Source of the DNA: Acetomicrobium hydrogeniformans ATCC BAA-1850
GTDB lineage: Bacteria > Synergistota > Synergistia > Synergistales > Acetomicrobiaceae
Direction of reading: 5' to 3'
Length of the DNA stretch: 64,000 nt
Assembly (NCBI RefSeq): GCF_000160455.2
Contig: NZ_ACJX03000001.1
Location: 1,312,001-1,376,000 of the forward strand
Below are positions 1 through 64,000 of this stretch, piece after piece (the stretch's first letter is position 1; every line of letters begins with the position of its first letter). A program made the translations under genes and the position numbers. A model generated the notes under the pieces. That model searched no databases. It saw only the letters and a list, made by a program, of their open reading frames with translations, and was not told where the DNA came from.

Positions 1-13
1 GAGGTGACCAAAA

Positions 14-1147
14 TTGGCAGGTCCCTCTAAGGGGAAGGATTATTATGAAATATTAGGCGTAGGACGGGATGCATCGCAAGAGGAGATAAAGAGGGCGTAC
101 AGAAAGCTGGTGCGTCAATACCATCCTGACGCCAATCCCGGAAATAAAGAGGCGGAGGAAAGGTTCAAGCTCATTAACGAAGCTTATGAGGTTTTGAGCG
201 ATCCGCAAAAAAAGGCCCAATATGATCAATTTGGCTTTGTGGGCGACGTGCCGCCTCAGGGCGGCGAGGGCCCCTGGGATTTTGGCGGATTTGAAGACCT
301 TTTCGGGGACCTCTTTGGTGATTTTTTTGGAGGATTCGGGTCAAGGAGAGACGCCAGATCACCGCAAAGGGGCATGGATCTGGAGATGCCCCTTACCGTT
401 ACGTTGAGGGAGGCGGCTTTTGGTGCGTCTAAAGTGGTGTATATCCCCAGATGGGAGAACTGCAGGACCTGTGGCGGCAGTGGAGCGGCTCCCGGAACTT
501 CTCCGGAACGTTGTCCCCACTGCGGTGGAAAGGGGCAGGTGGAGTCCAGGTCTAGGAGTCCCTTTGGAGAGTTTGTAACCGTAAGGACCTGTCCCCATTG
601 CGGTGGTTCGGGGAAAGTCATCAAAAACCCTTGCAAGGAATGTGGTGGCCGGGGCAAGACAAGGGTCAGACATAAAGTGGAAGTTAACATTCCCCCTGGC
701 ATCGATACTGGCATGCGCCTCAGGATAAGGGGAGAGGGCGAGGAAGGCAGAAACGGCGGACCGCCGGGAGACCTCTATTTGGTGATAGAAGTGGAGGAGG
801 ATCCCGTCTTCAAGAGGCAGGGAGACGATCTCCATGTGAGGGTGGAGGTCCCCTTTCCCATAGCGGCCTTAGGAGGCAAGATATCCGTTCCCACTCTTGA
901 AGGAGAAGAGGAGATAGAGATAAATCCAGGCACGCAGTCGGGCTCCATTAAAAGGTTGAAGGGTCTGGGCATGCCTCGACAGAGGGGCAGCGGGAGAGGT
1001 GATCTGATAGCTCACATAAACATTGCCGTTCCCCGTAATCTCACCGACAAACAAAGGGCATTAATTGAGGCCTTGGCCATGGAGATGGACGTACCAATAA
1101 AGGCCTCAGGGTTGTTCGATAAGATTAAGGGCCTTTTTGCCCAGTAA
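14..1147 (+). CDS. dnaJ: Chaperone protein DnaJ
   Basis: Cytosolic Hsp40 co-chaperone that delivers unfolded clients to DnaK and stimulates its ATPase. At 377 aa it is full length for a type I DnaJ. The N-terminal J domain carries HPD at residues 37-39. A Gly/Phe-rich linker spans about residues 74-112. The zinc-binding region has four CxxCxGxG repeats with cysteines at 150/153, 167/170, 193/196 and 207/210. Two C-terminal substrate-binding beta domains follow. The start is the TTG at 14, preceded by GAGGTG at the very edge of the window, so dnaK and/or grpE could lie just upstream (inference). A strong hairpin terminator follows the stop. Confidence 0.96.
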
Positions 1148-1183
1148 CTTCTTCAAAGTGGACGATAGATTCCGTTAAAATCG

Positions 1184-1216
1184 ACTCAAGGGGAGCGAAT
1201 GCTCCCCTTGAGTTTT
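1184..1216 (+). terminator. Rho-independent terminator after dnaJ
   Basis: A perfect 13-bp stem (1184-1196 with 1201-1213) closes a GAAT tetraloop and is followed by TTTT. It separates dnaJ from the prmA operon. Confidence 0.85.
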
Positions 1217-1253
1217 CGGAAAATGCACATTGATGACTACGGAGATGATATTT

Positions 1254-2120
1254 ATGGGTAATGAATCCTTCTGGTGGTATATTATTTTACGATCTAAATC
1301 TGATTGCGAGGAACTCTTTTACTACATCGCCCAAATATCGGATAGCATGGGGGCCGAAGTTTACGAAAAACAAAATTGTATCGAGGCTAAGATATATTAT
1401 CGATCCGATATAAGCATTGAAGATTGTGTTAGAAAAGTATCGTCGTTGCTGGAAGGATTTGAAGGGGTAGATATCATTGAAGTGGGTGAAGCAAGATGGC
1501 ACCCCTGGCTTAAGAAGCACTTGGAGGCCTTCCCTCCACTTCCCATCGGGAAGGGTTTGGTCGTATTGGCGCCGTGGCACAAAGAAGATGCCCCACAGGG
1601 CAGAGTTCACATTTATATAGAACCTGGAACTGCCTTTGGAACGGGTTATCACGCAAGCACCCAAATTGCTCTGGAGCTTCTTGAGAGAAACTTGAAGTCG
1701 GGATGGAAAGTTTTGGATGTGGGAACAGGTTCGGGCATACTTGCCTTAGCTGCGCTCAAACTTGGGGCCTCTGAGGTCGTGGCAAGGGATGTTGATCCGG
1801 CCGTTAGGGAGGAAGTCGAAAAGAACATGATTTTAAATGACATAACCTCTGGGCTTAAGCTTGATATTGGGGATGGAGTCAAGGGATTGAAGGAGAAAGT
1901 TGATCTTATAACGGCAAATATACTATACGAGCCCTTGGTTTCTATGTTAACTTCGTTTAGTAGGTTGATCTGCGACCATGGCCTTATAATACTATCGGGC
2001 CTGCTGTTTAAGGAACGGGACTCTTTCATCGATGAAATGGCCAAGGCAGGACTTACGATGGTTGAGGAACTTTCAAAGGAGGAATGGTGGGGTGTCGTTG
2101 CCTCGCGCCAGGTTAGATAG
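1254..2120 (+). CDS. prmA: Ribosomal protein L11 methyltransferase
   Basis: SAM-dependent methyltransferase that methylates lysines and the N-terminus of ribosomal protein L11. The C-terminal half holds the class I SAM-binding motif (LDVGTGSGILALAA) and the PrmA-type TANILYEPL segment, in place of the usual NPPY-like motif. A divergent N-terminal substrate-recognition domain of about 100 residues precedes it. I chose ATG 1254 because CGGAGA lies 8-9 nt upstream; in-frame starts at 1230, 1233 and 1245 lack a better site. The 3' end overlaps the rsmE start by 29 nt, the common prmA-rsmE arrangement. Confidence 0.9.
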   Translation: MGNESFWWYIILRSKSDCEELFYYIAQISDSMGAEVYEKQNCIEAKIYYRSDISIEDCVRKVSSLLEGFEGVDIIEVGEARWHPWLKKHLEAFPPLPIGKGLVVLAPWHKEDAPQGRVHIYIEPGTAFGTGYHASTQIALELLERNLKSGWKVLDVGTGSGILALAALKLGASEVVARDVDPAVREEVEKNMILNDITSGLKLDIGDGVKGLKEKVDLITANILYEPLVSMLTSFSRLICDHGLIILSGLLFKERDSFIDEMAKAGLTMVEELSKEEWWGVVASRQVR

Positions 2121-2821
2121 GGCGGAAAAGATTTCCGACAATATGTGGTCCTTGGATTTTAAGGAATCCCATCATCTCGTTCACGTAAGGAGATGTCGAA
2201 TTGGAGAGGAATTCGAAGGGCTACTGGAGGGAAGGAAACTTCTTCTTAAAATAGAAGGCTACGAGCAGGGGAGGGTAATAGCCAAGGAAACGGGCAAACT
2301 TCCGATATACGAGAGGTCAAGACAAATCTCGCTGTTGATAGCCCTTGTTAAAAACAATGCCTTCGAAGACATATTGAACCATGCCACGGAGTTAGGCGTT
2401 GCGGAAATTATTCCTATTCTTGCAGAACGATCCGTGGTGCAGCTTAAAGGACAATTAACGAAAAAAGATGGAAAGATGGCGCAGGATAATAGCTGAGGCC
2501 ACCAAAATAAGCGGTATAGGTAATCCGCCACTTTTACACACTCCCTTGAAGGTTCTGGATTTAAGGGATGAGAGCTTACCCTCGTTGCGCCTGTTGGGCG
2601 CTTTGACCGACGATGCGAAACCGCTGGGAAGCGTCAATATCAAACAACAGGAAGATGTCGTCTTTGCCGTTGGACCCGAAGGAGACTGGACGGAAGGGGA
2701 AATGGCGTATTTTGCGAGGTTGAAATTTCTTCCCGTCTCCCTTGGTCCCAACATATTGCGTGCCAATACCGCTGCCATAGCCGGTTTGTCTTATATTATT
2801 TTATGCACAGAGGGTGTTTAG
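2092..2821 (+). pseudogene. rsmE: 16S rRNA m3U1498 methyltransferase RsmE, interrupted by a frameshift
   Basis: RsmE is a SPOUT methyltransferase that makes m3U1498 in 16S rRNA. The N-terminal PUA-like and linker part is read from GTG 2092 (AAGGAGG 9 nt upstream) to a TGA at 2494-2496. The C-terminal SAM-binding part (residues RWRRIIAEATK to the end, with the knot motif VGPEGDWTEGE and LGPNILRANTA) continues in the +1 frame to TAG 2819-2821. The switch point is the A6 run at 2461-2466: removing one A gives ...TKKMERWRRIIAEA..., the expected family sequence. Both halves look well conserved, so this is either a recent mutation, a homopolymer sequencing error, or a recoding/slippage event. No other product is supported here. 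Confidence 0.85.
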
Positions 2822-2822
2822 T

Positions 2823-4205
2823 TTGACTTTGCTAAAGGGCATCAGGGTAAAGATCAAGACATTAGGATGCAGAACGAATATCTACGAGGCAGAGGCTATC
2901 GCCGACTCCTTTCGCAGAGAGGGAGCTGTGATATCCGAAGACCTGTTCGATGTAGGTATTTTGGTAAGTTGTGCCGTGACAAAAACTGCCGAGAAAAAAT
3001 GCAGACAATTTCTTCGTCAGCTGAAGAGAGAATCGCCCGATGCCCTGATCGTTTTGTGCGGTTGCTACGTGCAAGCTCTTACCGAGGAAGAGCTTGCCTC
3101 GCTAGGGGCTGATCTTTATGTGGGAAACAGGCTGAAGTCGGATCTTCCTGGGATCGTAGCCAAGATGCTTAATGATCCCATCGAGAGGCCTCTTTTTTTA
3201 AAAAAGGACGTGTTGAGCAACGACAAGTGGGATGCTTTGGAGTTATCGCGGGTTACCTTTCACACCAGGTCTTTTGTGAAGGTGCAAGACGGCTGCAATC
3301 GTTTCTGTTCTTATTGCATAGTTCCCTTTTTGAGAGGTCGTCCGACGAGCCGTAGCGTGAAGGAAGTGGCGGAAGAAGTAAAGAGGTTGGTCGACCATGG
3401 CTGTAAAGAGGTAGTGCTTACGGGGATACACCTGGGATTGTATGGATATGGATGCGATTTCGACCTTGGAGACCTGATTAATGCCTTATCTAGGATCGAA
3501 GGCTTGAGAAGGCTTCGTTTTGGTTCGATAGAGCCCCATGCTTTAAGCGACAGGCTGATCGACGTTTTGGCTGAAAGTGATATCTTTTGCCGCCACCTTC
3601 ATGTCCCGCTTCAAAGCGGGGACGATAGAATCTTGAGCTTGATGCAGAGGGGCTACAGGGCCGAGGATTTTATTAACATAATTCGAAAGATAAGGCGCAA
3701 ACTGGGGGACGATGTTCATATAAGCACCGATATAATAGTAGGGTTTCCTGGAGAAGACGAAGATGCCTTCCAAAACACCCTAAACCTCGTTGACGCACTG
3801 GGCATTGGAAGAGTCCATGTCTTTCCTTTTTCTCCCCGCTCCGGAACGAAGGCTTACGATATGCCCGGACGACTGGAGGGACAAACGATCAAATCGAGGG
3901 TCGTAAGGGCTACTGAAAGGGGAAGGCTGTCTTTACAGCGCTATGCTCAAAGGTGGTTAAACCGTAAGGTCGACATATTGGTCGAACATAACGACGGCGA
4001 AAAAGTTAAGGGTCTTTCCAGGCATTTTTTGGAAGTAGAATCGTCGCTGGATCAGACACCGTCGCCCTCTGTCGAGGCCTTTCAAAATGGGGGAGTCGGT
4101 TTTGAGTGCGAAGTTTGTGTATTAGAGGCAAAGCATGGTATCTTATACGGTGTCTCATCCGTCGAGAAAGATCTGTCATCTGAAAGGGGAGTTTATCGTG
4201 AATAA
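2823..4205 (+). CDS. mtaB: tRNA t6A37 methylthiotransferase MtaB
   Basis: Radical-SAM methylthiotransferase that converts t6A37 to ms2t6A37 in tRNAs reading ANN codons. The N-terminal UPF0004 domain begins with KTLGCRTNIYEAEA and has the three cluster cysteines (C19 region, SCAVT and CGCYVQ). The radical-SAM core has CNRFCSYC (CxxxCxxC) followed by PFLRGRPTSR, and a TRAM-like C-terminal region is present. The length of about 460 aa is normal. I chose TTG 2823 just after the rsmE stop (GAGGG 8 nt upstream); GTG 2814 in the same frame is an alternative. The 3' end overlaps the next gene by 8 nt. Confidence 0.88.
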   Translation: MTLLKGIRVKIKTLGCRTNIYEAEAIADSFRREGAVISEDLFDVGILVSCAVTKTAEKKCRQFLRQLKRESPDALIVLCGCYVQALTEEELASLGADLYVGNRLKSDLPGIVAKMLNDPIERPLFLKKDVLSNDKWDALELSRVTFHTRSFVKVQDGCNRFCSYCIVPFLRGRPTSRSVKEVAEEVKRLVDHGCKEVVLTGIHLGLYGYGCDFDLGDLINALSRIEGLRRLRFGSIEPHALSDRLIDVLAESDIFCRHLHVPLQSGDDRILSLMQRGYRAEDFINIIRKIRRKLGDDVHISTDIIVGFPGEDEDAFQNTLNLVDALGIGRVHVFPFSPRSGTKAYDMPGRLEGQTIKSRVVRATERGRLSLQRYAQRWLNRKVDILVEHNDGEKVKGLSRHFLEVESSLDQTPSPSVEAFQNGGVGFECEVCVLEAKHGILYGVSSVEKDLSSERGVYRE

Positions 4206-5250
4206 AGACGATTTAGCGAGCATCGTAACTAAAATTACAAATATTCCATGGAACGCTCGTAATGTAGAAAGAGTCCTGTCGGCTCTATTGGTGTCGAGTA
4301 ACTTTTGGGATATCGTTTCCTTCAGTTTTGAACCGTTGCCGGCTGTGGCGGCTGTCTTGAGGACTTTGGCCGAGGAGGGTATCGTCTCCTTTTCCGAGCT
4401 TGGGGTTGAGCTGACCGATAGAGGGCGCAGGTTTATAGAAAGGGAAAAGATATCTCCCCTTCATTCTCACGCCTGTCCCCGTTGCGAAGGAAGAACAGTT
4501 GTTATAGACGAATTCAAAGAGGCCTTTGACAAGTTCGCGAAGATTCAGCTCGACAGGCCTGAAGCGATCAGAAAGTTCGATCAGGGATACGTGACGCCTG
4601 ATACTACCTTCGCCCGCATAGCCCTTGCCGACAGCAGGGGCGACTTGAGGGGCAAGAAGGCTTTGGTATTGGGCGATGACGATCTCGTTGGCATAGCCCT
4701 GGGGCTTACAGGGTTGGTTGAAGATATCGTGGTCTTGGAACTAGACGAGCGCATCATAGACTTCGAGCAGGGGGTGGCATCTCAATACAGTTTGCCTCTA
4801 AAGGCGTTAAAACATGACTTGAGGAAGCCTCTGCCCGAAGAGTTGTTGGGAAGTTTCGACGTTTTTTTCTGCGATCCACCAGAGACGGTAGAGGCATTGG
4901 ATGCCTTTGTTGGTCGGGGCGTAGTGGGGCTTAAGGGCCTTGGTGGTGCAGGCTATTTCGGGATCACTCATGCCGAAAGCTCTTTTTACAAATGGCGCTT
5001 GCTCGAGATGGCGTTGCTGCAGAGAGGCTTGGTGATCAGCGATATAATCACTGATTTTAACGTATACATGAACTGGGAATACGTCGACGAGATGTTGGCC
5101 TGGGATTTGGCGCCGGTCAAACAGCCTCCCCATCGTAATTGGTATAAGTCATCGATGATCAGAGTGGAGGTTGTGGAGAAGGTCGAAGTGCCCAACGAAG
5201 ACCTTACTGATCGCGATATCTACAACGATCCGGAAAGTTCCACTACCTAG
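4198..5250 (+). CDS. bpsA: N4-bis(aminopropyl)spermidine synthase (branched-chain polyamine synthase)
   Basis: Aminopropyltransferase of the BpsA/DUF43 family. It adds two aminopropyl groups from decarboxylated SAM to the N4 of spermidine, giving branched polyamines that stabilise nucleic acids at high temperature. A winged-helix-like N-terminal region is followed by the CPRC zinc-site-like pair, a Rossmann domain with the GDDD motif (residues LVLGDDDLVG) in the position used for catalysis, and a DPPET motif. The 350-aa length matches the family. I use GTG 4198 with AAAGGGGA 7 nt upstream; an earlier in-frame ATG at 4135 lies inside mtaB. The known family distribution is mainly thermophilic archaea and bacteria, which supports a thermophilic host (inference). 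Confidence 0.85.
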   Translation: MNKDDLASIVTKITNIPWNARNVERVLSALLVSSNFWDIVSFSFEPLPAVAAVLRTLAEEGIVSFSELGVELTDRGRRFIEREKISPLHSHACPRCEGRTVVIDEFKEAFDKFAKIQLDRPEAIRKFDQGYVTPDTTFARIALADSRGDLRGKKALVLGDDDLVGIALGLTGLVEDIVVLELDERIIDFEQGVASQYSLPLKALKHDLRKPLPEELLGSFDVFFCDPPETVEALDAFVGRGVVGLKGLGGAGYFGITHAESSFYKWRLLEMALLQRGLVISDIITDFNVYMNWEYVDEMLAWDLAPVKQPPHRNWYKSSMIRVEVVEKVEVPNEDLTDRDIYNDPESSTT

Positions 5251-5282
5251 CAAGTTTTTCTCTGCTCGATGGAGGTGTCCCT

Positions 5283-6869
5283 TTGGAGGGTGTTATCTTA
5301 GGAATCGACCTTGGGACGAGGTATTCCATCATGGCCGTCGTTGATGAAAGAGGGACGAGGGTCGTCAAAAACCGGTGGGGCGAGGACAAGACCTCTTCCT
5401 ATGTGGCGTACGGCGATGACAAGCTGTATGCTGCCAATGAAGCGGCGTCGCTGTTTTACCTTCGTCCGGATAGAGCTTGCCCAGATTTGAAGCGACGTTT
5501 AGGAGCTTCAAAGGGTATTCGTTTGGGAAACAGATTCTTTACACCTTCCAAGCTTCTGCAGGCCCTTTTGATTTACTTGAGGGAGGATGCCGAGGCCTTT
5601 TCGCATTCCCTGGTTAATGGATGTGTTATAGCTGTGCCCTCCTCTTTCGATTTCAAGCAAAGGGAGATTGTCAGGGATGCTGCCCGTATGGCTGGTTTTT
5701 GTAGGGTAAAACTTGTAAACGAGCCTACGGCTATAGCCATGTCATCGGAGGCGGAGGGCTGTCTTCTGGTCATCGATTTCGGAACAGGGAGTGCGGACAT
5801 TTCCGCCATCGAGAAGAAGGACGGTTTTTGTCATGTCTTGGACAGCGTGGGGAACGCAGGCTTTGGCGGTGCGAGCCTTGATAAAATCCTAGCCCGGCAC
5901 CTATGGAGATTGATCGACAAAAGAGAAGATCCTGAGAGGGATGAAAGATGGCCCCTGCTTTTGGCTGAAGCAGAGATGATAAAGGAGGCCCTGTCCTTCT
6001 CAAATAAAGCTTACTGGTTTCCAAAAGCCAGCGGCTTTGAATGTAGCGACGACACTTCGATAACGGTTCATCGCGAGGACATTGAGAGGTTGTTTGAGCC
6101 AACAATCGCTTCTTTTCTCGACATGGCGAAAGACATGTGGAAACAATACGAGTGTCAGACAGTTTTGTTGGCCGGCGGTTCCTCGCGAATTCCCCTTTTC
6201 AGGAGATTGCTTTCCCGGTTCCTTGGAGAAACTTTGAACATCAGAGTTTGCCCCGATGAAGCAGTGGCCCTTGGAGCAGCGCGGCTGGCAAGAGGCGAGG
6301 GGGAGGCGTTAATCGACGTTTTGTCCTGCGATCTTTGTATAGGAACGGCAGAAGGCGGAGTTACGGTCATAGCTTCAAAGGGTACGCCTTTGCCACTTAA
6401 GCTTACAAAGCGGTTTATGGTCGTAGGTACCGGGGCGATAGACACTGAAGTTTTTCAGCGCAAAGAATATGGCCTCGAAGTAAGGGACGAACCCCTTTGT
6501 TCTCTGTCCATAAAGGAAGCTAACCCCGGGGATGTAGTAAAAATAGTTTTTACCGTAGACGGCAGCGGGATTTTAAATATAAAAATAACCAATGATAAAG
6601 GCAAGTTATATATGAGTCGTGATGTAAGCGTACGAGGGCTTTCTTCGCAGAATGATTCGTCGGAGGAGCGCAAGAAAAAGATAATTGAGCTCGAAAAGAG
6701 TATAGCCCCCCTTTCTTGTCTTTTCGACCCTAACCTGGAGCGGAAAGTGAAGGAGCTTTTTGATGACCTTAAAGTTCTGCAGGATGCAGAGGAAGAATTG
6801 TGGCAGGATGCTGTGTCCATTCTTGAATCGGTCGTCGATAGAATTTCTCGGGCGGTGAAAAACAAGTGA
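5283..6869 (+). CDS. Divergent Hsp70 (DnaK-like) chaperone
   Basis: Hsp70-family ATPase of 528 aa, about 100 residues shorter than classical DnaK. The nucleotide-binding domain is intact: phosphate-1 loop GIDLGTRYS near residue 7, VNEPTAIAM, phosphate-2 loop IDFGTGSADI, and adenosine motif LLAGGSSRIP. The substrate-binding part is reduced to a short beta region (from about residue 370) and a short helical tail, without a long lid. Start is TTG 5283 with GGAGGTG 5 nt upstream. It overlaps a J-domain gene by 4 nt, so the two probably act as a dedicated chaperone pair (inference). Resembles HscC/DnaK-like paralogues; the client is unknown. Confidence 0.85.
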   Translation: MEGVILGIDLGTRYSIMAVVDERGTRVVKNRWGEDKTSSYVAYGDDKLYAANEAASLFYLRPDRACPDLKRRLGASKGIRLGNRFFTPSKLLQALLIYLREDAEAFSHSLVNGCVIAVPSSFDFKQREIVRDAARMAGFCRVKLVNEPTAIAMSSEAEGCLLVIDFGTGSADISAIEKKDGFCHVLDSVGNAGFGGASLDKILARHLWRLIDKREDPERDERWPLLLAEAEMIKEALSFSNKAYWFPKASGFECSDDTSITVHREDIERLFEPTIASFLDMAKDMWKQYECQTVLLAGGSSRIPLFRRLLSRFLGETLNIRVCPDEAVALGAARLARGEGEALIDVLSCDLCIGTAEGGVTVIASKGTPLPLKLTKRFMVVGTGAIDTEVFQRKEYGLEVRDEPLCSLSIKEANPGDVVKIVFTVDGSGILNIKITNDKGKLYMSRDVSVRGLSSQNDSSEERKKKIIELEKSIAPLSCLFDPNLERKVKELFDDLKVLQDAEEELWQDAVSILESVVDRISRAVKNK

Positions 6870-7777
6870 AATCAATAGAGGCCAGTTACAGGCTGTTGGA
6901 TTTACCTCCCGGAGTCGATTTTTCGGAAGTAAAAAAAGCCTTCAGAAAAAAAGCCCTTCTTTGCCATCCCGACTTGGCAGGAGAGGAGCACGCCTTTCAC
7001 TTTCAGCAGATCAACGAAGCCTATACCGTTTTGAAAAATGCTTTGACCAACAGACAATCTGCGAAGGTTCACTTTAGCGAGGACATAGCCGCTAAGGAGC
7101 GTGCCCGCGAGTTTTTAATAAAAAAAGAGATAGAAGATATATTAGACGAAGCCCTCCTCGATATGTCTAAACTTATAAGAACGGTTGGAGGGGACGAGAA
7201 TTTGGGGCTCTCGGCTTTGCTTTTTCGCATGCAAAGTAAGCACCCTGAAGTCAGGTTTATTGCCGCAGGCCATCTAAGAAAACTGCAATGGGAAGAGGGA
7301 TATGCAGCAGAGCTGGCCGGGGCAGTTTCGGCTATTCCCTTCGATGATTGCTTCGTGGACTTATTTCTCGAGTTTTTTAGGAAGGCTCCTTTGTGTGTTC
7401 AAAAGAGCCTTCTTCCAGAGCTTGCAAAGAACGCTAGTGCCGACGAGGAGAGGGCCTGCATAAAGATTTTGAATTGGGGAAAGAAAGTTGGATGGAACGA
7501 TGGCGCTTTGGTTTCCTTTTTGATCCATCCTTCTCCGCGAGTTCTTTCCATCGTTCTTTCGATGCTCTCTTCTCTTGAAGAGCTGCCTTTGAAAACCATG
7601 TTATATTTGATTAAAAGAAATGAAGAAGAAGTGCTAATTCCTATACTTAAAAAACTGCGGGGCAGCAAGCATTTTCCCTATATGCGATCTGCGGTTGCTG
7701 ACTTGGCGACTAACCATCCGTCCTTAAGCGTTCGAGCTTGGGCAAATTGGGTTGTAGATAAGGGAAATGTAAGGTAA
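6866..7777 (+). CDS. J-domain protein with HEAT-like C-terminal region
   Basis: The N-terminal 60 residues form a J domain (YRLLDLPPGVDF, HPD at about residues 35-37, QINEAYTVL). There is no Gly/Phe linker and no CxxCxGxG zinc region, so this is a type III J protein. From about residue 105 to the end the sequence is a run of helical repeats with HEAT-like character (for example HPEVRFIAAGHLRKL, HPSPRVLSIVLSML, HPSLSVRAWANWVV). GTG 6866 overlaps the Hsp70-like stop in a GTGA. The translational coupling suggests it is the partner that targets the neighbouring Hsp70 to a specific client (inference). Confidence 0.8.
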   Translation: MKSIEASYRLLDLPPGVDFSEVKKAFRKKALLCHPDLAGEEHAFHFQQINEAYTVLKNALTNRQSAKVHFSEDIAAKERAREFLIKKEIEDILDEALLDMSKLIRTVGGDENLGLSALLFRMQSKHPEVRFIAAGHLRKLQWEEGYAAELAGAVSAIPFDDCFVDLFLEFFRKAPLCVQKSLLPELAKNASADEERACIKILNWGKKVGWNDGALVSFLIHPSPRVLSIVLSMLSSLEELPLKTMLYLIKRNEEEVLIPILKKLRGSKHFPYMRSAVADLATNHPSLSVRAWANWVVDKGNVR

Positions 7778-7807
7778 AATATATCGAAAGATGCGGAGGA
7801 ATGACGG

Positions 7808-8149
7808 GTGGCAGGTGAATGCGTTTTTTGCAAGATAGCGAGGGGCGAGATGAAAAGCGATGTGGTTTACGAGACGGCCGATGTCATGGCGATCAGGGAC
7901 ATAGCGCCGCAAGCGCCCCATCATTATTTGATAATTCCTAAAATGCACATACCGACCTCTCAAGATGTCAGCGACCCTACCCTGTGGGCCAACTTAATGG
8001 ATGCCATCACTTCGGTTGCATCCATGATGGGTTTGAGTGAATTGGGGTACAGGGTTGTAATAAATTGTGGGAGCCAAGCGTGTCAGAGCATATTTCATCT
8101 TCACCTCCATCTTCTATCAGGACGTAAATTCGGATGGCCCCCCGGGTAG
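7808..8149 (+). CDS. HIT family nucleotide hydrolase/transferase
   Basis: Histidine-triad protein of the HINT branch, acting on nucleoside 5'-phosphoramidates or related adenylated substrates. The N-terminal [10 protein letters not shown] and the C-terminal active site [17 protein letters not shown] are complete, so the 113-aa length is natural. Start is GTG 7808, 7 nt after GGAGGA. rpsU follows 31 nt downstream, an arrangement common in bacteria. The exact substrate cannot be read from the sequence. Confidence 0.9.
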
Positions 8150-8180
8150 TTTTGTTTTGGTGGCGAAAGGGGGGATAAAG

Positions 8181-8354
8181 ATGACTACGGTTTACAGAAG
8201 AGAAAACGAGTCCATAGATGATACTTTACGTCGCTTTAAAAAAGAAGTAAAAAAGGTTGGAATTCTTCGAGATGCCAGGAAGCATGAGCATTATGAAAAG
8301 CCCAGCGAAATCAAGAAGAAAAAGAAGTCAAGCCCCAAGAGACGCAGGCCATAA
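8181..8354 (+). CDS. rpsU: 30S ribosomal protein S21
   Basis: Small basic protein of 57 aa ([19 protein letters not shown]..., ending [12 protein letters not shown]), typical for bS21, which sits near the anti-Shine-Dalgarno end of 16S rRNA. ATG 8181 is preceded by AAAGGGGGGA. Longer in-frame readings starting upstream would run into the HIT gene and are not needed. A 20-bp terminator hairpin follows. Confidence 0.95.
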
Positions 8355-8374
8355 GTTCTGATTAAGCGTTGAAT

Positions 8375-8418
8375 AAAATCAAAAGAGGAAGGCCAAATGG
8401 CCTTCCTCTTTTGATTTT
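8375..8418 (+). terminator. Rho-independent terminator after rpsU
   Basis: A perfect 20-bp inverted repeat (8375-8394 with 8399-8418) closes an AAAT loop; the A-rich start and T-rich end make it able to act in both directions. It ends the HIT-rpsU unit. Confidence 0.9.
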
Positions 8419-8534
8419 GTCTCATAGGAAGCAGTGATTGCTCCCCCTTTGTTTTTTAGAAGATGATGCAAAAAGACCAAGCCTTAGGTGCAATTTTAAT
8501 CTTCCAGACCTCTTAGCTTTTTAAAAAAACCATT

Positions 8535-8581
8535 ACACTATATATAGAGATATTCAATAACATAAACCATATAGGTAGGGT
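8535..8581 (+). promoter_or_regulatory. Pair of NrdR boxes upstream of nrdR-nrdD-nrdG
   Basis: Box 1 at 8535-8550 (ACACTATATATAGAGA) matches the known NrdR operator consensus (ACACwATATaTwGTGT) at nearly all positions. A weaker second box lies at 8566-8581 (ACCATATAGGTAGGGT), with 15 bp between boxes and starts 31 bp apart, about three helical turns, as expected for cooperative NrdR binding. The boxes lie directly in front of nrdR, so autoregulation and dATP/ATP-dependent repression of the class III reductase are likely (inference). Confidence 0.7.
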
Positions 8582-8587
8582 GTCTCG

Positions 8588-9067
8588 ATGCGTTGTCCTA
8601 AATGTAACTACGAAGACAGCAGGGTCATAGAGACTCGATCGGTAGAAAATGGCGGGGTTATACGGAGAAGAAGGGAGTGCCCTGGTTGCGGGAATCGCTT
8701 TACCACTTACGAAAGACTCGAGAGGAATAAAGTGCTTCTGGTGGTGAAGAAGGACGGTCGAAGGGAGGTTTTCGACAAACAAAAGGTTTTAAGGGGCATG
8801 GTGCGCGCCTGCGAGAAACTTCCCGTTTCGCTCGAAACGCTGGAAAACGCCGCTTCGTCAATAGAAGAAGAGCTTTTCGGCATGGGCGTCGGCGAGGTGC
8901 CGAGCTCCTTGATCGGCGATATGGTTGCCAATTCTTTAAAAGAAATCGATCATGTCGCTTACGTCAGGTTTGCCTCCGTGTACCGAGAGTTTACCGATCT
9001 GCAAAATTTTATCGAGGAGATATCTAAGCTTTTGAGAAAAGAAGAAGGAGGGAAAGATAGGCAATGA
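8588..9067 (+). CDS. nrdR: Transcriptional repressor NrdR
   Basis: Nucleotide-sensing repressor of ribonucleotide reductase genes. The N-terminal zinc ribbon has CPKC and CPGC pairs (residues 3-6 and 31-34) with the RRRRECPGCGNRFTTYER segment. An ATP-cone domain (about residues 49-139) binds dATP/ATP (VKKDGRREVFDKQKVLRGM). At 159 aa it is of normal length. ATG 8588 is preceded by a modest TAGGG. The stop overlaps nrdD by 4 nt (ATGA). Two NrdR boxes precede the gene. Confidence 0.96.
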   Translation: MRCPKCNYEDSRVIETRSVENGGVIRRRRECPGCGNRFTTYERLERNKVLLVVKKDGRREVFDKQKVLRGMVRACEKLPVSLETLENAASSIEEELFGMGVGEVPSSLIGDMVANSLKEIDHVAYVRFASVYREFTDLQNFIEEISKLLRKEEGGKDRQ

Positions 9068-11187
9068 CTTTAACCGTTAGGTCAGATCATAGCAGGAACA
9101 TAGGATATGGAAAGCAGCAATTCCTCTTCGATCGTGGGGAGTCCACCGATTTAGCTTTGATGGTGGAGACTCATTCCAAGGACGAGAGATGCCCCTGGGA
9201 TGCTGCTAGGATAAGGGACGCACTTATCAGGGAGGCGGGTGTAGATCCGGATACAGCTTTTTCCATAGCGGCGGAGATAGAAGAAGAGGTCTTGCGTTGC
9301 GGTAAGGATAAGCTTAATACCTCGATCATAAGGGAGATGGCAAATGTAAAGCTATTCCAAAGGGGATTGGACGTTTCCTTGGTTGATCATTCGAGGGTTG
9401 GGATACCCCTTTACGATCTGGAGGCTATGCTGTTTTCCCCAAACAAGGAAAACAGCAACACCGCCTATAACCCTGAGTCCATAAACCTGACCATTGCCGA
9501 AAGGATAATAAAGGATTACGCCCTTAGCAAGCTCTTTTCTTCGGACGTGGCGTCAGCTCATTTGGCCGGAGATATTCATATTCATGATCTTGGGATGGTG
9601 ATAAGACCTTACTGTAGCGGGCAAAGTCCTGCCTACGTTGCCAAGTTCGGATTGAACCTTCCCTCCATAACGAGCGTTTCTTCGCCGGCAAAACACCCCG
9701 ACGTTTTTCTGGCACATATTTTGAAAATGACGTCGGTACTGCAAAACAATTTCGCCGGTGCCATTGGCTGGGATGCCATGAATATGTTTTTCGCTCCCTA
9801 TCTTGAGGGGTTGAGCGACGAGGATATACGACAGCTCGCTCAGATGTTGATATTCGAGTTTAATCAGCTGGCAGGCGGGAGGGGCGGACAGGTCGCCTTT
9901 ACCGACATCAATCTGTACTACGAAACGCCTAAACACTTCCGTGATGTGCCGGCCATTGGGCCTGGGGGAGAGTATACTGGAAAGACCTATGGCGACTACG
10001 CCTCCCTTTCTAAGCGCTTTTTGAAGGCTTTATTTGAAGTTTATCTGGAAGGGGACAGTCGGGGGCAGCCTTTCTTTTTCCCAAAACCACTTCTTCACAT
10101 TACGGACGCCTTTTTCGAGGAAGCCGGATGGGAGGAGATGTTGGAGCTAGCCTCTCTTGTAGCCGCGGAAAAGGGAAATACCTATTTCGTGTTTGATCGG
10201 GGAGGGGTTACTAAGCTTAGCGAATGTTGTCGTTTATCCTTTGAACTTACCGAGGAGGATTTACTGGAAGCCAAGACTCCCTGGAGGATGCGATATTCGG
10301 CATTGCAGAACGTTACCATAAACCTACCCCGCATAGCCTACCGGTCTCAAGGAGACACGAGGACCTTCTTTGGTTTATTAGAGGAGTTTATGGAGCTTGC
10401 CCTAAAGGCACACGTACAAAAGAGAAATTTTATCAAGAATTTGCTCGATTTAAAGGATAAAGGTCCTTTGTCGCTTTTGAGCGTGGCCTACGATGGCGAG
10501 AGCTATTTGAGGATGGAAAAGGCAAGCCACTTGATCGGATTGCTTGGGCTTAACGAGACGGTACAGGTCTTAGCGGGTAAACAGCTTCACGAAGGCAAGA
10601 CGGCAGAAGAGCTGGGCCTTGCCATTGTTAAGTTTATGGAGCTTAAATGTCAGGAGTTGACTGAAAGGGTAGGTTTTAAGGTGGTGCTTGAGCAGACTCC
10701 GGCCGAAAGCGCGGCCCACAGACTCGCGAGGCTGGATCTCAAGGAGTTTTCGGTGGCCAGGGATGTGGTCAAAGGTAACCTGGAAACCAACGAGGTGTTT
10801 TATACCAACAGCACGCACATCCCTTATGATGCTCCTGTTGATCCCATAGACAGGGTCGTGAGGGAAGGTCGTTTCCATCCCCTGATCAAGGCCGGCGCCA
10901 TAACACATGTGTGGATGGGCGAGCATAAACCACATCCTCGGGCGCTAGCGTCATTTGTGCGTAAAATTTATGAGCATTCCGAAAATGCCCAGGTGACCTT
11001 CAGCCCCGAGTTCACTATATGTAACGACTGCGGCAAAGTGGAAAGGGGCTTGCGATCATCTTGTGTCAGATGCCAGTCCTCTAATGTGGACGGCGTGACT
11101 AGGATAACGGGGTACTTTACTAAGATATCTTCATGGAATGCCGGCAAAAGGGCCGAGCTGGCGGAGAGGAAGAGATGGGCAATATAG
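9064..11187 (+). CDS. nrdD: Anaerobic (class III) ribonucleoside-triphosphate reductase
   Basis: Glycyl-radical enzyme that reduces NTPs to dNTPs without oxygen. At 707 aa it is full length. An N-terminal ATP-cone-like region (about residues 40-105, with PWDAARIRDALI) is followed by the catalytic barrel with GGRGGQVAFTDINLY and the SECCRLSFEL cysteine segment. The C-terminal zinc site is CNDCGK...CVRCQ, and the glycyl-radical loop is RITGYF near residue 686, followed by WNAGKRAEL. It is translationally coupled to nrdR and overlaps nrdG by 13 nt, so reductase, activase and repressor form one operon. Confidence 0.96.
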   Translation: MTLTVRSDHSRNIGYGKQQFLFDRGESTDLALMVETHSKDERCPWDAARIRDALIREAGVDPDTAFSIAAEIEEEVLRCGKDKLNTSIIREMANVKLFQRGLDVSLVDHSRVGIPLYDLEAMLFSPNKENSNTAYNPESINLTIAERIIKDYALSKLFSSDVASAHLAGDIHIHDLGMVIRPYCSGQSPAYVAKFGLNLPSITSVSSPAKHPDVFLAHILKMTSVLQNNFAGAIGWDAMNMFFAPYLEGLSDEDIRQLAQMLIFEFNQLAGGRGGQVAFTDINLYYETPKHFRDVPAIGPGGEYTGKTYGDYASLSKRFLKALFEVYLEGDSRGQPFFFPKPLLHITDAFFEEAGWEEMLELASLVAAEKGNTYFVFDRGGVTKLSECCRLSFELTEEDLLEAKTPWRMRYSALQNVTINLPRIAYRSQGDTRTFFGLLEEFMELALKAHVQKRNFIKNLLDLKDKGPLSLLSVAYDGESYLRMEKASHLIGLLGLNETVQVLAGKQLHEGKTAEELGLAIVKFMELKCQELTERVGFKVVLEQTPAESAAHRLARLDLKEFSVARDVVKGNLETNEVFYTNSTHIPYDAPVDPIDRVVREGRFHPLIKAGAITHVWMGEHKPHPRALASFVRKIYEHSENAQVTFSPEFTICNDCGKVERGLRSSCVRCQSSNVDGVTRITGYFTKISSWNAGKRAELAERKRWAI

Positions 11188-11852
11188 GTGAAATAGGGAA
11201 CTATATCCCGTCATCTTTCATAGATTGGGATAGCCGCGTGTCAGCTGTCATTTTTCTGACGGGATGTAATTTCAGGTGTCCTTTTTGTCATAATGGCCTT
11301 CTGGTAAATGAGCAAGTGCCAGCTTTAAACGACATAAAAGTCTTAGAGCACATAAAATCTAGGAGAAGTTTTTTAGATGGAGTTGTTATTAGCGGCGGCG
11401 AGCCGACGCTTGATATTAAAAGATTAGAGAAGATATTGTTTCAACTGAAAGAAGTCGGGTTGCCCGTAAAGTTAGATACCAACGGCAGTAACCCTCTTGC
11501 ATTGGAGATGCTGATATCGAAAGGGTTGATCGATGCAGTTGCCATGGACATTAAGGGGCCATGGGAAAAGTACGATATGCTCTGCGGTCGTATTGTTGAC
11601 AAAGAATCTATAAAAAGATCGATCGATCTTCTCATTTCATCTGAAATCGAAGTGGAGTTTCGCACCACCTTCGTGCCCGCTCTCATGGACTACGATGATC
11701 TTTCGAAGATAGAAAGATTCTTGGGCGGTAAGGCCCCATGGATTGTGCAATGCTTTAAATCGGAAAACGCCATGGACGAGGCTTTGAGAAATACCAAGGG
11801 GCCTTCGCGTGAAATTTTGCGCGAAAAGTTTCCCGGTGCTATCATTAGATAG
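11175..11852 (+). CDS. nrdG: Anaerobic ribonucleotide reductase activating protein (radical SAM)
   Basis: Radical-SAM activase that installs the glycyl radical on NrdD. The cluster motif is [10 protein letters not shown] (CxxxCxxC) near residues 27-34, followed by the GGE motif ([10 protein letters not shown]). I chose ATG 11175 inside the nrdD end, with GAGAGGA 5-10 nt upstream; an in-frame ATG at 11133 lacks a ribosome site. The 225-aa form resembles the YjjW/PflA-like NrdG2 type, longer than the E. coli NrdG. Confidence 0.9.
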
Positions 11853-11884
11853 AAAACAACAATCTCAAGGAGGGGTTCGAAAGC

Positions 11885-13075
11885 ATGGCTTCCAATTCAA
11901 ATAAGATGAGTTTTGTGACGGAGGAGCTAAAGCGCCTTAAAAACGAAGGGCTGTATGTGAATATCAGGGTAATAGAAAGCCCTCAGGGACCTTGGGTTCA
12001 GATTGAGGGAAGACGGGTTTTAAACTTGTGTTCCAACAACTATCTGGGACTTTGCAATGACCCCAGGTTATGTGCTAAGGCGAAGGAATACATAGATAAG
12101 TACGGAGTGGGTCCCGGAGCTGTTCGTACGATAGCAGGTACCATGTCGATACATGTAGAGCTGGAGAAAAAGCTCGCTGCCTTTAAAGGTGCAGAAGCAG
12201 CCCTTGTGGTGCAATCCGGTTTTTGTGCCAACCTTTCGGCCATTCCTCCTCTTGTGGGAAAGGGCGATTTGATCTTCAGCGATGAACTGAATCACGCCTC
12301 CATAATAGACGGTTGCAGGCTCAGCAGGGCCGAGATCATCCGATATTCTCACTGCGATGTGAGGGATCTTGAGGCGAAGTTAAAGGAGTATGCCGATAGA
12401 GATTGCCGCAAGCTGGTCATAACCGACGGTGTCTTCTCCATGGATGGTGACATAGCTCCGCTTCCTGAGATTGTCGAGGTTGCAGAAAAATACGGAGCCA
12501 TGGTAATGGTCGATGATGCTCATGGCGAAGGGGTTTTGGGGCGCGGAGGCAGAGGTATTGTCGATCATTTCGGCCTTGGCGACAGAGTTGACGTGGAAGT
12601 GGGCACACTCTCCAAGGCCTTTGGGGTCGTGGGGGGATTTGTGGCGGGAAGCAAGGAGCTTGTCGAGTATCTGCGTCAAAAAGCTCGTCCAAACCTTTTC
12701 AGCAGTGCCCTTACCGTTCCCGATGTTGCTGCCAACATTGCGGCCGTTGACACCTTGGAGAAAAGCGACGACCTAGTAAAGAAGCTTTGGGAGAATGGCG
12801 ACTACCTCAAGAAGTCTTTAAAGGAAAGAGGTTTTGATGTGGGCAGATCCCAGACACCCATCACTCCTGTCATGATAGGCGATGCAAATAAGGCAAAGGA
12901 GTTCAGCCTTAGACTCTTTGAGGAAGGCATCTTTATACAGTCTATTGCCTTTCCGACCGTTCCCGTCGGGACGGCGAGGCTCAGAGCCATGGTCTCTGCT
13001 GCTCATACCAGAGAAGACTTGGATTTTGCCGTAGATAAGTTCGCGAAAGTTGGAAAGGCGCTGAGCATAATTTAA
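11885..13075 (+). CDS. kbl: Glycine C-acetyltransferase (2-amino-3-ketobutyrate CoA ligase)
   Basis: PLP enzyme of the alpha-oxoamine synthase family that interconverts 2-amino-3-oxobutyrate + CoA with glycine + acetyl-CoA, the second step of threonine breakdown. The 396-aa length is normal. Visible sites are [10 protein letters not shown], the HASIIDG loop, DDAHGEG, and the PLP lysine in [10 protein letters not shown] (about residue 244). Start is ATG 11885 after AAGGAGGGG. Threonine dehydrogenase (tdh) is not in the window, so a related AOS enzyme (for example an 8-amino-7-oxononanoate synthase-like activity) is a lesser possibility. A terminator follows. Confidence 0.85.
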
Positions 13076-13105
13076 ATTCCTTCAAAACAGTTTTAAACTC
13101 GTAAT

Positions 13106-13141
13106 AAAAGGGGCCTTCACGTGAAAGGGAAGGCCCCTTTT
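13106..13141 (+). terminator. Rho-independent terminator after kbl
   Basis: A 12-bp stem (13106-13117 with 13130-13141) has a 12-nt loop and a T-rich 3' arm. It lies 30 nt after the kbl stop. Confidence 0.8.
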
Positions 13142-13261
13142 GATTTTAGCCTCCTCGAATAGCAGGGATATTGCTTTCCCTGGGTTGTCTTTTTGTATAT
13201 AATTATGACGATTGAGAATGTTTTTTGAGTTTACATTTTAACAGTTGGAGGAGGGGTTTAG

Positions 13262-14404
13262 ATGAAAGGCGTTGGGCGTATTTTAGTTGCAGGCTTGATT
13301 TTGCTTTTGTTGGGAACGGGTGCCTATGCTGCAGAAGATGTCATCAAAATCGGAGTATATGAGCCTTTGACGGGTCAAAATGCCTTTGGCGGTCAGCTCA
13401 CTGTTGAGGGTATTCAGCTCGCCCACGAACAGGCCCCGGAGGTATTGGGCAAGAAGGTTGAGCTCGTCATCGTGGACAATAAGTCCGACAAGGTTGAAGC
13501 CGCTAATGCCGTTAAAAGGCTCATCGAGAGGGATAAGGTCGTGGCTATAATCGGTAGCTATGGTTCTTCTCTCAGCATGGCAGGAGGTGAGGTTGCCGAG
13601 CAATATGGTATACCATGTATCACCGATTCGGCTACGAATCCCTTGGTAACTCAGGGCAAGAAATATTATTTCCGCATGTGTTTTATCGATCCCTTTCAAG
13701 GGGCGGCTGCGGCTAAATACGCTTACGAGCAGCTGGGCGTCAGGAAGGCAGCCATACTAAAGGACGTTGCTCAGGACTATTGCGTTGGCCTTGCAGCCTT
13801 CTTTAGGAGAGCTTTCTTGGACCTGGGCGGCGAGGTTGTAGCCGATCTTAACTATCAATCGGGAGACCAGGACTTCACTGCCCAACTTACAGAGATAATA
13901 AGCAAAGGGCCGGAGCTTCTTTACATACCTTCCTACTTTGCCGAGGGTGCCATAATAATGAAACAGACAAGAGAACTTGGCGGAAACTTCCATATCATGG
14001 GCGGGGATGCCATGGACAACCCCGACATGATAAAGATTGGAGGAGAAGCCGTCGAGGGATTCATATATACCACCTTCCCCTATGCTCCGGAAATGCCCGA
14101 CATGAATCCAATAGCCCAGGAATTTACCAAGGCCTTCAGGGAAAAATACAAAAAGGAACCAAACGCCAATGCAGCATTAGGGTATGATTGCTATATGCTG
14201 TTAGTAGATTGCATACAAAGGGCCGGCAAGGCAGACCCAGATGCAATAAGAGATCAGCTCGAAAAGACCAAGGATTGGGTGGGCGTTACGGGTTCAACGA
14301 CGATCGACGAAAACCACAATGCCATAAAGGCCGTCGGAATAAAGATGGTAAAGGACGGGCAGCAAGTTTACGTCGCGACAGTTCAGCCCGAAGGCAGCAA
14401 GTAA
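13262..14404 (+). CDS. livJ: Branched-chain amino acid ABC transporter substrate-binding protein
   Basis: Extracytoplasmic binding protein (type I periplasmic fold) for leucine/isoleucine/valine or related amino acids. An N-terminal signal peptide (hydrophobic GRILVAGLILLLLGTG, likely cleavage after AYA, about residue 23) is followed by IKIGVYEPLTGQNA and the ligand pocket (GSYGSS, TDSATNPLV). ATG 13262 is preceded by GGAGGAGGGG. A TATAAT at 13198-13203 could be its -10, but no good -35 is visible. A terminator hairpin after the gene separates it from livHMGF and would give an excess of binding protein over permease. Confidence 0.93.
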   Translation: MKGVGRILVAGLILLLLGTGAYAAEDVIKIGVYEPLTGQNAFGGQLTVEGIQLAHEQAPEVLGKKVELVIVDNKSDKVEAANAVKRLIERDKVVAIIGSYGSSLSMAGGEVAEQYGIPCITDSATNPLVTQGKKYYFRMCFIDPFQGAAAAKYAYEQLGVRKAAILKDVAQDYCVGLAAFFRRAFLDLGGEVVADLNYQSGDQDFTAQLTEIISKGPELLYIPSYFAEGAIIMKQTRELGGNFHIMGGDAMDNPDMIKIGGEAVEGFIYTTFPYAPEMPDMNPIAQEFTKAFREKYKKEPNANAALGYDCYMLLVDCIQRAGKADPDAIRDQLEKTKDWVGVTGSTTIDENHNAIKAVGIKMVKDGQQVYVATVQPEGSK

Positions 14405-14442
14405 AAGGGGAAGCTCTTTTTAAGGTGTGGTGATAATTGAGC

Positions 14443-14476
14443 AAATTAGGGGGAGTATTGTCTCCCCCTAATTTTT
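14443..14476 (+). terminator. Partial terminator between livJ and livH
   Basis: A perfect 13-bp stem (14443-14455 with 14462-14474) has a 6-nt loop and a short T tail. It lies between the binding-protein gene and the permease genes, where partial termination would set the binding-protein:permease ratio. Confidence 0.8.
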
Positions 14477-14501
14477 AAGACCGTCGAAGAGGGGGAATGA
14501 C

Positions 14502-15395
14502 ATGTCTTATCAAATGTTTATCCAACACTTTTTGAACGCCGTTACCCTTGGAAGTCTTTATGCCTTGATAGCAATCGGTTATTCGATGGTTTATGGCATT
14601 TTGAGATTGATAAACTTCGCCCATGGAGAAATATTCATGTTGGGAGCCTATTTCGTTTTTTGGGGAACTACCCTTCTGCACCTCCCCTGGTTGGTGGCTG
14701 TCCCTACTGCAATTGCGGTCACAGCCCTCTGCGGTGTTTTGGTGGACAGGTGCGCCTACAGACCCTTAAGGGATGCACCTAGAATTTCTGCATTGATCAG
14801 TGCTATCGGAGTTTCCTTCTTCTTGCAAAACTTCGCAATAGTGGTCTTTTCTGCCATACCCAGACCCGTCTATCGGCCGGGATGGCTGGTAACGCCAATA
14901 TTGATACAGGGAGTGCATTTTTTACCCCTCACCCTGGTAGTTCCCTTTATATCCTTTGTTTTAATGTTGGTGGTGCTTTATATCGTATACAAAACGAAGC
15001 CGGGGTTGGCGATGCGCGCTATATCGAAGGATATCGAAACAAGTCGTTTGATGGGCGTCTCAGTTGACCAGATAGTAGCTATCACCTTTATGATCGGTTC
15101 GGCTTTGGCGGCAGCATCAGGCATTATGTGGTCTTTGAGGTATCCTCAGGTGCATCCGATGATGGGCATGATCCCCGGGTTTAAGGCCTTTATAGCGGCT
15201 GTGGTTGGAGGCATCGGCTCCATACAGGGAGCCGTCATCGGAGGCATGTTGCTTGGATTTATAGAAATAATGATAGTTGCCTTTTTCCCCAACCTATCGG
15301 GTTTTAAAGATGCCTTTGCTTTCGTGTTGCTCATATTTCTCTTGCTCCTGAGGCCTACGGGCATCATGGGTGAACGACTGGAGGAAAAGGTATGA
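14502..15395 (+). CDS. livH: Branched-chain amino acid ABC transporter permease LivH
   Basis: Integral membrane permease of 297 aa with about eight hydrophobic helices. Family features are LGSLYALIAIGYSMVYG and INFAHGEIFMLGAY near the N-terminus, and the ABC-coupling loop AISKDIETSRLMGV before the last helices. ATG 14502 follows GAGGGGGAATG spacing. It overlaps livM by 4 nt (ATGA), so translation is coupled. Confidence 0.94.
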   Translation: MSYQMFIQHFLNAVTLGSLYALIAIGYSMVYGILRLINFAHGEIFMLGAYFVFWGTTLLHLPWLVAVPTAIAVTALCGVLVDRCAYRPLRDAPRISALISAIGVSFFLQNFAIVVFSAIPRPVYRPGWLVTPILIQGVHFLPLTLVVPFISFVLMLVVLYIVYKTKPGLAMRAISKDIETSRLMGVSVDQIVAITFMIGSALAAASGIMWSLRYPQVHPMMGMIPGFKAFIAAVVGGIGSIQGAVIGGMLLGFIEIMIVAFFPNLSGFKDAFAFVLLIFLLLLRPTGIMGERLEEKV

Positions 15396-16438
15396 TGTCT
15401 TCCAGGAGAAACTTAATTTTAAATATTTTGGCGGTCCTCTGTTTCGGCATGTTTTTGTGGTGGGCGGAAGGCCACCTCAGCGGCTATCAAATTCAAATCA
15501 TGAACTTGATAGCCATAAATACCATCTTGGCGTTGGGCCTTAATTTGATCTATGGCTTTGGCGGTATGTTTTCCTTGGGACACGCGGGGTTCATGGCCAT
15601 TGGCGCTTATACCTGTGCACTTTTAATATTGCCTCCCTTACAGAAGGAAATGATTTTCATACTTCAGCCTCTGAGATGGCCCTTTTCGGTGCTTCACGCT
15701 CCCTTTTTGGTTGCCGTCGTGTTGGGTGGAGCGATGGCCGCAGTCTTTGGAATATTGGTGGGAATTCCCATTTTAAGGCTCGGCGGAGATTATCTTGGCA
15801 TAGCGACTTTAGGTTTTGCCGAGATAGTGAGGGTTGTTGCCAATAACATTCCGAGCATTACCAACGGAGCTCTTGGATTGAAGGGTATTCCTCCCTATGC
15901 CAATATATGGTGGAATTACGGTTTCCTCTTAGTGGTATTATACTCTATGGTTAGGGTAGTCAACAGTAATTACGGCAATGTCTTAAAGGCCATAAGGGAC
16001 GACGAGATGGCAGCGAAGGCCATGGGAATTGACGTATTCAGATACAAGATTCAGGTCTTTGCAATGGGTACTTTTCTTGCCGGCATAGGAGGGGCATTGC
16101 AGGCCAGCTTCATCACGACCATTGATCCCAGGATGTACATGTTTACGATGACATTTAACGTTCTAATGATGGTTGTGGCCGGCGGTCTCGGTTCAATAAC
16201 GGGAACATGCATAGCAAGCGCAATAATAACCATATTGTTGGAGTGGTTGAGGATAGTAGAAAGCCCCATGGACTTTGGGCCCGTACATATACCGGGAATT
16301 CCGGGCATGAGGATGGTCATCTTTTCCTTGGCGCTTATATTCATAATACTCTTCAGGCGAGAAGGCATAATGGGCATGAAAGAGTTAACTTGGGATGCGT
16401 TATTTGGTCGTATGGGGAGGGCAGGAAAAGATGAATGA
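15392..16438 (+). CDS. livM: Branched-chain amino acid ABC transporter permease LivM
   Basis: Second permease subunit of 348 aa, with multiple membrane helices, the family segment LGLNLIYGFGGMFSLGHAGF near residue 50, and the coupling loop AIRDDEMAAKAMGID near residue 200. The start is one of two adjacent ATGs (15392/15395) preceded by GGAGGAAAAGG. It overlaps livG by 8 nt. Confidence 0.94.
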   Translation: MMSSRRNLILNILAVLCFGMFLWWAEGHLSGYQIQIMNLIAINTILALGLNLIYGFGGMFSLGHAGFMAIGAYTCALLILPPLQKEMIFILQPLRWPFSVLHAPFLVAVVLGGAMAAVFGILVGIPILRLGGDYLGIATLGFAEIVRVVANNIPSITNGALGLKGIPPYANIWWNYGFLLVVLYSMVRVVNSNYGNVLKAIRDDEMAAKAMGIDVFRYKIQVFAMGTFLAGIGGALQASFITTIDPRMYMFTMTFNVLMMVVAGGLGSITGTCIASAIITILLEWLRIVESPMDFGPVHIPGIPGMRMVIFSLALIFIILFRREGIMGMKELTWDALFGRMGRAGKDE

Positions 16439-17219
16439 TTATATTATGAGACTGGAAGGCATGACTATGCGATTTGGCGGCTTAACGGCCGTCAATGATC
16501 TTTCCATTGAGATTCCTACAGGCAGCATAGTGGGTCTCATAGGGCCAAATGGTGCCGGAAAGACCACTGTTTTCAACGTGATAACCGGGTTTTACCAACC
16601 CACTGCTGGCAAGGTCCTTTTTAAAGGGACGGATATATCTGGCAAACAACCTCATGAGGTATGTTCCTTAGGAATCGCGCGTACTTTTCAAAACATCAGG
16701 TTATTTGGAAATGAGACGGTGCTGCAAAACGTGATGATAGCATGTAATGTTAGACTGCCGATAAGGTGGTGGGAACCTCCTTTGCTCTTGCCCTCGGTTT
16801 TTAAGAAGGAGCGCACCATCAAGGATAAGGCCATGGATTTATTGTGCAAGGTTGGGCTTGAGGACTTGGCCGACGAAGCGGCAACCTCTCTCCCCTACGG
16901 TCAGCAGAGACGATTGGAGATAGCTCGCGCTCTTGCTACGGACCCCGAGCTGCTCCTTCTTGACGAACCAGCTGCCGGCATGAATCCTAGAGAAACGCAT
17001 GCATTGATGGAGTTCATCAAAAATATCAGAGATCTCTTCGGCTTGACCATCATGTTGATAGAACATGATATGCGCGTCGTTATGGGCATTTGTGAGCATA
17101 TATGGGTTTTGGACTATGGCGTTCTTATAGCGGAAGGCCCCCCCTCTTTCATCCAATCCGACAAAAAAGTCATTGAAGCTTACCTTGGAGAGGAGTATGC
17201 TCGTTATGTTAACGGTTAA
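16431..17219 (+). CDS. livG: Branched-chain amino acid ABC transporter ATP-binding protein LivG
   Basis: Cytoplasmic ATPase subunit of 262 aa. Walker A is GPNGAGKTT, the signature is LPYGQQRRLEIARAL, Walker B is LLLLDEPAAGMNP and the switch histidine is in LIEHDM. ATG 16431 lies 8 nt after a GGAGGG/GGAAAAG stretch; the open frame extends upstream into livM without a better start. The 3' end overlaps livF. Confidence 0.95.
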   Translation: MNDYIMRLEGMTMRFGGLTAVNDLSIEIPTGSIVGLIGPNGAGKTTVFNVITGFYQPTAGKVLFKGTDISGKQPHEVCSLGIARTFQNIRLFGNETVLQNVMIACNVRLPIRWWEPPLLLPSVFKKERTIKDKAMDLLCKVGLEDLADEAATSLPYGQQRRLEIARALATDPELLLLDEPAAGMNPRETHALMEFIKNIRDLFGLTIMLIEHDMRVVMGICEHIWVLDYGVLIAEGPPSFIQSDKKVIEAYLGEEYARYVNG

Positions 17220-17910
17220 GGACCTTCACGTTTATTACGGAGGAATTCATGCCATAAAGGGCATTTCCATCGAGGTCCCGCAGGGAGTTATCATTACCTT
17301 GATTGGAGCTAACGGAGCTGGCAAAAGCAGCACTTTGAGATCTATAGCGGGATTGGTAAGGCAAAAGAACGGAATAATATCTTATAATGACGAGGATATC
17401 TCGAGATTATCTCCGGAAAAAATAGTGGAAAAGGGCATCGTTTTGGTTCCCGAGGGCAGAAAGATCTTTCCGAATCTGACTGTTATGGAAAATTTGATGC
17501 TGGGAGCTTACCTGAGAAAGGATGAAGAGGGAATAAAAAGGGATCTAGAGTGGGTATTTGAACTTTTCCCGAGGCTTAAAGAGAGGACTTGGCAAAAGGG
17601 AGGGACTCTATCGGGCGGGGAACAGCAGATGCTTGCCCTCGGCAGGGCGCTCATGGGCAATCCGCAACTTGTCATGATGGATGAACCCTCCTTGGGACTT
17701 GCGCCCATCTTGGTGAAGGAAGTGTTTGATATAATAAAAGAGATAAATGCTCAGGGCAAGACCATACTTCTCGTCGAGCAAAACGCCTTTGCCGCGTTAA
17801 ATATAGCTCATTACGCTTACGTCTTGGAAGTGGGCCAAATAGTTCTCAAAGGTCCAGGCGAGGAGTTGATAAAAAATCCACAAGTGAGGGAGGCATATTT
17901 AGGTGTCTGA
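17206..17910 (+). CDS. livF: Branched-chain amino acid ABC transporter ATP-binding protein LivF
   Basis: Second ATPase subunit of 234 aa. Walker A is GANGAGKSS, the signature is LSGGEQQMLALGRAL, Walker B is LVMMDEPSLGLAP and the switch histidine position is occupied in LLVEQN (Gln form, typical of LivF). ATG 17206 is preferred to 17197 because GAGAGGAG then has proper spacing and the protein begins MLTVKDLHVYYG. It is the last gene of livHMGF; pgsA follows after about 40 nt. Confidence 0.94.
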   Translation: MLTVKDLHVYYGGIHAIKGISIEVPQGVIITLIGANGAGKSSTLRSIAGLVRQKNGIISYNDEDISRLSPEKIVEKGIVLVPEGRKIFPNLTVMENLMLGAYLRKDEEGIKRDLEWVFELFPRLKERTWQKGGTLSGGEQQMLALGRALMGNPQLVMMDEPSLGLAPILVKEVFDIIKEINAQGKTILLVEQNAFAALNIAHYAYVLEVGQIVLKGPGEELIKNPQVREAYLGV

Positions 17911-17953
17911 AGGGCCTGTTCGAGGTGGCAACTTAAAGGGAGGCGTTACCAAG

Positions 17954-18475
17954 ATGGGCAGCATAAATCTTCCGAACGCGTTAAGTCTTTCGAGGGTCTT
18001 TTTGGTTCCCTTGATGCTGGTATTCTTGAGCCTGGGGATCAAGTACGGCGATATTTTGGCCGGCGTGGTATTCATGGTGGCCGCCTTCACCGACATGGCC
18101 GATGGATATATCGCCAGAAAGCATGGCATGGTCACGAATTTGGGCAAGTTTATAGACCCTCTTGCGGATAAAATTTTGGTGATGGCAGCGTTAGTTGCCT
18201 TAGTGGAGCTTCAAAGGCTGCCGGCATGGATAGTGGTGGTCATCCTGTCCAGGGAGTTCATAGTTACGGGATTAAGGATGGTCGCCGCGGCTGACGGCGA
18301 AGTCATTGCTGCTTCTAAGGGTGGCAAAGCCAAGACTGTGAGTCAGATCATAGCAATATTTATGATCATGTTCGGTTTGCCAGGCGGCATGATCATGATG
18401 TGGGTGGCGATGATACTGACAATCTGGTCAGGGATGGATTACTTAATTAAAGGCAGGGAATTTCTTTTTAAGTGA
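17954..18475 (+). CDS. pgsA: CDP-diacylglycerol-glycerol-3-phosphate 3-phosphatidyltransferase
   Basis: Membrane enzyme that makes phosphatidylglycerophosphate from CDP-diacylglycerol and glycerol-3-phosphate. The CDP-alcohol phosphatidyltransferase motif (DGx2ARx8Gx3Dx3D) is complete in DMADGYIARKHG...GKFIDPLADK. Hydrophobic helices surround it. I chose ATG 17954 (GGGAGG 10 nt upstream; protein begins MGSINLPNALSLSR). A GTG at 17903 in frame, overlapping livF, would add 17 non-conserved residues. Confidence 0.9.
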   Translation: MGSINLPNALSLSRVFLVPLMLVFLSLGIKYGDILAGVVFMVAAFTDMADGYIARKHGMVTNLGKFIDPLADKILVMAALVALVELQRLPAWIVVVILSREFIVTGLRMVAAADGEVIAASKGGKAKTVSQIIAIFMIMFGLPGGMIMMWVAMILTIWSGMDYLIKGREFLFK

Positions 18476-18502
18476 TGCAAATGTTAAGGAGGATATGTTT
18501 TG

Positions 18503-19714
18503 ATGAAAGACCTCTCTGATGTTTTGGATTCCATGGAGGAGGATATGACTCGCCTCCTCTGCGATTTGGTGTCTATACCCGCCGTTTCCCCGGAGAGCGG
18601 AGGTAAAGGCGAGGCCGAGAAGGCAGCCTTTTTAAGCCAGTATATAAGAAAAATTGGATTGGGTTCTCCCGAACGTTTTGACGCGAGTGATCCCGATGCG
18701 GAGGGAGGATTAAGGCCAAATATAGTCGTCAGAATCCCAGGAACATCGAAAGAGCGCCTATGGATAGTTGCCCATATGGATGTAGTTCCCGAAGGAGACC
18801 GGTCTCTATGGGATACCGATCCCTTTGTTCCCATCGTTAAAGACGGCAAAGTCTACGGCAGAGGGGCCAATGACAATGGTCAAGAGATCGTCGCTTCTCT
18901 CTTTGCGGCATATGCTCTAAAGAAATTGGGTTTAAAGCCTGCAAGAGAAGTGTGTCTCTGTTATGTGGCCGATGAGGAGTTGGGAAGTAAGCACGGCATT
19001 CAATACTTGCTCAATAATGACCTCTTTTTGCCCGAGGATATGGTAGTCGTCCCCGATGGGGGAACTGAACGTGGGGATTTTATAGAAATAGCCGAGAAGT
19101 CGATTCTGTGGTTCGAGGTTAAGGTCCTGGGCAAACAAGTTCATGCAAGCAAACCCCATGAGGGATTGAACGCTTGTAGGATAGCCAATGAGCTGGCCGT
19201 GGAATTGGATAGAGCTTTGCATTCTGCTTTCCCGGAACAGGATGACATTTTCGCCCCACCAATTTCCACCTTTGAACCTACGAAAAGGGATGCAAATGTA
19301 GCTAACGTCAATACCGTGCCCGGAAGGGAAACCTTTGCCTTCGATTGCAGGATCTTGCCTGACACTTCTTTGGACGATGTCTTGAAGGTCATAGATGAGG
19401 TATGCAGGCGAAAATCCGGCGTAAGCGGAGCTGTAATAGAATATCGAATTCTCCAAAGAAACGATGCCGCCCCTCCGACGGATGCCGAAGCTTTCGTGGT
19501 GCAGCTATTGAAAAGAGCTGTCAATGATGTCTTGGGGGTAGATCCTGTCGTCGGAGGAATTGGAGGCGGTACCTGCGCAGCCTTTTTCAGGTCTCAGGGT
19601 ATTCCTGCAGCCGTATGGGCTCAGGAGGTCGATACAGCCCATATGCCAAACGAATATGCTGTAATAGAACACATGGTAAACGAAGCGAAGGTCTTCGCTC
19701 ATCTGATGCTTTAA
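18503..19714 (+). CDS. M20 family metallohydrolase (ArgE/DapE/carboxypeptidase type)
   Basis: Zinc-dependent amidohydrolase of 403 aa. The metal motifs are complete: AHMDVVPEGD (first His/Asp, about residues 90-99), GRGANDNGQE (bridging Asp, about 118-127), ADEELGS (Glu pair), plus the lid domain with HASKPHEG. The C-terminal His (DTAHMPNEY) is present. Family members deacylate N-acyl amino acids, succinyl-diaminopimelate or dipeptides; the substrate is not clear from the sequence. ATG 18503 follows AAGGAGGA. It sits between pgsA and secA without an obvious functional link. Confidence 0.8.
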   Translation: MKDLSDVLDSMEEDMTRLLCDLVSIPAVSPESGGKGEAEKAAFLSQYIRKIGLGSPERFDASDPDAEGGLRPNIVVRIPGTSKERLWIVAHMDVVPEGDRSLWDTDPFVPIVKDGKVYGRGANDNGQEIVASLFAAYALKKLGLKPAREVCLCYVADEELGSKHGIQYLLNNDLFLPEDMVVVPDGGTERGDFIEIAEKSILWFEVKVLGKQVHASKPHEGLNACRIANELAVELDRALHSAFPEQDDIFAPPISTFEPTKRDANVANVNTVPGRETFAFDCRILPDTSLDDVLKVIDEVCRRKSGVSGAVIEYRILQRNDAAPPTDAEAFVVQLLKRAVNDVLGVDPVVGGIGGGTCAAFFRSQGIPAAVWAQEVDTAHMPNEYAVIEHMVNEAKVFAHLML

Positions 19715-19871
19715 GCTCTTTAATCGACCCGTTGCCGGCCGCATATAAGCCATATCAGGATGCAGGGGATTTTGCTGCTTAAGTCGAAAGGCGGATCCCC
19801 TTATTTGCGTTTCCGGGTTATAAAAGTGATATTATTCTACGAATTTCAGGTTCTTTATGAGGTGAATAGGT

Positions 19872-22541
19872 ATGTTAAACGGTTTAAAAAAGATTTTGGG
19901 ATTGGACGCCAATGACAGGGCGTTGAAAAGATATTCCCAAACAGTAAATGAGATAAATGCTCTTGAAGAAGAAGTTGCTGTTTTAAGCGACGATGACCTC
20001 GCGAGGGAAATTGCGGAGATGCGCCGAAGGGTTGTCGAGGAAGGGCAACCTCTCGACGAAGTGATGTGCCGAGTATTTGCAATAGTCAGAGAAGCTGCGA
20101 AGAGGACTTTGGGGATGAGGCATTTCGACGTGCAGGTCATGGGAGCGATTGCCTTGCACGAGGGAAAGATAGCGGAGATGAAGACAGGCGAAGGAAAGAC
20201 GTTAGTTGCCACAATGCCCGTAGTATTGAACGCTTTGAAGGGCAAAGGCGTTCATGTCGTGACGGTAAACGACTACTTGGCTAAACGTGATGCCGAGTGG
20301 ATGGGCAAAGTGTATCGTTTCCTCGGGTTGTCTGTCGGGGTAATTTACCCCTTTATGAGCATTGAAGAGAGAAGAGAAGCCTACGAAGCGGATATCACTT
20401 ATGGTACCAACAGCGAATTTGGCTTTGATTATTTGAGGGACAATATGGCAATTTTGCCCTCACAACTGGTGCAAAGGGGGCATCACTATGCAATAGTGGA
20501 CGAGGTCGATTCCATTTTGATAGATGAGGCCAGAACACCTCTTATAATATCAGGCCCATCAGAGGAGTCTGTTGAACCCTACAAAGTTGCCGACAGGATA
20601 GCGAAGTCCTTGACCGTTAACGAGGATTTCGAGATAGATGAAAAGGAAAAGAATGTGGCTTTGACTGAGGTGGGAATTAAGCGATGCGAAAAAATTCTGG
20701 GCATCGAAGATATATATGCTGAGGTGGAGACCTCGGAGTTGCTTCATAAGATTGTGCAGGCCCTTAAGGCCAGATATCTTTTTAAGCGCGACGTCCATTA
20801 CGTCATAAAGGACGGAGAAGTTGTGATCGTCGACGAGTTTACGGGGAGGTTGATGTACGGGCGGCGCTATTCCGATGGCCTGCATCAAGCAATCGAAGCC
20901 AAGGAGGGTGTCCGAATAGGAAGGGAAAATCAAACCCTTGCGACCATTACACTGCAAAACTACTTCAGGATGTATGAAAAATTGGCCGGCATGACGGGGA
21001 CCGCCGCCACCGAGGCCGAGGAGTTCAATGAGATTTATGGCCTGGAAGTCGTCGTAATCCCAACCCATAAGCCGATGATCCGCCGCGATTTCCCTGATAT
21101 CATTTACAGAAGCAAACGGGAAAAATTCGCAGCTGTCGCTGATGAAATCAAAGAATGCTACGAAAAGCGTCAGCCCGTGTTGATCGGCACGACATCGATA
21201 GAGAATTCAGAAAAACTAAGCAAATTGCTTTCCGCGCGCCACGTCCCTCATCAGGTTTTGAACGCAAAATATCATGAAAAGGAAGCAAAGATCATTGCCC
21301 AAGCCGGCCGTGTGGGTGCTGTCACGGTTGCCACAAATATGGCCGGGAGGGGGACGGATATCCTTCTCGGCGGCAATCCAGAGTTTCTCGCTCTGGAAGA
21401 GGCAGAAAAGAGGGGCGTAGATGTGGAAGGTGACAGGAAAGCCTATGAGGCCATATTAGAAGAATATAAAAGTCTATGCGACGAGGAGCACAAAAAAGTA
21501 GTATCCCTGGGAGGACTGCACGTCATTGGTACTGAACGGCACGAATCCAGAAGGATAGATAATCAGTTGAGAGGGCGAAGCGGCCGCCAAGGCGACCCGG
21601 GATCATCGAGGTTTTATCTTTCCCTGGAGGATGATTTGCTTCGTCTCTTCGGATCGGACAGGATACAGGGCATAATGGAGAAGCTGGGCATGCAGGAAGG
21701 CGAGGCCATCGATCACCCTCTTTTGAGCAGGGCCATAGAGTCGGCCCAGAAAAAGGTCGAACAATATCACTTCGACATCAGAAAACAATTATTGCAATAT
21801 GATAGCGTTATGAATCAACAAAGAATAGCCATATACGACGAGAGGAGACGAATTCTCTTCGCCGACGATTTGATCGAACATACGTGGCAAATAATAACGG
21901 ATACTTTAGATGAAATACTCGAGTCATATTACCCTGAAGGACAGGAAGCAGATCAGAGGGGAGCCGTTTTAAAGGTTAAAGCCCTTTTCAGCGGGAAAGT
22001 AGCTGAATGCCTGACCGGCGTGGACGATCGCTCCCTTTTGCCCGAGGCCAGGGAAAAGATGGTTTCCCTTTTAAGAGACGAGTTCGAGGCAAAACTTGAG
22101 GAGCTGGGAAGGGAGACGGCCAATACGATATTTAAGATGATCCTGCTGCACGTTGTCGACTCCCACTGGAAAGAACATCTGCTGGCAATGGACGATCTGA
22201 GACGCGGTATAGGGCTTCGTGCCTTAGGTCAAAAGGATCCGTTGTTAGAATATCAGTTCGAATCATACAACTTATTTCAGCAGATGCTCGGCAGCATTCG
22301 CGAGGGTGTGGCCCGTTTGGCTCTAAAGGTTTCGGTGGCACGTGAGGGGAAGACTCCTCAGCCTCAAAATAGAAGAGAAATCAGGGATCTCGCTTTGGTC
22401 GGGTCTGCTGGCAAAGCAAACAGCGAAAGAAACTTTGAACCTACGCAAGGTACAAGGCGAACCCTAAAGGTGGGGCGAAACGACCCCTGTCCCTGCGGTA
22501 GTGGCAAGAAGTACAAATACTGTTGCGGAAGGAATGCATAG
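19872..22541 (+). CDS. secA: Protein translocase subunit SecA
   Basis: ATPase motor that pushes preproteins through SecYEG. At 889 aa it is full length. NBD1 has [11 protein letters not shown] and [18 protein letters not shown]2 has [14 protein letters not shown] and [15 protein letters not shown]. The helical scaffold is intact, and the C-terminal zinc site [14 protein letters not shown] for SecB or ribosome contact is present. Start is ATG 19872 with GAGGTG 7-12 nt upstream. Confidence 0.97.
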
Positions 22542-22544
22542 TTC

Positions 22545-24407
22545 ATGTTCTTTGCCATGAGGATCGAAAAAGCTTTCTTTATTAAAGCTGCAATTTTGCT
22601 GTCTATAATGCTTTTTTTCTTTGCAGCTCCTGCCGTGGCCTTTGCGGGAGACGAGGATAATTTGAAGCTTATTCGGGAATATGTCAAGCAGGTTCCTCCT
22701 CTGACTGCCTACGGCAAAGATACCAAGGCAATGGTATGGCAGAGAAGCCACGAATATAAACTGCTTGCCGACGGAAGTATGCTGGTCCGGACAAAATGGC
22801 TCATATACTCTGAGTCCCCACTATCAGAAAGCTGGAGAAATTGGAAATTTCCCTTCGTTGGCGACGAAAGGGTAACGATCGACGAGGCCAAGATTTACGA
22901 TCCAATTAGCTTCGAACTCTATGCCCCTTTGTCCCCGAAAAAGGCAGAAAGCGGAGGCTTATCCTGGTACGAGGTAAACGTTCCCCCTTTGGACATCCCA
23001 AACGTTCTGGTCATTTCCTACCAAAAGGAATACCCCGGCAGATGGAACGTCGATGATGCAATACCCATAGGTCTCGATCTTCCGCAATGGAAGGTCGAAA
23101 TAGCGGTATCCGTTCCCCACGGCTCCAGCTTGACATGGACAACGCCTAAAGATCGACGAGTTTCCCACAGACTTGCAAGGGGAGTGGAAGACACGTATAT
23201 CTGGGAATTTATAAACCAATTTCCTGAGGGGATAAATGCGCTGGAGGAAGGAAACGATAACTTTCTCATCTTCAGTATGCGCAGCGGTTGGCTTAACGCT
23301 ATTAAGCCGCTTGAAGATTGGGCATCGGGCTTGAAGTCAATTGTTCCTGAGGCTGTCGGGAAATTTATTGACAACAACAAACAGAGCGCTGGCACGGAGA
23401 TATTGCAATGGGTTGGAAGAGAAGATCTTTTGCTGCAGGATTTCAAATTGTCCGATGTAAGAAGGAGCCCCGAAGCTATCCCCGGGGAAGGCCCCTGGAC
23501 GCCATGGGAAAGGACAGTTCTTGCAGCCCATTGGCTTTCCATGGCGGGTTGGGATGTGCGAATCAATTGGCTACCCTTCGTCGTTCCCGAAGAGGACGTC
23601 CCTGGAACGCCGAAATTGATATCTCGTCCAATTCTGGAAGCTAGAACTCCCGGAAGTAGCGCCTATAGGGTTTACGATTTGAGATCTTCCGCGATAGGAG
23701 GTGCTACGGTACCAGATTCTCTGTGGGGAGAGACTCTTTGCTTCTACGATGGCAATGGCGTGCAGTTGAAACAAATCGATCGCGGAAGCGTCGGCGATCA
23801 TCGGTTGCGAGTAAAATGGAATCTGGAATTGACGGAATTGGGAGAGGCCAAAGGTACGCTTGAATTGAACCTCAACGGAGGCTGGCCTTACGTCGTATTT
23901 GGTGGGCAAAGTCCCTTTTTAGACCTGTCGTCTTCCATGCGCGTATATCCGACTCAAATCGTGGTGAGATGGAACGAGGGGGAGATATCGGAAAGACAGG
24001 GGGGCGTGAGGATTGTGTATCCCGTGTCGGGTATATTGGGGATCCCCAGCGACAGCCAAATGCTTTTGAGGTTCCCGATGACGGCCTTCAATTTTCTTGA
24101 AGCTTTGGGCTCAATGGATGTAGGGTCGAAATTGAAGTTCCCCTTCTTGGTCGAAGGCATTGTAACGCTTAGGTTGCCCCAGGGTTTTGAGGCCTTCTCG
24201 ATGCCTTCGTTGCAGTCTAAAAAAGACGGCAAAATTCAATGGGAACAGAAAATCGACAAAAAAAGTCGTGGTAGAATTGTGGAGGCGAACTGGCGTTTAT
24301 TGGTTAATGAAACATCCATAAACGAAGAAACTTTTTTGACATTGCGTGCAGGCTTTAAAGCCTTGCAACAGTGGAACAACTTGGCTATTCCTATCCGCAA
24401 GAAATGA
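22545..24407 (+). CDS. Exported protein of unknown function (DUF3857-like N-terminus)
   Basis: A 620-aa protein with an N-terminal signal peptide (hydrophobic core about residues 12-30, likely cleavage near AFA-G, residue 34). The first 220 residues resemble the beta-rich DUF3857 domain often fused to transglutaminase domains (ADGSMLVRTKWLIY, VTIDEAKIYDP). The middle region with PWTPWERTVLAAHWLSMAGWD has the position of a transglutaminase-like fold, but I see no Cys-His-Asp triad, so it may be a non-catalytic relative. The C-terminal third is beta-rich. It starts 3 nt after secA and is followed 15 nt later by argS. The role is unknown; an envelope function is inferred only from the signal peptide. 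Confidence 0.7.
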   Translation: MFFAMRIEKAFFIKAAILLSIMLFFFAAPAVAFAGDEDNLKLIREYVKQVPPLTAYGKDTKAMVWQRSHEYKLLADGSMLVRTKWLIYSESPLSESWRNWKFPFVGDERVTIDEAKIYDPISFELYAPLSPKKAESGGLSWYEVNVPPLDIPNVLVISYQKEYPGRWNVDDAIPIGLDLPQWKVEIAVSVPHGSSLTWTTPKDRRVSHRLARGVEDTYIWEFINQFPEGINALEEGNDNFLIFSMRSGWLNAIKPLEDWASGLKSIVPEAVGKFIDNNKQSAGTEILQWVGREDLLLQDFKLSDVRRSPEAIPGEGPWTPWERTVLAAHWLSMAGWDVRINWLPFVVPEEDVPGTPKLISRPILEARTPGSSAYRVYDLRSSAIGGATVPDSLWGETLCFYDGNGVQLKQIDRGSVGDHRLRVKWNLELTELGEAKGTLELNLNGGWPYVVFGGQSPFLDLSSSMRVYPTQIVVRWNEGEISERQGGVRIVYPVSGILGIPSDSQMLLRFPMTAFNFLEALGSMDVGSKLKFPFLVEGIVTLRLPQGFEAFSMPSLQSKKDGKIQWEQKIDKKSRGRIVEANWRLLVNETSINEETFLTLRAGFKALQQWNNLAIPIRKK

Positions 24408-24422
24408 TGGAGGGTTGGTTTT

Positions 24423-26099
24423 ATGATTGACGTAGAATCCCACATTAAGGACCTTTTGAATGATGCCATAATTTCGACTGCGAAAGACGAAAACCTAGTT
24501 TACCCTGAGGGTCTGGAGATAATCATAGAAAGGCCACGTCGCGAAAATCAAGGCGATTACGCCACAAATGTTGCTATGCTAATGGCTCGCAACTGGGAAA
24601 TGAAGCCGAGAGACATCGCTCAAGTAATCATTTCCCATTTAAAGAAAAGCGAATACGTGGAAAAGGTCGAAGTAGCAGGACCGGGTTTCATAAATTTCTT
24701 CCTATCGGACCTTTGGATGTCAGAGCTTATCAGGGAAATAATCGATAAAGGGGAAGACTACGGCAAAAGGGACTTGGGGGAGGGCAAGCGTGCTCAAGTC
24801 GAATTTGTCAGCGCAAATCCAACGGGACCTTTGCACATCGGCCACGGCCGCGGAGCTGCCGTGGGAGATGTTATGGCCAACATACTTTCCTTTGCGGGAT
24901 GGTATGTGGAAAGGGAATATTACATTAACGATGCCGGTCTTCAAATGAAGTTGCTCGGGAGATCGGTTCAGGCCCGTTACTTTGAGTTGCTTGGAAGGTC
25001 GGAGGCTGCCCCCTTCCCTGAGGACGGGTACAAAGGGGACTATATTCACGAGATAGCTCAGGAGATCATAGACATAGAAGGAGATAAATTTCTAGGCCTG
25101 CCCATCGAGGAGACATTGGATTATTTTAAGGATTATGCCGTGAAGGTGATCTTAAATGGAATTAAGAAGGATCTGGAGGACTTTAGGGTACTCTTCGACG
25201 TTTGGTTTTCCGAAAAAACGCTTCATGAACGGGGCCTCATTCGCGAAATGGTCGATTTTTTGATGAAACGGGGGCTTGCCTACGAAAAAGAGGGGGCCAT
25301 ATGGTATAGATCGACTAAATTTGGCGATGAGAAAGATAGGGTGCTGATCAGGTCAAATGGAGAACCTACGTATTTTGCTTCCGATGTCGCTTATCATAAG
25401 GATAAATTCGACAGAGGATTTGATCTTGTCATTGACGTCTGGGGCGCGGACCACCACGGATATGTTCCGCGCATGAAAGCTGCAGTTCAGGCCCTGGGAA
25501 GATCGCCTGATGACCTTCAAGTTTTATTAATACAATTCGTTAGTTTAATTAAACAGGGCAGGATGGTCTCCATGTCCACCAGAGCGGGGGAGTTCGTAAC
25601 TCTCCGGGAGATGATGGATGAAGTGGGAGTAGATGCGATGCGATATTTCTTCCTGATGAGGAAGTGCGATTCCCATCTCGATTTCGATATAGATTTGGCG
25701 AAGAGCGCTTCGACGGATAACCCCGTCTATTACGTCCAATACGCCAGTGCCAGGTTACATAGCATATTTAAAGAGGCGTCCTCTAGAGGCATAGAGTTGC
25801 CTGCTCCGGAGAAAGTCGACATCTCTTTGTTGAAGACGGAGGAGGAAAAAGCTCTAATTAAATGTCTTGGCAAATTTCCCGAGGAAGTTGCCAAGGCGGC
25901 AAAGGAGCTTTCGCCCCACTTGATCGTTTTTTACGCCTATGAATTGGCCAAGGCCTTTCACTCTTTTTATAACGCCCACAGGGTTTTGGGCGAGGAAAAA
26001 TCTTTGTCGGATGCCAGGCTGATTTTGGTGCGTGCAGTACAGGTGGTGTTGCTAAATGTCTTGGGGTTGTTGAAAATTAACGCTCCGGAAGTGATGTAA
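24423..26099 (+). CDS. argS: Arginyl-tRNA synthetase
   Basis: Class I synthetase that charges tRNA-Arg. At 558 aa it is full length. The HIGH signature is in NPTGPLHIGHGRG and the KMSKS equivalent is MVSMSTRAG, a degenerate form usual for ArgRS. The N-terminal Arg-tRNA recognition domain and C-terminal DALR anticodon-binding domain are present. ATG 24423 follows GGAGGG. The next gene starts 1 nt after the stop. Confidence 0.97.
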   Translation: MIDVESHIKDLLNDAIISTAKDENLVYPEGLEIIIERPRRENQGDYATNVAMLMARNWEMKPRDIAQVIISHLKKSEYVEKVEVAGPGFINFFLSDLWMSELIREIIDKGEDYGKRDLGEGKRAQVEFVSANPTGPLHIGHGRGAAVGDVMANILSFAGWYVEREYYINDAGLQMKLLGRSVQARYFELLGRSEAAPFPEDGYKGDYIHEIAQEIIDIEGDKFLGLPIEETLDYFKDYAVKVILNGIKKDLEDFRVLFDVWFSEKTLHERGLIREMVDFLMKRGLAYEKEGAIWYRSTKFGDEKDRVLIRSNGEPTYFASDVAYHKDKFDRGFDLVIDVWGADHHGYVPRMKAAVQALGRSPDDLQVLLIQFVSLIKQGRMVSMSTRAGEFVTLREMMDEVGVDAMRYFFLMRKCDSHLDFDIDLAKSASTDNPVYYVQYASARLHSIFKEASSRGIELPAPEKVDISLLKTEEEKALIKCLGKFPEEVAKAAKELSPHLIVFYAYELAKAFHSFYNAHRVLGEEKSLSDARLILVRAVQVVLLNVLGLLKINAPEVM

Positions 26100-26402
26100 G
26101 TGCCTAAGCTCAGGTGGATAGTTATTTCTCTTTGTTCAATTCTCCTGTTTTTAATGCTCTTTAACGGTTACCTGCGGGAGCTTAAAAAGTTGAACGAGCT
26201 ATCCAACCGCATAGACGAGCACGTTCAAACCCTGGTAAGGTTGAAGCTGGATATCGAGGATAAAAACGAGAAAATAAACTATTACAATACTCCCGATGGA
26301 ATTGCCAAGTTAGCGCGGCAGGAGTTCAATCTCGTGCTTCCTGGAGAAAAGATCTATATTTTAGAATATTATACTCCCGAGGAAGGACCTCAAAAAAAAT
26401 AA
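26100..26402 (+). CDS. Septum formation initiator protein (FtsB/DivIC-like)
   Basis: A 100-aa bitopic membrane protein: one N-terminal transmembrane helix (about residues 6-23), then a coiled coil (residues 25-65) and the short DivIC/FtsB tail with KLARQEFNLVLPGEKIY. It probably links FtsL and FtsQ-type partners in the divisome. The GTG start abuts the argS stop, so it is co-transcribed with argS. FtsB and DivIC are hard to separate at this length. Confidence 0.8.
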   Translation: MPKLRWIVISLCSILLFLMLFNGYLRELKKLNELSNRIDEHVQTLVRLKLDIEDKNEKINYYNTPDGIAKLARQEFNLVLPGEKIYILEYYTPEEGPQKK

Positions 26403-26434
26403 CAGCAATCTTCTTGGTCTGTTTAGAAGAGATG

Positions 26435-26463
26435 TTGTTAAATTTCGCGTTTATGTTTATAAT
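26435..26463 (+). promoter_or_regulatory. Sigma-70 promoter of the rpsF-ssb-rpsR operon
   Basis: A -35 TTGTTA (26435-26440), an exact 17-bp spacer and a consensus -10 TATAAT (26458-26463). Transcription would start near 26470, leaving a leader of about 68 nt before rpsF. That leader contains a TCCCC/GGGGA hairpin (26487-26491 with 26502-26506), a candidate S6:S18 autoregulatory site. Confidence 0.75.
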
Positions 26464-26537
26464 GCTTTGTCGTTGGTGTATCCCTGTCCCCTTTTCGGTG
26501 AGGGGATCTTTTAAGGCCAAAGGGAGGAGGTGTAGAA

Positions 26538-26822
26538 ATGCGACCCTATGAATTAATGGTACTCATTCACCCCGATGTCGAAGAAGTCAAGGCTCAGGTC
26601 GATGAAATTTCCGAGGTAATCAAAGGTTTGGGCGGAGAGTTCCACAAATCCGACATATGGGGCAAGAGGAGGCTGGCCTATCCTGTGGAAAAACAGGTGG
26701 AAGGTTATTATGCTTTGATCGAATTTGACCTGGAGCCTTCTCAAATAGGTGAAGTCGATCGCTTGCTGAAATTGCGCGATCAGGTCTTGAGGCATTTGAT
26801 TGTTCGTCTCGACGAGAAGTAG
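26538..26822 (+). CDS. rpsF: 30S ribosomal protein S6
   Basis: A 94-aa bS6 protein (MRPYELMVLIHPDVEE; WGKRRLAYPVEKQVEGYYALIEF), which pairs with S18 on the platform of the small subunit. ATG 26538 follows GGGAGGAGGTG. It is the first gene of the classic rpsF-ssb-rpsR order. Confidence 0.97.
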   Translation: MRPYELMVLIHPDVEEVKAQVDEISEVIKGLGGEFHKSDIWGKRRLAYPVEKQVEGYYALIEFDLEPSQIGEVDRLLKLRDQVLRHLIVRLDEK

Positions 26823-26834
26823 GAGAAGGTTAAG

Positions 26835-27314
26835 ATGGTTAGAGGATATAACAGGATTATATTGATGGGCAATCTCGCACGCGATCCCGAGATGAGGTAT
26901 ACGGCCTCAAAACAGGCAGTAGCAAGGCTGACCGTCGCTGTGGGGCGCACCTGGAGGGATCACGAAGGAAATCAGCAGGAGCATACTGATTTCATCCCTG
27001 TAGTTGTCTGGGGAAATCAGGCAGAAAATTGCGAGAAATACCTGCGAAAGGGTCGCCCAATATTGGTTGAGGGCAGGCTTCAGATTAGAAATTACGAGAC
27101 CCAGAGCGGGGATAAGCGTTGGGTTACCGAAGTGGTGGCCCAAAACGTAGTCTTCCTCGGCAGCGGCTCTCGCGATTCACATGATAGCAGTTTCAAAGGA
27201 TATCAGGAACCCTCTTCTACTATCGGAAGCCTGAGGGACGAATTTCCCGACGAATTTCCAACTGACATATCGGAGGTGGAGGACGGCGGAGAAGAGGCCG
27301 ATATCCCGTTCTAG
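26835..27314 (+). CDS. ssb: Single-stranded DNA-binding protein
   Basis: OB-fold protein of 159 aa (MVRGYNRIILMGNLARDPEMRYT; WGNQAENCEKYLRKGRPILVEGRLQ) with a flexible linker and the acidic interaction tip ending EEADIPF. It coats ssDNA in replication and recruits partners through this tip. Located between rpsF and rpsR as in most bacteria. Confidence 0.97.
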   Translation: MVRGYNRIILMGNLARDPEMRYTASKQAVARLTVAVGRTWRDHEGNQQEHTDFIPVVVWGNQAENCEKYLRKGRPILVEGRLQIRNYETQSGDKRWVTEVVAQNVVFLGSGSRDSHDSSFKGYQEPSSTIGSLRDEFPDEFPTDISEVEDGGEEADIPF

Positions 27315-27344
27315 TTTATTTATTGAAGAAGGAGGTCGATAGCC

Positions 27345-27575
27345 ATGGCGGATTTTAAACGTCGCAAACGTCGCCCAAAGGTATGTACCTTTTGCTCGAA
27401 TAAGATAGAATATGTTGACTATAAAAATGTTGAGCAGCTTAAGAGATTCCTGACTGAAAGAGGCAAAATATTGCCCCATAGAGTCACGGGAAATTGCGCC
27501 AAACATCAAAGACAACTTGCCAGAGCCATTAAGAGGGCCAGGTTTATGGCTCTGTTGCCCTTCACTGTGGAATAG
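27345..27575 (+). CDS. rpsR: 30S ribosomal protein S18
   Basis: A 76-aa bS18 with the conserved [35 protein letters not shown] region. It is the zinc-binding (C+) form: CTFC near residue 14 and a third Cys in GNCAKH. ATG 27345 follows GAAGGAGG. Confidence 0.97.
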
Positions 27576-27604
27576 CGTCGTATTAACATTTATTAATATA
27601 ATTT

Positions 27605-27634
27605 GGGGAGAGAATACGCTCTCCCCCTTTTTTT
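27605..27634 (+). terminator. Rho-independent terminator after rpsR
   Basis: An 8-bp GC-rich stem (27605-27612 with 27619-27626), 6-nt loop, and seven Ts at 27628-27634. It lies immediately before the ribosome site of the next gene and may act as an attenuator for the downstream genes. Confidence 0.85.
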
Positions 27635-27650
27635 ACTGGGAGGTATTTTA

Positions 27651-28607
27651 ATGCAAGATACCCGAAGTCTAGTCGAGTCATCTCTGTTGGTGGCGCTATC
27701 GGTCGTACTTTTTTTGGCAAGCCACTTCTTGCCCCTGGTGGGCATTGTAATTTCTTTCTTCTGCCCCGTGCCTCTTGTGATCTTGGGGCTAAAGGTCCCC
27801 GCCGAGAAGGCGCTGTTGGGGGCTTTTGTCGCCGCTGTATTGATCACAATGTTCATGGGACTGTTGGGAGGGGTCTTCTTTCTATTCGGTTTTGCCATCA
27901 TGGGCGTTGCTCTTGGGATGTTCGGTCGGCGTATTCAAAAGGCATCTGATATTATCTTTTACGGATTTCTCGTTTCGCTGTCTTGCAAACTGATCCTTAT
28001 GGCATTGGTAAAGCTTCTGACGGGTATCAACCCCTTTGCGATAGATCCCGATCTTCTCACCAAAAGTCTGGATAACGCTTTAGCGGTCTTTTCCGATGGC
28101 TACGGAGAGACCTTTTTGGAAAGCATGAAGGCACAAGTAGAGACTATGAGTCGATTAATGGTTCATATCTTGCCGGCGATCCTAATTGCTGCCTCTTTCT
28201 TCGATTGCGCCGTAAGTTACGTCATAAGCGAAAAAGTTGCCAGAAGATTTAAGGTTCTCTCCTTGCCTTCGATACCGTCTTTCGGCACTTGGCGTTTCCC
28301 TAAAAGTGTATTGCTTGCCTTTTTTGCATCCTTCATCCTTTCATTTTTTGCGGGCAAGGGTAATAATATTGGTATGCTAGACGTTCTGAGCTTGAACTTG
28401 AAAGTTCTATCAATGATGATTTTTTTGATCCAGGGGTTGGCAACCCTATGGTATTTATTGGCAAATTTTTTGAACATCAACGCAAGAAAATGGATCGGGG
28501 TTATGATCTTGGTATTTTCTTTGTTGGTGCCCATATTATCTACAATTGTGATAATGTTGGGTTTCTTTGATATGCTGATAGATCTGCGAGTAAAAATTCG
28601 GAGGTGA
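27651..28607 (+). CDS. YybS-like membrane protein (DUF2232)
   Basis: A 318-aa polytopic membrane protein with about eight hydrophobic segments. The position between rpsR and rplI-dnaB matches the Bacillus yybS neighbourhood, and the fold resembles the DUF2232 family. ATG 27651 is preceded by GGGAGG; upstream in-frame codons are inside the terminator and are not used. Function is unknown. Confidence 0.75.
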   Translation: MQDTRSLVESSLLVALSVVLFLASHFLPLVGIVISFFCPVPLVILGLKVPAEKALLGAFVAAVLITMFMGLLGGVFFLFGFAIMGVALGMFGRRIQKASDIIFYGFLVSLSCKLILMALVKLLTGINPFAIDPDLLTKSLDNALAVFSDGYGETFLESMKAQVETMSRLMVHILPAILIAASFFDCAVSYVISEKVARRFKVLSLPSIPSFGTWRFPKSVLLAFFASFILSFFAGKGNNIGMLDVLSLNLKVLSMMIFLIQGLATLWYLLANFLNINARKWIGVMILVFSLLVPILSTIVIMLGFFDMLIDLRVKIRR

Positions 28608-28613
28608 ATTGCT

Positions 28614-29057
28614 TTGCAGGTAATTCTTAAGCAGGATGTTGATAAATTGGGGAAAAGGGGAGATCTGATAAAGGTGTCGGATGGATACGCTAGAAACTAT
28701 CTGATACCTCGCGGTTTGGCTGAGGAAGCCACGACCGAAAAAATTAAAAAACTCGAGGAGTTTAAAAGGATAGAAGAAAAAAGGGCAAAAAAACTGGAGG
28801 AAGAAGCTCGAGAAAAGGCTAAAATGCTGCAGGGCAAGCAAGTTATTGTACGTGTCAGTGCAGGCGAAAAGGGGAAACTCTTTGGAAGTGTCACCAATGC
28901 CCACATAAGTGAAGCCATACAGGAGCAATTGGGAGTTGAAGTTGATAAAAAACTTGTTAAGCTGGAAAACCCCATTAAAGAATTGGGAGCCTATCCAGTT
29001 AAAATAAAACTCCATCCCAATGTGGAAATCGACATGACGGTTAAAGTGGAGGCGTGA
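28614..29057 (+). CDS. rplI: 50S ribosomal protein L9
   Basis: A 147-aa bL9: N-terminal globular domain (MQVILKQDVDKLGKRGDLIKV, GYARNYLIPRGLA), a long connecting helix (about residues 41-75) and the C-terminal rRNA-binding domain. The start is TTG 28614 with GGAGGTG about 8 nt upstream. Confidence 0.97.
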   Translation: MQVILKQDVDKLGKRGDLIKVSDGYARNYLIPRGLAEEATTEKIKKLEEFKRIEEKRAKKLEEEAREKAKMLQGKQVIVRVSAGEKGKLFGSVTNAHISEAIQEQLGVEVDKKLVKLENPIKELGAYPVKIKLHPNVEIDMTVKVEA

Positions 29058-29062
29058 GAAGT

Positions 29063-30406
29063 TTGAGTCAGGTGCTCGACAGAGTTATGCCACACAATTT
29101 GGATGCCGAAAGGGCCGTCTTGGGTTCCTGTCTCTTGGATAAAGACGCTGCCCTCTATGTCGTAGAGACGCTGCGCAAAGAAGACTTCTACGACGCGGTC
29201 CATCAACTGGCGTTCGAAGTAATCGCCGACATGATGCAAAAAGACAAAGCTGTCGACCCTCTGACCTTTATGGAGGAAGCTAAAAAGCGAGGCCTTCTCG
29301 AAAGGTTGGGAGGACAACCCTTTGTGGCCTCTCTGATCGATACAGTTCCCACTACGGCAAACGTCGAGTATCACGCTAGGATTGTCCGGGATAAATCGGT
29401 GCATCGTAAGATGATACAAGTGGGAACCTATATAACGAAACTGGGCTATGCCGAAGAGGTAGAAGTGGATGAGGTTTTGGACGAGGCCGAAAGGGCCGTT
29501 TTCGATGTGGCAACCCATGGAAATTTGGTTGTTTTCAAGAGGATAGGAGATATATTAAACGCAACCTTTCGATACCTCGAAGAACAATTTTTAAAGGGCA
29601 AGGTCGTCACAGGAATTCCTTCGGGTTATATAGATTTTGATCGTGTCACCGGAGGTTTTCAGCCGGGATCTTTGACGATTTTGGCAGCCAGGCCTTCGAT
29701 GGGTAAGACTGCTTTGGCTTTAAACATCGCTCAGCACGTGGCTATCGAACAGGAAACGCCTGTTTTGATTTTTAGCCTGGAGATGGGGGCGGAACAGCTT
29801 TTGCAGAGGCTTCTTGCCGCTGAGGCCAGAGTTAACATTCACGATATGCGAACGGGGACATTTCCTCAAGGGGATTGGGATATTCTGTCCGATGCAGCGG
29901 GAAAGTTGGCCACGGCGCCAATTTACATCGATGACAGCTCCTTTTTGTCCACCCTGGACCTAAGGGCAAGAGCAAGAAGATTCAAGGCGCAACACGACAA
30001 TTTGGGCTTGATAATAGTCGATTATCTCCAGTTGATGAGTTTAGCCAGAAGAGTTGAGAACAAACAGCAGGAGGTAGCCGAAATCTCTCGGTCTTTGAAG
30101 GGTGTAGCGAGGGAGTTGAACGTACCCGTTTTAGCCCTTTCGCAACTTTCTCGAGCCGTGGAGCAGAGGCAGGACAAAAAGCCTCAACTTGCCGACTTAA
30201 GAGACAGCGGTGCCATAGAGCAGGATGCGGACTTGGTTGTCTTTCTTTACAGGAAAGGATATTACGAGGCCGACAAAGAGGAAAACAACGTTGCGGAACT
30301 GATAGTGGCTAAACACAGAAATGGCCCCACGGGCACTATACAGCTGCTGTTCATGAAAGAATATACGCGATTTGAGAATTTGGCCTCATGGAGCTTGCCT
30401 AAATGA
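29063..30406 (+). CDS. dnaB: Replicative DNA helicase DnaB
   Basis: Hexameric 5'-3' helicase at the replication fork. The N-terminal collar (PHNLDAERAVLGSCLLD) binds primase, and the C-terminal RecA-like motor has Walker A ARPSMGKTAL and Walker B IIVDYLQLM. TTG 29063 gives the best spacing from GGAGG (29048-29052); GTG 29054, overlapping the rplI stop, is an alternative. Full length at about 447 aa; no intein. Confidence 0.95.
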   Translation: MSQVLDRVMPHNLDAERAVLGSCLLDKDAALYVVETLRKEDFYDAVHQLAFEVIADMMQKDKAVDPLTFMEEAKKRGLLERLGGQPFVASLIDTVPTTANVEYHARIVRDKSVHRKMIQVGTYITKLGYAEEVEVDEVLDEAERAVFDVATHGNLVVFKRIGDILNATFRYLEEQFLKGKVVTGIPSGYIDFDRVTGGFQPGSLTILAARPSMGKTALALNIAQHVAIEQETPVLIFSLEMGAEQLLQRLLAAEARVNIHDMRTGTFPQGDWDILSDAAGKLATAPIYIDDSSFLSTLDLRARARRFKAQHDNLGLIIVDYLQLMSLARRVENKQQEVAEISRSLKGVARELNVPVLALSQLSRAVEQRQDKKPQLADLRDSGAIEQDADLVVFLYRKGYYEADKEENNVAELIVAKHRNGPTGTIQLLFMKEYTRFENLASWSLPK

Positions 30407-30421
30407 TTTGAGGAGGGAAGT

Positions 30422-31426
30422 ATGGGCATGGATGTGGATTTCAGGATTGGCACCTGTTCCTGGGCCGACAAGTCGCTTCTCTCGAGCGGCTGGTATCCGA
30501 AGGGCTGTAAAAAAAGCAAGGACAGACTGAGACATTATTCCTCCTTCTTTGATACCGTGGAGGCCGACTCCTTCTTTTATTCATTGCCTGACCCGGCGGT
30601 CATCTATTCTTGGATGGCCGCGACACCGCTCGATTTCCTCTTTAATGTGAAGGCCTTTGCCCTCTTCACGAATCATGCCCTTTCGGTTAAAAATCTGCCC
30701 CCTTGGTGCAGGGAAAAGTTTGACGACAGATCGAATGAAGGCTTTCAAGCCTCGCGAATTACCCTTTGGGACCTCGACAGAAAGTCGAGAGTACGGCTTT
30801 TCGATCAATTTGTCTTTCTTATATCGATCTTAAAATCTACCAAAAGGTTAGGTTACGTGCTTTTCCAGTTCTCTCCAAAAACTAGATATCACGAGCGGTG
30901 GCTTGCATACATAAAGAGATTGCGCGAACTGCTGCCTTCCTATCCTATAGCTGTCGAAGTGAGACACATCTCGTGGTTTGAAGGGGATGGAAAGGCCAAG
31001 TTTTTGGACCTGCTCGGCGAGGAGAATATGGCTTACGTGGCTGTCGATGAACCCGAGCTTTCCTGGACTGTGCCGAAAGACTGGTATATAACCTCTTCAT
31101 GGGGCAGCGTCATAAGGTTTCACGGGAGGAATGCTTTGGCATGGAAGAAGGGTTCGACGGTTTTGGAAAAATACAGATATAAGTATACAGAGGAAGAGCT
31201 AAGGGGGTGGCTTGATGCTGCTTTGAGCATGAAGCTGCCGGGCAGGGTTTTTATGATGTTTAACAACTGTTACAGGGATTATGCGGTCCAGAATGCCCTT
31301 TGGATGAAAAAAGTGTTGGGATTGACTAAGGATGAAGCGCCGTTGCAAATGAGCCTGCTTGAAGGCTTGGAGGCGCCCTTGGGCAGTGAAAATACAGGAG
31401 GGGATAATGGTGATATTAAAACGTGA
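30422..31426 (+). CDS. DUF72 family protein (YecE-like)
   Basis: A 334-aa TIM-barrel-like protein of the DUF72/YecE family. It shows the family N-terminus IGTCSWADKSLL, an FNVKAFALFT segment, VEVRHISWF and the C-terminal FMMFNNCYRDYAVQNA. The biochemical role of the family is not established. ATG 30422 follows GAGGAGGG. queD starts inside its 3' end. Confidence 0.8.
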   Translation: MGMDVDFRIGTCSWADKSLLSSGWYPKGCKKSKDRLRHYSSFFDTVEADSFFYSLPDPAVIYSWMAATPLDFLFNVKAFALFTNHALSVKNLPPWCREKFDDRSNEGFQASRITLWDLDRKSRVRLFDQFVFLISILKSTKRLGYVLFQFSPKTRYHERWLAYIKRLRELLPSYPIAVEVRHISWFEGDGKAKFLDLLGEENMAYVAVDEPELSWTVPKDWYITSSWGSVIRFHGRNALAWKKGSTVLEKYRYKYTEEELRGWLDAALSMKLPGRVFMMFNNCYRDYAVQNALWMKKVLGLTKDEAPLQMSLLEGLEAPLGSENTGGDNGDIKT

Positions 31427-31805
31427 GTTCAGTTTCGATGCCGCCCATTATTTGCCGGATTATCACGGCAAGTGTGAGAGGTTGCACGGACATACCTATA
31501 AAGCTGCAATTTTTGTCGAGGGATCTCCCGATGAAGAAGGGATGGTTATGGATTTTGTCGAGCTCAAGGGTTTGGTCGAAGAGAGGATTCTGTCGAAACT
31601 GGATCATTCCTGTCTTAACGATGTGATAAAAAGACCCTCGGCGGAATATATAGCTCTCTGGATATGGGGGGAAATGGAACCCCACATTAATGCGGGCAAG
31701 AGGCGGTTGAAATACGTTCAAGTATGGGAAAGTCCGGGAAGCTCAGTGATCATAGATGAAAATGACTTCGAGAATTTTCGCGGTATGCTGGAGGTCGTAT
31801 CATGA
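31407..31805 (+). CDS. queD: 6-carboxy-5,6,7,8-tetrahydropterin synthase QueD
   Basis: PTPS-family enzyme that turns 7,8-dihydroneopterin triphosphate into 6-carboxytetrahydropterin, the first committed step to preQ0 and queuosine. The zinc histidines are in FDAAHYL and LHGHTY, and the catalytic Cys is in CERLHGH (QueD-type spacing). At 132 aa it is typical. ATG 31407 follows AGGAGGGG; a longer in-frame reading from 31359 is not needed. queC/queE are not in the window, but queH is at 62.5 kb. Overlaps the next gene by 4 nt. Confidence 0.88.
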   Translation: MVILKREFSFDAAHYLPDYHGKCERLHGHTYKAAIFVEGSPDEEGMVMDFVELKGLVEERILSKLDHSCLNDVIKRPSAEYIALWIWGEMEPHINAGKRRLKYVQVWESPGSSVIIDENDFENFRGMLEVVS

Positions 31806-32758
31806 GGGTGCTTTTTTCGAATAAAGGTTTCGAGCGCCTCAGGGAGATAATAGAAACTCTCTTCGAAAATCACGAGGTTCGTTACGCCGATATCCTTGAG
31901 GATCCGGATTCCTTGGGGTGGGCCGAAGTGCTAGTGAAGGGAACGGAGCCCTTCACAGCAGAGATGCTAGCCCATGCTCACAATATGAAGATGCTTTGTC
32001 AATGGGGGGTTGGTTTGGAAAGCATAGACATCGAGGCTTGCACTTCTAGGGGAATCTACGTGTGTAACGTCCCTTCCGGCAACACGGGCAATGCCGAAGG
32101 GGTTGCCGAGATTGCCCTTTTGCACATGCTACTTTTGGCAAAAGGATACAACAAGTCACAGGAGAATTTGAGGAAGGGAAAGCTCTTTTCCCCGAGGGGC
32201 TTGACGATATGGAGGAAAAGAGTTTGTATAGTTGGCCTAGGAAATGTAGGAATGACCCTGGCCAAGCGTTTGAGTTCCTTCGATGTCGCTATGGTTGGCG
32301 TTAACAGATCGTGGAAAGATATATTTTCCTCTCTTTTTCTTGAGCGATTTTACACGTTGGATAAGTTGAGCGATGCCGTAAGGGGTTGTCGCTTCGTCGT
32401 AATAACTGTGGCCCTGACTCCTCAGACGAAGGGGTTGATTGGCGAAAAGGTGTTGGGGAGTATGGACGAAAATGCCTTTTTAATAAATGTAGCTCGAGCA
32501 GATGTTGTGGAAAGAAAAGCCTTGGAAAGGGCCTTGATGGAAAAGAGGATTGCGGGATGCGGTTTGGACGTCTTTTGGCAGGAACCTCCGAATCAGGAGG
32601 ACCCTTTGTTAAATATGCCAAATGTCTACGTTACCCCGCACATAGGGGGAACCAATGACGAAGCATTAAAAGGTATACCTGCTTACATAGCTCAAAACGT
32701 GGATAGGCTTTCGAAGGGAGAATTGCCCCTATCTTGCGTGAATATTAAGTCTCACTAG
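31802..32758 (+). CDS. D-2-hydroxyacid dehydrogenase (phosphoglycerate dehydrogenase-like)
   Basis: NAD-dependent oxidoreductase of 318 aa. The Rossmann motif is VGLGNVGMTLAKRL and the catalytic triad is in the usual places: Arg in NVARADVV, Glu in the DVFWQEPP segment, and His in TPHIGG. It lacks the C-terminal ACT domain of long SerA proteins. It could be a 3-phosphoglycerate dehydrogenase or a related hydroxyacid dehydrogenase; the genome context does not decide this. It starts by a 4-nt overlap with queD. Confidence 0.75.
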   Translation: MRVLFSNKGFERLREIIETLFENHEVRYADILEDPDSLGWAEVLVKGTEPFTAEMLAHAHNMKMLCQWGVGLESIDIEACTSRGIYVCNVPSGNTGNAEGVAEIALLHMLLLAKGYNKSQENLRKGKLFSPRGLTIWRKRVCIVGLGNVGMTLAKRLSSFDVAMVGVNRSWKDIFSSLFLERFYTLDKLSDAVRGCRFVVITVALTPQTKGLIGEKVLGSMDENAFLINVARADVVERKALERALMEKRIAGCGLDVFWQEPPNQEDPLLNMPNVYVTPHIGGTNDEALKGIPAYIAQNVDRLSKGELPLSCVNIKSH

Positions 32759-32791
32759 AACATCATTCGATAATCTCCTGGAGGTGTTTTT

Positions 32792-33463
32792 ATGAAAGTC
32801 AGAGCTCTTTTGTTCGATTTCGACATGACATTGGTCGATACTAGCCATGTCATCGCCTACGCCATGAATTATTTTGCCAGGATAATGGGATTGAGAGCTG
32901 TAAGTTACGAAGAGGTGTTGTCTACGATAGGAATTCCCATGGAAAAGTCTTTGCGCTGTTTGTGGAATGAATTCAGGCCAGAGTGGCTCGATATTTATTC
33001 AAAGGAATGCAGACCTCTGGAATATGAACGAATGAAGCTTTTCCCGGGAACCGAAGAAGTCTTGCAGGCCCTAAGGAATAGAGGTTTAATGTTGGCCATT
33101 ACGTCGAACAGGAGAAAGGCCAAAAGGGCTGTCAGGCATTTGGGCATTGATAAATATTTCGATATCGTTTTAGGGTTGGAAGATGTAGATAGAGCTAAAC
33201 CTGATCCTTACATTTTGTTCAAGGCTGTAGAAAGTCTTGGTGTCGATAAAGATGAAGCGATATACGTTGGGGATACGGTGATCGATATGGAAACGGCAAA
33301 TAATGCCGATATCATGGGGATTGGACTTGCAACGGGGCCAAACTCGGCTGAGGATTTGAAGAAAGCAGGGGCCCTAATGGTCTTATCCGACATAAGGGAG
33401 ATTTCAAATATACTGACCTGTGACGGCTTCTTGATCGTAGATGAAGCAAAGGTGGGCAATTAG
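32792..33463 (+). CDS. HAD-superfamily phosphatase (PpaX/phosphoglycolate phosphatase-like)
   Basis: A 223-aa HAD hydrolase with motif I FDFDMTLVDT, motif II TSNRRK, motif III lysine in DRAKPDPY and motif IV GDTVIDMETA. A helical cap sits between motifs I and II. Pyrophosphate (PpaX) or phosphoglycolate are possible substrates. ATG 32792 follows GGAGGTG. Confidence 0.8.
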   Translation: MKVRALLFDFDMTLVDTSHVIAYAMNYFARIMGLRAVSYEEVLSTIGIPMEKSLRCLWNEFRPEWLDIYSKECRPLEYERMKLFPGTEEVLQALRNRGLMLAITSNRRKAKRAVRHLGIDKYFDIVLGLEDVDRAKPDPYILFKAVESLGVDKDEAIYVGDTVIDMETANNADIMGIGLATGPNSAEDLKKAGALMVLSDIREISNILTCDGFLIVDEAKVGN

Positions 33464-33496
33464 TTTAAAGTTTTTTTAGGGAAGGGTGATTTAGAC

Positions 33497-35719
33497 ATGT
33501 CCAGCGGAGCGCGTATAAAACCTTCTTTTTCTGAAAATGCGACTAAAGTATTAGAGCGTAGATATTTATTGAAAGACGAGAAAGGAAATCTCATAGAGAC
33601 GCCGGAGGATATGCTATGGCGCGTAGCGAGCGCTATAGCAAAGGCAGAAAAAGCATTTGGCGATGAGGAGTCGGAGGAGGAGTGGGCCAATAAATTTTAT
33701 GAAATGATGGCCAGTCTGGATTTTTTGCCCAATTCTCCAACGCTTATGAATGCAGGGACGCCCACTGCACAGCTGTCGGCCTGCTTTGTCCTTCCCGTGG
33801 GAGACAGTATGGATGAAATATTTGATGCCCTCAAGTATACTGCCCTCGTCCATAAATCAGGGGGAGGGACGGGCTTTAATTTTTCGTCTCTTCGTCCCTA
33901 TGGTGATATCGTAAAGAGCACCAAGGGAGTCGCCTCTGGCCCGGTATCCTTTATGGAGCTTTTTGACCATACTACCGATGTGGTAAAGCAAGGAGGGATG
34001 AGGCGGGGCGCCAATATGGGGATCTTAAACGCCGATCATCCCGACGTCATAAAATTCGTCAAGGCAAAGATCGAAGAGGGGAAGTTGAAGAACTTCAATA
34101 TTTCGGTGGGAACCACGCAAAAATTCATGAAAGCCGTATTAAATGATGAGGAGTGGGAGCTGGTAAACCCGCGGACTGGAGAAGTTGTCGATAAAGTTGG
34201 GGCACGAAATCTCTTTGATTTGCTCTGCGAGATGGCCTGGAAGACAGGCGACCCCGGGATAATATTTTTGGACAAAATTGAAGCTTCAAACCTTACTCCC
34301 AATTTGGGAAGCATTACTGCCACAAATCCCTGCGGCGAACAGCCCCTTTTGCCCTTTGAATCATGCAACTTGGGAAGCATTAACTTGTCTAATATGGTTC
34401 TACCTAAGGGGGAAATCGACTGGAGCAAACTGGAAAGAACGGTGCGCATTGCCGTACGTTTTCTCGATGACGTGATAGAGGTCAACCAGTTTCCCATAAA
34501 AGAGATTGCCGATATGACCATGTCGACGAGAAAAATCGGATTAGGAGTTATGGGCTGGGCTGACGTCCTGTTGAAGTTGCGCATTCCCTACGATAGCGAT
34601 GAGGCGTTAAACCTTGCCCGTAAAGTTATGTCTTTCATCGCAAAGATCGGGCACGAAGAGAGCGCACGCTTAGCTGAAACTAGAGGACCTTTTCCGGCCT
34701 GGAAGGGGAGCAGATGGGAAGAAAAAGGGATGTTAATGAGAAATGCTACGGTGACAACCATTGCTCCTACGGGGACCATATCCCTCGTGGCTGAGGTATC
34801 GAGCGGTGTAGAGCCCGTCTTTGCGCTTGCCTACAGGCGTAAGGCCTTTGAGGGCGAAGCTAATCTGACTTACGTAAATGAAATTTTGCTGGATGCCCTT
34901 AGAGAGGAAAGACTTTATTCGGAAGCTCTGATCGAACTGATTTTGGAAAGAGGATCTTTAAAGGAACTCGATCTTCCCGACAGCTTAAAGAAAGTTTTTG
35001 TTACTGCCCACGATATTTCTCCTGAATGGCACGTGAGGATGCAGGCGGCATTTCAGGAATACACTGATAACGCCGTTAGCAAGACCATTAACATGCCCCA
35101 CGAGGCTTCCGTAGATGATGTCAAGAAGGCATATTTGTTGGCCTATGAGCTGGGATGCAAGGGGATAACGATATTCAGGGACAGATGCAAAGAAGACCAG
35201 GTGCTTTACATAGGCACCGGCGAAGTGCCATCCTCCGAGGTGAAAGAGGAGCCGAAGGGTTTGGCGGGCAAAGGTTACGTAAAACCAAGGAGGCGACCGC
35301 CCCTTCTTTCGGGCAGGACGGTAAAGATAGGTACAAGTTACGGGAATCTTTATCTTACTTTGAACTTTATAGATGGACAGCCCTTTGAAGTTTTCGCCAC
35401 TTTGGGAAAGTCGGGCAAGGACACTCAGGCCCACACTGAAGCTTTGGGGAGACTGATATCTCTTGCGCTTAGGAGCGATATACCCATAGACGAGATCATA
35501 AAACAACTCAAGGGTATTGGGGGAAGCAGCCCCTTTCTCGAAGGAGATGCCCTAATTTTGAGTTTGCCCGACGCAATCGCGAGAGGATTGGAGATGGCCC
35601 TCGGTAAGGCCGTCGAAGTAAACGAGGGAGGGGATATGTGTCCCGTATGCGGGGCTCCTTTAATTCATGCCGAAGGGTGCGAGCGCTGCACCGGTTGTGA
35701 TTATAGCAGGTGTTCTTAA
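33497..35719 (+). CDS. nrdJ: Adenosylcobalamin-dependent (class II) ribonucleotide reductase
   Basis: Reduces ribonucleotides with a 5'-deoxyadenosyl radical from coenzyme B12, independent of oxygen. At 740 aa it is full length. Features: LSACFVLPVGDS (redox Cys), the active-site loop NPCGEQPLLPFESCNLGSINL split by its catalytic Cys, the finger region, TIAPTGTISL, a C-terminal TSCPD-like domain (KIGTSYGNLYLTL) and a terminal Cys-rich tail (CPVCGAPL...CERCTGCDYSRC) for reductant access. No NrdR box is visible directly upstream, unlike nrdD. ATG 33497 is preceded by AGGGAAGGGTG. Confidence 0.95.
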   Translation: MSSGARIKPSFSENATKVLERRYLLKDEKGNLIETPEDMLWRVASAIAKAEKAFGDEESEEEWANKFYEMMASLDFLPNSPTLMNAGTPTAQLSACFVLPVGDSMDEIFDALKYTALVHKSGGGTGFNFSSLRPYGDIVKSTKGVASGPVSFMELFDHTTDVVKQGGMRRGANMGILNADHPDVIKFVKAKIEEGKLKNFNISVGTTQKFMKAVLNDEEWELVNPRTGEVVDKVGARNLFDLLCEMAWKTGDPGIIFLDKIEASNLTPNLGSITATNPCGEQPLLPFESCNLGSINLSNMVLPKGEIDWSKLERTVRIAVRFLDDVIEVNQFPIKEIADMTMSTRKIGLGVMGWADVLLKLRIPYDSDEALNLARKVMSFIAKIGHEESARLAETRGPFPAWKGSRWEEKGMLMRNATVTTIAPTGTISLVAEVSSGVEPVFALAYRRKAFEGEANLTYVNEILLDALREERLYSEALIELILERGSLKELDLPDSLKKVFVTAHDISPEWHVRMQAAFQEYTDNAVSKTINMPHEASVDDVKKAYLLAYELGCKGITIFRDRCKEDQVLYIGTGEVPSSEVKEEPKGLAGKGYVKPRRRPPLLSGRTVKIGTSYGNLYLTLNFIDGQPFEVFATLGKSGKDTQAHTEALGRLISLALRSDIPIDEIIKQLKGIGGSSPFLEGDALILSLPDAIARGLEMALGKAVEVNEGGDMCPVCGAPLIHAEGCERCTGCDYSRCS

Positions 35720-35731
35720 GAGCATGTCGAG

Positions 35732-36658
35732 ATGAAAGAGGGCAAAAGCGCTAGTCAAACCGTATATGCGATATGGTGCGTAATTTTAGTCTCATTGGCC
35801 GCGACATTCTTTTTGGCCTGGCAAAATCACCATTACTATACGCACCCCAGTGTAGTGGCGGCGCAATCTGCCCTGTATATAGACGAATATCCCGTAGAAG
35901 GATGGTTGTTGTGGCAAGAAGAGGTGATCTCTGCTCCTTTGGATGGGACTCTAAAGTTCGTAAACGGAGGCAAGGTGGCAAGAGTCGCCAAAGGCGAAGC
36001 GATCGCAGTCGTTCAGGGCAGGGATCGGAGGGTAATTTGGGCGCCTGAGGCCGGATACTTCGTTCCGGCGCTGGACGGACAGGAGGGTAAGTGGAGTTTT
36101 GGTCGCCTATGGCTGGATTACGACGATTTGCCAAAAGAAGTAAGGGCAAAGCCTGTGCCGCAAGGGGTTGAGGTAAAAAAAGGCTCGCCAATCGGAAAGA
36201 TCATACCATTGCCGCAGTCTTTGCGTTGCGTTTTTTACACATACCTGACTCCCAAAATTAAAGAAAATTTGGAGAGAAACTTTCTGTGGATCAGGTTTGA
36301 TGAGCGGGATATACCCCTTAAAGTGGAGGTATTGGCTAAAGAAATTATTGGACTTAAAGCCAGGGTCAACATTTCCCTCATGCCCTATTTCCCAGCCCAT
36401 TTGACCGTAGATCGCAAGCTCAGATTTATGATCTACGAGGGAAGAAGACAGGGAGTATTGGTGCCGGAGGAAAGCGTAATTTTCAAAGAGGGCAAACAGG
36501 GGGTATACGTTGTCTCCAAGGGTATGGTTGTTTTCAGAGAAATAAGCGGAGTGCCCACGGAGGATAAAATGTATTTCGTCGATGATGGATTATTGCCAGG
36601 GGAAATAGTCGTCTTGAAGGGCGATAAAGCCAGAGAGGGGAGGGTATTCCTTTGGTGA
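35732..36658 (+). CDS. HlyD-like membrane-anchored protein
   Basis: A 308-aa protein with one N-terminal transmembrane helix (about residues 10-29) and an extracytoplasmic region of short beta segments resembling the lipoyl/beta-barrel parts of HlyD-type adaptors (APLDGTLKFVNGGKVARVAKGE, IWAPEAGYFVPAL, LVPEESVIF). Related genes stand directly upstream of yggS-sepF in several anaerobes. No cognate efflux pump is adjacent, so a cell-envelope or division role is only inferred from the neighbours. Confidence 0.65.
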   Translation: MKEGKSASQTVYAIWCVILVSLAATFFLAWQNHHYYTHPSVVAAQSALYIDEYPVEGWLLWQEEVISAPLDGTLKFVNGGKVARVAKGEAIAVVQGRDRRVIWAPEAGYFVPALDGQEGKWSFGRLWLDYDDLPKEVRAKPVPQGVEVKKGSPIGKIIPLPQSLRCVFYTYLTPKIKENLERNFLWIRFDERDIPLKVEVLAKEIIGLKARVNISLMPYFPAHLTVDRKLRFMIYEGRRQGVLVPEESVIFKEGKQGVYVVSKGMVVFREISGVPTEDKMYFVDDGLLPGEIVVLKGDKAREGRVFLW

Positions 36659-37359
36659 ATTTATCGGACATACAAAAAAATCTCGAATCGGTAAAAGAAC
36701 GAATCGCTAAAACAGCCGAAAGCGTCGGCAGGATGCCCGATCAAATTAAATTGATAGCAGTCACGAAAAATCAGCCCCTGGAAGCTATGTTACAAGCTTC
36801 TAGGAGCGGCCTGATAGATGGCATCGGGGAGAACAGGGTTCAGGAGGCGAAGGACAAGAAGGAGCGCTGGCCATCGGATTTGAAGCTACCCTGGCATATG
36901 ATAGGACACTTGCAACGCAATAAAGCTAAACTGGCAATTCAATTATTTGATATAATACAAAGCATCGATAACATGGATCTTGCGGCAGTTTTAGAAAAAA
37001 GGCTGGCTGCACTGAAAAAGAACATGGAAGTACTTATAGAGGTCAACATATCGGGGGAAATTTCGAAATACGGCGTCGATCCCAAAGATGTTTCCTCTAT
37101 GGCAGAATATATTTTAAGAAATTGCCCCAGTTTAAAACTGGTGGGTCTAATGGGCATAGGACCTTTGGTCAAAGACAGAGAAAAAATAATATCATCCTTT
37201 GTCCTGCTTCGTCGTCTTAAAGAAAAAACGGAGAAAGATATCGGCCTTCAATTGCACGAATTATCTATGGGCATGAGCGACGATTTCGAGCTTGCCATAA
37301 AGGAGGGGAGCACTATGGTACGCATAGGACGTGCCATATTCGGCCCCAGAGTGGACTAA
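36655..37359 (+). CDS. PLP homeostasis protein, YggS/PLPBP family
   Basis: A 234-aa single-domain PLP-binding protein without known catalysis that buffers PLP and affects amino acid pools. The PLP lysine is in LIAVTKNQP (about residue 37), and the C-terminal phosphate site is LSMGMSDDFELAI...STMVRIGRAIFG. GTG 36655 overlaps the previous stop by 4 nt; TTG 36652 is an alternative start. It lies in the yggS-sepF-divIVA order typical of Gram-positive-like division clusters. Confidence 0.92.
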   Translation: MNLSDIQKNLESVKERIAKTAESVGRMPDQIKLIAVTKNQPLEAMLQASRSGLIDGIGENRVQEAKDKKERWPSDLKLPWHMIGHLQRNKAKLAIQLFDIIQSIDNMDLAAVLEKRLAALKKNMEVLIEVNISGEISKYGVDPKDVSSMAEYILRNCPSLKLVGLMGIGPLVKDREKIISSFVLLRRLKEKTEKDIGLQLHELSMGMSDDFELAIKEGSTMVRIGRAIFGPRVD

Positions 37360-37384
37360 TAAATCTTTACTGGAGGAGAGGGGA

Positions 37385-37765
37385 ATGCTCGAAAGATTTC
37401 TTGCTTTGTTGGGCATTTCGGAGCAAAAGGACGAAGATCTCTTAGAAGAGGAGTCGGAGGAAGAGAGCAGGGCTTCGGGCTCGCAATATGGCGAGGTAAC
37501 CTTAATATACTGCAAAGGGTCAAAATGCGTCGAACGTAGGGAAGATTTGGCCGAAGCCCTTCATGGCGGTAAGATAGTAGTGATCGACTTGAAGGGGGTC
37601 GAGAAGGCAGAAGGACAAAGCGCTCTGGATTTCATTTGCGGTGTGGCATACGCCATGAGGGGTGTGGTTATGAGGATCGCTCCTGCGGTTTTTTTGGCCA
37701 CTCCAAAACGAAACCTTGTCGATCTGTGGGAGGAGGAAAGGGTAGAGGCCAAAGATCATGAATGA
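37385..37765 (+). CDS. sepF: Cell division protein SepF
   Basis: A 126-aa cytoplasmic protein that tethers FtsZ to the membrane. An amphipathic N-terminal helix (MLERFLALLGI) is followed by an acidic linker and the SepF core (EVTLIYCKG..., ALDFICGVAYAMRGVVMRIAPAVFLATP). ATG 37385 is preceded by GGAGGAGAGG. It overlaps divIVA by 8 nt. Confidence 0.88.
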   Translation: MLERFLALLGISEQKDEDLLEEESEEESRASGSQYGEVTLIYCKGSKCVERREDLAEALHGGKIVVIDLKGVEKAEGQSALDFICGVAYAMRGVVMRIAPAVFLATPKRNLVDLWEEERVEAKDHE

Positions 37766-38222
37766 AGTTTTATCCGCTCTTGACGTCATTAACAAGGATT
37801 TCAAAAGATCTCTGCGCGGTTATGACCCTGCAGAGGTCGATGACTTTCTGGATCTGGTCGCCGAGAGCCTTCACTTTTACGCGGAAAAGTGCCATGAACA
37901 GGAGCGCAGGATCGGACAGCTAGAGAGGCAGTTGGAGGACTACAGAAATTTAAGGGATTCTCTCCAAGAGGCGTTGCTCATGGCCCAACAAAGCGCCGAC
38001 GATAAAGTTGAGGCAGCGAAAAGGGAGGCCGAAGCTATAGTCTCTGAGGCCAGGGCCAAGTCCGAAAAGATGCTTGAGGAGACGAGCCAGCTTTTAAATC
38101 AATATAAAATGGAGATCGAAAGGATGAAGAAGCTCAAGGTGGCCTTTGTGGCTGAGTTTAAGTCTATAATAAATAAATATGCTGAGATGATAGAGGCTGA
38201 AATGTCAGATGTCGAAGGTTAG
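37758..38222 (+). CDS. DivIVA domain protein
   Basis: A 154-aa coiled-coil protein with the N-terminal membrane-curvature domain (DVINKDFKRSLRGYDPAEVDDFLDLV, with FKRSLRGYD in the conserved turn) and a long coiled coil over about residues 30-150. It marks poles or septa and recruits division or wall proteins. It overlaps recG by 14 nt. Confidence 0.88.
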   Translation: MNEVLSALDVINKDFKRSLRGYDPAEVDDFLDLVAESLHFYAEKCHEQERRIGQLERQLEDYRNLRDSLQEALLMAQQSADDKVEAAKREAEAIVSEARAKSEKMLEETSQLLNQYKMEIERMKKLKVAFVAEFKSIINKYAEMIEAEMSDVEG

Positions 38223-40299
38223 TCCTGCAGAAGAAGAGCTCTTGTGCAAGAGCGTCAGATTTTTGAAGGGTGTAGGCCCTAAAAGGGCGTCGCTTTTGTC
38301 CAAGTTGGGGGTAGAAACCGTCGAGGACCTTTTGTATTTTTTCCCCCGGCGTTACGAGGACAGAAGACAAATAACGCCCATCAAATCTCTCGAGCCCGAT
38401 TCCTATGCCGCCTTGCTCGTCAGAGTGGTTGGAGTGGAAAAAAAGATCACAAAAAAGCGCAACCTCAATCTTACTGTTGCCACAGTAACCGATGGTACCG
38501 ATATTGCACAAGCTCTTTGGTTTAACAAGAGAGGGTTGGAAAATCTCCTTTCGATAGGCACTTTGGTCGCGCTTTTCGGAAAAATTAAAGAAAATTACGG
38601 GATGTTGCAGATATTAAATCCCGAATTTGAGATAATCGAAGAAGATGCTCTTCCTGAAGAAATGGGAAAGATAGTTCCTATATATCCTCTCACAGAGGGA
38701 TTGAGCCAGAGATGGCTGAGGCTTTTGATAAGAAGAACTCTTTCGGAGTATCTGTCCTATGTGGAGGAGTTCCTGCCTGAGGATATCGTTTTACGTTACG
38801 GATTTCCACCGTTAAAGAAGGCTATCCTCGGATATCACTATCCTGATGACGAGAGGGGCTGGAAATCATGCAGAAAGAGGCTTGCTTTCGACGAGCTTTT
38901 TTTACTTCAATTAGGAGTGGCCATTAAAAGACGACAGATGGAAGAAGAAACCTCTGCGCCGAAACTCAGCTGTGGCGGGCCCCTACAAATGAAGTTCGTC
39001 GAAAATTGTCTAAACTTTAAACTCACCTCCGCACAGGAAATGGTTTTAGGAGATATATGTGTCGATATCTTCAGAAAAATTCCTATGAATCGTCTCTTGC
39101 AAGGCGACGTAGGTTCGGGAAAGACGGTCATAGCTGTGTTGGCCATGCTTGCTGCTGTAGATACTGGATATCAGGCAGCGATGATGGTTCCCACGGAAGT
39201 ATTGGCAAACCAACATTATGCGAAAATAACAAATTGGCTGTCAAAGTTAAATGCCGAGGTCACCTTGCTAACTAGCTCCCTGACTCCCCAGGAGAGGGCC
39301 AAAAGGTACGAAGACATAAAGTCCGGAAGATCCAGGATAGTAATAGGGACTCACTCTTTGATCCAGGAAGGCGTGGAATTTCGAGAGTTGGGCCTGGTGG
39401 TGATAGACGAACAACACCGTTTCGGCGTGCTTCAGCGTCGAACTTTAATGGATAAGGGCAGCTATCCCCACACTTTAGTGATGACTGCTACGCCAATTCC
39501 CCGCACCTTGGCCCTGACCGTTTACGGCGATCTTTCGCTTTCGATAATCGATGAGCTGCCTCCGGGCAGAACTCCAGTGCGTACTCAGTGGATAGGAAAG
39601 GGCAAGTTAAAGGAGCTCTATGAATTCGTCAAAAAAAAACTCTTAGCGGGCAATCAGGTCTATTGGGTATGCCCCTTGATAGATGAAAGCGAATCCATTG
39701 ATGCAACCTCTGTCCAGAAACGTTATCGATCTTTATGTGAAATATTTAGCGACTTTAAAGTAGGCTTGCTCCACGGTCGCCTTGGTGCTCCAGACAAAGA
39801 CGAAACCTACCGTGCCTTTCTCCGCGGTGACTTAGATATATTGGTTGCCACAAGCGTTATAGAAGTGGGCATCGACGTAGCGAGGGCCAATATAATGGTC
39901 ATAGAGGACGCCTACAGATTCGGCTTGTCTCAGCTTCATCAGCTTCGCGGAAGGGTAGGAAGGGGCGGCGGCCAAGGTTATTGTTTTCTATTGGGAGAAG
40001 CCCCGACGCCCGAGGCGAGGAAAAGATTTAAGGTTATGTGCTCAACCTCCGATGGGTTCGTTATAGCCGAGGAAGATTTGAAACTCAGGGGACCGGGTGC
40101 TTTTTGTGGCGTACGGCAGCACGGCATAACGGACTTCAGGGTAGCTGACCTCGTCAATGACGTTGATTTGTTGGATATAGCTCGCGAAGAAGCGCAAGTT
40201 TTAGTGGAAAACGATCCCTCCTTGGACAAATATCCCAAGCTTAGAGCACGGCTGATTTCAACGCTTGGTGAGACCCTTTCCCTTGCAATTACCGGATAG
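38209..40299 (+). CDS. recG: ATP-dependent DNA helicase RecG
   Basis: Branch-migrating helicase for stalled forks and recombination intermediates. At 696 aa it is full length. The N-terminal wedge/OB domain is followed by superfamily 2 motifs: Walker A GDVGSGKTVIA, motif II DEQHRFGV, motif III MTATPIPRTLAL, and motif VI HQLRGRVGRG. The TRG region follows. ATG 38209 lies inside divIVA. Confidence 0.96.
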   Translation: MSKVSPAEEELLCKSVRFLKGVGPKRASLLSKLGVETVEDLLYFFPRRYEDRRQITPIKSLEPDSYAALLVRVVGVEKKITKKRNLNLTVATVTDGTDIAQALWFNKRGLENLLSIGTLVALFGKIKENYGMLQILNPEFEIIEEDALPEEMGKIVPIYPLTEGLSQRWLRLLIRRTLSEYLSYVEEFLPEDIVLRYGFPPLKKAILGYHYPDDERGWKSCRKRLAFDELFLLQLGVAIKRRQMEEETSAPKLSCGGPLQMKFVENCLNFKLTSAQEMVLGDICVDIFRKIPMNRLLQGDVGSGKTVIAVLAMLAAVDTGYQAAMMVPTEVLANQHYAKITNWLSKLNAEVTLLTSSLTPQERAKRYEDIKSGRSRIVIGTHSLIQEGVEFRELGLVVIDEQHRFGVLQRRTLMDKGSYPHTLVMTATPIPRTLALTVYGDLSLSIIDELPPGRTPVRTQWIGKGKLKELYEFVKKKLLAGNQVYWVCPLIDESESIDATSVQKRYRSLCEIFSDFKVGLLHGRLGAPDKDETYRAFLRGDLDILVATSVIEVGIDVARANIMVIEDAYRFGLSQLHQLRGRVGRGGGQGYCFLLGEAPTPEARKRFKVMCSTSDGFVIAEEDLKLRGPGAFCGVRQHGITDFRVADLVNDVDLLDIAREEAQVLVENDPSLDKYPKLRARLISTLGETLSLAITG

Positions 40300-40364
40300 C
40301 TTATTACTGGTTCTTTAATTAACATACGCTTTACCGATTAGGGTTGTTGGTTCTTTAGCCCCAA

Positions 40365-40393
40365 TTTACTTTATATCTAATATGCGATAAAAT
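40365..40393 (+). promoter_or_regulatory. Candidate promoter of the first NSS transporter
   Basis: TTTACT (40365-40370), 17-bp spacer, TAAAAT (40388-40393). It is 31 nt upstream of the GTG start at 40425, in an otherwise gene-free 125-nt gap after recG. Confidence 0.5.
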
Positions 40394-40424
40394 GATATAC
40401 ACAATAAAAAAGGAGGTGGTTAAA

Positions 40425-41783
40425 GTGGCCGAGAGGGAACAGTTGGCCTCAAGGCTGGGTTTTATTTTGGTATCTGCCGGTTGTGCCATAGGGCTGGGTA
40501 ACGTTTGGCGATTCCCCTATATTACGGGACGATACGGTGGAGCGGCTTTTGTAATAGTTTATCTTATTTTTTTGGTTATATTGGGCCTTCCCATCATGGT
40601 TTGCGAATTTGCCATGGGGAGGGCGAGTCGAAGAAATTTGGCGGGCGCTATGCTCGCTCTTGAGCCTCCGGGCACCAAATGGCACATATACGGCTACCTG
40701 GGGGTAATGGGAAACATGATCCTGATGATGTTTTATACGACCGTAGCAGGATGGGGCCTGGCCTACACTTACTTTATGGCGGCGGGGCGGCTATCTCTCC
40801 TTTCTCCTGAAGAAGTAGGCAACTTCTTTGGTTCCTTCATATCCAACGCTCCTGCGTTAACCCTGTGGATGGCTCTTGCTGTCGTCATCGGCTTTCTTGT
40901 TTGTTCGATAGGTCTTCAGGCTGGAGTTGAACGGGTTACCAAGATATTGATGTCCGGCCTATTTTTATTGCTAATCGTTCTTATCATACGTTCCGTTACT
41001 TTGCCCGGCGCTGAAAAGGGCTTGGCCTTTTACCTTAAACCTGATTTTTCCAAGCTAAATTGGGAAGCGGTTTATGCAGCCATGAGCCAGGCCTTCTTTA
41101 CATTAAGTCTGGGCATAGGAAGCATGTTGATATTCGGAAGTTATCTGAGCAGAGAGAGGACGCTTGCCGGGGAGTCGGTTTACGTGGTGATTCTGGATAC
41201 CCTTATAGCCCTGATGGCTGGATTGGTCATATTCCCGGCCTGCTTTGCCTTCGGAGTGGATGCCGGAGCCGGCCCAGGATTGATCTTCGTGACCCTTCCA
41301 AACGTATTTAACTCCATGATGGGTGGAAGGCTGTGGGGGACGCTTTTCTTCGTCTTCCTCTCCTTTGCCTCCCTCACCACGGTCATAGCAGTTTTTGAGC
41401 ATCTTATCGCCTTTACAATGGATGAATGGAAGTGGAGCCGAAAAAAAGCTTCTTACATCGGCATAGTTGTCATGTTCATAGCTTCTCTTCCCTGCGTTTT
41501 GGGTTTTGGCCCTTGGAGCGGTTTTCAGCCCTTCGGCGAAGGAACCGTGGTGCTGGATTTGGAGGACTTTATAGTCAGCTTCAACCTCCTTCCCATCGGC
41601 TCCCTCATTTTCGTGCTCTTTTGCACTTCCAAATACGGTTGGGGTTGGAACAACTTCATAAAGGAAGCTAACACCGGAATAGGCCCTAAATTTCCCGAGG
41701 GTTTAAGGGGCTATATGACCTACGTTTTGCCTGTTATAATTGCCGTTATATTGGTTATGGGCTACATCCAGTTCTTCAGTTAA
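40425..41783 (+). CDS. Sodium-dependent amino acid transporter (NSS family)
   Basis: LeuT-fold Na+ symporter of 452 aa with about 11-12 membrane helices. The helix 1 signature is SAGCAIGLGNVWRFPY, followed by GGAAFVIVYLIFL, the sodium and substrate-site region. GTG 40425 (AAGGAGG 10 nt upstream) gives the family N-terminus MAEREQLASRLGFIL; an ATG at 40392 overlaps the predicted -10. The substrate cannot be assigned beyond an amino acid. A second NSS gene follows. Confidence 0.9.
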   Translation: MAEREQLASRLGFILVSAGCAIGLGNVWRFPYITGRYGGAAFVIVYLIFLVILGLPIMVCEFAMGRASRRNLAGAMLALEPPGTKWHIYGYLGVMGNMILMMFYTTVAGWGLAYTYFMAAGRLSLLSPEEVGNFFGSFISNAPALTLWMALAVVIGFLVCSIGLQAGVERVTKILMSGLFLLLIVLIIRSVTLPGAEKGLAFYLKPDFSKLNWEAVYAAMSQAFFTLSLGIGSMLIFGSYLSRERTLAGESVYVVILDTLIALMAGLVIFPACFAFGVDAGAGPGLIFVTLPNVFNSMMGGRLWGTLFFVFLSFASLTTVIAVFEHLIAFTMDEWKWSRKKASYIGIVVMFIASLPCVLGFGPWSGFQPFGEGTVVLDLEDFIVSFNLLPIGSLIFVLFCTSKYGWGWNNFIKEANTGIGPKFPEGLRGYMTYVLPVIIAVILVMGYIQFFS

Positions 41784-41825
41784 CGAGAGGGGTGGTGGAG
41801 GGCGCGTAAAGATGCTTAAATGCTT

Positions 41826-41855
41826 TTGATGTTTTTTAGGATATTTTACTATTAT
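41826..41855 (+). promoter_or_regulatory. Candidate promoter of the second NSS transporter
   Basis: TTGATG (41826-41831), 18-bp spacer, TATTAT (41850-41855), 20 nt before the start codon and just upstream of AAAAAGGAGGAG. The start site would fall very close to the ribosome site, so a short leader is implied. Confidence 0.4.
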
Positions 41856-41874
41856 TAAAAAGGAGGAGAGGAAG

Positions 41875-43368
41875 ATGGCTGAAGCCGGCAGAGAAAAGTT
41901 TTTAAAGCGGCGTCATATGATTTTTGCTGCGATAGGATCTGCGATCGGTTTGGGTAACGTCTGGCGTTTCCCCTATATGTGTTACGAATACGGAGGAGCT
42001 GCCTTTTTGGTAGCTTACATAATCGGTCTTTTTGCCATCGGGATTCCCTGGCTTCTTACCGAGTTTGGGATGGGGCATTACTTCCAAAAGGGGGCTCCAG
42101 GGGTGTTTCGCAGCATCGGTAAAAAATGGGAATGGGTCGGGTGGTTTCCAAGCATATCGGCCTTTTTGATCGATACTTATTATTGCGTCATCATGGCTTG
42201 GACTTTAATTTACATGTTTAGTTCGATGACTTTGGCTTGGGGTGCCGGAGAAGCTGGCGCTCACCAGGCTGGGGATTATTTTTTCAAAACAGTGCTCAAC
42301 CTTTCTGAGAGCCCAGGAGAGCTGGGCGGCTTGCAGTGGCCAATCGTCGGAGCTTTGGCCTTCACCTGGATTATAATTTATTTCGTAATATACCGTGGGG
42401 CCGAGATCGTCGGAAAGGTATCGGAAGTTGTCATGGTTCTGGCCTGGGTTTTGATCATAGCTATATTGATCAGAAGCTTGACCCTACCCGGTGCGGTTGA
42501 TGGACTAAATTACTACCTTGACATCGATTGGTCTGTATTGAAAGGTGCCGATGTGTGGTTTGCAGCTTTTAGCCAAATAGCCTTCTCGCTTTCGGTTGGT
42601 ATGGCGGGAATGTATGCCTATGGACGTTTCATCGCAAGGAAGGGAGATATTACGAACAATACAATGATCACCGCATTTTGCGACAGCGGCTTTGCCTTTC
42701 TGACAGGTTTTGCCGTCTTCAGCACCGTTGGCTATATCATGCAAGCTCTTGGCGTATCCCTCCAGGATGTTACTATTGCTGGAATAGGGCTTGCCTTTGT
42801 GACCTATCCGGTAGGCATATCCCTGATGCCTGCTTTGAATCGCCTCACTGGAGTTCTGTTCTTTATCATGTTCTGGATCATCGGGCTAAGTTCGGCCTAC
42901 TATCTTGCCTACGCCGGATATATAGTACCCATGATCGACAAGTTTGGCTGGCAGAGAAAAAAGGTAGCCTTTTGGGGTTGTCTCGTTGGATTTTTGGTGG
43001 GGCTCATTTATTGTACCCAGGGCGGCCTTTATTGGCTTGACATCGTCGATAGGACCGTGGCTTTCTACACGCTGTTGATAGGTGGTGCCATAGCTTCCCT
43101 GGTCGTCGGTTGGGTATTCGGAGCCGATAAGCTCCGCGAACACGTAAACGCTACCTCTGACATCAAGGTTGGTCCCTGGCTGGACTTTCTTATTAAGGTA
43201 GTAGTCCCGGCAGGTCTCCTTTTTGTGGTCGTTTACGGGGGCTTTATGCAGGATCTCAAGGAACCTTACGGCGGATACGGCAGTTGGTCTAACTTCATAT
43301 GGATCCTCATGGTCATAGTGCTTGTGGCTAGCTTCGTATTGCAGAGTATGAAATCCAAGACGGAATAA
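41875..43368 (+). CDS. Sodium-dependent amino acid transporter (NSS family), MetP-like
   Basis: A 497-aa LeuT-fold transporter with about 12 helices and helix 1 IGSAIGLGNVWRFPYMCYEYGG. It differs clearly from the neighbour (C-terminal helix with KVVVPAGLLFVVVYGGF), so the two are diverged paralogues rather than a recent duplication. A 36-residue MetS-like subunit follows 16 nt downstream, which matches the MetPS methionine/alanine transporter arrangement. ATG 41875 follows AAAAAGGAGGAG. Confidence 0.9.
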   Translation: MAEAGREKFLKRRHMIFAAIGSAIGLGNVWRFPYMCYEYGGAAFLVAYIIGLFAIGIPWLLTEFGMGHYFQKGAPGVFRSIGKKWEWVGWFPSISAFLIDTYYCVIMAWTLIYMFSSMTLAWGAGEAGAHQAGDYFFKTVLNLSESPGELGGLQWPIVGALAFTWIIIYFVIYRGAEIVGKVSEVVMVLAWVLIIAILIRSLTLPGAVDGLNYYLDIDWSVLKGADVWFAAFSQIAFSLSVGMAGMYAYGRFIARKGDITNNTMITAFCDSGFAFLTGFAVFSTVGYIMQALGVSLQDVTIAGIGLAFVTYPVGISLMPALNRLTGVLFFIMFWIIGLSSAYYLAYAGYIVPMIDKFGWQRKKVAFWGCLVGFLVGLIYCTQGGLYWLDIVDRTVAFYTLLIGGAIASLVVGWVFGADKLREHVNATSDIKVGPWLDFLIKVVVPAGLLFVVVYGGFMQDLKEPYGGYGSWSNFIWILMVIVLVASFVLQSMKSKTE

Positions 43369-43384
43369 AAAGGAGGGAGGTAAG

Positions 43385-43495
43385 ATGACGAGTGCTGCTA
43401 TCGGAACGACGGTGTTCATGGCTGTTGTTCTTATAGGTGGATTGATCTTTTGCTCCAGCAGAATGGGCAAGGGAGGAGGAGGGTGGGAGGATTAA
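43385..43495 (+). CDS. MetS-like small subunit of NSS transporter
   Basis: A 36-residue protein (MTSAAIGTTVFMAVVLIG..., ending GGGGWED) with one hydrophobic helix over about residues 5-26 and a glycine-rich tail. Start ATG 43385 follows AAAAAGGAGGGAGG. Position directly after an NSS transporter, the single helix and the size match MetS-type small subunits known to be required for MetP activity. A terminator follows 54 nt after the stop. Confidence 0.75.
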   Translation: MTSAAIGTTVFMAVVLIGGLIFCSSRMGKGGGGWED

Positions 43496-43548
43496 GAAAA
43501 GATTTACGTACTTTCTTCCATCCCTCATAAAAAGATACATCTCATCGG

Positions 43549-43580
43549 AGTCGGGAAAGAATTTTCTTTCCCGACTTTTT
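43549..43580 (+). terminator. Rho-independent terminator after the NSS/MetS operon
   Basis: A perfect 12-bp stem (43549-43560 with 43565-43576), ATTT loop and T tail. Confidence 0.9.
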
Positions 43581-43607
43581 GTTGTATGGGGATTTTTGGG
43601 ATCGCCC

Positions 43608-43636
43608 TTGTGGTATTATGAGACATTCTGTAAAAT
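43608..43636 (+). promoter_or_regulatory. Candidate promoter of rny-ymdB
   Basis: TTGTGG (43608-43613), 17-bp spacer, TAAAAT (43631-43636). The resulting leader of about 95 nt contains an 8-bp hairpin (43640-43647 with 43654-43661). Confidence 0.55.
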
Positions 43637-43735
43637 AATGCGCAGGATATACTTCCTGTGCTTTAAGTAAAACTGACTCGAAGAAGATGCTAATTTGTCT
43701 TGTACCTTGACAATTGAATGAGGGGTGATCTTTAA

Positions 43736-45274
43736 ATGGGATTTGTTGTGATCGCATCGATCGTATTAGTCGGCGCGGCGGGAGTTGCTGTCGGCTATTA
43801 CGTTCGAAAATTTCATGATGAAAAAAAGGTTTTAAGCACAAAGAAAATTGTTGACCAAATTCTGGATGAAGCAAAAAGAGAGGCCGATACGAAGAAGAGA
43901 GAGATCCTTGCCGAGGCCAGAGAAGAAGCGCTTAAGATTCGGCATGAGGTAGAAAGAGAGATCAGAGAGCGGCGAAGCGAACTTCAAAGAGCCGAAAGAA
44001 GGATCGAGCAAAGAGAGGAAACTCTCGACAGAAAACTCGAGGGTTTGACCAGGAAGGAAGAAGAATTAAAGGCAAAACTGGCAGAAGCCGAAAGGGCAAA
44101 AGCAGAAGCCGAAATGCTTTTACATGAACAGGTGCATAAACTGGAAGAAATAGCGGGACTTTCCAGAGAAGAGGCCAAAGAACTTCTCCTCAAAGAGGTG
44201 GAAGAGGAAGCATCCTGTTCTATCGGTTTGAAATTAAAAGAGCTGGAAGAGACCTTTAAGCGTGAGGCCGACAGGAAGGCCCGAGAGATTATAACTACGG
44301 CGATTCAGCGTTGTTCCGTCGATCATACATCGGAAGTCACGGTAAGCGTCGTTAATTTGCCATCCGATGATATGAAAGGCAGGATAATAGGCAGGGAAGG
44401 AAGGAATATCAGAGCCTTCGAGAGCTTGACGGGTGTTGACCTGATCGTGGACGACACGCCGGAGGCGGTGACGCTAAGCTGTTTTGATCCGGTAAGGCGC
44501 GAGATTGCCCGAATTTCTCTGGAGAGGTTGATATTGGACGGTAGGATTCATCCTGCCAGAATAGAGGAAATCGTCGAAAAGGTGGGCAAGGAAGTGGAAG
44601 AACACATGCTCGAGGTAGCCGAAAACGCGTTGCTCGAGGCCAACGTAGAGGGGGTACATCCCGAGATAGTGAAGACCTTGGGCAGGCTTGCATATAGATC
44701 AAGCTACGGCCAAAATGCCCTGGCACATAGCTTGGAAGTGGCACATTTGGCAGGGGTCATGGCATCTGAACTCGGATTGGATGAGAGGCTTGCGAAAAGG
44801 GCTGGATTGTTGCATGATCTGGGCAAGGCCATAGATTGCCAGGTTGAGGGTTCCCATGCCTTGATAGGAGCTGATCTTGCTAAACGTTACGGCGAGTCGC
44901 ATGTCATAGTGAACGCGATTGCCGCACACCATGAGGATGAGGAGCCAAAAAGCGTATATGCCGTTTTGGTGTTGGCTGCCGATGCCATAAGCGCCTCAAG
45001 GCCGGGAGCAAGGCGGGAGAGCATAGAGGCCTATATAAGAAGGCTGGAGAAGCTGGAAGAGTTGGCTTCTTCCTTCGATGGGGTTGAAAAAGCTTATGCC
45101 ATTCAAGCGGGAAGGGAAGTGCGCGTAATGGTCTCGCCCGAAGCCGGCGATAACGGTGCGATATACAAAATTGCATACGATGTTGCCCGAAGGATAGAAG
45201 AAGAGTTGAAGTATCCTGGCCAGATCAAGGTAACGGTAATTAAGGAATTACGAGCAATCGAGCTCGCAAAGTAG
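43736..45274 (+). CDS. rny: Ribonuclease Y
   Basis: Membrane-anchored endoribonuclease that starts mRNA decay. At 512 aa it is full length: N-terminal transmembrane helix (residues 2-22), long charged coiled coil (about 25-180), KH domain ([10 protein letters not shown]) and HD domain ([27 protein letters not shown]). ATG 43736 follows GAGGGGTG. ymdB follows 8 nt downstream, the usual rny-ymdB pair. Confidence 0.96.
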
Positions 45275-45282
45275 GAATTCTC

Positions 45283-46074
45283 ATGAGAGTCTTGTTTGTG
45301 GGAGATATCGTAGGCAGGCCTGGGCGTAAGGCTCTTCAGAAGTTTTTGCCGAAGGTCCGAAGAGAGCATGGCCCATTTGATTTTGTTATAGCTAACGTTG
45401 AAAATGCTGCCGGCGGTTTCGGCATCACTCAAAAGATCTTGGATGAGTTATTGGCAGTGGGGATCGATTGCATGACCTCGGGCAATCATATATGGGATAA
45501 AAAAGAAGGCGTCTCCCTTTTGGACACGGAGCCCAGGTTGTTGCGTCCTGCCAATTATCCCCCCGGTTGCCCCGGACGCTGGTGTATGACTTTGGATGGT
45601 GAGGCGGGCAGGTTGGTTGTGCTTAATCTGATAGGTCGCACTTTTATGTTCGACGTGGATTGTCCCTTTAGGAGGGCCGACGAAATTCTACAAGACATCG
45701 CAGTTCCTGTGTTAGTAGACTTTCATGCTGAGGCTACCTCAGAAAAGAGGGCCCTTGCACTTTACCTCGACGGGCGGATATCTGCATTGTTGGGTACCCA
45801 TACGCACGTTGCCACGGCTGACGAAGAGATACTCGATGGCGGAACTGCCTTTATAACCGACGTGGGAATGACGGGAGGGCACGCCGGAGTCATCGGGATG
45901 CAGAAAGATTCGGTAATAAGTCGGTTTTTGACGGCGATGCCGGCGCGATTTGAGGCATGCAACGAAGATTTGCGGCTGAACGGAGCTTGTATAGATATAG
46001 ACCCGTCGAGTGGGAAAGCCTTGAGCATTCGAAGGATAAGCGTGAGAGAAGGCTGTGAAACCCCGAATGAATAG
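45283..46074 (+). CDS. YmdB family metallophosphoesterase
   Basis: A 263-aa calcineurin-like phosphoesterase (VGDIVGRPGRKAL; NVENAAGGFGIT; TSGNHIWDKKE; GTHTHVATADEEIL), a family with 2',3'-cyclic nucleotide phosphodiesterase activity in Bacillus YmdB. All metal ligands (Asp, Asn, GNH, HTH) are visible. It is paired with rny. Confidence 0.92.
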   Translation: MRVLFVGDIVGRPGRKALQKFLPKVRREHGPFDFVIANVENAAGGFGITQKILDELLAVGIDCMTSGNHIWDKKEGVSLLDTEPRLLRPANYPPGCPGRWCMTLDGEAGRLVVLNLIGRTFMFDVDCPFRRADEILQDIAVPVLVDFHAEATSEKRALALYLDGRISALLGTHTHVATADEEILDGGTAFITDVGMTGGHAGVIGMQKDSVISRFLTAMPARFEACNEDLRLNGACIDIDPSSGKALSIRRISVREGCETPNE

Positions 46075-46125
46075 AATCTTCGATTATTATGATATATTAT
46101 GATTCCGATGTGGCGTAAATTACGG

Positions 46126-46160
46126 AAAAAGCGGGGCCTTGGTAAGGTCCCGCTTTTTAA
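46126..46160 (+). terminator. Rho-independent terminator after ymdB
   Basis: A 15-bp stem with one G-U pair (46126-46140 with 46144-46158), GGT loop and a run of five Ts at its 3' end. Confidence 0.85.
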
Positions 46161-46187
46161 TGAAAAATATAGGGAGGCATGAGGAAA

Positions 46188-46430
46188 ATGTGTCTTGCAA
46201 TTCCTCACAGGATAGAGGAGGTTTTGGATTCAAGCAGGGCTGTCGCCCGCACTGGGTCGTTGCGAGTGGAAGTGAGGACGGACCTGGTGGATGAGATCAA
46301 CGTAGGGGACGTTGTGTTAGTGCACGCTGGTTTTGTCATTGAAAAGTGCGAAGAAAGGGATGGTCGGGAATTAGAAGAATTATGGAAAGAAGTGTTGAAA
46401 GTTGCTAGTCAAGGGCGCAGTGAAAGATAA
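46188..46430 (+). CDS. hypC: Hydrogenase maturation chaperone HypC
   Basis: Small chaperone of 80 aa that carries the Fe(CN)2CO unit with HypD to the [NiFe] hydrogenase large subunit. The essential N-terminal Met-Cys is present (MCLAIPHRIEEV), so the ATG at 46188 must be the start, not 46179. The AGGGAGG site is 10 nt upstream. It overlaps hypD by 11 nt. Confidence 0.93.
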   Translation: MCLAIPHRIEEVLDSSRAVARTGSLRVEVRTDLVDEINVGDVVLVHAGFVIEKCEERDGRELEELWKEVLKVASQGRSER

Positions 46431-47487
46431 AATTGAATTACTTCGGCGTGCGCTAACTTTTTTTGCTGAACGTCCAATGACGTTTATGGAAGTTTGCGGT
46501 ACTCACACGGTCGCTATTTATAGGAGCGGCATAAGGTCTTTATTGCCGCCCGATATTTCGCTGGTCTCCGGTCCGGGTTGTCCCGTTTGCGTGACGGATC
46601 AGGGAGAGATAGATGTCGCAATAAAACTTGCCGGCAAAGGGGATTTGATCTTCGCTACCTACGGCGATATGCTGCGCGTTCCTGGCACGAAGGGTTCGCT
46701 GCAGAGCCTGAGGGCACATGGCGCCGATGTTCGTGTCGTGAGGTCGGCAGACGAGGCCTTGTCGTTAGCCCTTAAAAACCCCGTTAAGGAGGTGGTTTTT
46801 TTGGGAGTTGGCTTTGAAACCACCGCTCCTTCCACTGCAGCCATGGTCATTGAGGCGATGGATAGGGGTGTGCAAAATTTTTCCGTCCTTTCATTTCATA
46901 AACTGGTCCCTCCTGCTCTACGACTACTTGCCGAGTCAGAGGAATTGCAAGTTGACGGCTTTTTGCTTCCGGGACACGTGAGCGTTGTGCTGGGAGCAGA
47001 ACCTTACCAATTTTTACCCAGGGATTTCGATATTGCCTGTGCAATAGTTGGCTTTGAGCCTTTGGATATAATGGAGGGGTTGGTTGAGCTGGCCCGCCAG
47101 GTAAGCGAAAGTGATTTCAAGGTCAGCCTCTTGTACTCGAGAGCCGTTAGGCCCCAGGGGAACGCAAAAGCTAAAGGGTTGATAGAAGAAGTATTCGATA
47201 AATGCGATTCAAAGTGGCGTGGTTTGGGGCCTATCGAAAGGTCGGGACTGAAGTTGAAGGGCGATTTTGCCCGGTTTGATGCTCTTTTGAAGTTCGACTT
47301 GAAGATCGAGGATGTCCCTCTCCCCCAAGGTTGCAAGTGTGGTGAAGTATTGATGGGCAAGATAACTCCAAAAGAATGCCCCCTTTTCTCTAAGCTATGC
47401 AGGCCCGATACCCCTGTTGGTCCCTGTATGGTATCGAGTGAGGGAAGCTGTGCAGCATGTTATAAGTACGATTATAGGGTGATGTAG
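46420..47487 (+). CDS. hypD: Hydrogenase maturation protein HypD
   Basis: Iron-sulfur scaffold of 355 aa on which the Fe(CN)2CO group is assembled. Conserved motifs are FMEVCGTHT, GPGCPVCVT, GFETTAP and PGHVS, and the C-terminal cluster cysteines are in CKCGEVLMG, ECPLF and CMVSSEGSCAACY. I chose GTG 46420 inside hypC; TTG 46402 is an alternative in-frame start. hypE starts 3 nt later. Confidence 0.95.
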   Translation: MKDKIELLRRALTFFAERPMTFMEVCGTHTVAIYRSGIRSLLPPDISLVSGPGCPVCVTDQGEIDVAIKLAGKGDLIFATYGDMLRVPGTKGSLQSLRAHGADVRVVRSADEALSLALKNPVKEVVFLGVGFETTAPSTAAMVIEAMDRGVQNFSVLSFHKLVPPALRLLAESEELQVDGFLLPGHVSVVLGAEPYQFLPRDFDIACAIVGFEPLDIMEGLVELARQVSESDFKVSLLYSRAVRPQGNAKAKGLIEEVFDKCDSKWRGLGPIERSGLKLKGDFARFDALLKFDLKIEDVPLPQGCKCGEVLMGKITPKECPLFSKLCRPDTPVGPCMVSSEGSCAACYKYDYRVM

Positions 47488-47489
47488 CG

Positions 47490-48467
47490 ATGTTCATCGA
47501 AATAAAACACGGAAGCGGTGGCAGGCCCACCCAAGAGCTTATCAAGGAGATCCTCGAAATATATCAGGATCAAAGCGTTAATGATTTGGAAGATTGTGCT
47601 TTAATTGAAAACGGCATAGGCGTAACGATTGACGGTTTTACTGTAAGCCCTCGGTTTTTCCCGGGAGGAGATATTGGGAAACTCGCTATCTGCGGAAGTA
47701 CTAACGATTTAGCCGTCAGAGGGGTAAAGCCAAATTATGTTGCAGTAAGTTTCTTAATAGAAGAGGGATTGCCAAAGGACGAGCTCTTTAGAGCCGTCGA
47801 TAGCGCCTATCGTGTCAGCAAGGAATTGGATGTCAAGTTCATCGCCGGCGATACCAAGGTGCTGCCCAAAGGACAGGCTGACGGCATTTATATAACCTGT
47901 TGTGCCCTGGGTCAATCCGTGACGGATCGTCCCTGGGGTGTCAATGAGCTTTCACCGGGAGATGTCATCATTGCCACCGGTCCTATCGGACAACACGGTG
48001 CTCTTATAGCCGCGCTCCGCTACGGCCTTGATGTGGATGAATTGGAAAGTGACTGTGCGCCTCTGTGGCCTTTAATGGAACCTCTGACAAAGATACCGGG
48101 CGTAAAGTGCGCAAGAGATTGTACGCGAGGCGGTTTGGGAACGGTCCTGTGCGAATGGGCCGAGGGTGCCTCCTTGGGCATTGAAATTGATGAAGATCTC
48201 ATCCCACTGACCCGACAGGTAATCTCCCTAGCCGACGTCTTGGGCTTTGACGTGTTGCACCTCGCCTGCGAAGGTACAGCTGTCATCGCCGTGGATCCCG
48301 ACTGCCTGCATGAAGTCCTTTCTTCTTTGAAAGAGAAGGCACCCCTCTGTTCTGTTATAGGCAAGGTCGCTGATGAACATGTCGGAATTGTCGGACTTAA
48401 GACCAGCATCGGCGGCATGCGCGTCGTCGACATGCCCTTGGGAGAGATGGTTCCCAGAATATGTTAG
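47490..48467 (+). CDS. hypE: Hydrogenase maturation protein HypE
   Basis: PurM-fold enzyme that dehydrates the HypF-made thiocarboxamide on its C-terminal cysteine to the thiocyanate that supplies CN ligands. At 325 aa it is complete and ends in PRIC, keeping the functional terminal Cys. HGSGGRPTQELI and GDTKVLPKGQADG mark the ATP site. HypF, HypA and HypB are not in the window. A second, truncated PurM-like gene lies at the right edge. Confidence 0.95.
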   Translation: MFIEIKHGSGGRPTQELIKEILEIYQDQSVNDLEDCALIENGIGVTIDGFTVSPRFFPGGDIGKLAICGSTNDLAVRGVKPNYVAVSFLIEEGLPKDELFRAVDSAYRVSKELDVKFIAGDTKVLPKGQADGIYITCCALGQSVTDRPWGVNELSPGDVIIATGPIGQHGALIAALRYGLDVDELESDCAPLWPLMEPLTKIPGVKCARDCTRGGLGTVLCEWAEGASLGIEIDEDLIPLTRQVISLADVLGFDVLHLACEGTAVIAVDPDCLHEVLSSLKEKAPLCSVIGKVADEHVGIVGLKTSIGGMRVVDMPLGEMVPRIC

Positions 48468-48495
48468 GCTGGAAATATGTTTGAGATATTCGGCC

Positions 48496-48524
48496 TTGAC
48501 TTTGTGAAATGATATATATAAAAT
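48496..48524 (+). promoter_or_regulatory. Promoter of the glycine reductase operon
   Basis: TTGACT (48496-48501), exact 17-bp spacer, TAAAAT (48519-48524). Transcription would start near 48531, about 10 nt before the glycine riboswitch. It is the strongest promoter match in the window. Confidence 0.75.
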
Positions 48525-48541
48525 AAAGTATGTAAGAATAC

Positions 48542-48738
48542 CCGGATGAGCACCGCAAGAGATATCTCGCTTGAAGGAAAGCGAGGAGCCGAAGGTGCAA
48601 GGGCAGCGATGCCCCAATCTCTCAGGCAAAAGGATTGCGGTGTGACGGAACCCTGGAAAAGATTTCTTTAGAGATCTACCAAAAGGGCAAGCCATATGAT
48701 TGCTTATGGTGAATCCCTGGGGGTGAAGAGGACAGGGG
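48542..48738 (+). ncRNA. Tandem glycine riboswitch
   Basis: Two glycine aptamers in series. Aptamer 1: P1 CACCGCAA (48551-48558) with TTGCGGTG (48635-48642), conserved GCCGAAGGTGCAA (48588-48600) and AATCTCTCAGGCAAAAGGA (48616-48634). Aptamer 2: P1 CCCTG (48651-48655) with CAGGG (48733-48737), and ACCAAAAGGGCAA (48678-48690). The leader CCGGATGAG (48542-48550) and linker TGACGG (48643-48648) can form the known leader-linker kink-turn (CCG/CGG stem plus tandem GA). Directly after aptamer 2 a 7-bp hairpin (48738-48744 with 48758-48764) holds the grdX Shine-Dalgarno GAGGAGGG in its loop, suggesting translational control by glycine. Whether glycine turns the operon on is inference. Confidence 0.92.
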
Positions 48739-48766
48739 CCAAATGGACCGAGGAGGGATTTGGCGC

Positions 48767-49189
48767 ATGTCCTTTTTTTATGAAGTTGTAACGAACAATC
48801 CTCGACTGAAGCACATCGCAGGATGCGTATATCTAGAAGGCTGTCCTTTAGATGTGTTGGCGATGTTGCGCGATAAGGTCCATGACGGATATAGGCTTAT
48901 CTCCCATCCTCTGACGGGAAATATCCCTCCGGGAAGAAGGCTTTATTTAACTGTGCTTCTGGCCAGTTCCACATCTGACGATGATTTCGTCGATCAGGAA
49001 TCTCTTAATTTAATCGAAAGAGCCCTCGAAATTTACGAAAGGGTAGATCGTAATCATATCGATTTGGATCCAAGTTCGATAGAGGATATGCAATTCCTCG
49101 ACGAACAGCTCATGATGCCGGTGTTTTATCAATATGGAATCTTATCAATAGGGAGGTGCACTGAAATTGATCGAATTGAACAAGGATAA
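48767..49189 (+). CDS. grdX: GrdX family protein
   Basis: A 140-aa protein at the head of the glycine reductase operon. It shows the GrdX N-terminus YEVVTNNPRL and PLTGNIPPGRR. Function is unknown, but the family is found with grd operons. ATG 48767 is 9 nt after GAGGAGGG (48750-48757); an in-frame ATG at 48743 lies inside the riboswitch hairpin. It overlaps trxA by 23 nt. Confidence 0.8.
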   Translation: MSFFYEVVTNNPRLKHIAGCVYLEGCPLDVLAMLRDKVHDGYRLISHPLTGNIPPGRRLYLTVLLASSTSDDDFVDQESLNLIERALEIYERVDRNHIDLDPSSIEDMQFLDEQLMMPVFYQYGILSIGRCTEIDRIEQG

Positions 49190-49487
49190 TTTTGAAAGCG
49201 AAGTTTTGCAAAGCGATCTTCCAGTCGTGGTGGATCTTTGGGGACCCAAATGCGGACCTTGCCTTGCTCTGATGCCTCAGGTAGAGGAGCTTTCTTCTCA
49301 ATATGACGGCAAAGTAAAGTTCTGTAAACTAAACGTAGCTGAGAATCGTCGTTTGGTGATCAGTTTAAAGGTCATGGGGGTTCCTACCTTTCTCTTCTAT
49401 AAAGAGGGAGAGTTAAAGGACAGGATAAGCGGAGAAGAGGTCACTATAGAAGCTATTAAGGAGCGAATGGAAAAGTTATTGCAGTAG
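49167..49487 (+). CDS. trxA: Thioredoxin of the glycine reductase system
   Basis: A 106-aa thioredoxin that passes electrons to selenoprotein A. The active site is WGPKCGPC (variant of WCGPC), typical of glycine-reductase-linked thioredoxins, and the cis-Pro is in GVPTFLF. The TTG start at 49167 follows GGGAGGTG. In Gram-positive grd operons a trxB usually accompanies it; here trxB is absent from the operon. Confidence 0.9.
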   Translation: MIELNKDNFESEVLQSDLPVVVDLWGPKCGPCLALMPQVEELSSQYDGKVKFCKLNVAENRRLVISLKVMGVPTFLFYKEGELKDRISGEEVTIEAIKERMEKLLQ

Positions 49488-49523
49488 CATTCCGTTTTAG
49501 GCGCAGAAAGAAGGGGGTGTCTG

Positions 49524-50816
49524 TTGGTGAGGTTGGAATTGCATAAAGTTAAGATCGAGGATGTGCAATGGGGCGATGCCACCAAGGTCGAAAATAACGT
49601 CCTTTACATCAACCGCGAAGAAGTTACAGATATGCTGCTAGAGGATGATCGCTTTGAGTCCGTAGAGGTGGATTTAGCTCGTCCCGGAGAAAGGGTTCGC
49701 ATTATCCCGGTCAAAGACGTGATAGAGCCCAGGTGCAAGATCGAGGGCGAAGGCGACGTCTTTCCAGGTTTCATCGGCGATGTCGAGGGTAACGTAGGGA
49801 GGGGCAAGACATTAGTGTTGTCAGGTTCCGCAGTTGTGACCTGCGGCAAGATAGTCGGTTTCCAGGAAGGGATTATAGATATGTCGGGTCCCGGTGCCGA
49901 TTACACGCCCTTCTCCAAGACCAATAACGTGGTCTTGGTCCTGACGCCCAAGGAAGGTATTGAAAGGCACGATTATGAGGCGGCATGTCGCGTGGCCGGG
50001 CTCAAGGTCGCGCACTTTTTGGCGGTGAATGCGAAGGGAACGTCGCCCGACGAAGTATCGCTTTACGAATTAGGGGAGATGACGAAAAGGCCCAAGGAGC
50101 TCGAGAGTTTGCCTAAGGTAGCATATCTTTACATGTTGCAGTCCCAGGGTCTTCTTCACGATACCTACGTATATGGAGTCGACGCGAAGAGGATACTTCC
50201 AACGCTAATTCATCCTAATGAGGTCTTCGATGGGGCTATCGTGTCGGGCAACTGCGTATCCGCCTGCGATAAGAATAGCACCTATGTACATCAAAATAAT
50301 CCTGTAATAGAAGCCCTCTACAAGAGGCATGGCAGAGACATTGATTTCGTAGGTTGCATAATTACCAACGAGAACGTGACGCTCGAAGATAAGAAGAGAA
50401 GCTCTTCCTATGCAGTCAAGCTTGCCAAGATGCTTGGAGTTGACGGGTTGATAATTACGGAAGAAGGTTTCGGAAATCCCGATACTGACTTGATCATGAA
50501 CTGCAGAAAGGCGGAGCGTGCGGGTATAAAGACGGTGCTCATTACCGACGAATATGCCGGAAGGGACGGAGTCAGCCAATCCCTCGCCGATGCGGCCCCT
50601 GAAGCGAACGCCGTCGTAAGCGCCGGAAACGCAAACCCGACGGTCCAATTGCCCCCTATGGAAAAACTGATAGGCTTTTCTGAATCAGCCAATGTCATAG
50701 CGGGAGGTTTTTCCGGAAGCTTAAAGGAAGATGGTTCCATCGAAGTTGAGTTGCAGGCAATAACGGGTGCCACCAACGAGCTTGGTTTCACCTGTTTGTC
50801 TGCCGAAACCAGATAA
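49524..50816 (+). CDS. grdE: Glycine reductase component B, alpha/beta subunit precursor GrdE
   Basis: Proprotein of 430 aa that cleaves itself to leave a cysteine-derived pyruvoyl group, which binds the amino group of glycine. The cleavage site is in SGNCVSACDKNST, at residues N243-C244 when counted from TTG 49524. GTG 49527 is an alternative start. AAGGGGG lies about 12 nt upstream. It precedes grdA by 26 nt. Confidence 0.93.
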   Translation: MVRLELHKVKIEDVQWGDATKVENNVLYINREEVTDMLLEDDRFESVEVDLARPGERVRIIPVKDVIEPRCKIEGEGDVFPGFIGDVEGNVGRGKTLVLSGSAVVTCGKIVGFQEGIIDMSGPGADYTPFSKTNNVVLVLTPKEGIERHDYEAACRVAGLKVAHFLAVNAKGTSPDEVSLYELGEMTKRPKELESLPKVAYLYMLQSQGLLHDTYVYGVDAKRILPTLIHPNEVFDGAIVSGNCVSACDKNSTYVHQNNPVIEALYKRHGRDIDFVGCIITNENVTLEDKKRSSSYAVKLAKMLGVDGLIITEEGFGNPDTDLIMNCRKAERAGIKTVLITDEYAGRDGVSQSLADAAPEANAVVSAGNANPTVQLPPMEKLIGFSESANVIAGGFSGSLKEDGSIEVELQAITGATNELGFTCLSAETR

Positions 50817-50842
50817 ATAATAAAAACAGGAGGTGTTAACCC

Positions 50843-51325
50843 ATGGCAAAGGGGAAATTGGTCGGTAAAAAGCTGATACTCCTTGGCGAACGGGATGGAA
50901 TTCCCGGTCCCGTGATGGAGGCCTGTTTAAAGGACAGCGGAGCCGATATAGTGTTTTCCGTGACCGAATGCTTCGTCTGAACGGCCGCGGGAGCCATGGA
51001 CCTGCAGAATCAACAGCGCGTCAAGGACGCAGCCGAGAAATTCGGTGCTGAAAACGTCGTAGTAATACTGGGCAGCTCCGATGCAGAGGGCGCAGAAATT
51101 TACGCCGAAACCGTTACAAACGGAGATCCGACTTACGCAGGTCCATTGGCAGGAGTCCCGTTGGGACTCGCAGTTTATCACATGTTTGAACCGGAGATAA
51201 AAGAGGAAGTGGATCCCGCTGTTTGGGAAGAGCAAATGGGAATGATGGAGATGGTTTTGGATCCTGAGGCCCTATCTCAAGCGGTAGCTAAAATGCGAGA
51301 GCAATGCAGCAAGTATACTCTCTAG
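50843..51325 (+). CDS. grdA: Glycine reductase selenoprotein A (GrdA) with in-frame UGA = Sec
   Basis: A 160-residue selenoprotein that receives the carboxymethyl group from protein B and passes it to protein C. The TGA at 50978-50980 is in frame and is codon 46, in TECFV-U-TAAGAMD; the flanks match the conserved Grd[13 protein letters not shown] signature. The rest ([33 protein letters not shown]) continues uninterrupted to TAG 51323-51325. ATG 50843 follows AGGAGGTG. Naive callers split it at the TGA. A weak stem-loop (50987-50991 with 51001-51005) lies downstream of the UGA. Confidence 0.95.
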
Positions 51326-51356
51326 GGTTGCGATGAGAGATGGGGAGGGATTATTT

Positions 51357-52664
51357 GTGGCTTATAGGGTAGTGCACTATATAAATCAATTTTTCGCCGG
51401 CATAGGTGGCGAGGAAAGGGCGGATTATCCGCCGGAGCTTCGTGATGGCGTGGTAGGCCCTGGGCAGGCCTTGCAGGCAGCCTTTGAAAAAGAGGCTACT
51501 ATAGTGGCGACGGTAATTTGCGGTGACGGCTATTTCGCCGAACAAATGGATGAGGCTATAAACAAAATTATCGAGATGCTCAAGGAATACAAACCCGATG
51601 CCCTCGTTGCGGGGCCGGCTTTTAACGCGGGACGATACGGCATGGCCTGTGGCGCCATATGCGATGCCGTCGGTAAAAGGCTTGGCATACCCGTCGTTAC
51701 TGCCATGTATCGGGAAAATCCCGCTGTCGAGATTTACAAAAAAGGCATTTACATAATCGAAGCGGCGGATAGCGCCAGAGGAATGCGCGATGCCATACCT
51801 AAAATGGCCCGCCTCGTTTTGAAGCAATTGAAGGGAGAAACTATTGGGAGCCCTAAAGAAGAGGGCTACATAGAGCGTGGCGTCAGGGTAAACGTATTCA
51901 GAGATCGAATTGGAGCCGAGAGGGCAGTCGATATGCTCGTGAAAAAGCTTCGCGGCGAGGAGTTTGTCTCAGAATATCCCATGCCATCCTTCGATCGTGT
52001 GCCGCCCGCTCCTGCTATAAAAGACATAAAGAAAGCCAAAATTGCCCTTGTTACTTCAGGAGGCATAGTTCCCAAGGACAACCCCGACAGGATAGAAGCT
52101 TCAAGCGCCACTAAGTTCGGGGAATATAGCATAGCGGGCTTGCAGGACCTCACATCGGAAACGCACGAGACAGCTCACGGAGGTTATGATCCTACCTATG
52201 CAAACGATGACCCCGATAGGGTGTTGCCCGTGGATGTGGCAAGAGAACTGGAAAGGGAGGGCTCCTTTGGCTCGCTTCACGATAAATATTACGCGACCGT
52301 GGGCAACGGAACTCCCGTAGCCTATGCCAAGAGCTTTGGAGAGGAGATTGCCAAGAGGTTGAAAAGCGATAACGTAGATGGCGTCATCCTCACGTCCACC
52401 TGAGGAACCTGTACTCGTTGCGGTGCAACGATGGTAAAGGAATTGGAGAGAGCGGGTTTACCCACCGTGCATATATGTACTATAGTTCCCATATCACAGA
52501 CCGTCGGAGCGAACAGAATAGTTCCGGCCGTTGCAATTCCTCACCCCCTTGGCGATCCGACAAAGTCGCCGGAAGAAGAAAGGGCAATAAGACGCCGCCT
52601 TTTAAACAAAGCATTAAAGGCCTTACAGGTAGATATCAAGGAACAGACCCTTTTTGACGATTAA
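51357..52664 (+). CDS. grdB: Glycine reductase component B, gamma subunit selenoprotein GrdB (UGA = Sec)
   Basis: A 435-residue selenoprotein that, with GrdE, forms the glycine-specific protein B. The start is GTG 51357 with GGGGAGGG 7 nt upstream (N-terminus VVHYINQFFAGIGGEE); ATG 51333 in frame has no site. The TGA at 52401-52403 is codon 349 in ILTST-U-GTCTRCG, the conserved GrdB Sec position, after which the frame runs to TAA 52662-52664 (AVAIPHPLGDP). A 7-bp hairpin with GGT loop (52415-52421 with 52425-52431) 11 nt after the UGA is a good bacterial SECIS candidate. Confidence 0.95.
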
Positions 52665-52673
52665 CTTCTCTCC

Positions 52674-52714
52674 GATCAAGGGGCCAAAAGAAAGGTCCCA
52701 TTGGCCCCTTGATC
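52674..52714 (+). terminator. Terminator/attenuator hairpin between grdB and grdC
   Basis: A perfect 14-bp stem (52674-52687 with 52701-52714) and 13-nt loop, followed by AATTAAATT rather than a strong T run. It may lower expression of grdCD relative to grdEAB or protect the upstream mRNA. Confidence 0.65.
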
Positions 52715-52760
52715 AATTAAATTGGCGGTAATTTCGGACATAAGGAGCGTGCATGATTAC

Positions 52761-54308
52761 ATGCGAAAGGTTGCTATAAAAGAATATGCCTATTGCTTGA
52801 ACCACACCCCCGAACTTGCCTATCACTATGGCAATACCCCCTTTTGGGAAAGGAAGGCCAAAGGAGAATCGGAGTTTCTGCTTTCCCTGTCAAAATCGAT
52901 GCGCCCCTTTGAAGAGGCAGTAAGTTACGCCCCAAACCAAGCCTACATCGGAGGGATTGATCCGGAGGACCTGGAGGCTCAGCCTGTTCCGTGGTACCAA
53001 AATCCGATGAGGGGAGCCTCTCGTTGGGGCCAATTTGGAGAGATAATGCCCGAAGATGAATTTTTGGCCCTTATGGATATTTCCGACGTCTTCGACATCA
53101 TCTGGCTTGAGGAAACCTTTTCGGGAAAGGTCAAGGAAAAGCTCCAAAGCCATCCCTTGATAAATCCCGACATTTTACAGCGTCTGGAAAAGGGTCATCC
53201 CATTGATGCAATAGAGAGGGAAATAAGAGAAAATGAGGCGTTACCATTATATTACGACGGCATAACAGTTGGTTGTTGTAGAAAATCCCATGAATTTGAC
53301 GAATGTCTGTCCTCCTATGTATTGCTCGAGAACATAGCCTGCAAAGCCGGCGGAGTATTGGCTTTGCTCCATCTACTGAAACGTGCGGGCATGAAACCTG
53401 AAGAAGTCGATTTCATCATAGAATGTTCCGAAGAAGCTGCAGGAGACATGAACCAAAGGGGAGGAGGTAATTTCGCTAAATCAGTAGGTGAAATTGCCGG
53501 CTGTATAAATGCAAGCGGGTGTGACGTAAGGGGCTTTTGCGCCGGGCCTGCCTACGCTCTTATCAACGCAGCGGGACAGGTGGCATCCGGTATCAGGAAA
53601 AACGTAGTGGTGTTAGCCGGAGGAGCCGTTCCGAAGCTTTACATGAACGCACGGGATCACGTGAAAAAAAATATCCCGGCATTGGAGGATGTCTTGGGTA
53701 GTTTTGCAGTATTGCTCACTCCCGAAGACGGGGTCTCTCCCGTAATAAGGCTCGATGCAATCGGGAAACATTCCGTTGGGGCCGGGGCCTCTCCCCAAGC
53801 CATAACCGAGGCTCTTGTTTACGAGCCGTTAAAGCGGATCGGGCTTGGCATTGCCGATGTGGATAAATATGCGGCAGAGCTGCAAAACCCCGAGATTACG
53901 CTGCCGGCAGGAGCGGGAAATGTCCCCGAGGCCAATTTCAAGATGATCGCAGCCCTTGCCGTAATGAAGAAGGAGCTCGAAAGAGCCGATATGGCTGATT
54001 TTATAAAGGAACGCGGAATGCCTGGCTTCGCACCAACGCAAGGACATATACCCTCCGGCGTGCCTTTTATAGGGCATGCCTGCGAGAAGATAAAGAAGGG
54101 AACGATGAAGAGGTCGATGATAATAGGAAAGGGAAGCCTCTTTTTGGCACGTTTGACGAACCTATCTGATGGAGCTTCCTTTATCATAGAATCGCCTTCG
54201 CCTCTTGCCGGTGAGGAAAAGACCGTAAGCAAAGAAGCGATAAAGGAGATCATTTTGGAAGTGCTTGCCGATCTCGCCGGTTCGCTTAAAGGTTCTGCCA
54301 AAGAGTAA
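52761..54308 (+). CDS. grdC: Glycine reductase complex component C subunit beta
   Basis: Large subunit of protein C, which converts carboxymethyl-selenoprotein A to acetyl phosphate with thiolase/KAS-III-like chemistry. The protein (515 aa) shows the family sequence YAPNQAYIGG, an ECSEEAAGD motif and GFCAGPAYALINAAGQVASG. ATG 52761 gives the family N-terminus MRKVAIKEYAY, with AAGGAG 13 nt upstream; a TTG at 52722 would overlap the hairpin. Followed 20 nt later by grdD. Confidence 0.92.
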   Translation: MRKVAIKEYAYCLNHTPELAYHYGNTPFWERKAKGESEFLLSLSKSMRPFEEAVSYAPNQAYIGGIDPEDLEAQPVPWYQNPMRGASRWGQFGEIMPEDEFLALMDISDVFDIIWLEETFSGKVKEKLQSHPLINPDILQRLEKGHPIDAIEREIRENEALPLYYDGITVGCCRKSHEFDECLSSYVLLENIACKAGGVLALLHLLKRAGMKPEEVDFIIECSEEAAGDMNQRGGGNFAKSVGEIAGCINASGCDVRGFCAGPAYALINAAGQVASGIRKNVVVLAGGAVPKLYMNARDHVKKNIPALEDVLGSFAVLLTPEDGVSPVIRLDAIGKHSVGAGASPQAITEALVYEPLKRIGLGIADVDKYAAELQNPEITLPAGAGNVPEANFKMIAALAVMKKELERADMADFIKERGMPGFAPTQGHIPSGVPFIGHACEKIKKGTMKRSMIIGKGSLFLARLTNLSDGASFIIESPSPLAGEEKTVSKEAIKEIILEVLADLAGSLKGSAKE

Positions 54309-54328
54309 GGCTTAAGAGGTGAAATGTT

Positions 54329-55486
54329 GTGAGTGATGTCAATTTGAAAAAGTTAATCGGCGAAGCGTTGATTGAAATTGTAGATGCGGCCAAAGGCGGA
54401 GGTAAGTTTGTGCCTATCGGCCTGATGAGCAGCGGAAGCGAGCTTGGTTCCGAAGAGATGGCTTTGGGGGGCAGGCTTGCCCAGCAACAATACCCTTTTA
54501 TAAAAGTGGTTATGATAGGCCCTCGTGTCGAAGGTTTCGACGATTTAGAATGGATTGAGACCGACGATTGCGAGGCAGACATCCAAAATGCAATGGAAAA
54601 AGCTTTAAAAGAGGGTCGTATAAAAGGTGCCGTTGCCCTCCATTATCCCTTTCCTTTGGGCGTCGCTACCGTTGGAATGATACACGCGCCTGCCAAGGGG
54701 AAGCCCCTCATAATATCCACTTCTACGGGGACTTCTTCCGCTAATAGAGTCGAAGCCATGGTGTTGAATGCAATTTATGGTGTAGCAGTTGCCAAAGCCA
54801 GAGGAATCAAGAAGCCGGAAGTTGGCATTTTAAACGTGGATGGGGCGCAAATGGTTTACAGATCTCTCAGAAAATTGGCGGAGGGCGGTTACGATATTAC
54901 CTTTGGAAGCAGCGTAAGGAGTGACGGAGGCCCTATTTTAAGAGGGAACGATTTGATAGCCGGTTCCGTGGATGTATGCGTTACCGATACATTGACGGGG
55001 AATGTCCTGGTCAAGATATTTAGCGCCTACAACACGGGCGGGAATTACGAAGCTTTAGGTTGGGGGTATGGGCCGTCCGTAGGAGAGGGGTGGGGCTATG
55101 TCGTCTCCATCATTTCCAGGGCTTCCGGGGCCCACGTTATCGCAAATGCCATCTACTTTACGGCTGAAGTGTCCTTAGCCGGCCTGCCGTCGCTTGTGAG
55201 GGGCGAACTTGAGAGGGCCAGAAATGCAGGCCTTGAAAGCATTCTCGCCCAACTGGAAAGCAAGGGGGAGGGTGGGAAATCACGGGTGGAGCCGCCCAAA
55301 CCGGAGCCGACAGACGAAGAAATCCACGGTATAGATGTTTTGACGATAGAAGATGCGGTAAAAACTCTTTGGGCGTCAGGAATATATGCCGAATCGGCCA
55401 TGGGATGTACTGGCCCAGTCGTAAAAGTTCCTTCACGCTTTCTCGACAAGGCTAAGGAAGTTTTGGCCGAGGGCGGCTACCTGTAA
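54329..55486 (+). CDS. grdD: Glycine reductase complex component C subunit alpha
   Basis: Small subunit of protein C (385 aa), related to PlsX-like phosphate acyltransferases; it releases the acetyl group as acetyl phosphate. Conserved regions are IGLMSSGSELG, GTSSANRVEAMVLNAIYG and the C-terminal AMGCTGPVVKV with a key cysteine. GTG 54329 follows AGAGGTGAAATG. Last gene of the grd operon, followed by a strong terminator. Confidence 0.92.
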   Translation: MSDVNLKKLIGEALIEIVDAAKGGGKFVPIGLMSSGSELGSEEMALGGRLAQQQYPFIKVVMIGPRVEGFDDLEWIETDDCEADIQNAMEKALKEGRIKGAVALHYPFPLGVATVGMIHAPAKGKPLIISTSTGTSSANRVEAMVLNAIYGVAVAKARGIKKPEVGILNVDGAQMVYRSLRKLAEGGYDITFGSSVRSDGGPILRGNDLIAGSVDVCVTDTLTGNVLVKIFSAYNTGGNYEALGWGYGPSVGEGWGYVVSIISRASGAHVIANAIYFTAEVSLAGLPSLVRGELERARNAGLESILAQLESKGEGGKSRVEPPKPEPTDEEIHGIDVLTIEDAVKTLWASGIYAESAMGCTGPVVKVPSRFLDKAKEVLAEGGYL

Positions 55487-55520
55487 TCGCTATAGAAACA
55501 GAGTTGTCGTGTTAGGCTAA

Positions 55521-55563
55521 AACAAAAAAGCGTTCTTCGGTTTACGAAGAACGCTTTTTTGTT
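55521..55563 (+). terminator. Rho-independent terminator of the grd operon
   Basis: A perfect 19-bp stem (55521-55539 with 55545-55563), GTTTA loop, and a T-rich 3' arm. Confidence 0.92.
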
Positions 55564-55711
55564 TTCTCTAACTTAAAGGAGTAGTATAATATTAGTAATT
55601 ACAAAAAATTTCGTAATGTTTCATCGTAATATCCCATATCGCAACGTCAACATATAACGCCTACAGTATGACAAAATTACACGCTTCTTTATTAGTTAAA
55701 TGAAAGGTTAA

Positions 55712-55740
55712 TTGGTATTACAAAAGTGGTAAAATATTAT
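55712..55740 (+). promoter_or_regulatory. Promoter of the alanine symporter gene
   Basis: TTGGTA (55712-55717), exact 17-bp spacer, TATTAT (55735-55740). The start would be near 55747. It lies in a 348-nt AT-rich gap (55487-55834) that also holds the grd terminator, a second isolated TATAAT (55585-55590) with poor -35, and nothing else I recognise. Confidence 0.65.
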
Positions 55741-55744
55741 TTAA

Positions 55745-55770
55745 TTCGATAGGAGGTGATGCCTATCGAA
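55745..55770 (+). repeat. 9-bp inverted repeat over the transcription start/first Shine-Dalgarno
   Basis: TTCGATAGG (55745-55753) and CCTATCGAA (55762-55770) are perfect inverted copies around an 8-nt loop. The repeat begins 4 nt after the -10 box and contains AGGAGG (55751-55756). It could be a repressor operator or a 5'-terminal RNA hairpin. A 23-codon reading frame (55759-55830, MPIEKCMIVLSL..., ending 4 nt before the symporter ATG) starts inside it, but its ribosome spacing is poor. Confidence 0.6.
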
Positions 55771-55834
55771 AAATGTATGATTGTGCTTTCGTTATTGTCT
55801 TTTAATCATATTTTTGAGGAGGGACAGTGAGAGC

Positions 55835-57211
55835 ATGGATCTTTTGTTGAAAATTAACGGTATGGTAAACGGGATAGTATGGGGACCATGGATGTGTGCC
55901 TTTTTATTAGGCACAGGTGTTTATTTGACTATTATATTGGGCGTACCCCAGATACGTTACTTCACTTTTTCTTTTAAGAATGTATTTACAAAGAGCGCAC
56001 TCAAGGGCTATGGCAAAGAAGGCACCATATCTCCCTTTGCGGCTTTAGCTACGGCATTGGCGGGGACTCTGGGATCTGGGAACATCGCAGGAGCTGCTAC
56101 AGCCATCCATTTAGGAGGACCAGGTGCGGCCTTTTGGATGTGGATAAGTGCACTATTTGGAATGACAACTAAAATGGTCGAGGTTATACTATCAACCCAT
56201 TTTAGAGAAAAAGACGAAGCAGGTAACTGGCGGGGAGGAACAATGTACGTGTTAAGAGCGGCCACGGGACAAAAGTGGCTGGCCTGGCTTTTTGCCCTAT
56301 TTGCGGCACTGGCAGCCTTTGGAATTGGTAACATGACACAGGCCAACTCTACTGCTGAGGCAGTAAATTTAGGTTTTGGCGTCCCACATATATATACTGG
56401 AATAGCGTTGGCTTTTCTAACGGCCCTGGTTATCTTAGGTGGCCTAAAAAGCATAGCTAACGCTACCGTCATCATAATTCCTTTCATGTCCGTGCTATAT
56501 TTTGTTGGTGGTTTAGTCTTGTTTTTAATGAACATGGATAAATTGCCGGCTGCTTTTGGTGCAATATTTTATTATGCCTTCCATGATCCTATGGCAATGC
56601 CAGGTGCCATTGCTGGATGGTCCGTGAGACAGGCATTGATAAAAGGTACCGCCCGAGGCATCTTTTCAAACGAAGCTGGTTTGGGATCGGCCCCGATGGT
56701 TCATTGCACGGCCATAACGGATCATCCCGTGCGTCAAGGCACCATGGGCATTTTTGAGGTGTTTTTGGATACCTTTATAGCATGTACTGTCACAGTTATA
56801 AGCATTATTGCCACAGGTACCCTTACTGGTTATCCGGAACTTACGGGTGCTCAATTGACCTTAACCGCTTTTAGTACCGTTTGGGGTCGCGCGGGCGCAA
56901 TGTTTTTGGCAGTTTCCCTCGCCTGTTTTGCCTATTCGACGGTGCTTGCATGGTACTGGTACGGAGAAACAGGAGCGACTTATATATTGGGAGTGAAGGT
57001 GATTCCCTTCTATAAGGCACTTTGGATCATCTGTATCGTTCTTGGTGCTTGGGGTGGAAGTGAGTTTTTACGGAACATTTGGGACTTTGCCGATACTTTA
57101 AACGGCCTGATGGCTATACCCAACCTTATAGCTTTATGGTGGGTATCGGGAGAGGTTCGCCGTCTGGTCAAGGATTTTGATGCTAAAAGGGCTAGGGGAG
57201 AATTGTTGTAA
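55835..57211 (+). CDS. Sodium:alanine symporter (AGCS family)
   Basis: A 458-aa membrane protein with about 11 helices that imports alanine or glycine with Na+. Family signatures are GTLGSGNIAGAATAIHLGGPGA, FGIGNMTQANS and GIFSNEAGLGSAPM. ATG 55835 follows GAGGAGGGAC; an earlier in-frame ATG-like start at 55781 lacks support. It is followed by alanine racemase and alanine dehydrogenase genes, which supports alanine as substrate; glycine for the nearby grd operon is the alternative. Confidence 0.9.
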   Translation: MDLLLKINGMVNGIVWGPWMCAFLLGTGVYLTIILGVPQIRYFTFSFKNVFTKSALKGYGKEGTISPFAALATALAGTLGSGNIAGAATAIHLGGPGAAFWMWISALFGMTTKMVEVILSTHFREKDEAGNWRGGTMYVLRAATGQKWLAWLFALFAALAAFGIGNMTQANSTAEAVNLGFGVPHIYTGIALAFLTALVILGGLKSIANATVIIIPFMSVLYFVGGLVLFLMNMDKLPAAFGAIFYYAFHDPMAMPGAIAGWSVRQALIKGTARGIFSNEAGLGSAPMVHCTAITDHPVRQGTMGIFEVFLDTFIACTVTVISIIATGTLTGYPELTGAQLTLTAFSTVWGRAGAMFLAVSLACFAYSTVLAWYWYGETGATYILGVKVIPFYKALWIICIVLGAWGGSEFLRNIWDFADTLNGLMAIPNLIALWWVSGEVRRLVKDFDAKRARGELL

Positions 57212-57223
57212 GTCTTTGGCGTA

Positions 57224-57251
57224 AAGGAGGAGGGGTGTGCCCCTCCTCCTT
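57224..57251 (+). other. GC-rich hairpin between the symporter gene and alr
   Basis: A perfect 12-bp stem (57224-57235 with 57240-57251) closes a TGTG loop. No T run follows, so it is more likely an mRNA stabiliser or attenuator than a full terminator. alr starts 22 nt later. Confidence 0.6.
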
Positions 57252-57273
57252 GAATTATGGGAGGTGTTTCCCG

Positions 57274-58389
57274 TTGAATTTAAGGCCAACAAGGTACGAA
57301 GTGTACCTCGAAAATTTGCGCCATAACTTCGATAAGATAAAAAGTTTTGTCGGCCCCCGCGTCCAGGTAATGTCAGTAGTTAAGGCCAATGGATACGGAA
57401 TGGGCATAGTCCCTATTGCCAAAGCCCTGGAAGAAGCGGGGTGTCAGAGATTTGCCGTTGCTACGCCTGACGAAGCGGTGGCTTTGAGAGAAGCCGGAAT
57501 AAAAGAGCCCCTTTTGGTTCTCGGACCTTCGCCCATTGAAGCGGCGGGCTACTACGTCGACCACGATGTTGCGGCGGCACTGACCGATATGGAATTTGCA
57601 TGTGCCGCAAGTCGGGTTGCAGAGGAAAAAGGTAAAGTGGCCCAACTTCACGTCAAGATAGACACTGGCATGGGTAGAATTGGTTTTTTGCCTGAAGAAC
57701 TGCCCCATATTTTGCCAAAGTTAAAGGGGCTGTCCTGTATTGATATAGAGGGCATTTTTACCCACTTTGCCACTGCCGATGAACCCAACCTGGAATATAG
57801 TCGTTGGCAGTTTCGGAGATTTATGAAAGCACTGGATATACTTGCCGATTTCGGTATAAAAGTTAGGTTACGCCATGTATGCAATAGCGCCGGCATCTTA
57901 AATCTTCCGGAATATCACCTTGATGCAGTTAGGCCGGGGTTGATCCTCTATGGCATGTGGCCATCGGATAGCTGCAGAAAGCCCTTTGACCTGAAAAAAG
58001 TTTTTCAAATAAAGACAGAAGTAGCTGCCCTTAGAACGCTGCCTCTCGGAAGCGGGGTTGGTTACGGACTGCGATACATGACCAGAGGCGAAGAAAAGAT
58101 AGCCGTTTTGCCCGTAGGGTATCATGACGGCTACCCTCGCGTCCTTTCCATGAGGGCATCCGTTTTGATCAAGGGAATACGCGCTCCCATCGTAGGAAAT
58201 ATATGCATGGACCAAATGATGGTAAACGTTACCCATATTCCCGATGTTAAGGTGAAAGACGAAGCGGTTCTTATAGGGGCTCAGGGAGATGAAGAGGTAA
58301 CGACCGAAGAGATAGCCAAAATAATTGGTACGATAAATTATGAGGTCCCAAATCTCTTTACGCCAAGAGTACCACGTGTATATTTGTGA
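57274..58389 (+). CDS. alr: Alanine racemase
   Basis: PLP enzyme that interconverts L- and D-alanine for cell-wall synthesis and alanine catabolism. At 371 aa it is full length. The PLP lysine is in VVKANGYGMG (about residue 37), and the catalytic Tyr is in GVGYGLRYM. TTG 57274 is preceded by GGGAGGTG; a longer frame from 57235 would begin in the hairpin. Confidence 0.94.
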   Translation: MNLRPTRYEVYLENLRHNFDKIKSFVGPRVQVMSVVKANGYGMGIVPIAKALEEAGCQRFAVATPDEAVALREAGIKEPLLVLGPSPIEAAGYYVDHDVAAALTDMEFACAASRVAEEKGKVAQLHVKIDTGMGRIGFLPEELPHILPKLKGLSCIDIEGIFTHFATADEPNLEYSRWQFRRFMKALDILADFGIKVRLRHVCNSAGILNLPEYHLDAVRPGLILYGMWPSDSCRKPFDLKKVFQIKTEVAALRTLPLGSGVGYGLRYMTRGEEKIAVLPVGYHDGYPRVLSMRASVLIKGIRAPIVGNICMDQMMVNVTHIPDVKVKDEAVLIGAQGDEEVTTEEIAKIIGTINYEVPNLFTPRVPRVYL

Positions 58390-58457
58390 GAAAATATAGT
58401 ATAATGAATATTAAAGTGCTAGTTTTAATTATCTCAATTTAAGGGAGGCATGTATAG

Positions 58458-59576
58458 ATGAGGATAGGTTGCCCAAAGGAGGTAAAGGACAACGAATTTA
58501 GGGTAGGGCTCATTCCTGCGGCAGTCAAAGCATATGTAGATGCCGGACATGAGGTATTAGTCGAAAGGGGTGCCGGCATTGGATCCAGCATAACAGACGA
58601 GGAGTACAAAGCTGCAGGAGCCAAGATACTCGATTCGGCCAAAGAGGTTTGGGCTGCCTCTGATATGATCGTAAAAGTCAAAGAGCCGCTTCCTCAGGAA
58701 TACGATCTTATGCGGGAGAATCAGCTGATCTATACATATTTTCATTTTGCAGCTGATGAAGAGCTTACCAAAGCCTGTCTCAAAAAGAAGATAGTCGCTG
58801 TTGCTTATGAAACGGTTCAGGAAGCCGACGGATCGCTGCCCCTGTTGAAGCCAATGAGCACGATTGCCGGTCGCATGGCCTGTCTCATGGGCGCATATTA
58901 TCTTGGCAAGCCTCACGGGGGAATGGGGCTGCTTCCTACGGGGGTTCCTGGCGTTGCTCCTGCAAACATATTAGTGATCGGCGGTGGCAGCGTGGGCAGC
59001 AATGCAGCCAGAGTGGGAGCGGGACTTGGAGCAAAGGTAACCATACTTGACGTAAATCCGAACGTTCTCGAACATTTGACGCAGATTATGCCTCCTAATG
59101 TTTTTCCCGTATTCAGCGACAGCCACACCTTGGAAGCCGGCTTAAAAGAGGCGGATGTAGTCGTGGGTGCCGTTTTGATACCCGGCGCCAAGGCGCCAAA
59201 ACTGGTTCGCAGGGAGCACCTTAAAATCATGAAACCCGGCTCCGTGATCGTTGATGTTGCCATCGACCAAGGGGGATGTACCGAAACGTCAAAGCCAACC
59301 ACGCATTCGGACCCGGTTTATGTAGTCGATGGTGTCGTGCACTATTGTGTCGCAAACATGCCGGGCGCCTATGCCAGGACCGCGACATATGCCCTCAACA
59401 ACAGCACGATACGATATGGTTTACAGCTTGCAAACAAAGGACCTGAGCGTACCTGCAGGGAAAACAGTGCTCTTCTCAAGGGATTGAACATGTATAAGGG
59501 TATCATAACCTACAAGCCTGTGGCAGAGGCCTTTGGCATGGAAGATCTGTACAAACCTACCGAAGAAGTCCTTTAA
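58458..59576 (+). CDS. ald: Alanine dehydrogenase
   Basis: NAD-dependent oxidative deaminase: L-alanine to pyruvate, ammonium and NADH. At 372 aa it is full length. N-terminal MRIGCPKEVKDNEFRVGL, the substrate Lys/His in EYDLM and YFHFAAD, and the NAD motif GGGSVGSNAARVGAGLGA are present. ATG 58458 follows GGGAGG. A TATAAT at 58400-58405, with poor -35, may give it its own promoter. Confidence 0.95.
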   Translation: MRIGCPKEVKDNEFRVGLIPAAVKAYVDAGHEVLVERGAGIGSSITDEEYKAAGAKILDSAKEVWAASDMIVKVKEPLPQEYDLMRENQLIYTYFHFAADEELTKACLKKKIVAVAYETVQEADGSLPLLKPMSTIAGRMACLMGAYYLGKPHGGMGLLPTGVPGVAPANILVIGGGSVGSNAARVGAGLGAKVTILDVNPNVLEHLTQIMPPNVFPVFSDSHTLEAGLKEADVVVGAVLIPGAKAPKLVRREHLKIMKPGSVIVDVAIDQGGCTETSKPTTHSDPVYVVDGVVHYCVANMPGAYARTATYALNNSTIRYGLQLANKGPERTCRENSALLKGLNMYKGIITYKPVAEAFGMEDLYKPTEEVL

Positions 59577-59602
59577 AAAATTCTTGTTAAAATCCGATCT
59601 AT

Positions 59603-59640
59603 AAATAAAGCGGAAGCCAAAAGCTTCCGCTTTATTTTCT
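59603..59640 (+). terminator. Rho-independent terminator after ald
   Basis: A perfect 15-bp stem (59603-59617 with 59623-59637), CAAAA loop, T-rich tail. Confidence 0.9.
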
Positions 59641-59679
59641 GTGCACGATTAGTCATCTTCGTCAAAAGCAACGATGCAG

Positions 59680-59708
59680 TTGCAATAACTTCGGGTAGCT
59701 GGTATAAG
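59680..59708 (+). promoter_or_regulatory. Promoter of the transketolase operon
   Basis: TTGCAA (59680-59685), exact 17-bp spacer, TATAAG (59703-59708), 50 nt before the start codon. Confidence 0.6.
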
Positions 59709-59758
59709 GTATGCGTTAAGTGAAACTTAATAATTTCTTGTTTGCCGGAGGTAACTAA

Positions 59759-61705
59759 ATGAGGGACACACTTCTTGCATTAGCGCATTTTCCTAAAGAT
59801 AAATTAGACAAAGTCGATACAGAGGCCTTTCTCATCGCTGCAAAAAAGTGTCGGGGTTGGGTCCTGACGATGACCACGGCGGCCAATAGCGGTCACCCGG
59901 GCGGCTCCATGTCGAGCATGGAGATGTATTTGGTGACCTATGCCGTTTCCAACCTCAGAAGAGAAAGGGTAGAGGAAACAGATAGAGATTACGTCGTGAT
60001 CAGTCATGGCCATACGGCACCGGCAGCCTATTCTGCTCTTGCCTATCTGGGCTTTTTCGATCCTTTGGAACTTTTGGGCAATTTTCGCAGGACCGGCAGT
60101 CCCTTTCAAGGTCATGTGGAAAGATCTGTCCCCGGCATAGACTGGGGAAGCGGGAATTTAGGCCAGGGCCTTGCGGCAGGAGTCGGCTACGCTTTAGCTC
60201 AGAAAAAGAGAAGAGGGGAAGGACACGTCTTCGTACTGATGGGTGATGGCGAGCAAACGAAGGGGCAGGTATCCGAGGCTCGCAGGATAGCGGCAAAGGA
60301 GGGCTTAGACAACGTAACGGCCCTAGTAGATTTCAATCACATTCAAATTAGTGGTTTCGTTGAGGATGTTATGCCCGTTCAATACAAAAGGCTTTGGGAA
60401 ATTGACGGTTGGCAGGTTTACGAGTGCGATGGGCACGATCCATCTGATATCTATAGCGCTTTGAAAGAAGCTTACGAGGACGATGGACCAAGCGTCGTCT
60501 TCTGTAATACGGTGATGGGTAAAGGCGTATCCTTTATGGAGGGTATTCCAGATTATCATGGCAAAGCACTTAACAAAGAACAATATCTTAGGGCCATGGA
60601 AGAGCTGGGGGAGGATCCATCGATTTTGGAAGAGGCCTTAAGGGCGCGAAGAGGCCCCTTGCCGGAAGGTCGAAGGGTTTCTGTGAGTGCTCCTCCCATA
60701 CAAACAGGACATCCCTTTACTTATTCCCGGGAGACCAAGACGGATAACAGGAGCGCCTTTGGAAAGGCTTTGGCGAATATTGGCGAACTTAATTACAAAG
60801 AGGGCTCTTCTTCGACACCAATACTTGTCTTCGACTGCGACCTGGCCTCATCTGTGAAAGTGGACGAATTTGCAGATAAGTGTCCCGAATGGTTCGTAGA
60901 AACCGGCATTCAAGAACATGCCACTGCAACGGTTTCCGGAGCGGCCTCTTGCGGGGGTGTCATTGCCCTTTGGGCTGACTTCGGGGTCTTTGGTCTTACC
61001 GAAGTATATAATCAACAGCGCTTGAACGACATCAATAAAACTAATTTGAAGCTCTTTTTGACGCATGTGGGTTTGGATGTTGGTGAAGACGGGATGACTC
61101 ATCAATGCATAGATTATTGCGGGTTGTTGCGCAACCTTTTCGGATGGAAGCTGACAGTTCCCATCGATCCGAATCAGACCGACAGGATAACGAGGTGGGC
61201 TCTTTCCGAAGCGGGGAACATATGCGTTGCCATGGGCAGGAGCAAAGTGCCCATCCTTACAAGGGAGGGGGAGGACACTCCCTTTTACGGAGAGAACTAT
61301 GTTTTCAGATATGGCGCCATAGACCTGATAAGGGATGGTCGTCACGCATCCGTTTTTGCTATGGGGCATATGGTATATAGAGCGGTTCAGGCCAGAGAAT
61401 TGCTCGAGAAGCATGGTCTTTCCCTGAGGGTTTATGGGGTTTCCTGCCCGTTGTCAATAGACGAAAAGGCTATTGAGGAAGCGGCCGAATTGGGACCCAT
61501 ATTCACATTCGAAGACCATCACGCAGGGACAGGATTAGGCCGGGAAATCGTCTCTAAGGTGCAGAGCTTAGGGCTGCACTGCAGGGTTAAGCCCTTGGGC
61601 GTTTGGCGATACGGCGATTCCGGACCATTTGACGAAGTCTTTGAAGCCATGGGCTTGTCCTCGAAAGCCTTGGCCGAATGTGTCCTCAAAGAGTTGGAAA
61701 AGTAA
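59759..61705 (+). CDS. tkt: Transketolase
   Basis: Thiamine-diphosphate enzyme of the non-oxidative pentose phosphate pathway. The 648-aa single chain contains NSGHPGGSMSSMEM, GNLGQGLAAGVG, the ThDP motif GDGEQTKGQ...FNHIQISG, the pyrimidine-binding domain (FVETGIQEHATATVSGAA) and a C-terminal domain. ATG 59759 follows GGAGGTAA. A distant possibility is a DXP-synthase or dihydroxyacetone synthase relative; the domain order fits transketolase. Confidence 0.88.
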   Translation: MRDTLLALAHFPKDKLDKVDTEAFLIAAKKCRGWVLTMTTAANSGHPGGSMSSMEMYLVTYAVSNLRRERVEETDRDYVVISHGHTAPAAYSALAYLGFFDPLELLGNFRRTGSPFQGHVERSVPGIDWGSGNLGQGLAAGVGYALAQKKRRGEGHVFVLMGDGEQTKGQVSEARRIAAKEGLDNVTALVDFNHIQISGFVEDVMPVQYKRLWEIDGWQVYECDGHDPSDIYSALKEAYEDDGPSVVFCNTVMGKGVSFMEGIPDYHGKALNKEQYLRAMEELGEDPSILEEALRARRGPLPEGRRVSVSAPPIQTGHPFTYSRETKTDNRSAFGKALANIGELNYKEGSSSTPILVFDCDLASSVKVDEFADKCPEWFVETGIQEHATATVSGAASCGGVIALWADFGVFGLTEVYNQQRLNDINKTNLKLFLTHVGLDVGEDGMTHQCIDYCGLLRNLFGWKLTVPIDPNQTDRITRWALSEAGNICVAMGRSKVPILTREGEDTPFYGENYVFRYGAIDLIRDGRHASVFAMGHMVYRAVQARELLEKHGLSLRVYGVSCPLSIDEKAIEEAAELGPIFTFEDHHAGTGLGREIVSKVQSLGLHCRVKPLGVWRYGDSGPFDEVFEAMGLSSKALAECVLKELEK

Positions 61706-61732
61706 TGCTGTCTTTTGGTAGGTGTGATGCCG

Positions 61733-62515
61733 ATGATCGATAGCGGAAGTCTAGTTTTTCTTTCCTCTGCCGAAAAGAAGGACACATTTTTGATTTCCCT
61801 TGAAGAGGGGGGAAAGCTTGAAACGCGATTGGGCGTTATCTTACACGAGGACGTTATGCGAGCCGGTTTTGGGGGCAGGGTCAGATCGCACAACGGAAAT
61901 CTCTTCTACATTACCAAACCCTCATTGGGGGAATATTTACGAAGGATAAAGCGCAGGACCCAGATAGTTTTTCCCAAGGAAGCGGGCTATATATTGCTTC
62001 AGCTGGATGTAAAACCTGGTGCAAGAGTCTTGGAGTGCGGGACAGGTTCGGGAGGGATGACCAGTGTCTTCGCACATTTCGTCGGGGACGAAGGTCGAGT
62101 CTACTCCTATGACGAGCGTGATGAATTTGTTGAGCTAGCACGCCGAAACTGTAAGAGATGGAAAGTTGACCACAGGGTAGAATTCAAGACAAGAAACATA
62201 TCGGAAGGTTTTGATGAAGTCAATGTGGATGCCCTTTTCCTGGATTTACCCGATCCATGGAATTATCTTAACCAGGCAAGAAACGCTCTCGCCCTGGGTC
62301 GCAGGATGGGGGCTTTGCTTCCCACCTTCAACCAAATAGAGAGGTTTTTGAGGGCTTTGCAAGAAAAGGGTTTCATCGATGTCGAAGTAATCGAGATATT
62401 TCACAGGAACCTTAAGACTGATCCAAACAGGTTAAGGCCGGAAGATCGAATGATAGGACATACGGGGTATCTCATTTTTGCGACATCTGTGACTGATTTC
62501 GATGGCGGTGTCTAA
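61733..62515 (+). CDS. trmI: tRNA (adenine-N1)-58 methyltransferase TrmI
   Basis: A 260-aa SAM-dependent enzyme that makes m1A58 in the T-loop, important in thermophiles. An N-terminal beta domain is followed by the Rossmann core (VLECGTGSGGMTSVFA; YSYDERDEFVELARRN; LFLDLPDPWNYL) and the PTFNQIERFL segment. ATG 61733 (8 nt after GTAGGTG) is preferred; ATG 61727 is an alternative. It overlaps the next open frame. Confidence 0.88.
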   Translation: MIDSGSLVFLSSAEKKDTFLISLEEGGKLETRLGVILHEDVMRAGFGGRVRSHNGNLFYITKPSLGEYLRRIKRRTQIVFPKEAGYILLQLDVKPGARVLECGTGSGGMTSVFAHFVGDEGRVYSYDERDEFVELARRNCKRWKVDHRVEFKTRNISEGFDEVNVDALFLDLPDPWNYLNQARNALALGRRMGALLPTFNQIERFLRALQEKGFIDVEVIEIFHRNLKTDPNRLRPEDRMIGHTGYLIFATSVTDFDGGV

Positions 62516-62519
62516 TGAA

Positions 62520-63071
62520 ATGAGAATTTTACTGCAACTTTGCTGTGCCCCAGACGGCACCGTACCTCTGGACATATTGCTTTGCGAGGGCAATGAGGTT
62601 ATTTGTTTCTTTTACGGACATAACATACACCCCCAAGAGGAGTACGAAAGACGTCTTTGCGCCGCAAGGCAATTGGCCGAATTTTTTCGTGTTACCCTAG
62701 TAGTTCCACCCTACGACCCGGATCGTTGGCTGTGGAGTACCAGAGGTCTGGCGAAAGAACCCGAAGGCGGCAGAAGGTGTCTGTTGTGTTACGGGTTACA
62801 GATCGAGGCTGCCGTATTTTTGGCTAAAGCCTTAAAGTGCGACGCCTGTGCCACGACCCTTACGATAAGCCCCCATAAGGATCCCGAGTCGATCAATGCA
62901 ATTGGGAGGCGCATGTCTCTAAGGGTGGGCCTTCAATGGATAGATCGCATTTGGAGGAAGGGCGGAGGGTTCGTCGAATCCGTCGCAAAAAGTAAAGAAA
63001 TGGGATTATACAGACAACGTTATTGCGGTTGCGTATATAGCATACAGCATCGGGAGGTGAGTGTGCGTTGA
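62520..63071 (+). CDS. queH: Epoxyqueuosine reductase QueH
   Basis: Last-step enzyme of queuosine biosynthesis (epoxyqueuosine to queuosine in tRNA), the DUF208 alternative to QueG. The N-terminal LLQLCCAPDGTVPL, the CLLCYGLQIEAA pair and the C-terminal YRQRYCGC give the metal-site cysteines; Asp in CCAPD fits the known QueH metal site. Length is 183 aa. ATG 62520 gives the family N-terminus; ATG 62502, overlapping trmI, is also possible. Confidence 0.82.
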   Translation: MRILLQLCCAPDGTVPLDILLCEGNEVICFFYGHNIHPQEEYERRLCAARQLAEFFRVTLVVPPYDPDRWLWSTRGLAKEPEGGRRCLLCYGLQIEAAVFLAKALKCDACATTLTISPHKDPESINAIGRRMSLRVGLQWIDRIWRKGGGFVESVAKSKEMGLYRQRYCGCVYSIQHREVSVR

Positions 63072-64000
63072 CCAAAGGCTTTTCAATATCGGTAGGAAAG
63101 GTCCCTCCTCATTTACTGCAACCCCTTTTGAAAGGTTTGCGGGGATTACATAGAGATGAGGTGCTGGTAGGACCTCAAATTGGCGAGGACGCGGCGGTCG
63201 TAGGGTGGCCTGCCGGCGCTTTTTTGATGGCCACCTCCGATCCAATAGTCGGTGCCGTGAAGGGGGCTGGCAATCTGTTGGTGAACGTAAATGCCAACGA
63301 TATAGCCTCCAAGGGCGGTGATCCGGCTTATATGTTGGTTGTCCTAATTTTGCCCGCTACCATGACTTTAGACGATGCAACTTCTCTTATGAAAGAAGTA
63401 AACGAAGAGGCAAAAAAAATTGGAGTAGCCGTTATAGGCGGACATACGGAGTTTTCCGATCGTTATGAACATCCCATTATGGTCGGCACCATGCTTGGTA
63501 TGGGTTATAGGGTATTGAGAGCAAGCTCGATAAGGCCGGGAGATGTATTGCTTTTAACAAAACACGTTGGCTTGGAGGGAATGACGATCCTGGCAAACGA
63601 CAGGGAAGATTTGCTTGCCGACCTCCTTTCTCCGTATGAGATTGAAGAAGTGAAGGGATGGGCTTCAATGCTGTCGGTCCTTCCTGAGGCGAGGTTGTTG
63701 AGGGATCTTGCGGCTTTTATGCACGATCCTACCGAGGGGGGAGTTATGGGCGGAATATCGGAAATAGTTTCGTTGACCTCTCTCAAGGTAAAGTTGAATA
63801 CAGATACCTTCCCGTTGCATCCCATTACAAAAAAGGTATCCCTTGCCTTGGGTTTTGATCCCCTCTATTTGATTTCCTCGGGGGTGCTCTTGGCCGTCCT
63901 TTCGCCCGATAAAGTCGAAATAGCAGAGGAGCGCTTGAGGAAGGCCGGAATTCGTTGCTCTGTAGTGGGATCTTTTGAGTGCGAGGGCTTGGGTGCCCAG
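63068..64000 (+). CDS. PurM-fold HypE/AIR-synthase-related protein (3' end cut by window)
   Basis: At least 311 residues, running off the right edge. The TTG start 63068 overlaps the queH stop by 4 nt. Visible PurM-fold features are GEDAAVVGW, NVNANDIASKGGDPAYM and GGHTEFSD, and the second domain HDPTEGGVMGG. It resembles the HypE/ThiL/AIR-synthase group, and is distinct from the true hypE at 47.5 kb. The C-terminal Cys, which would decide a HypE role, is outside the window. SelD is less likely because the SelD N-terminal Cys/Sec loop is absent. Confidence 0.75.
   Translation, partial: MTKGFSISVGKVPPHLLQPLLKGLRGLHRDEVLVGPQIGEDAAVVGWPAGAFLMATSDPIVGAVKGAGNLLVNVNANDIASKGGDPAYMLVVLILPATMTLDDATSLMKEVNEEAKKIGVAVIGGHTEFSDRYEHPIMVGTMLGMGYRVLRASSIRPGDVLLLTKHVGLEGMTILANDREDLLADLLSPYEIEEVKGWASMLSVLPEARLLRDLAAFMHDPTEGGVMGGISEIVSLTSLKVKLNTDTFPLHPITKKVSLALGFDPLYLISSGVLLAVLSPDKVEIAEERLRKAGIRCSVVGSFECEGLGAQ

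Follow-up and report, generated by a model that had tools for sequence, protein, structure and literature searches.

Why glycine riboswitches retain two aptamers has long been debated, and the leader of the glycine reductase (grd) operon of Acetomicrobium hydrogeniformans ATCC BAA-1850 raises the question for a catabolic operon: is its second aptamer a second glycine site, or something else? The leader lies in a 64,000-nucleotide stretch of the genome (the window), where an initial annotation had described a tandem glycine riboswitch with a kink-turn and a hairpin around the Shine-Dalgarno (SD) sequence. Glycine riboswitches upstream of grd have a precedent in Clostridioides difficile, where added glycine raises grd transcription and the element has been suggested to be an ON switch (PMC11477304). 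That riboswitch holds the same position before the glycine reductase operon in another phylum, and our comparison with it concerns this position. We searched 151 Synergistota genomes and read about 105 leaders; a GrdX scan of named genomes gave only two Acetomicrobium MAGs, so the comparison of grdX leaders is one within Synergistota. Our functional statements about the leader are drawn from its sequence.

The genes after the leader run in the order grdX-trxA-grdE-grdA-grdB-grdC/D, and profile matches for GrdX, a GrdE-type subunit, GrdA, GrdB, and component C (Table 1) bear out the annotated glycine reductase operon. GrdB, with its selenocysteine codon read through, is of the glycine type by TIGR01917, and the sarcosine and betaine models stay under their cut-offs. 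The leader (48542-48764) folds with a z-score of -4.24, with 0 of 200 shuffles equally stable, and the congener G085 has an equivalent promoter (TTGACC-17-TAAAAT) just upstream of its own leader. The presence of a glycine riboswitch with a kink-turn upstream of the operon is supported, at the position given in the initial annotation. A genome-wide search with RF00504 gives a single match over the cut-off, before grdX (the second match reaches 18.4 bits), and gcvT of this genome lies elsewhere (G000:C1:781203-782282) with no RF00504 match over the cut-off nearby, so the riboswitch seems to be reserved for glycine reductase. The grd operon is immediately followed by an AGCS amino acid carrier (window positions 55832-57208, 432.8 bits), whose family has frequent links to glycine riboswitches, and perhaps this carrier too is served by the grd leader.

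Table 1. Positions of leader and operon features in the window, with the match or observation behind each.
Feature	Position	Strand	Evidence
Candidate sigma-70 promoter TTGACT-17-TAAAAT	48496..48524	+	10/12 matches; consensus match only
Leader: P0 5' strand CCG and kink-turn GAU-GA	48542..48549	+	
Aptamer 1, canonical glycine aptamer	48546..48647	+	RF00504 63.7 bits, full length; gathering score 32
Aptamer 1 helices	P1 48551-48558/48635-48642; P2 48566-48572/48579-48585; P3 48588-48592/48622-48627	+	
Linker: kink-turn GA and P0 3' strand CGG	48644..48648	+	
Degenerate aptamer 2 (domain 2)	48651..48737	+	No RF00504 match; conserved in 6 congeners
Domain 2 P1 and P2	P1 48651-48655/48733-48737; P2 48660-48666/48671-48677	+	
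Domain 2 P3 and terminal hairpin	P3 48678-48680/48722-48724 and 48685-48687/48715-48717; hairpin 48691-48696/48705-48710	+	
P3 internal loop CAA (48688-48690)/GAAU (48711-48714), presumed A-minor donor to aptamer 1	48688..48714	+	
AAGAGGACA, J3/1 and first bases of the aptamer 2 P1 3' strand; anti-P1 5' arm	48726..48734	+	
Hairpin GCCAAAU/AUUUGGC, 7 bp, 13-nt loop	48738..48764 (arms 48738-48744/48758-48764)	+	
SD GAGGAGGG in hairpin loop, 9 nt upstream of AUG	48750..48757	+	Sequence
grdX, AUG 48767-48769	48767..49189	+	NF038093 GrdX 88.4 bits, cut-off 40
UGUCCUUUU, anti-P1 3' arm, inside grdX codons 1-4	48768..48776	+	
U7 tract directly 3' of GGACA/UGUCC stem, possible intrinsic terminator	48773..48779	+	5/6 congeners; not G085
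grdE-type component B subunit	49524..50816	+	NF040793 625 bits, under its sarcosine cut-off 780
grdA, selenoprotein A, Sec codon at residue 46	50843..51325	+	NF040748 174.6 bits on post-Sec part; frame open with TGA=U
grdB, selenoprotein B, Sec at residue 357	51333..52664	+	TIGR01917 676 bits, cut-off 602
grdB SECIS	52404-52441	+	RF01990 62.6 bits
Component C beta and alpha (grdC, grdD)	52722..55486	+	NF040746 768 bits, NF040747 537 bits, both over cut-off

The first gene of the operon carries an in-frame TGA in 11 relatives (L021, L022, L037, L043, and L058 in f5; L006, L030, and L041 in f8; L040, L051, and L087 in f2-g3). This codon sits shortly past a conserved TNN motif, GrdX homology continues beyond it, and a stable SECIS-like hairpin with a G/U-containing apical loop follows within ~25 nt; in f8 and g3 it falls near a Cys of other GrdX proteins. 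As judged from these sequences, GrdX likely contains selenocysteine in such relatives and would then be an unrecognized selenoprotein; our literature search found no paper describing selenocysteine in GrdX.

The leader begins with a canonical glycine aptamer, and the annotated leader/linker pair can indeed form a kink-turn around it: a 3-bp P0 joins CCG (48542-48544) to CGG (48646-48648), with a bulged GAU loop and tandem GA at 48548-48549 and 48644-48645. P0 is fully paired at 95 of 96 relative loci and in 41 of 41 genera, while 10,000 shuffles among genera give a mean of 22.6 and a maximum of 31; since the model used to find the loci itself contains P0, this count includes a selection bias.

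The second of the two annotated aptamers fares differently. Domain 2 has no RF00504 match at gathering, genome-wide at E <= 1, or when searched alone. The covariance model recovers one aptamer, the very outcome that the initial annotation had named as refuting its proposal, so the simple form of that proposal fails, and we did not file the leader as an ordinary tandem because domain 2 fails the family model. What survives is a conserved, degenerate second aptamer recognized by comparison. Among the six congeners, domain 2 is without an RF00504 match in five (G000, G016, G011, G089, G130) and reaches 39.9 bits in G085, which marks it as a decayed true aptamer. All six keep P1 (CCCUG/CAGGG), P2 with compensatory pairs, RCC/GGU, GGG/CCC, and CAA/GAAU. 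The altered parts are J1/2, the P3 base, and J3/1, which form the ligand core of the family: A replaces the conserved first G of GCCGAAGG in each of the six congeners, CUCUC is changed at its second C, J3/1 is longer by one base, and the 3' core CUCUCAGGCAAAAGGAC has become CCCUGnGGGURAAGAGGAC. The individual pocket bases are those that we take to line the site, and the loss of the pocket is argued from the conserved positions. Across 11 loci that keep P3, from several clades, compensatory changes occur in P1, P2, and P3, with C-G/U-A exchange in P1 among clades, and the internal loop is kept in 11 of 11 segmented loci and 6 of 6 congeners; the pairs were counted on a hand segmentation, which favors the structure (MAFFT misaligned L087 in domain 2). 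Compensated helices together with an altered core suggest that the scaffold is under selection and the pocket is not, and from its sequence domain 2 looks like a pocketless scaffold rather than a second glycine site.

We also weighed two readings in which domain 2 does bind a ligand. A full tandem, with both aptamers binding glycine and the second merely divergent past the reach of the Rfam model, could draw on the retention of P1, P2, and P3, on strong conservation in the genus, and on the G085 copy that passes the RF00504 threshold; we nevertheless consider it improbable, given that the model is silent on domain 2 in five of six congeners and on domain 2 alone, that the changes fall where the family is most conserved, and that the same region decays in other clades keeping P3. 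Less probable again, in our judgment very much so, is the idea that domain 2 has been retuned as a variant aptamer for some other ligand, which would make the leader a two-input gate. The altered core is conserved in the genus rather than drifting, and glycine-rejecting variants of glycine aptamers are known (review, PMC9481103), but the other clades with a decayed core have no common new core, and a docking role already accounts for the conservation. The best joint model of the leader is RF03166, the glycine-GGAnGA variant, because it covers P0 and aptamer 1 together with a reduced aptamer 2; at 81.3 bits the match is below the gathering score of 110, a cut-off passed in 0 of 151 Synergistota genomes, and we rejected filing under this family. 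Domain 2 searched alone against RF03166 gives only 12.8 bits.

How a pocketless domain could still serve is suggested by known structures and mutants. In cryo-EM, Apt-II P3 adenines contact Apt-I P1 and Apt-I P3 adenines lie in Apt-II P1 (PMC12060979), and by analogy with this Vibrio cholerae structure we presume that the domain 2 P3 loop contacts aptamer 1. In Bacillus subtilis, mutation of the aptamer 2 pocket left regulation intact, while mutations in aptamer 1 and the kink-turn impaired or abolished it (Babina et al., PMC5666159). Crum et al. proposed a decay of tandems to singlets, in which context decides the surviving aptamer and type 1 is typical of glycine cleavage (PMC6944388). The Acetomicrobium leader fits and extends this picture from Crum et al. 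and Babina et al. With tandem RF00504 pairs (B. subtilis gcvT, V. cholerae) it has in common aptamer 1, the kink-turn, the P1/P2/P3 layout of domain 2, and a switching P1 before a single platform; it differs in that domain 2 has lost conserved pocket positions and that the OFF stem lies over the start codon rather than forming a stand-alone leader terminator. With type-1 singlets carrying a 3' ghost aptamer, as these are represented in papers citing the original description (Ruff 2016, cited in PMC6944388 and PMC9481103), it shares one scoring aptamer and a non-scoring 3' partner with conserved P1 (CCCUG/CAGGG). The partner here differs in keeping P2, P3, and the A-rich internal loop of P3, and with them a potential reciprocal docking contact that most ghosts of the phylum lack. 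We read domain 2 as a docking-only second aptamer, by its sequence an intermediate between intact tandems and singlets with a ghost aptamer.

Relatives in the phylum show three states: intact tandem, pocketless second aptamer, and ghost-aptamer singlet. Intact tandems occur at L003 and in genus g42 (before gcvT) and at L118 and L119. A P3 with GGCAA or AGCAA...AAU but a broken core is found in the window's genus, f6, f2-g3/g12, and f9-g35, and in most grdX leaders the second aptamer is a bare ghost of P1 plus a hairpin. Two further loci, L102 (G006) and L104 (G092), have a lone 3'-side glycine aptamer with no aptamer 1 before it and resemble type-2 singlets. L115 (G151) is a second glycine riboswitch, combining a ghost aptamer with a terminator-like stem, and the start of the gene after it reads like a putative lipoate-protein ligase. 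At nearly all loci, the base that aptamer 1 brings to the inter-aptamer contact varies with the state of domain 2, being U if P3 is kept and A if the ghost is bare; the correspondence is perfect in the 55 loci of the GrdX tree (15 + 40), and the exceptions are L060 and L115. On the tree, only three changes are needed and a sign test is not significant; with these results and the exceptions we did not count the pattern as independent coevolution, and because the pattern is phylogenetically clustered it is only suggestive.

The initial annotation also proposed where the leader switches, namely at a 7-bp hairpin whose fold ligand binding could shift. This hairpin does present the grdX SD in its loop and does border aptamer 2 P1 (48737/48738), but it has no base in common with P1 and forms in both computed folds. 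Its arms are nearly invariant in the six congeners and its loop varies. Being compatible with both folds and having arms that hardly vary, it is probably not the switch, and we rejected it as the candidate. Its opening or closing by glycine through competition with P1 has in its favor the exact junction with P1 and the SD in the loop, yet near-constant arms give no covariation support whereas a competing helix is supported across genera, and we rate the idea as highly implausible.

That competing helix, which we call anti-P1, pairs 48726-48734 with 48768-48776, encloses the SD hairpin, covers the grdX AUG, and overlaps the P1 3' strand at 48733-48734. Each of its pairs has a probability of 0.92 or more when the 3' half is folded alone, and unconstrained folding reaches its minimum with the anti-P1 helix (-51.0 versus -41.4 kcal/mol with P1 forced). 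In a permutation among 42 genera, the mean helix score is 16.2 against 13.5 permuted (z = 7; 0/10,000), and against each leader's own downstream windows as a composition control the Wilcoxon p is 5e-10, with no control window as good in the window's genus. An earlier test that placed the partner region by reading frame ranked the helix weakly (median rank 0.25); the fixed-distance test was adopted afterwards, so some choice of method enters its z-score, and the second control was added. Both strands vary by clade and still match (GCGACAG/CUGUCGC in f3, ACGACAG/CUGUCGU in f4, CCGGAC/GUCCGG in f6, GAAGACA/UGUCUUC in g26), and a G-U pair is replaced by G-C in G085. The helix is weak or absent in g5, g39, g25, g47, and g9, which indicates that other platforms exist. 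From these comparisons, competition between P1 of domain 2 and the anti-P1 helix is likely the better-supported switch, giving the leader, as in tandems, a single expression platform governed by aptamer 2 P1.

We consider it fairly likely, on the sequence evidence, that glycine turns this riboswitch on through a single working site. Sequence and statistics show aptamer 1, the kink-turn, the retained helices of domain 2, and the cross-genus anti-P1 complementarity; glycine binding, docking, loss of the second site, the direction of switching, and the choice between translation and termination are inferred from them. Aptamer 1 would bind glycine, and the kink-turn and the domain 2 scaffold (P1 as receptor, the A-rich P3 loop as donor) would let it dock; docking would stabilize aptamer 2 P1, leaving the grdX AUG single-stranded and the operon translated. 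Without glycine, the anti-P1 arms would pair and extend the SD hairpin to a long stem burying the start codon. Activation by glycine is the expected direction by analogy with C. difficile (PMC11477304), and the feed-forward design suggested initially, induction by the substrate, is plausible. Against the one-site reading, the computed gap of ~10 kcal/mol favoring the OFF fold is large; the ON fold would need glycine, the tertiary contacts of docking, and the order of co-transcriptional folding to offset it, and the OFF 3' arm is made ~30 nt after P1 closes. More tentatively, and leaning slightly toward doubt, we propose that selection has kept domain 2 as a pocketless docking module, a stable tandem-to-singlet intermediate, in which the reciprocal contacts are kept, the aptamer 1 contact base coevolves, and the freed core strand is reused over the grdX start codon.

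Transcription may also end at the OFF stem, which is followed by U7 in most congeners. The same one-site switch acting mainly through termination rather than a translation block is possible but, in our view, rather unlikely. Five of six congeners have U7 after the GGACA/UGUCC stem, 19% of loci have a stretch of at least 6 T near the switch versus 1.3% of downstream control windows, and in gcvT-linked and trxA-first relatives the same strand forms clear, ordinary terminators with a U tract before the gene. At two such loci, L125 (G157) and L139 (G164), trxA follows the leader without grdX and the anti-P1 stem takes this form. The OFF stem here goes uncalled in a terminator scan, whose loop limit of 8 is below the 13-nt loop of the stem. 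On the other side, many genera have the helix over the start codon and no U tract, and UUU UUU UAU encodes Phe-Phe-Tyr, TTT being the commoner Phe codon (69% in window genes). G085 keeps the helix without the U tract, which favors translation as the shared mode.

New here are a putative docking-only second aptamer set in a natural series and a start-codon anti-P1 helix across much of the phylum. Before catabolic operons, Synergistota offer a series that runs from intact tandems (gcvT) through pocketless second aptamers with a docking domain to bare ghosts, and these natural sequences let the contribution of docking be told apart from that of a second ligand. For much of the phylum, they also predict the strand by which grd operons are switched on.
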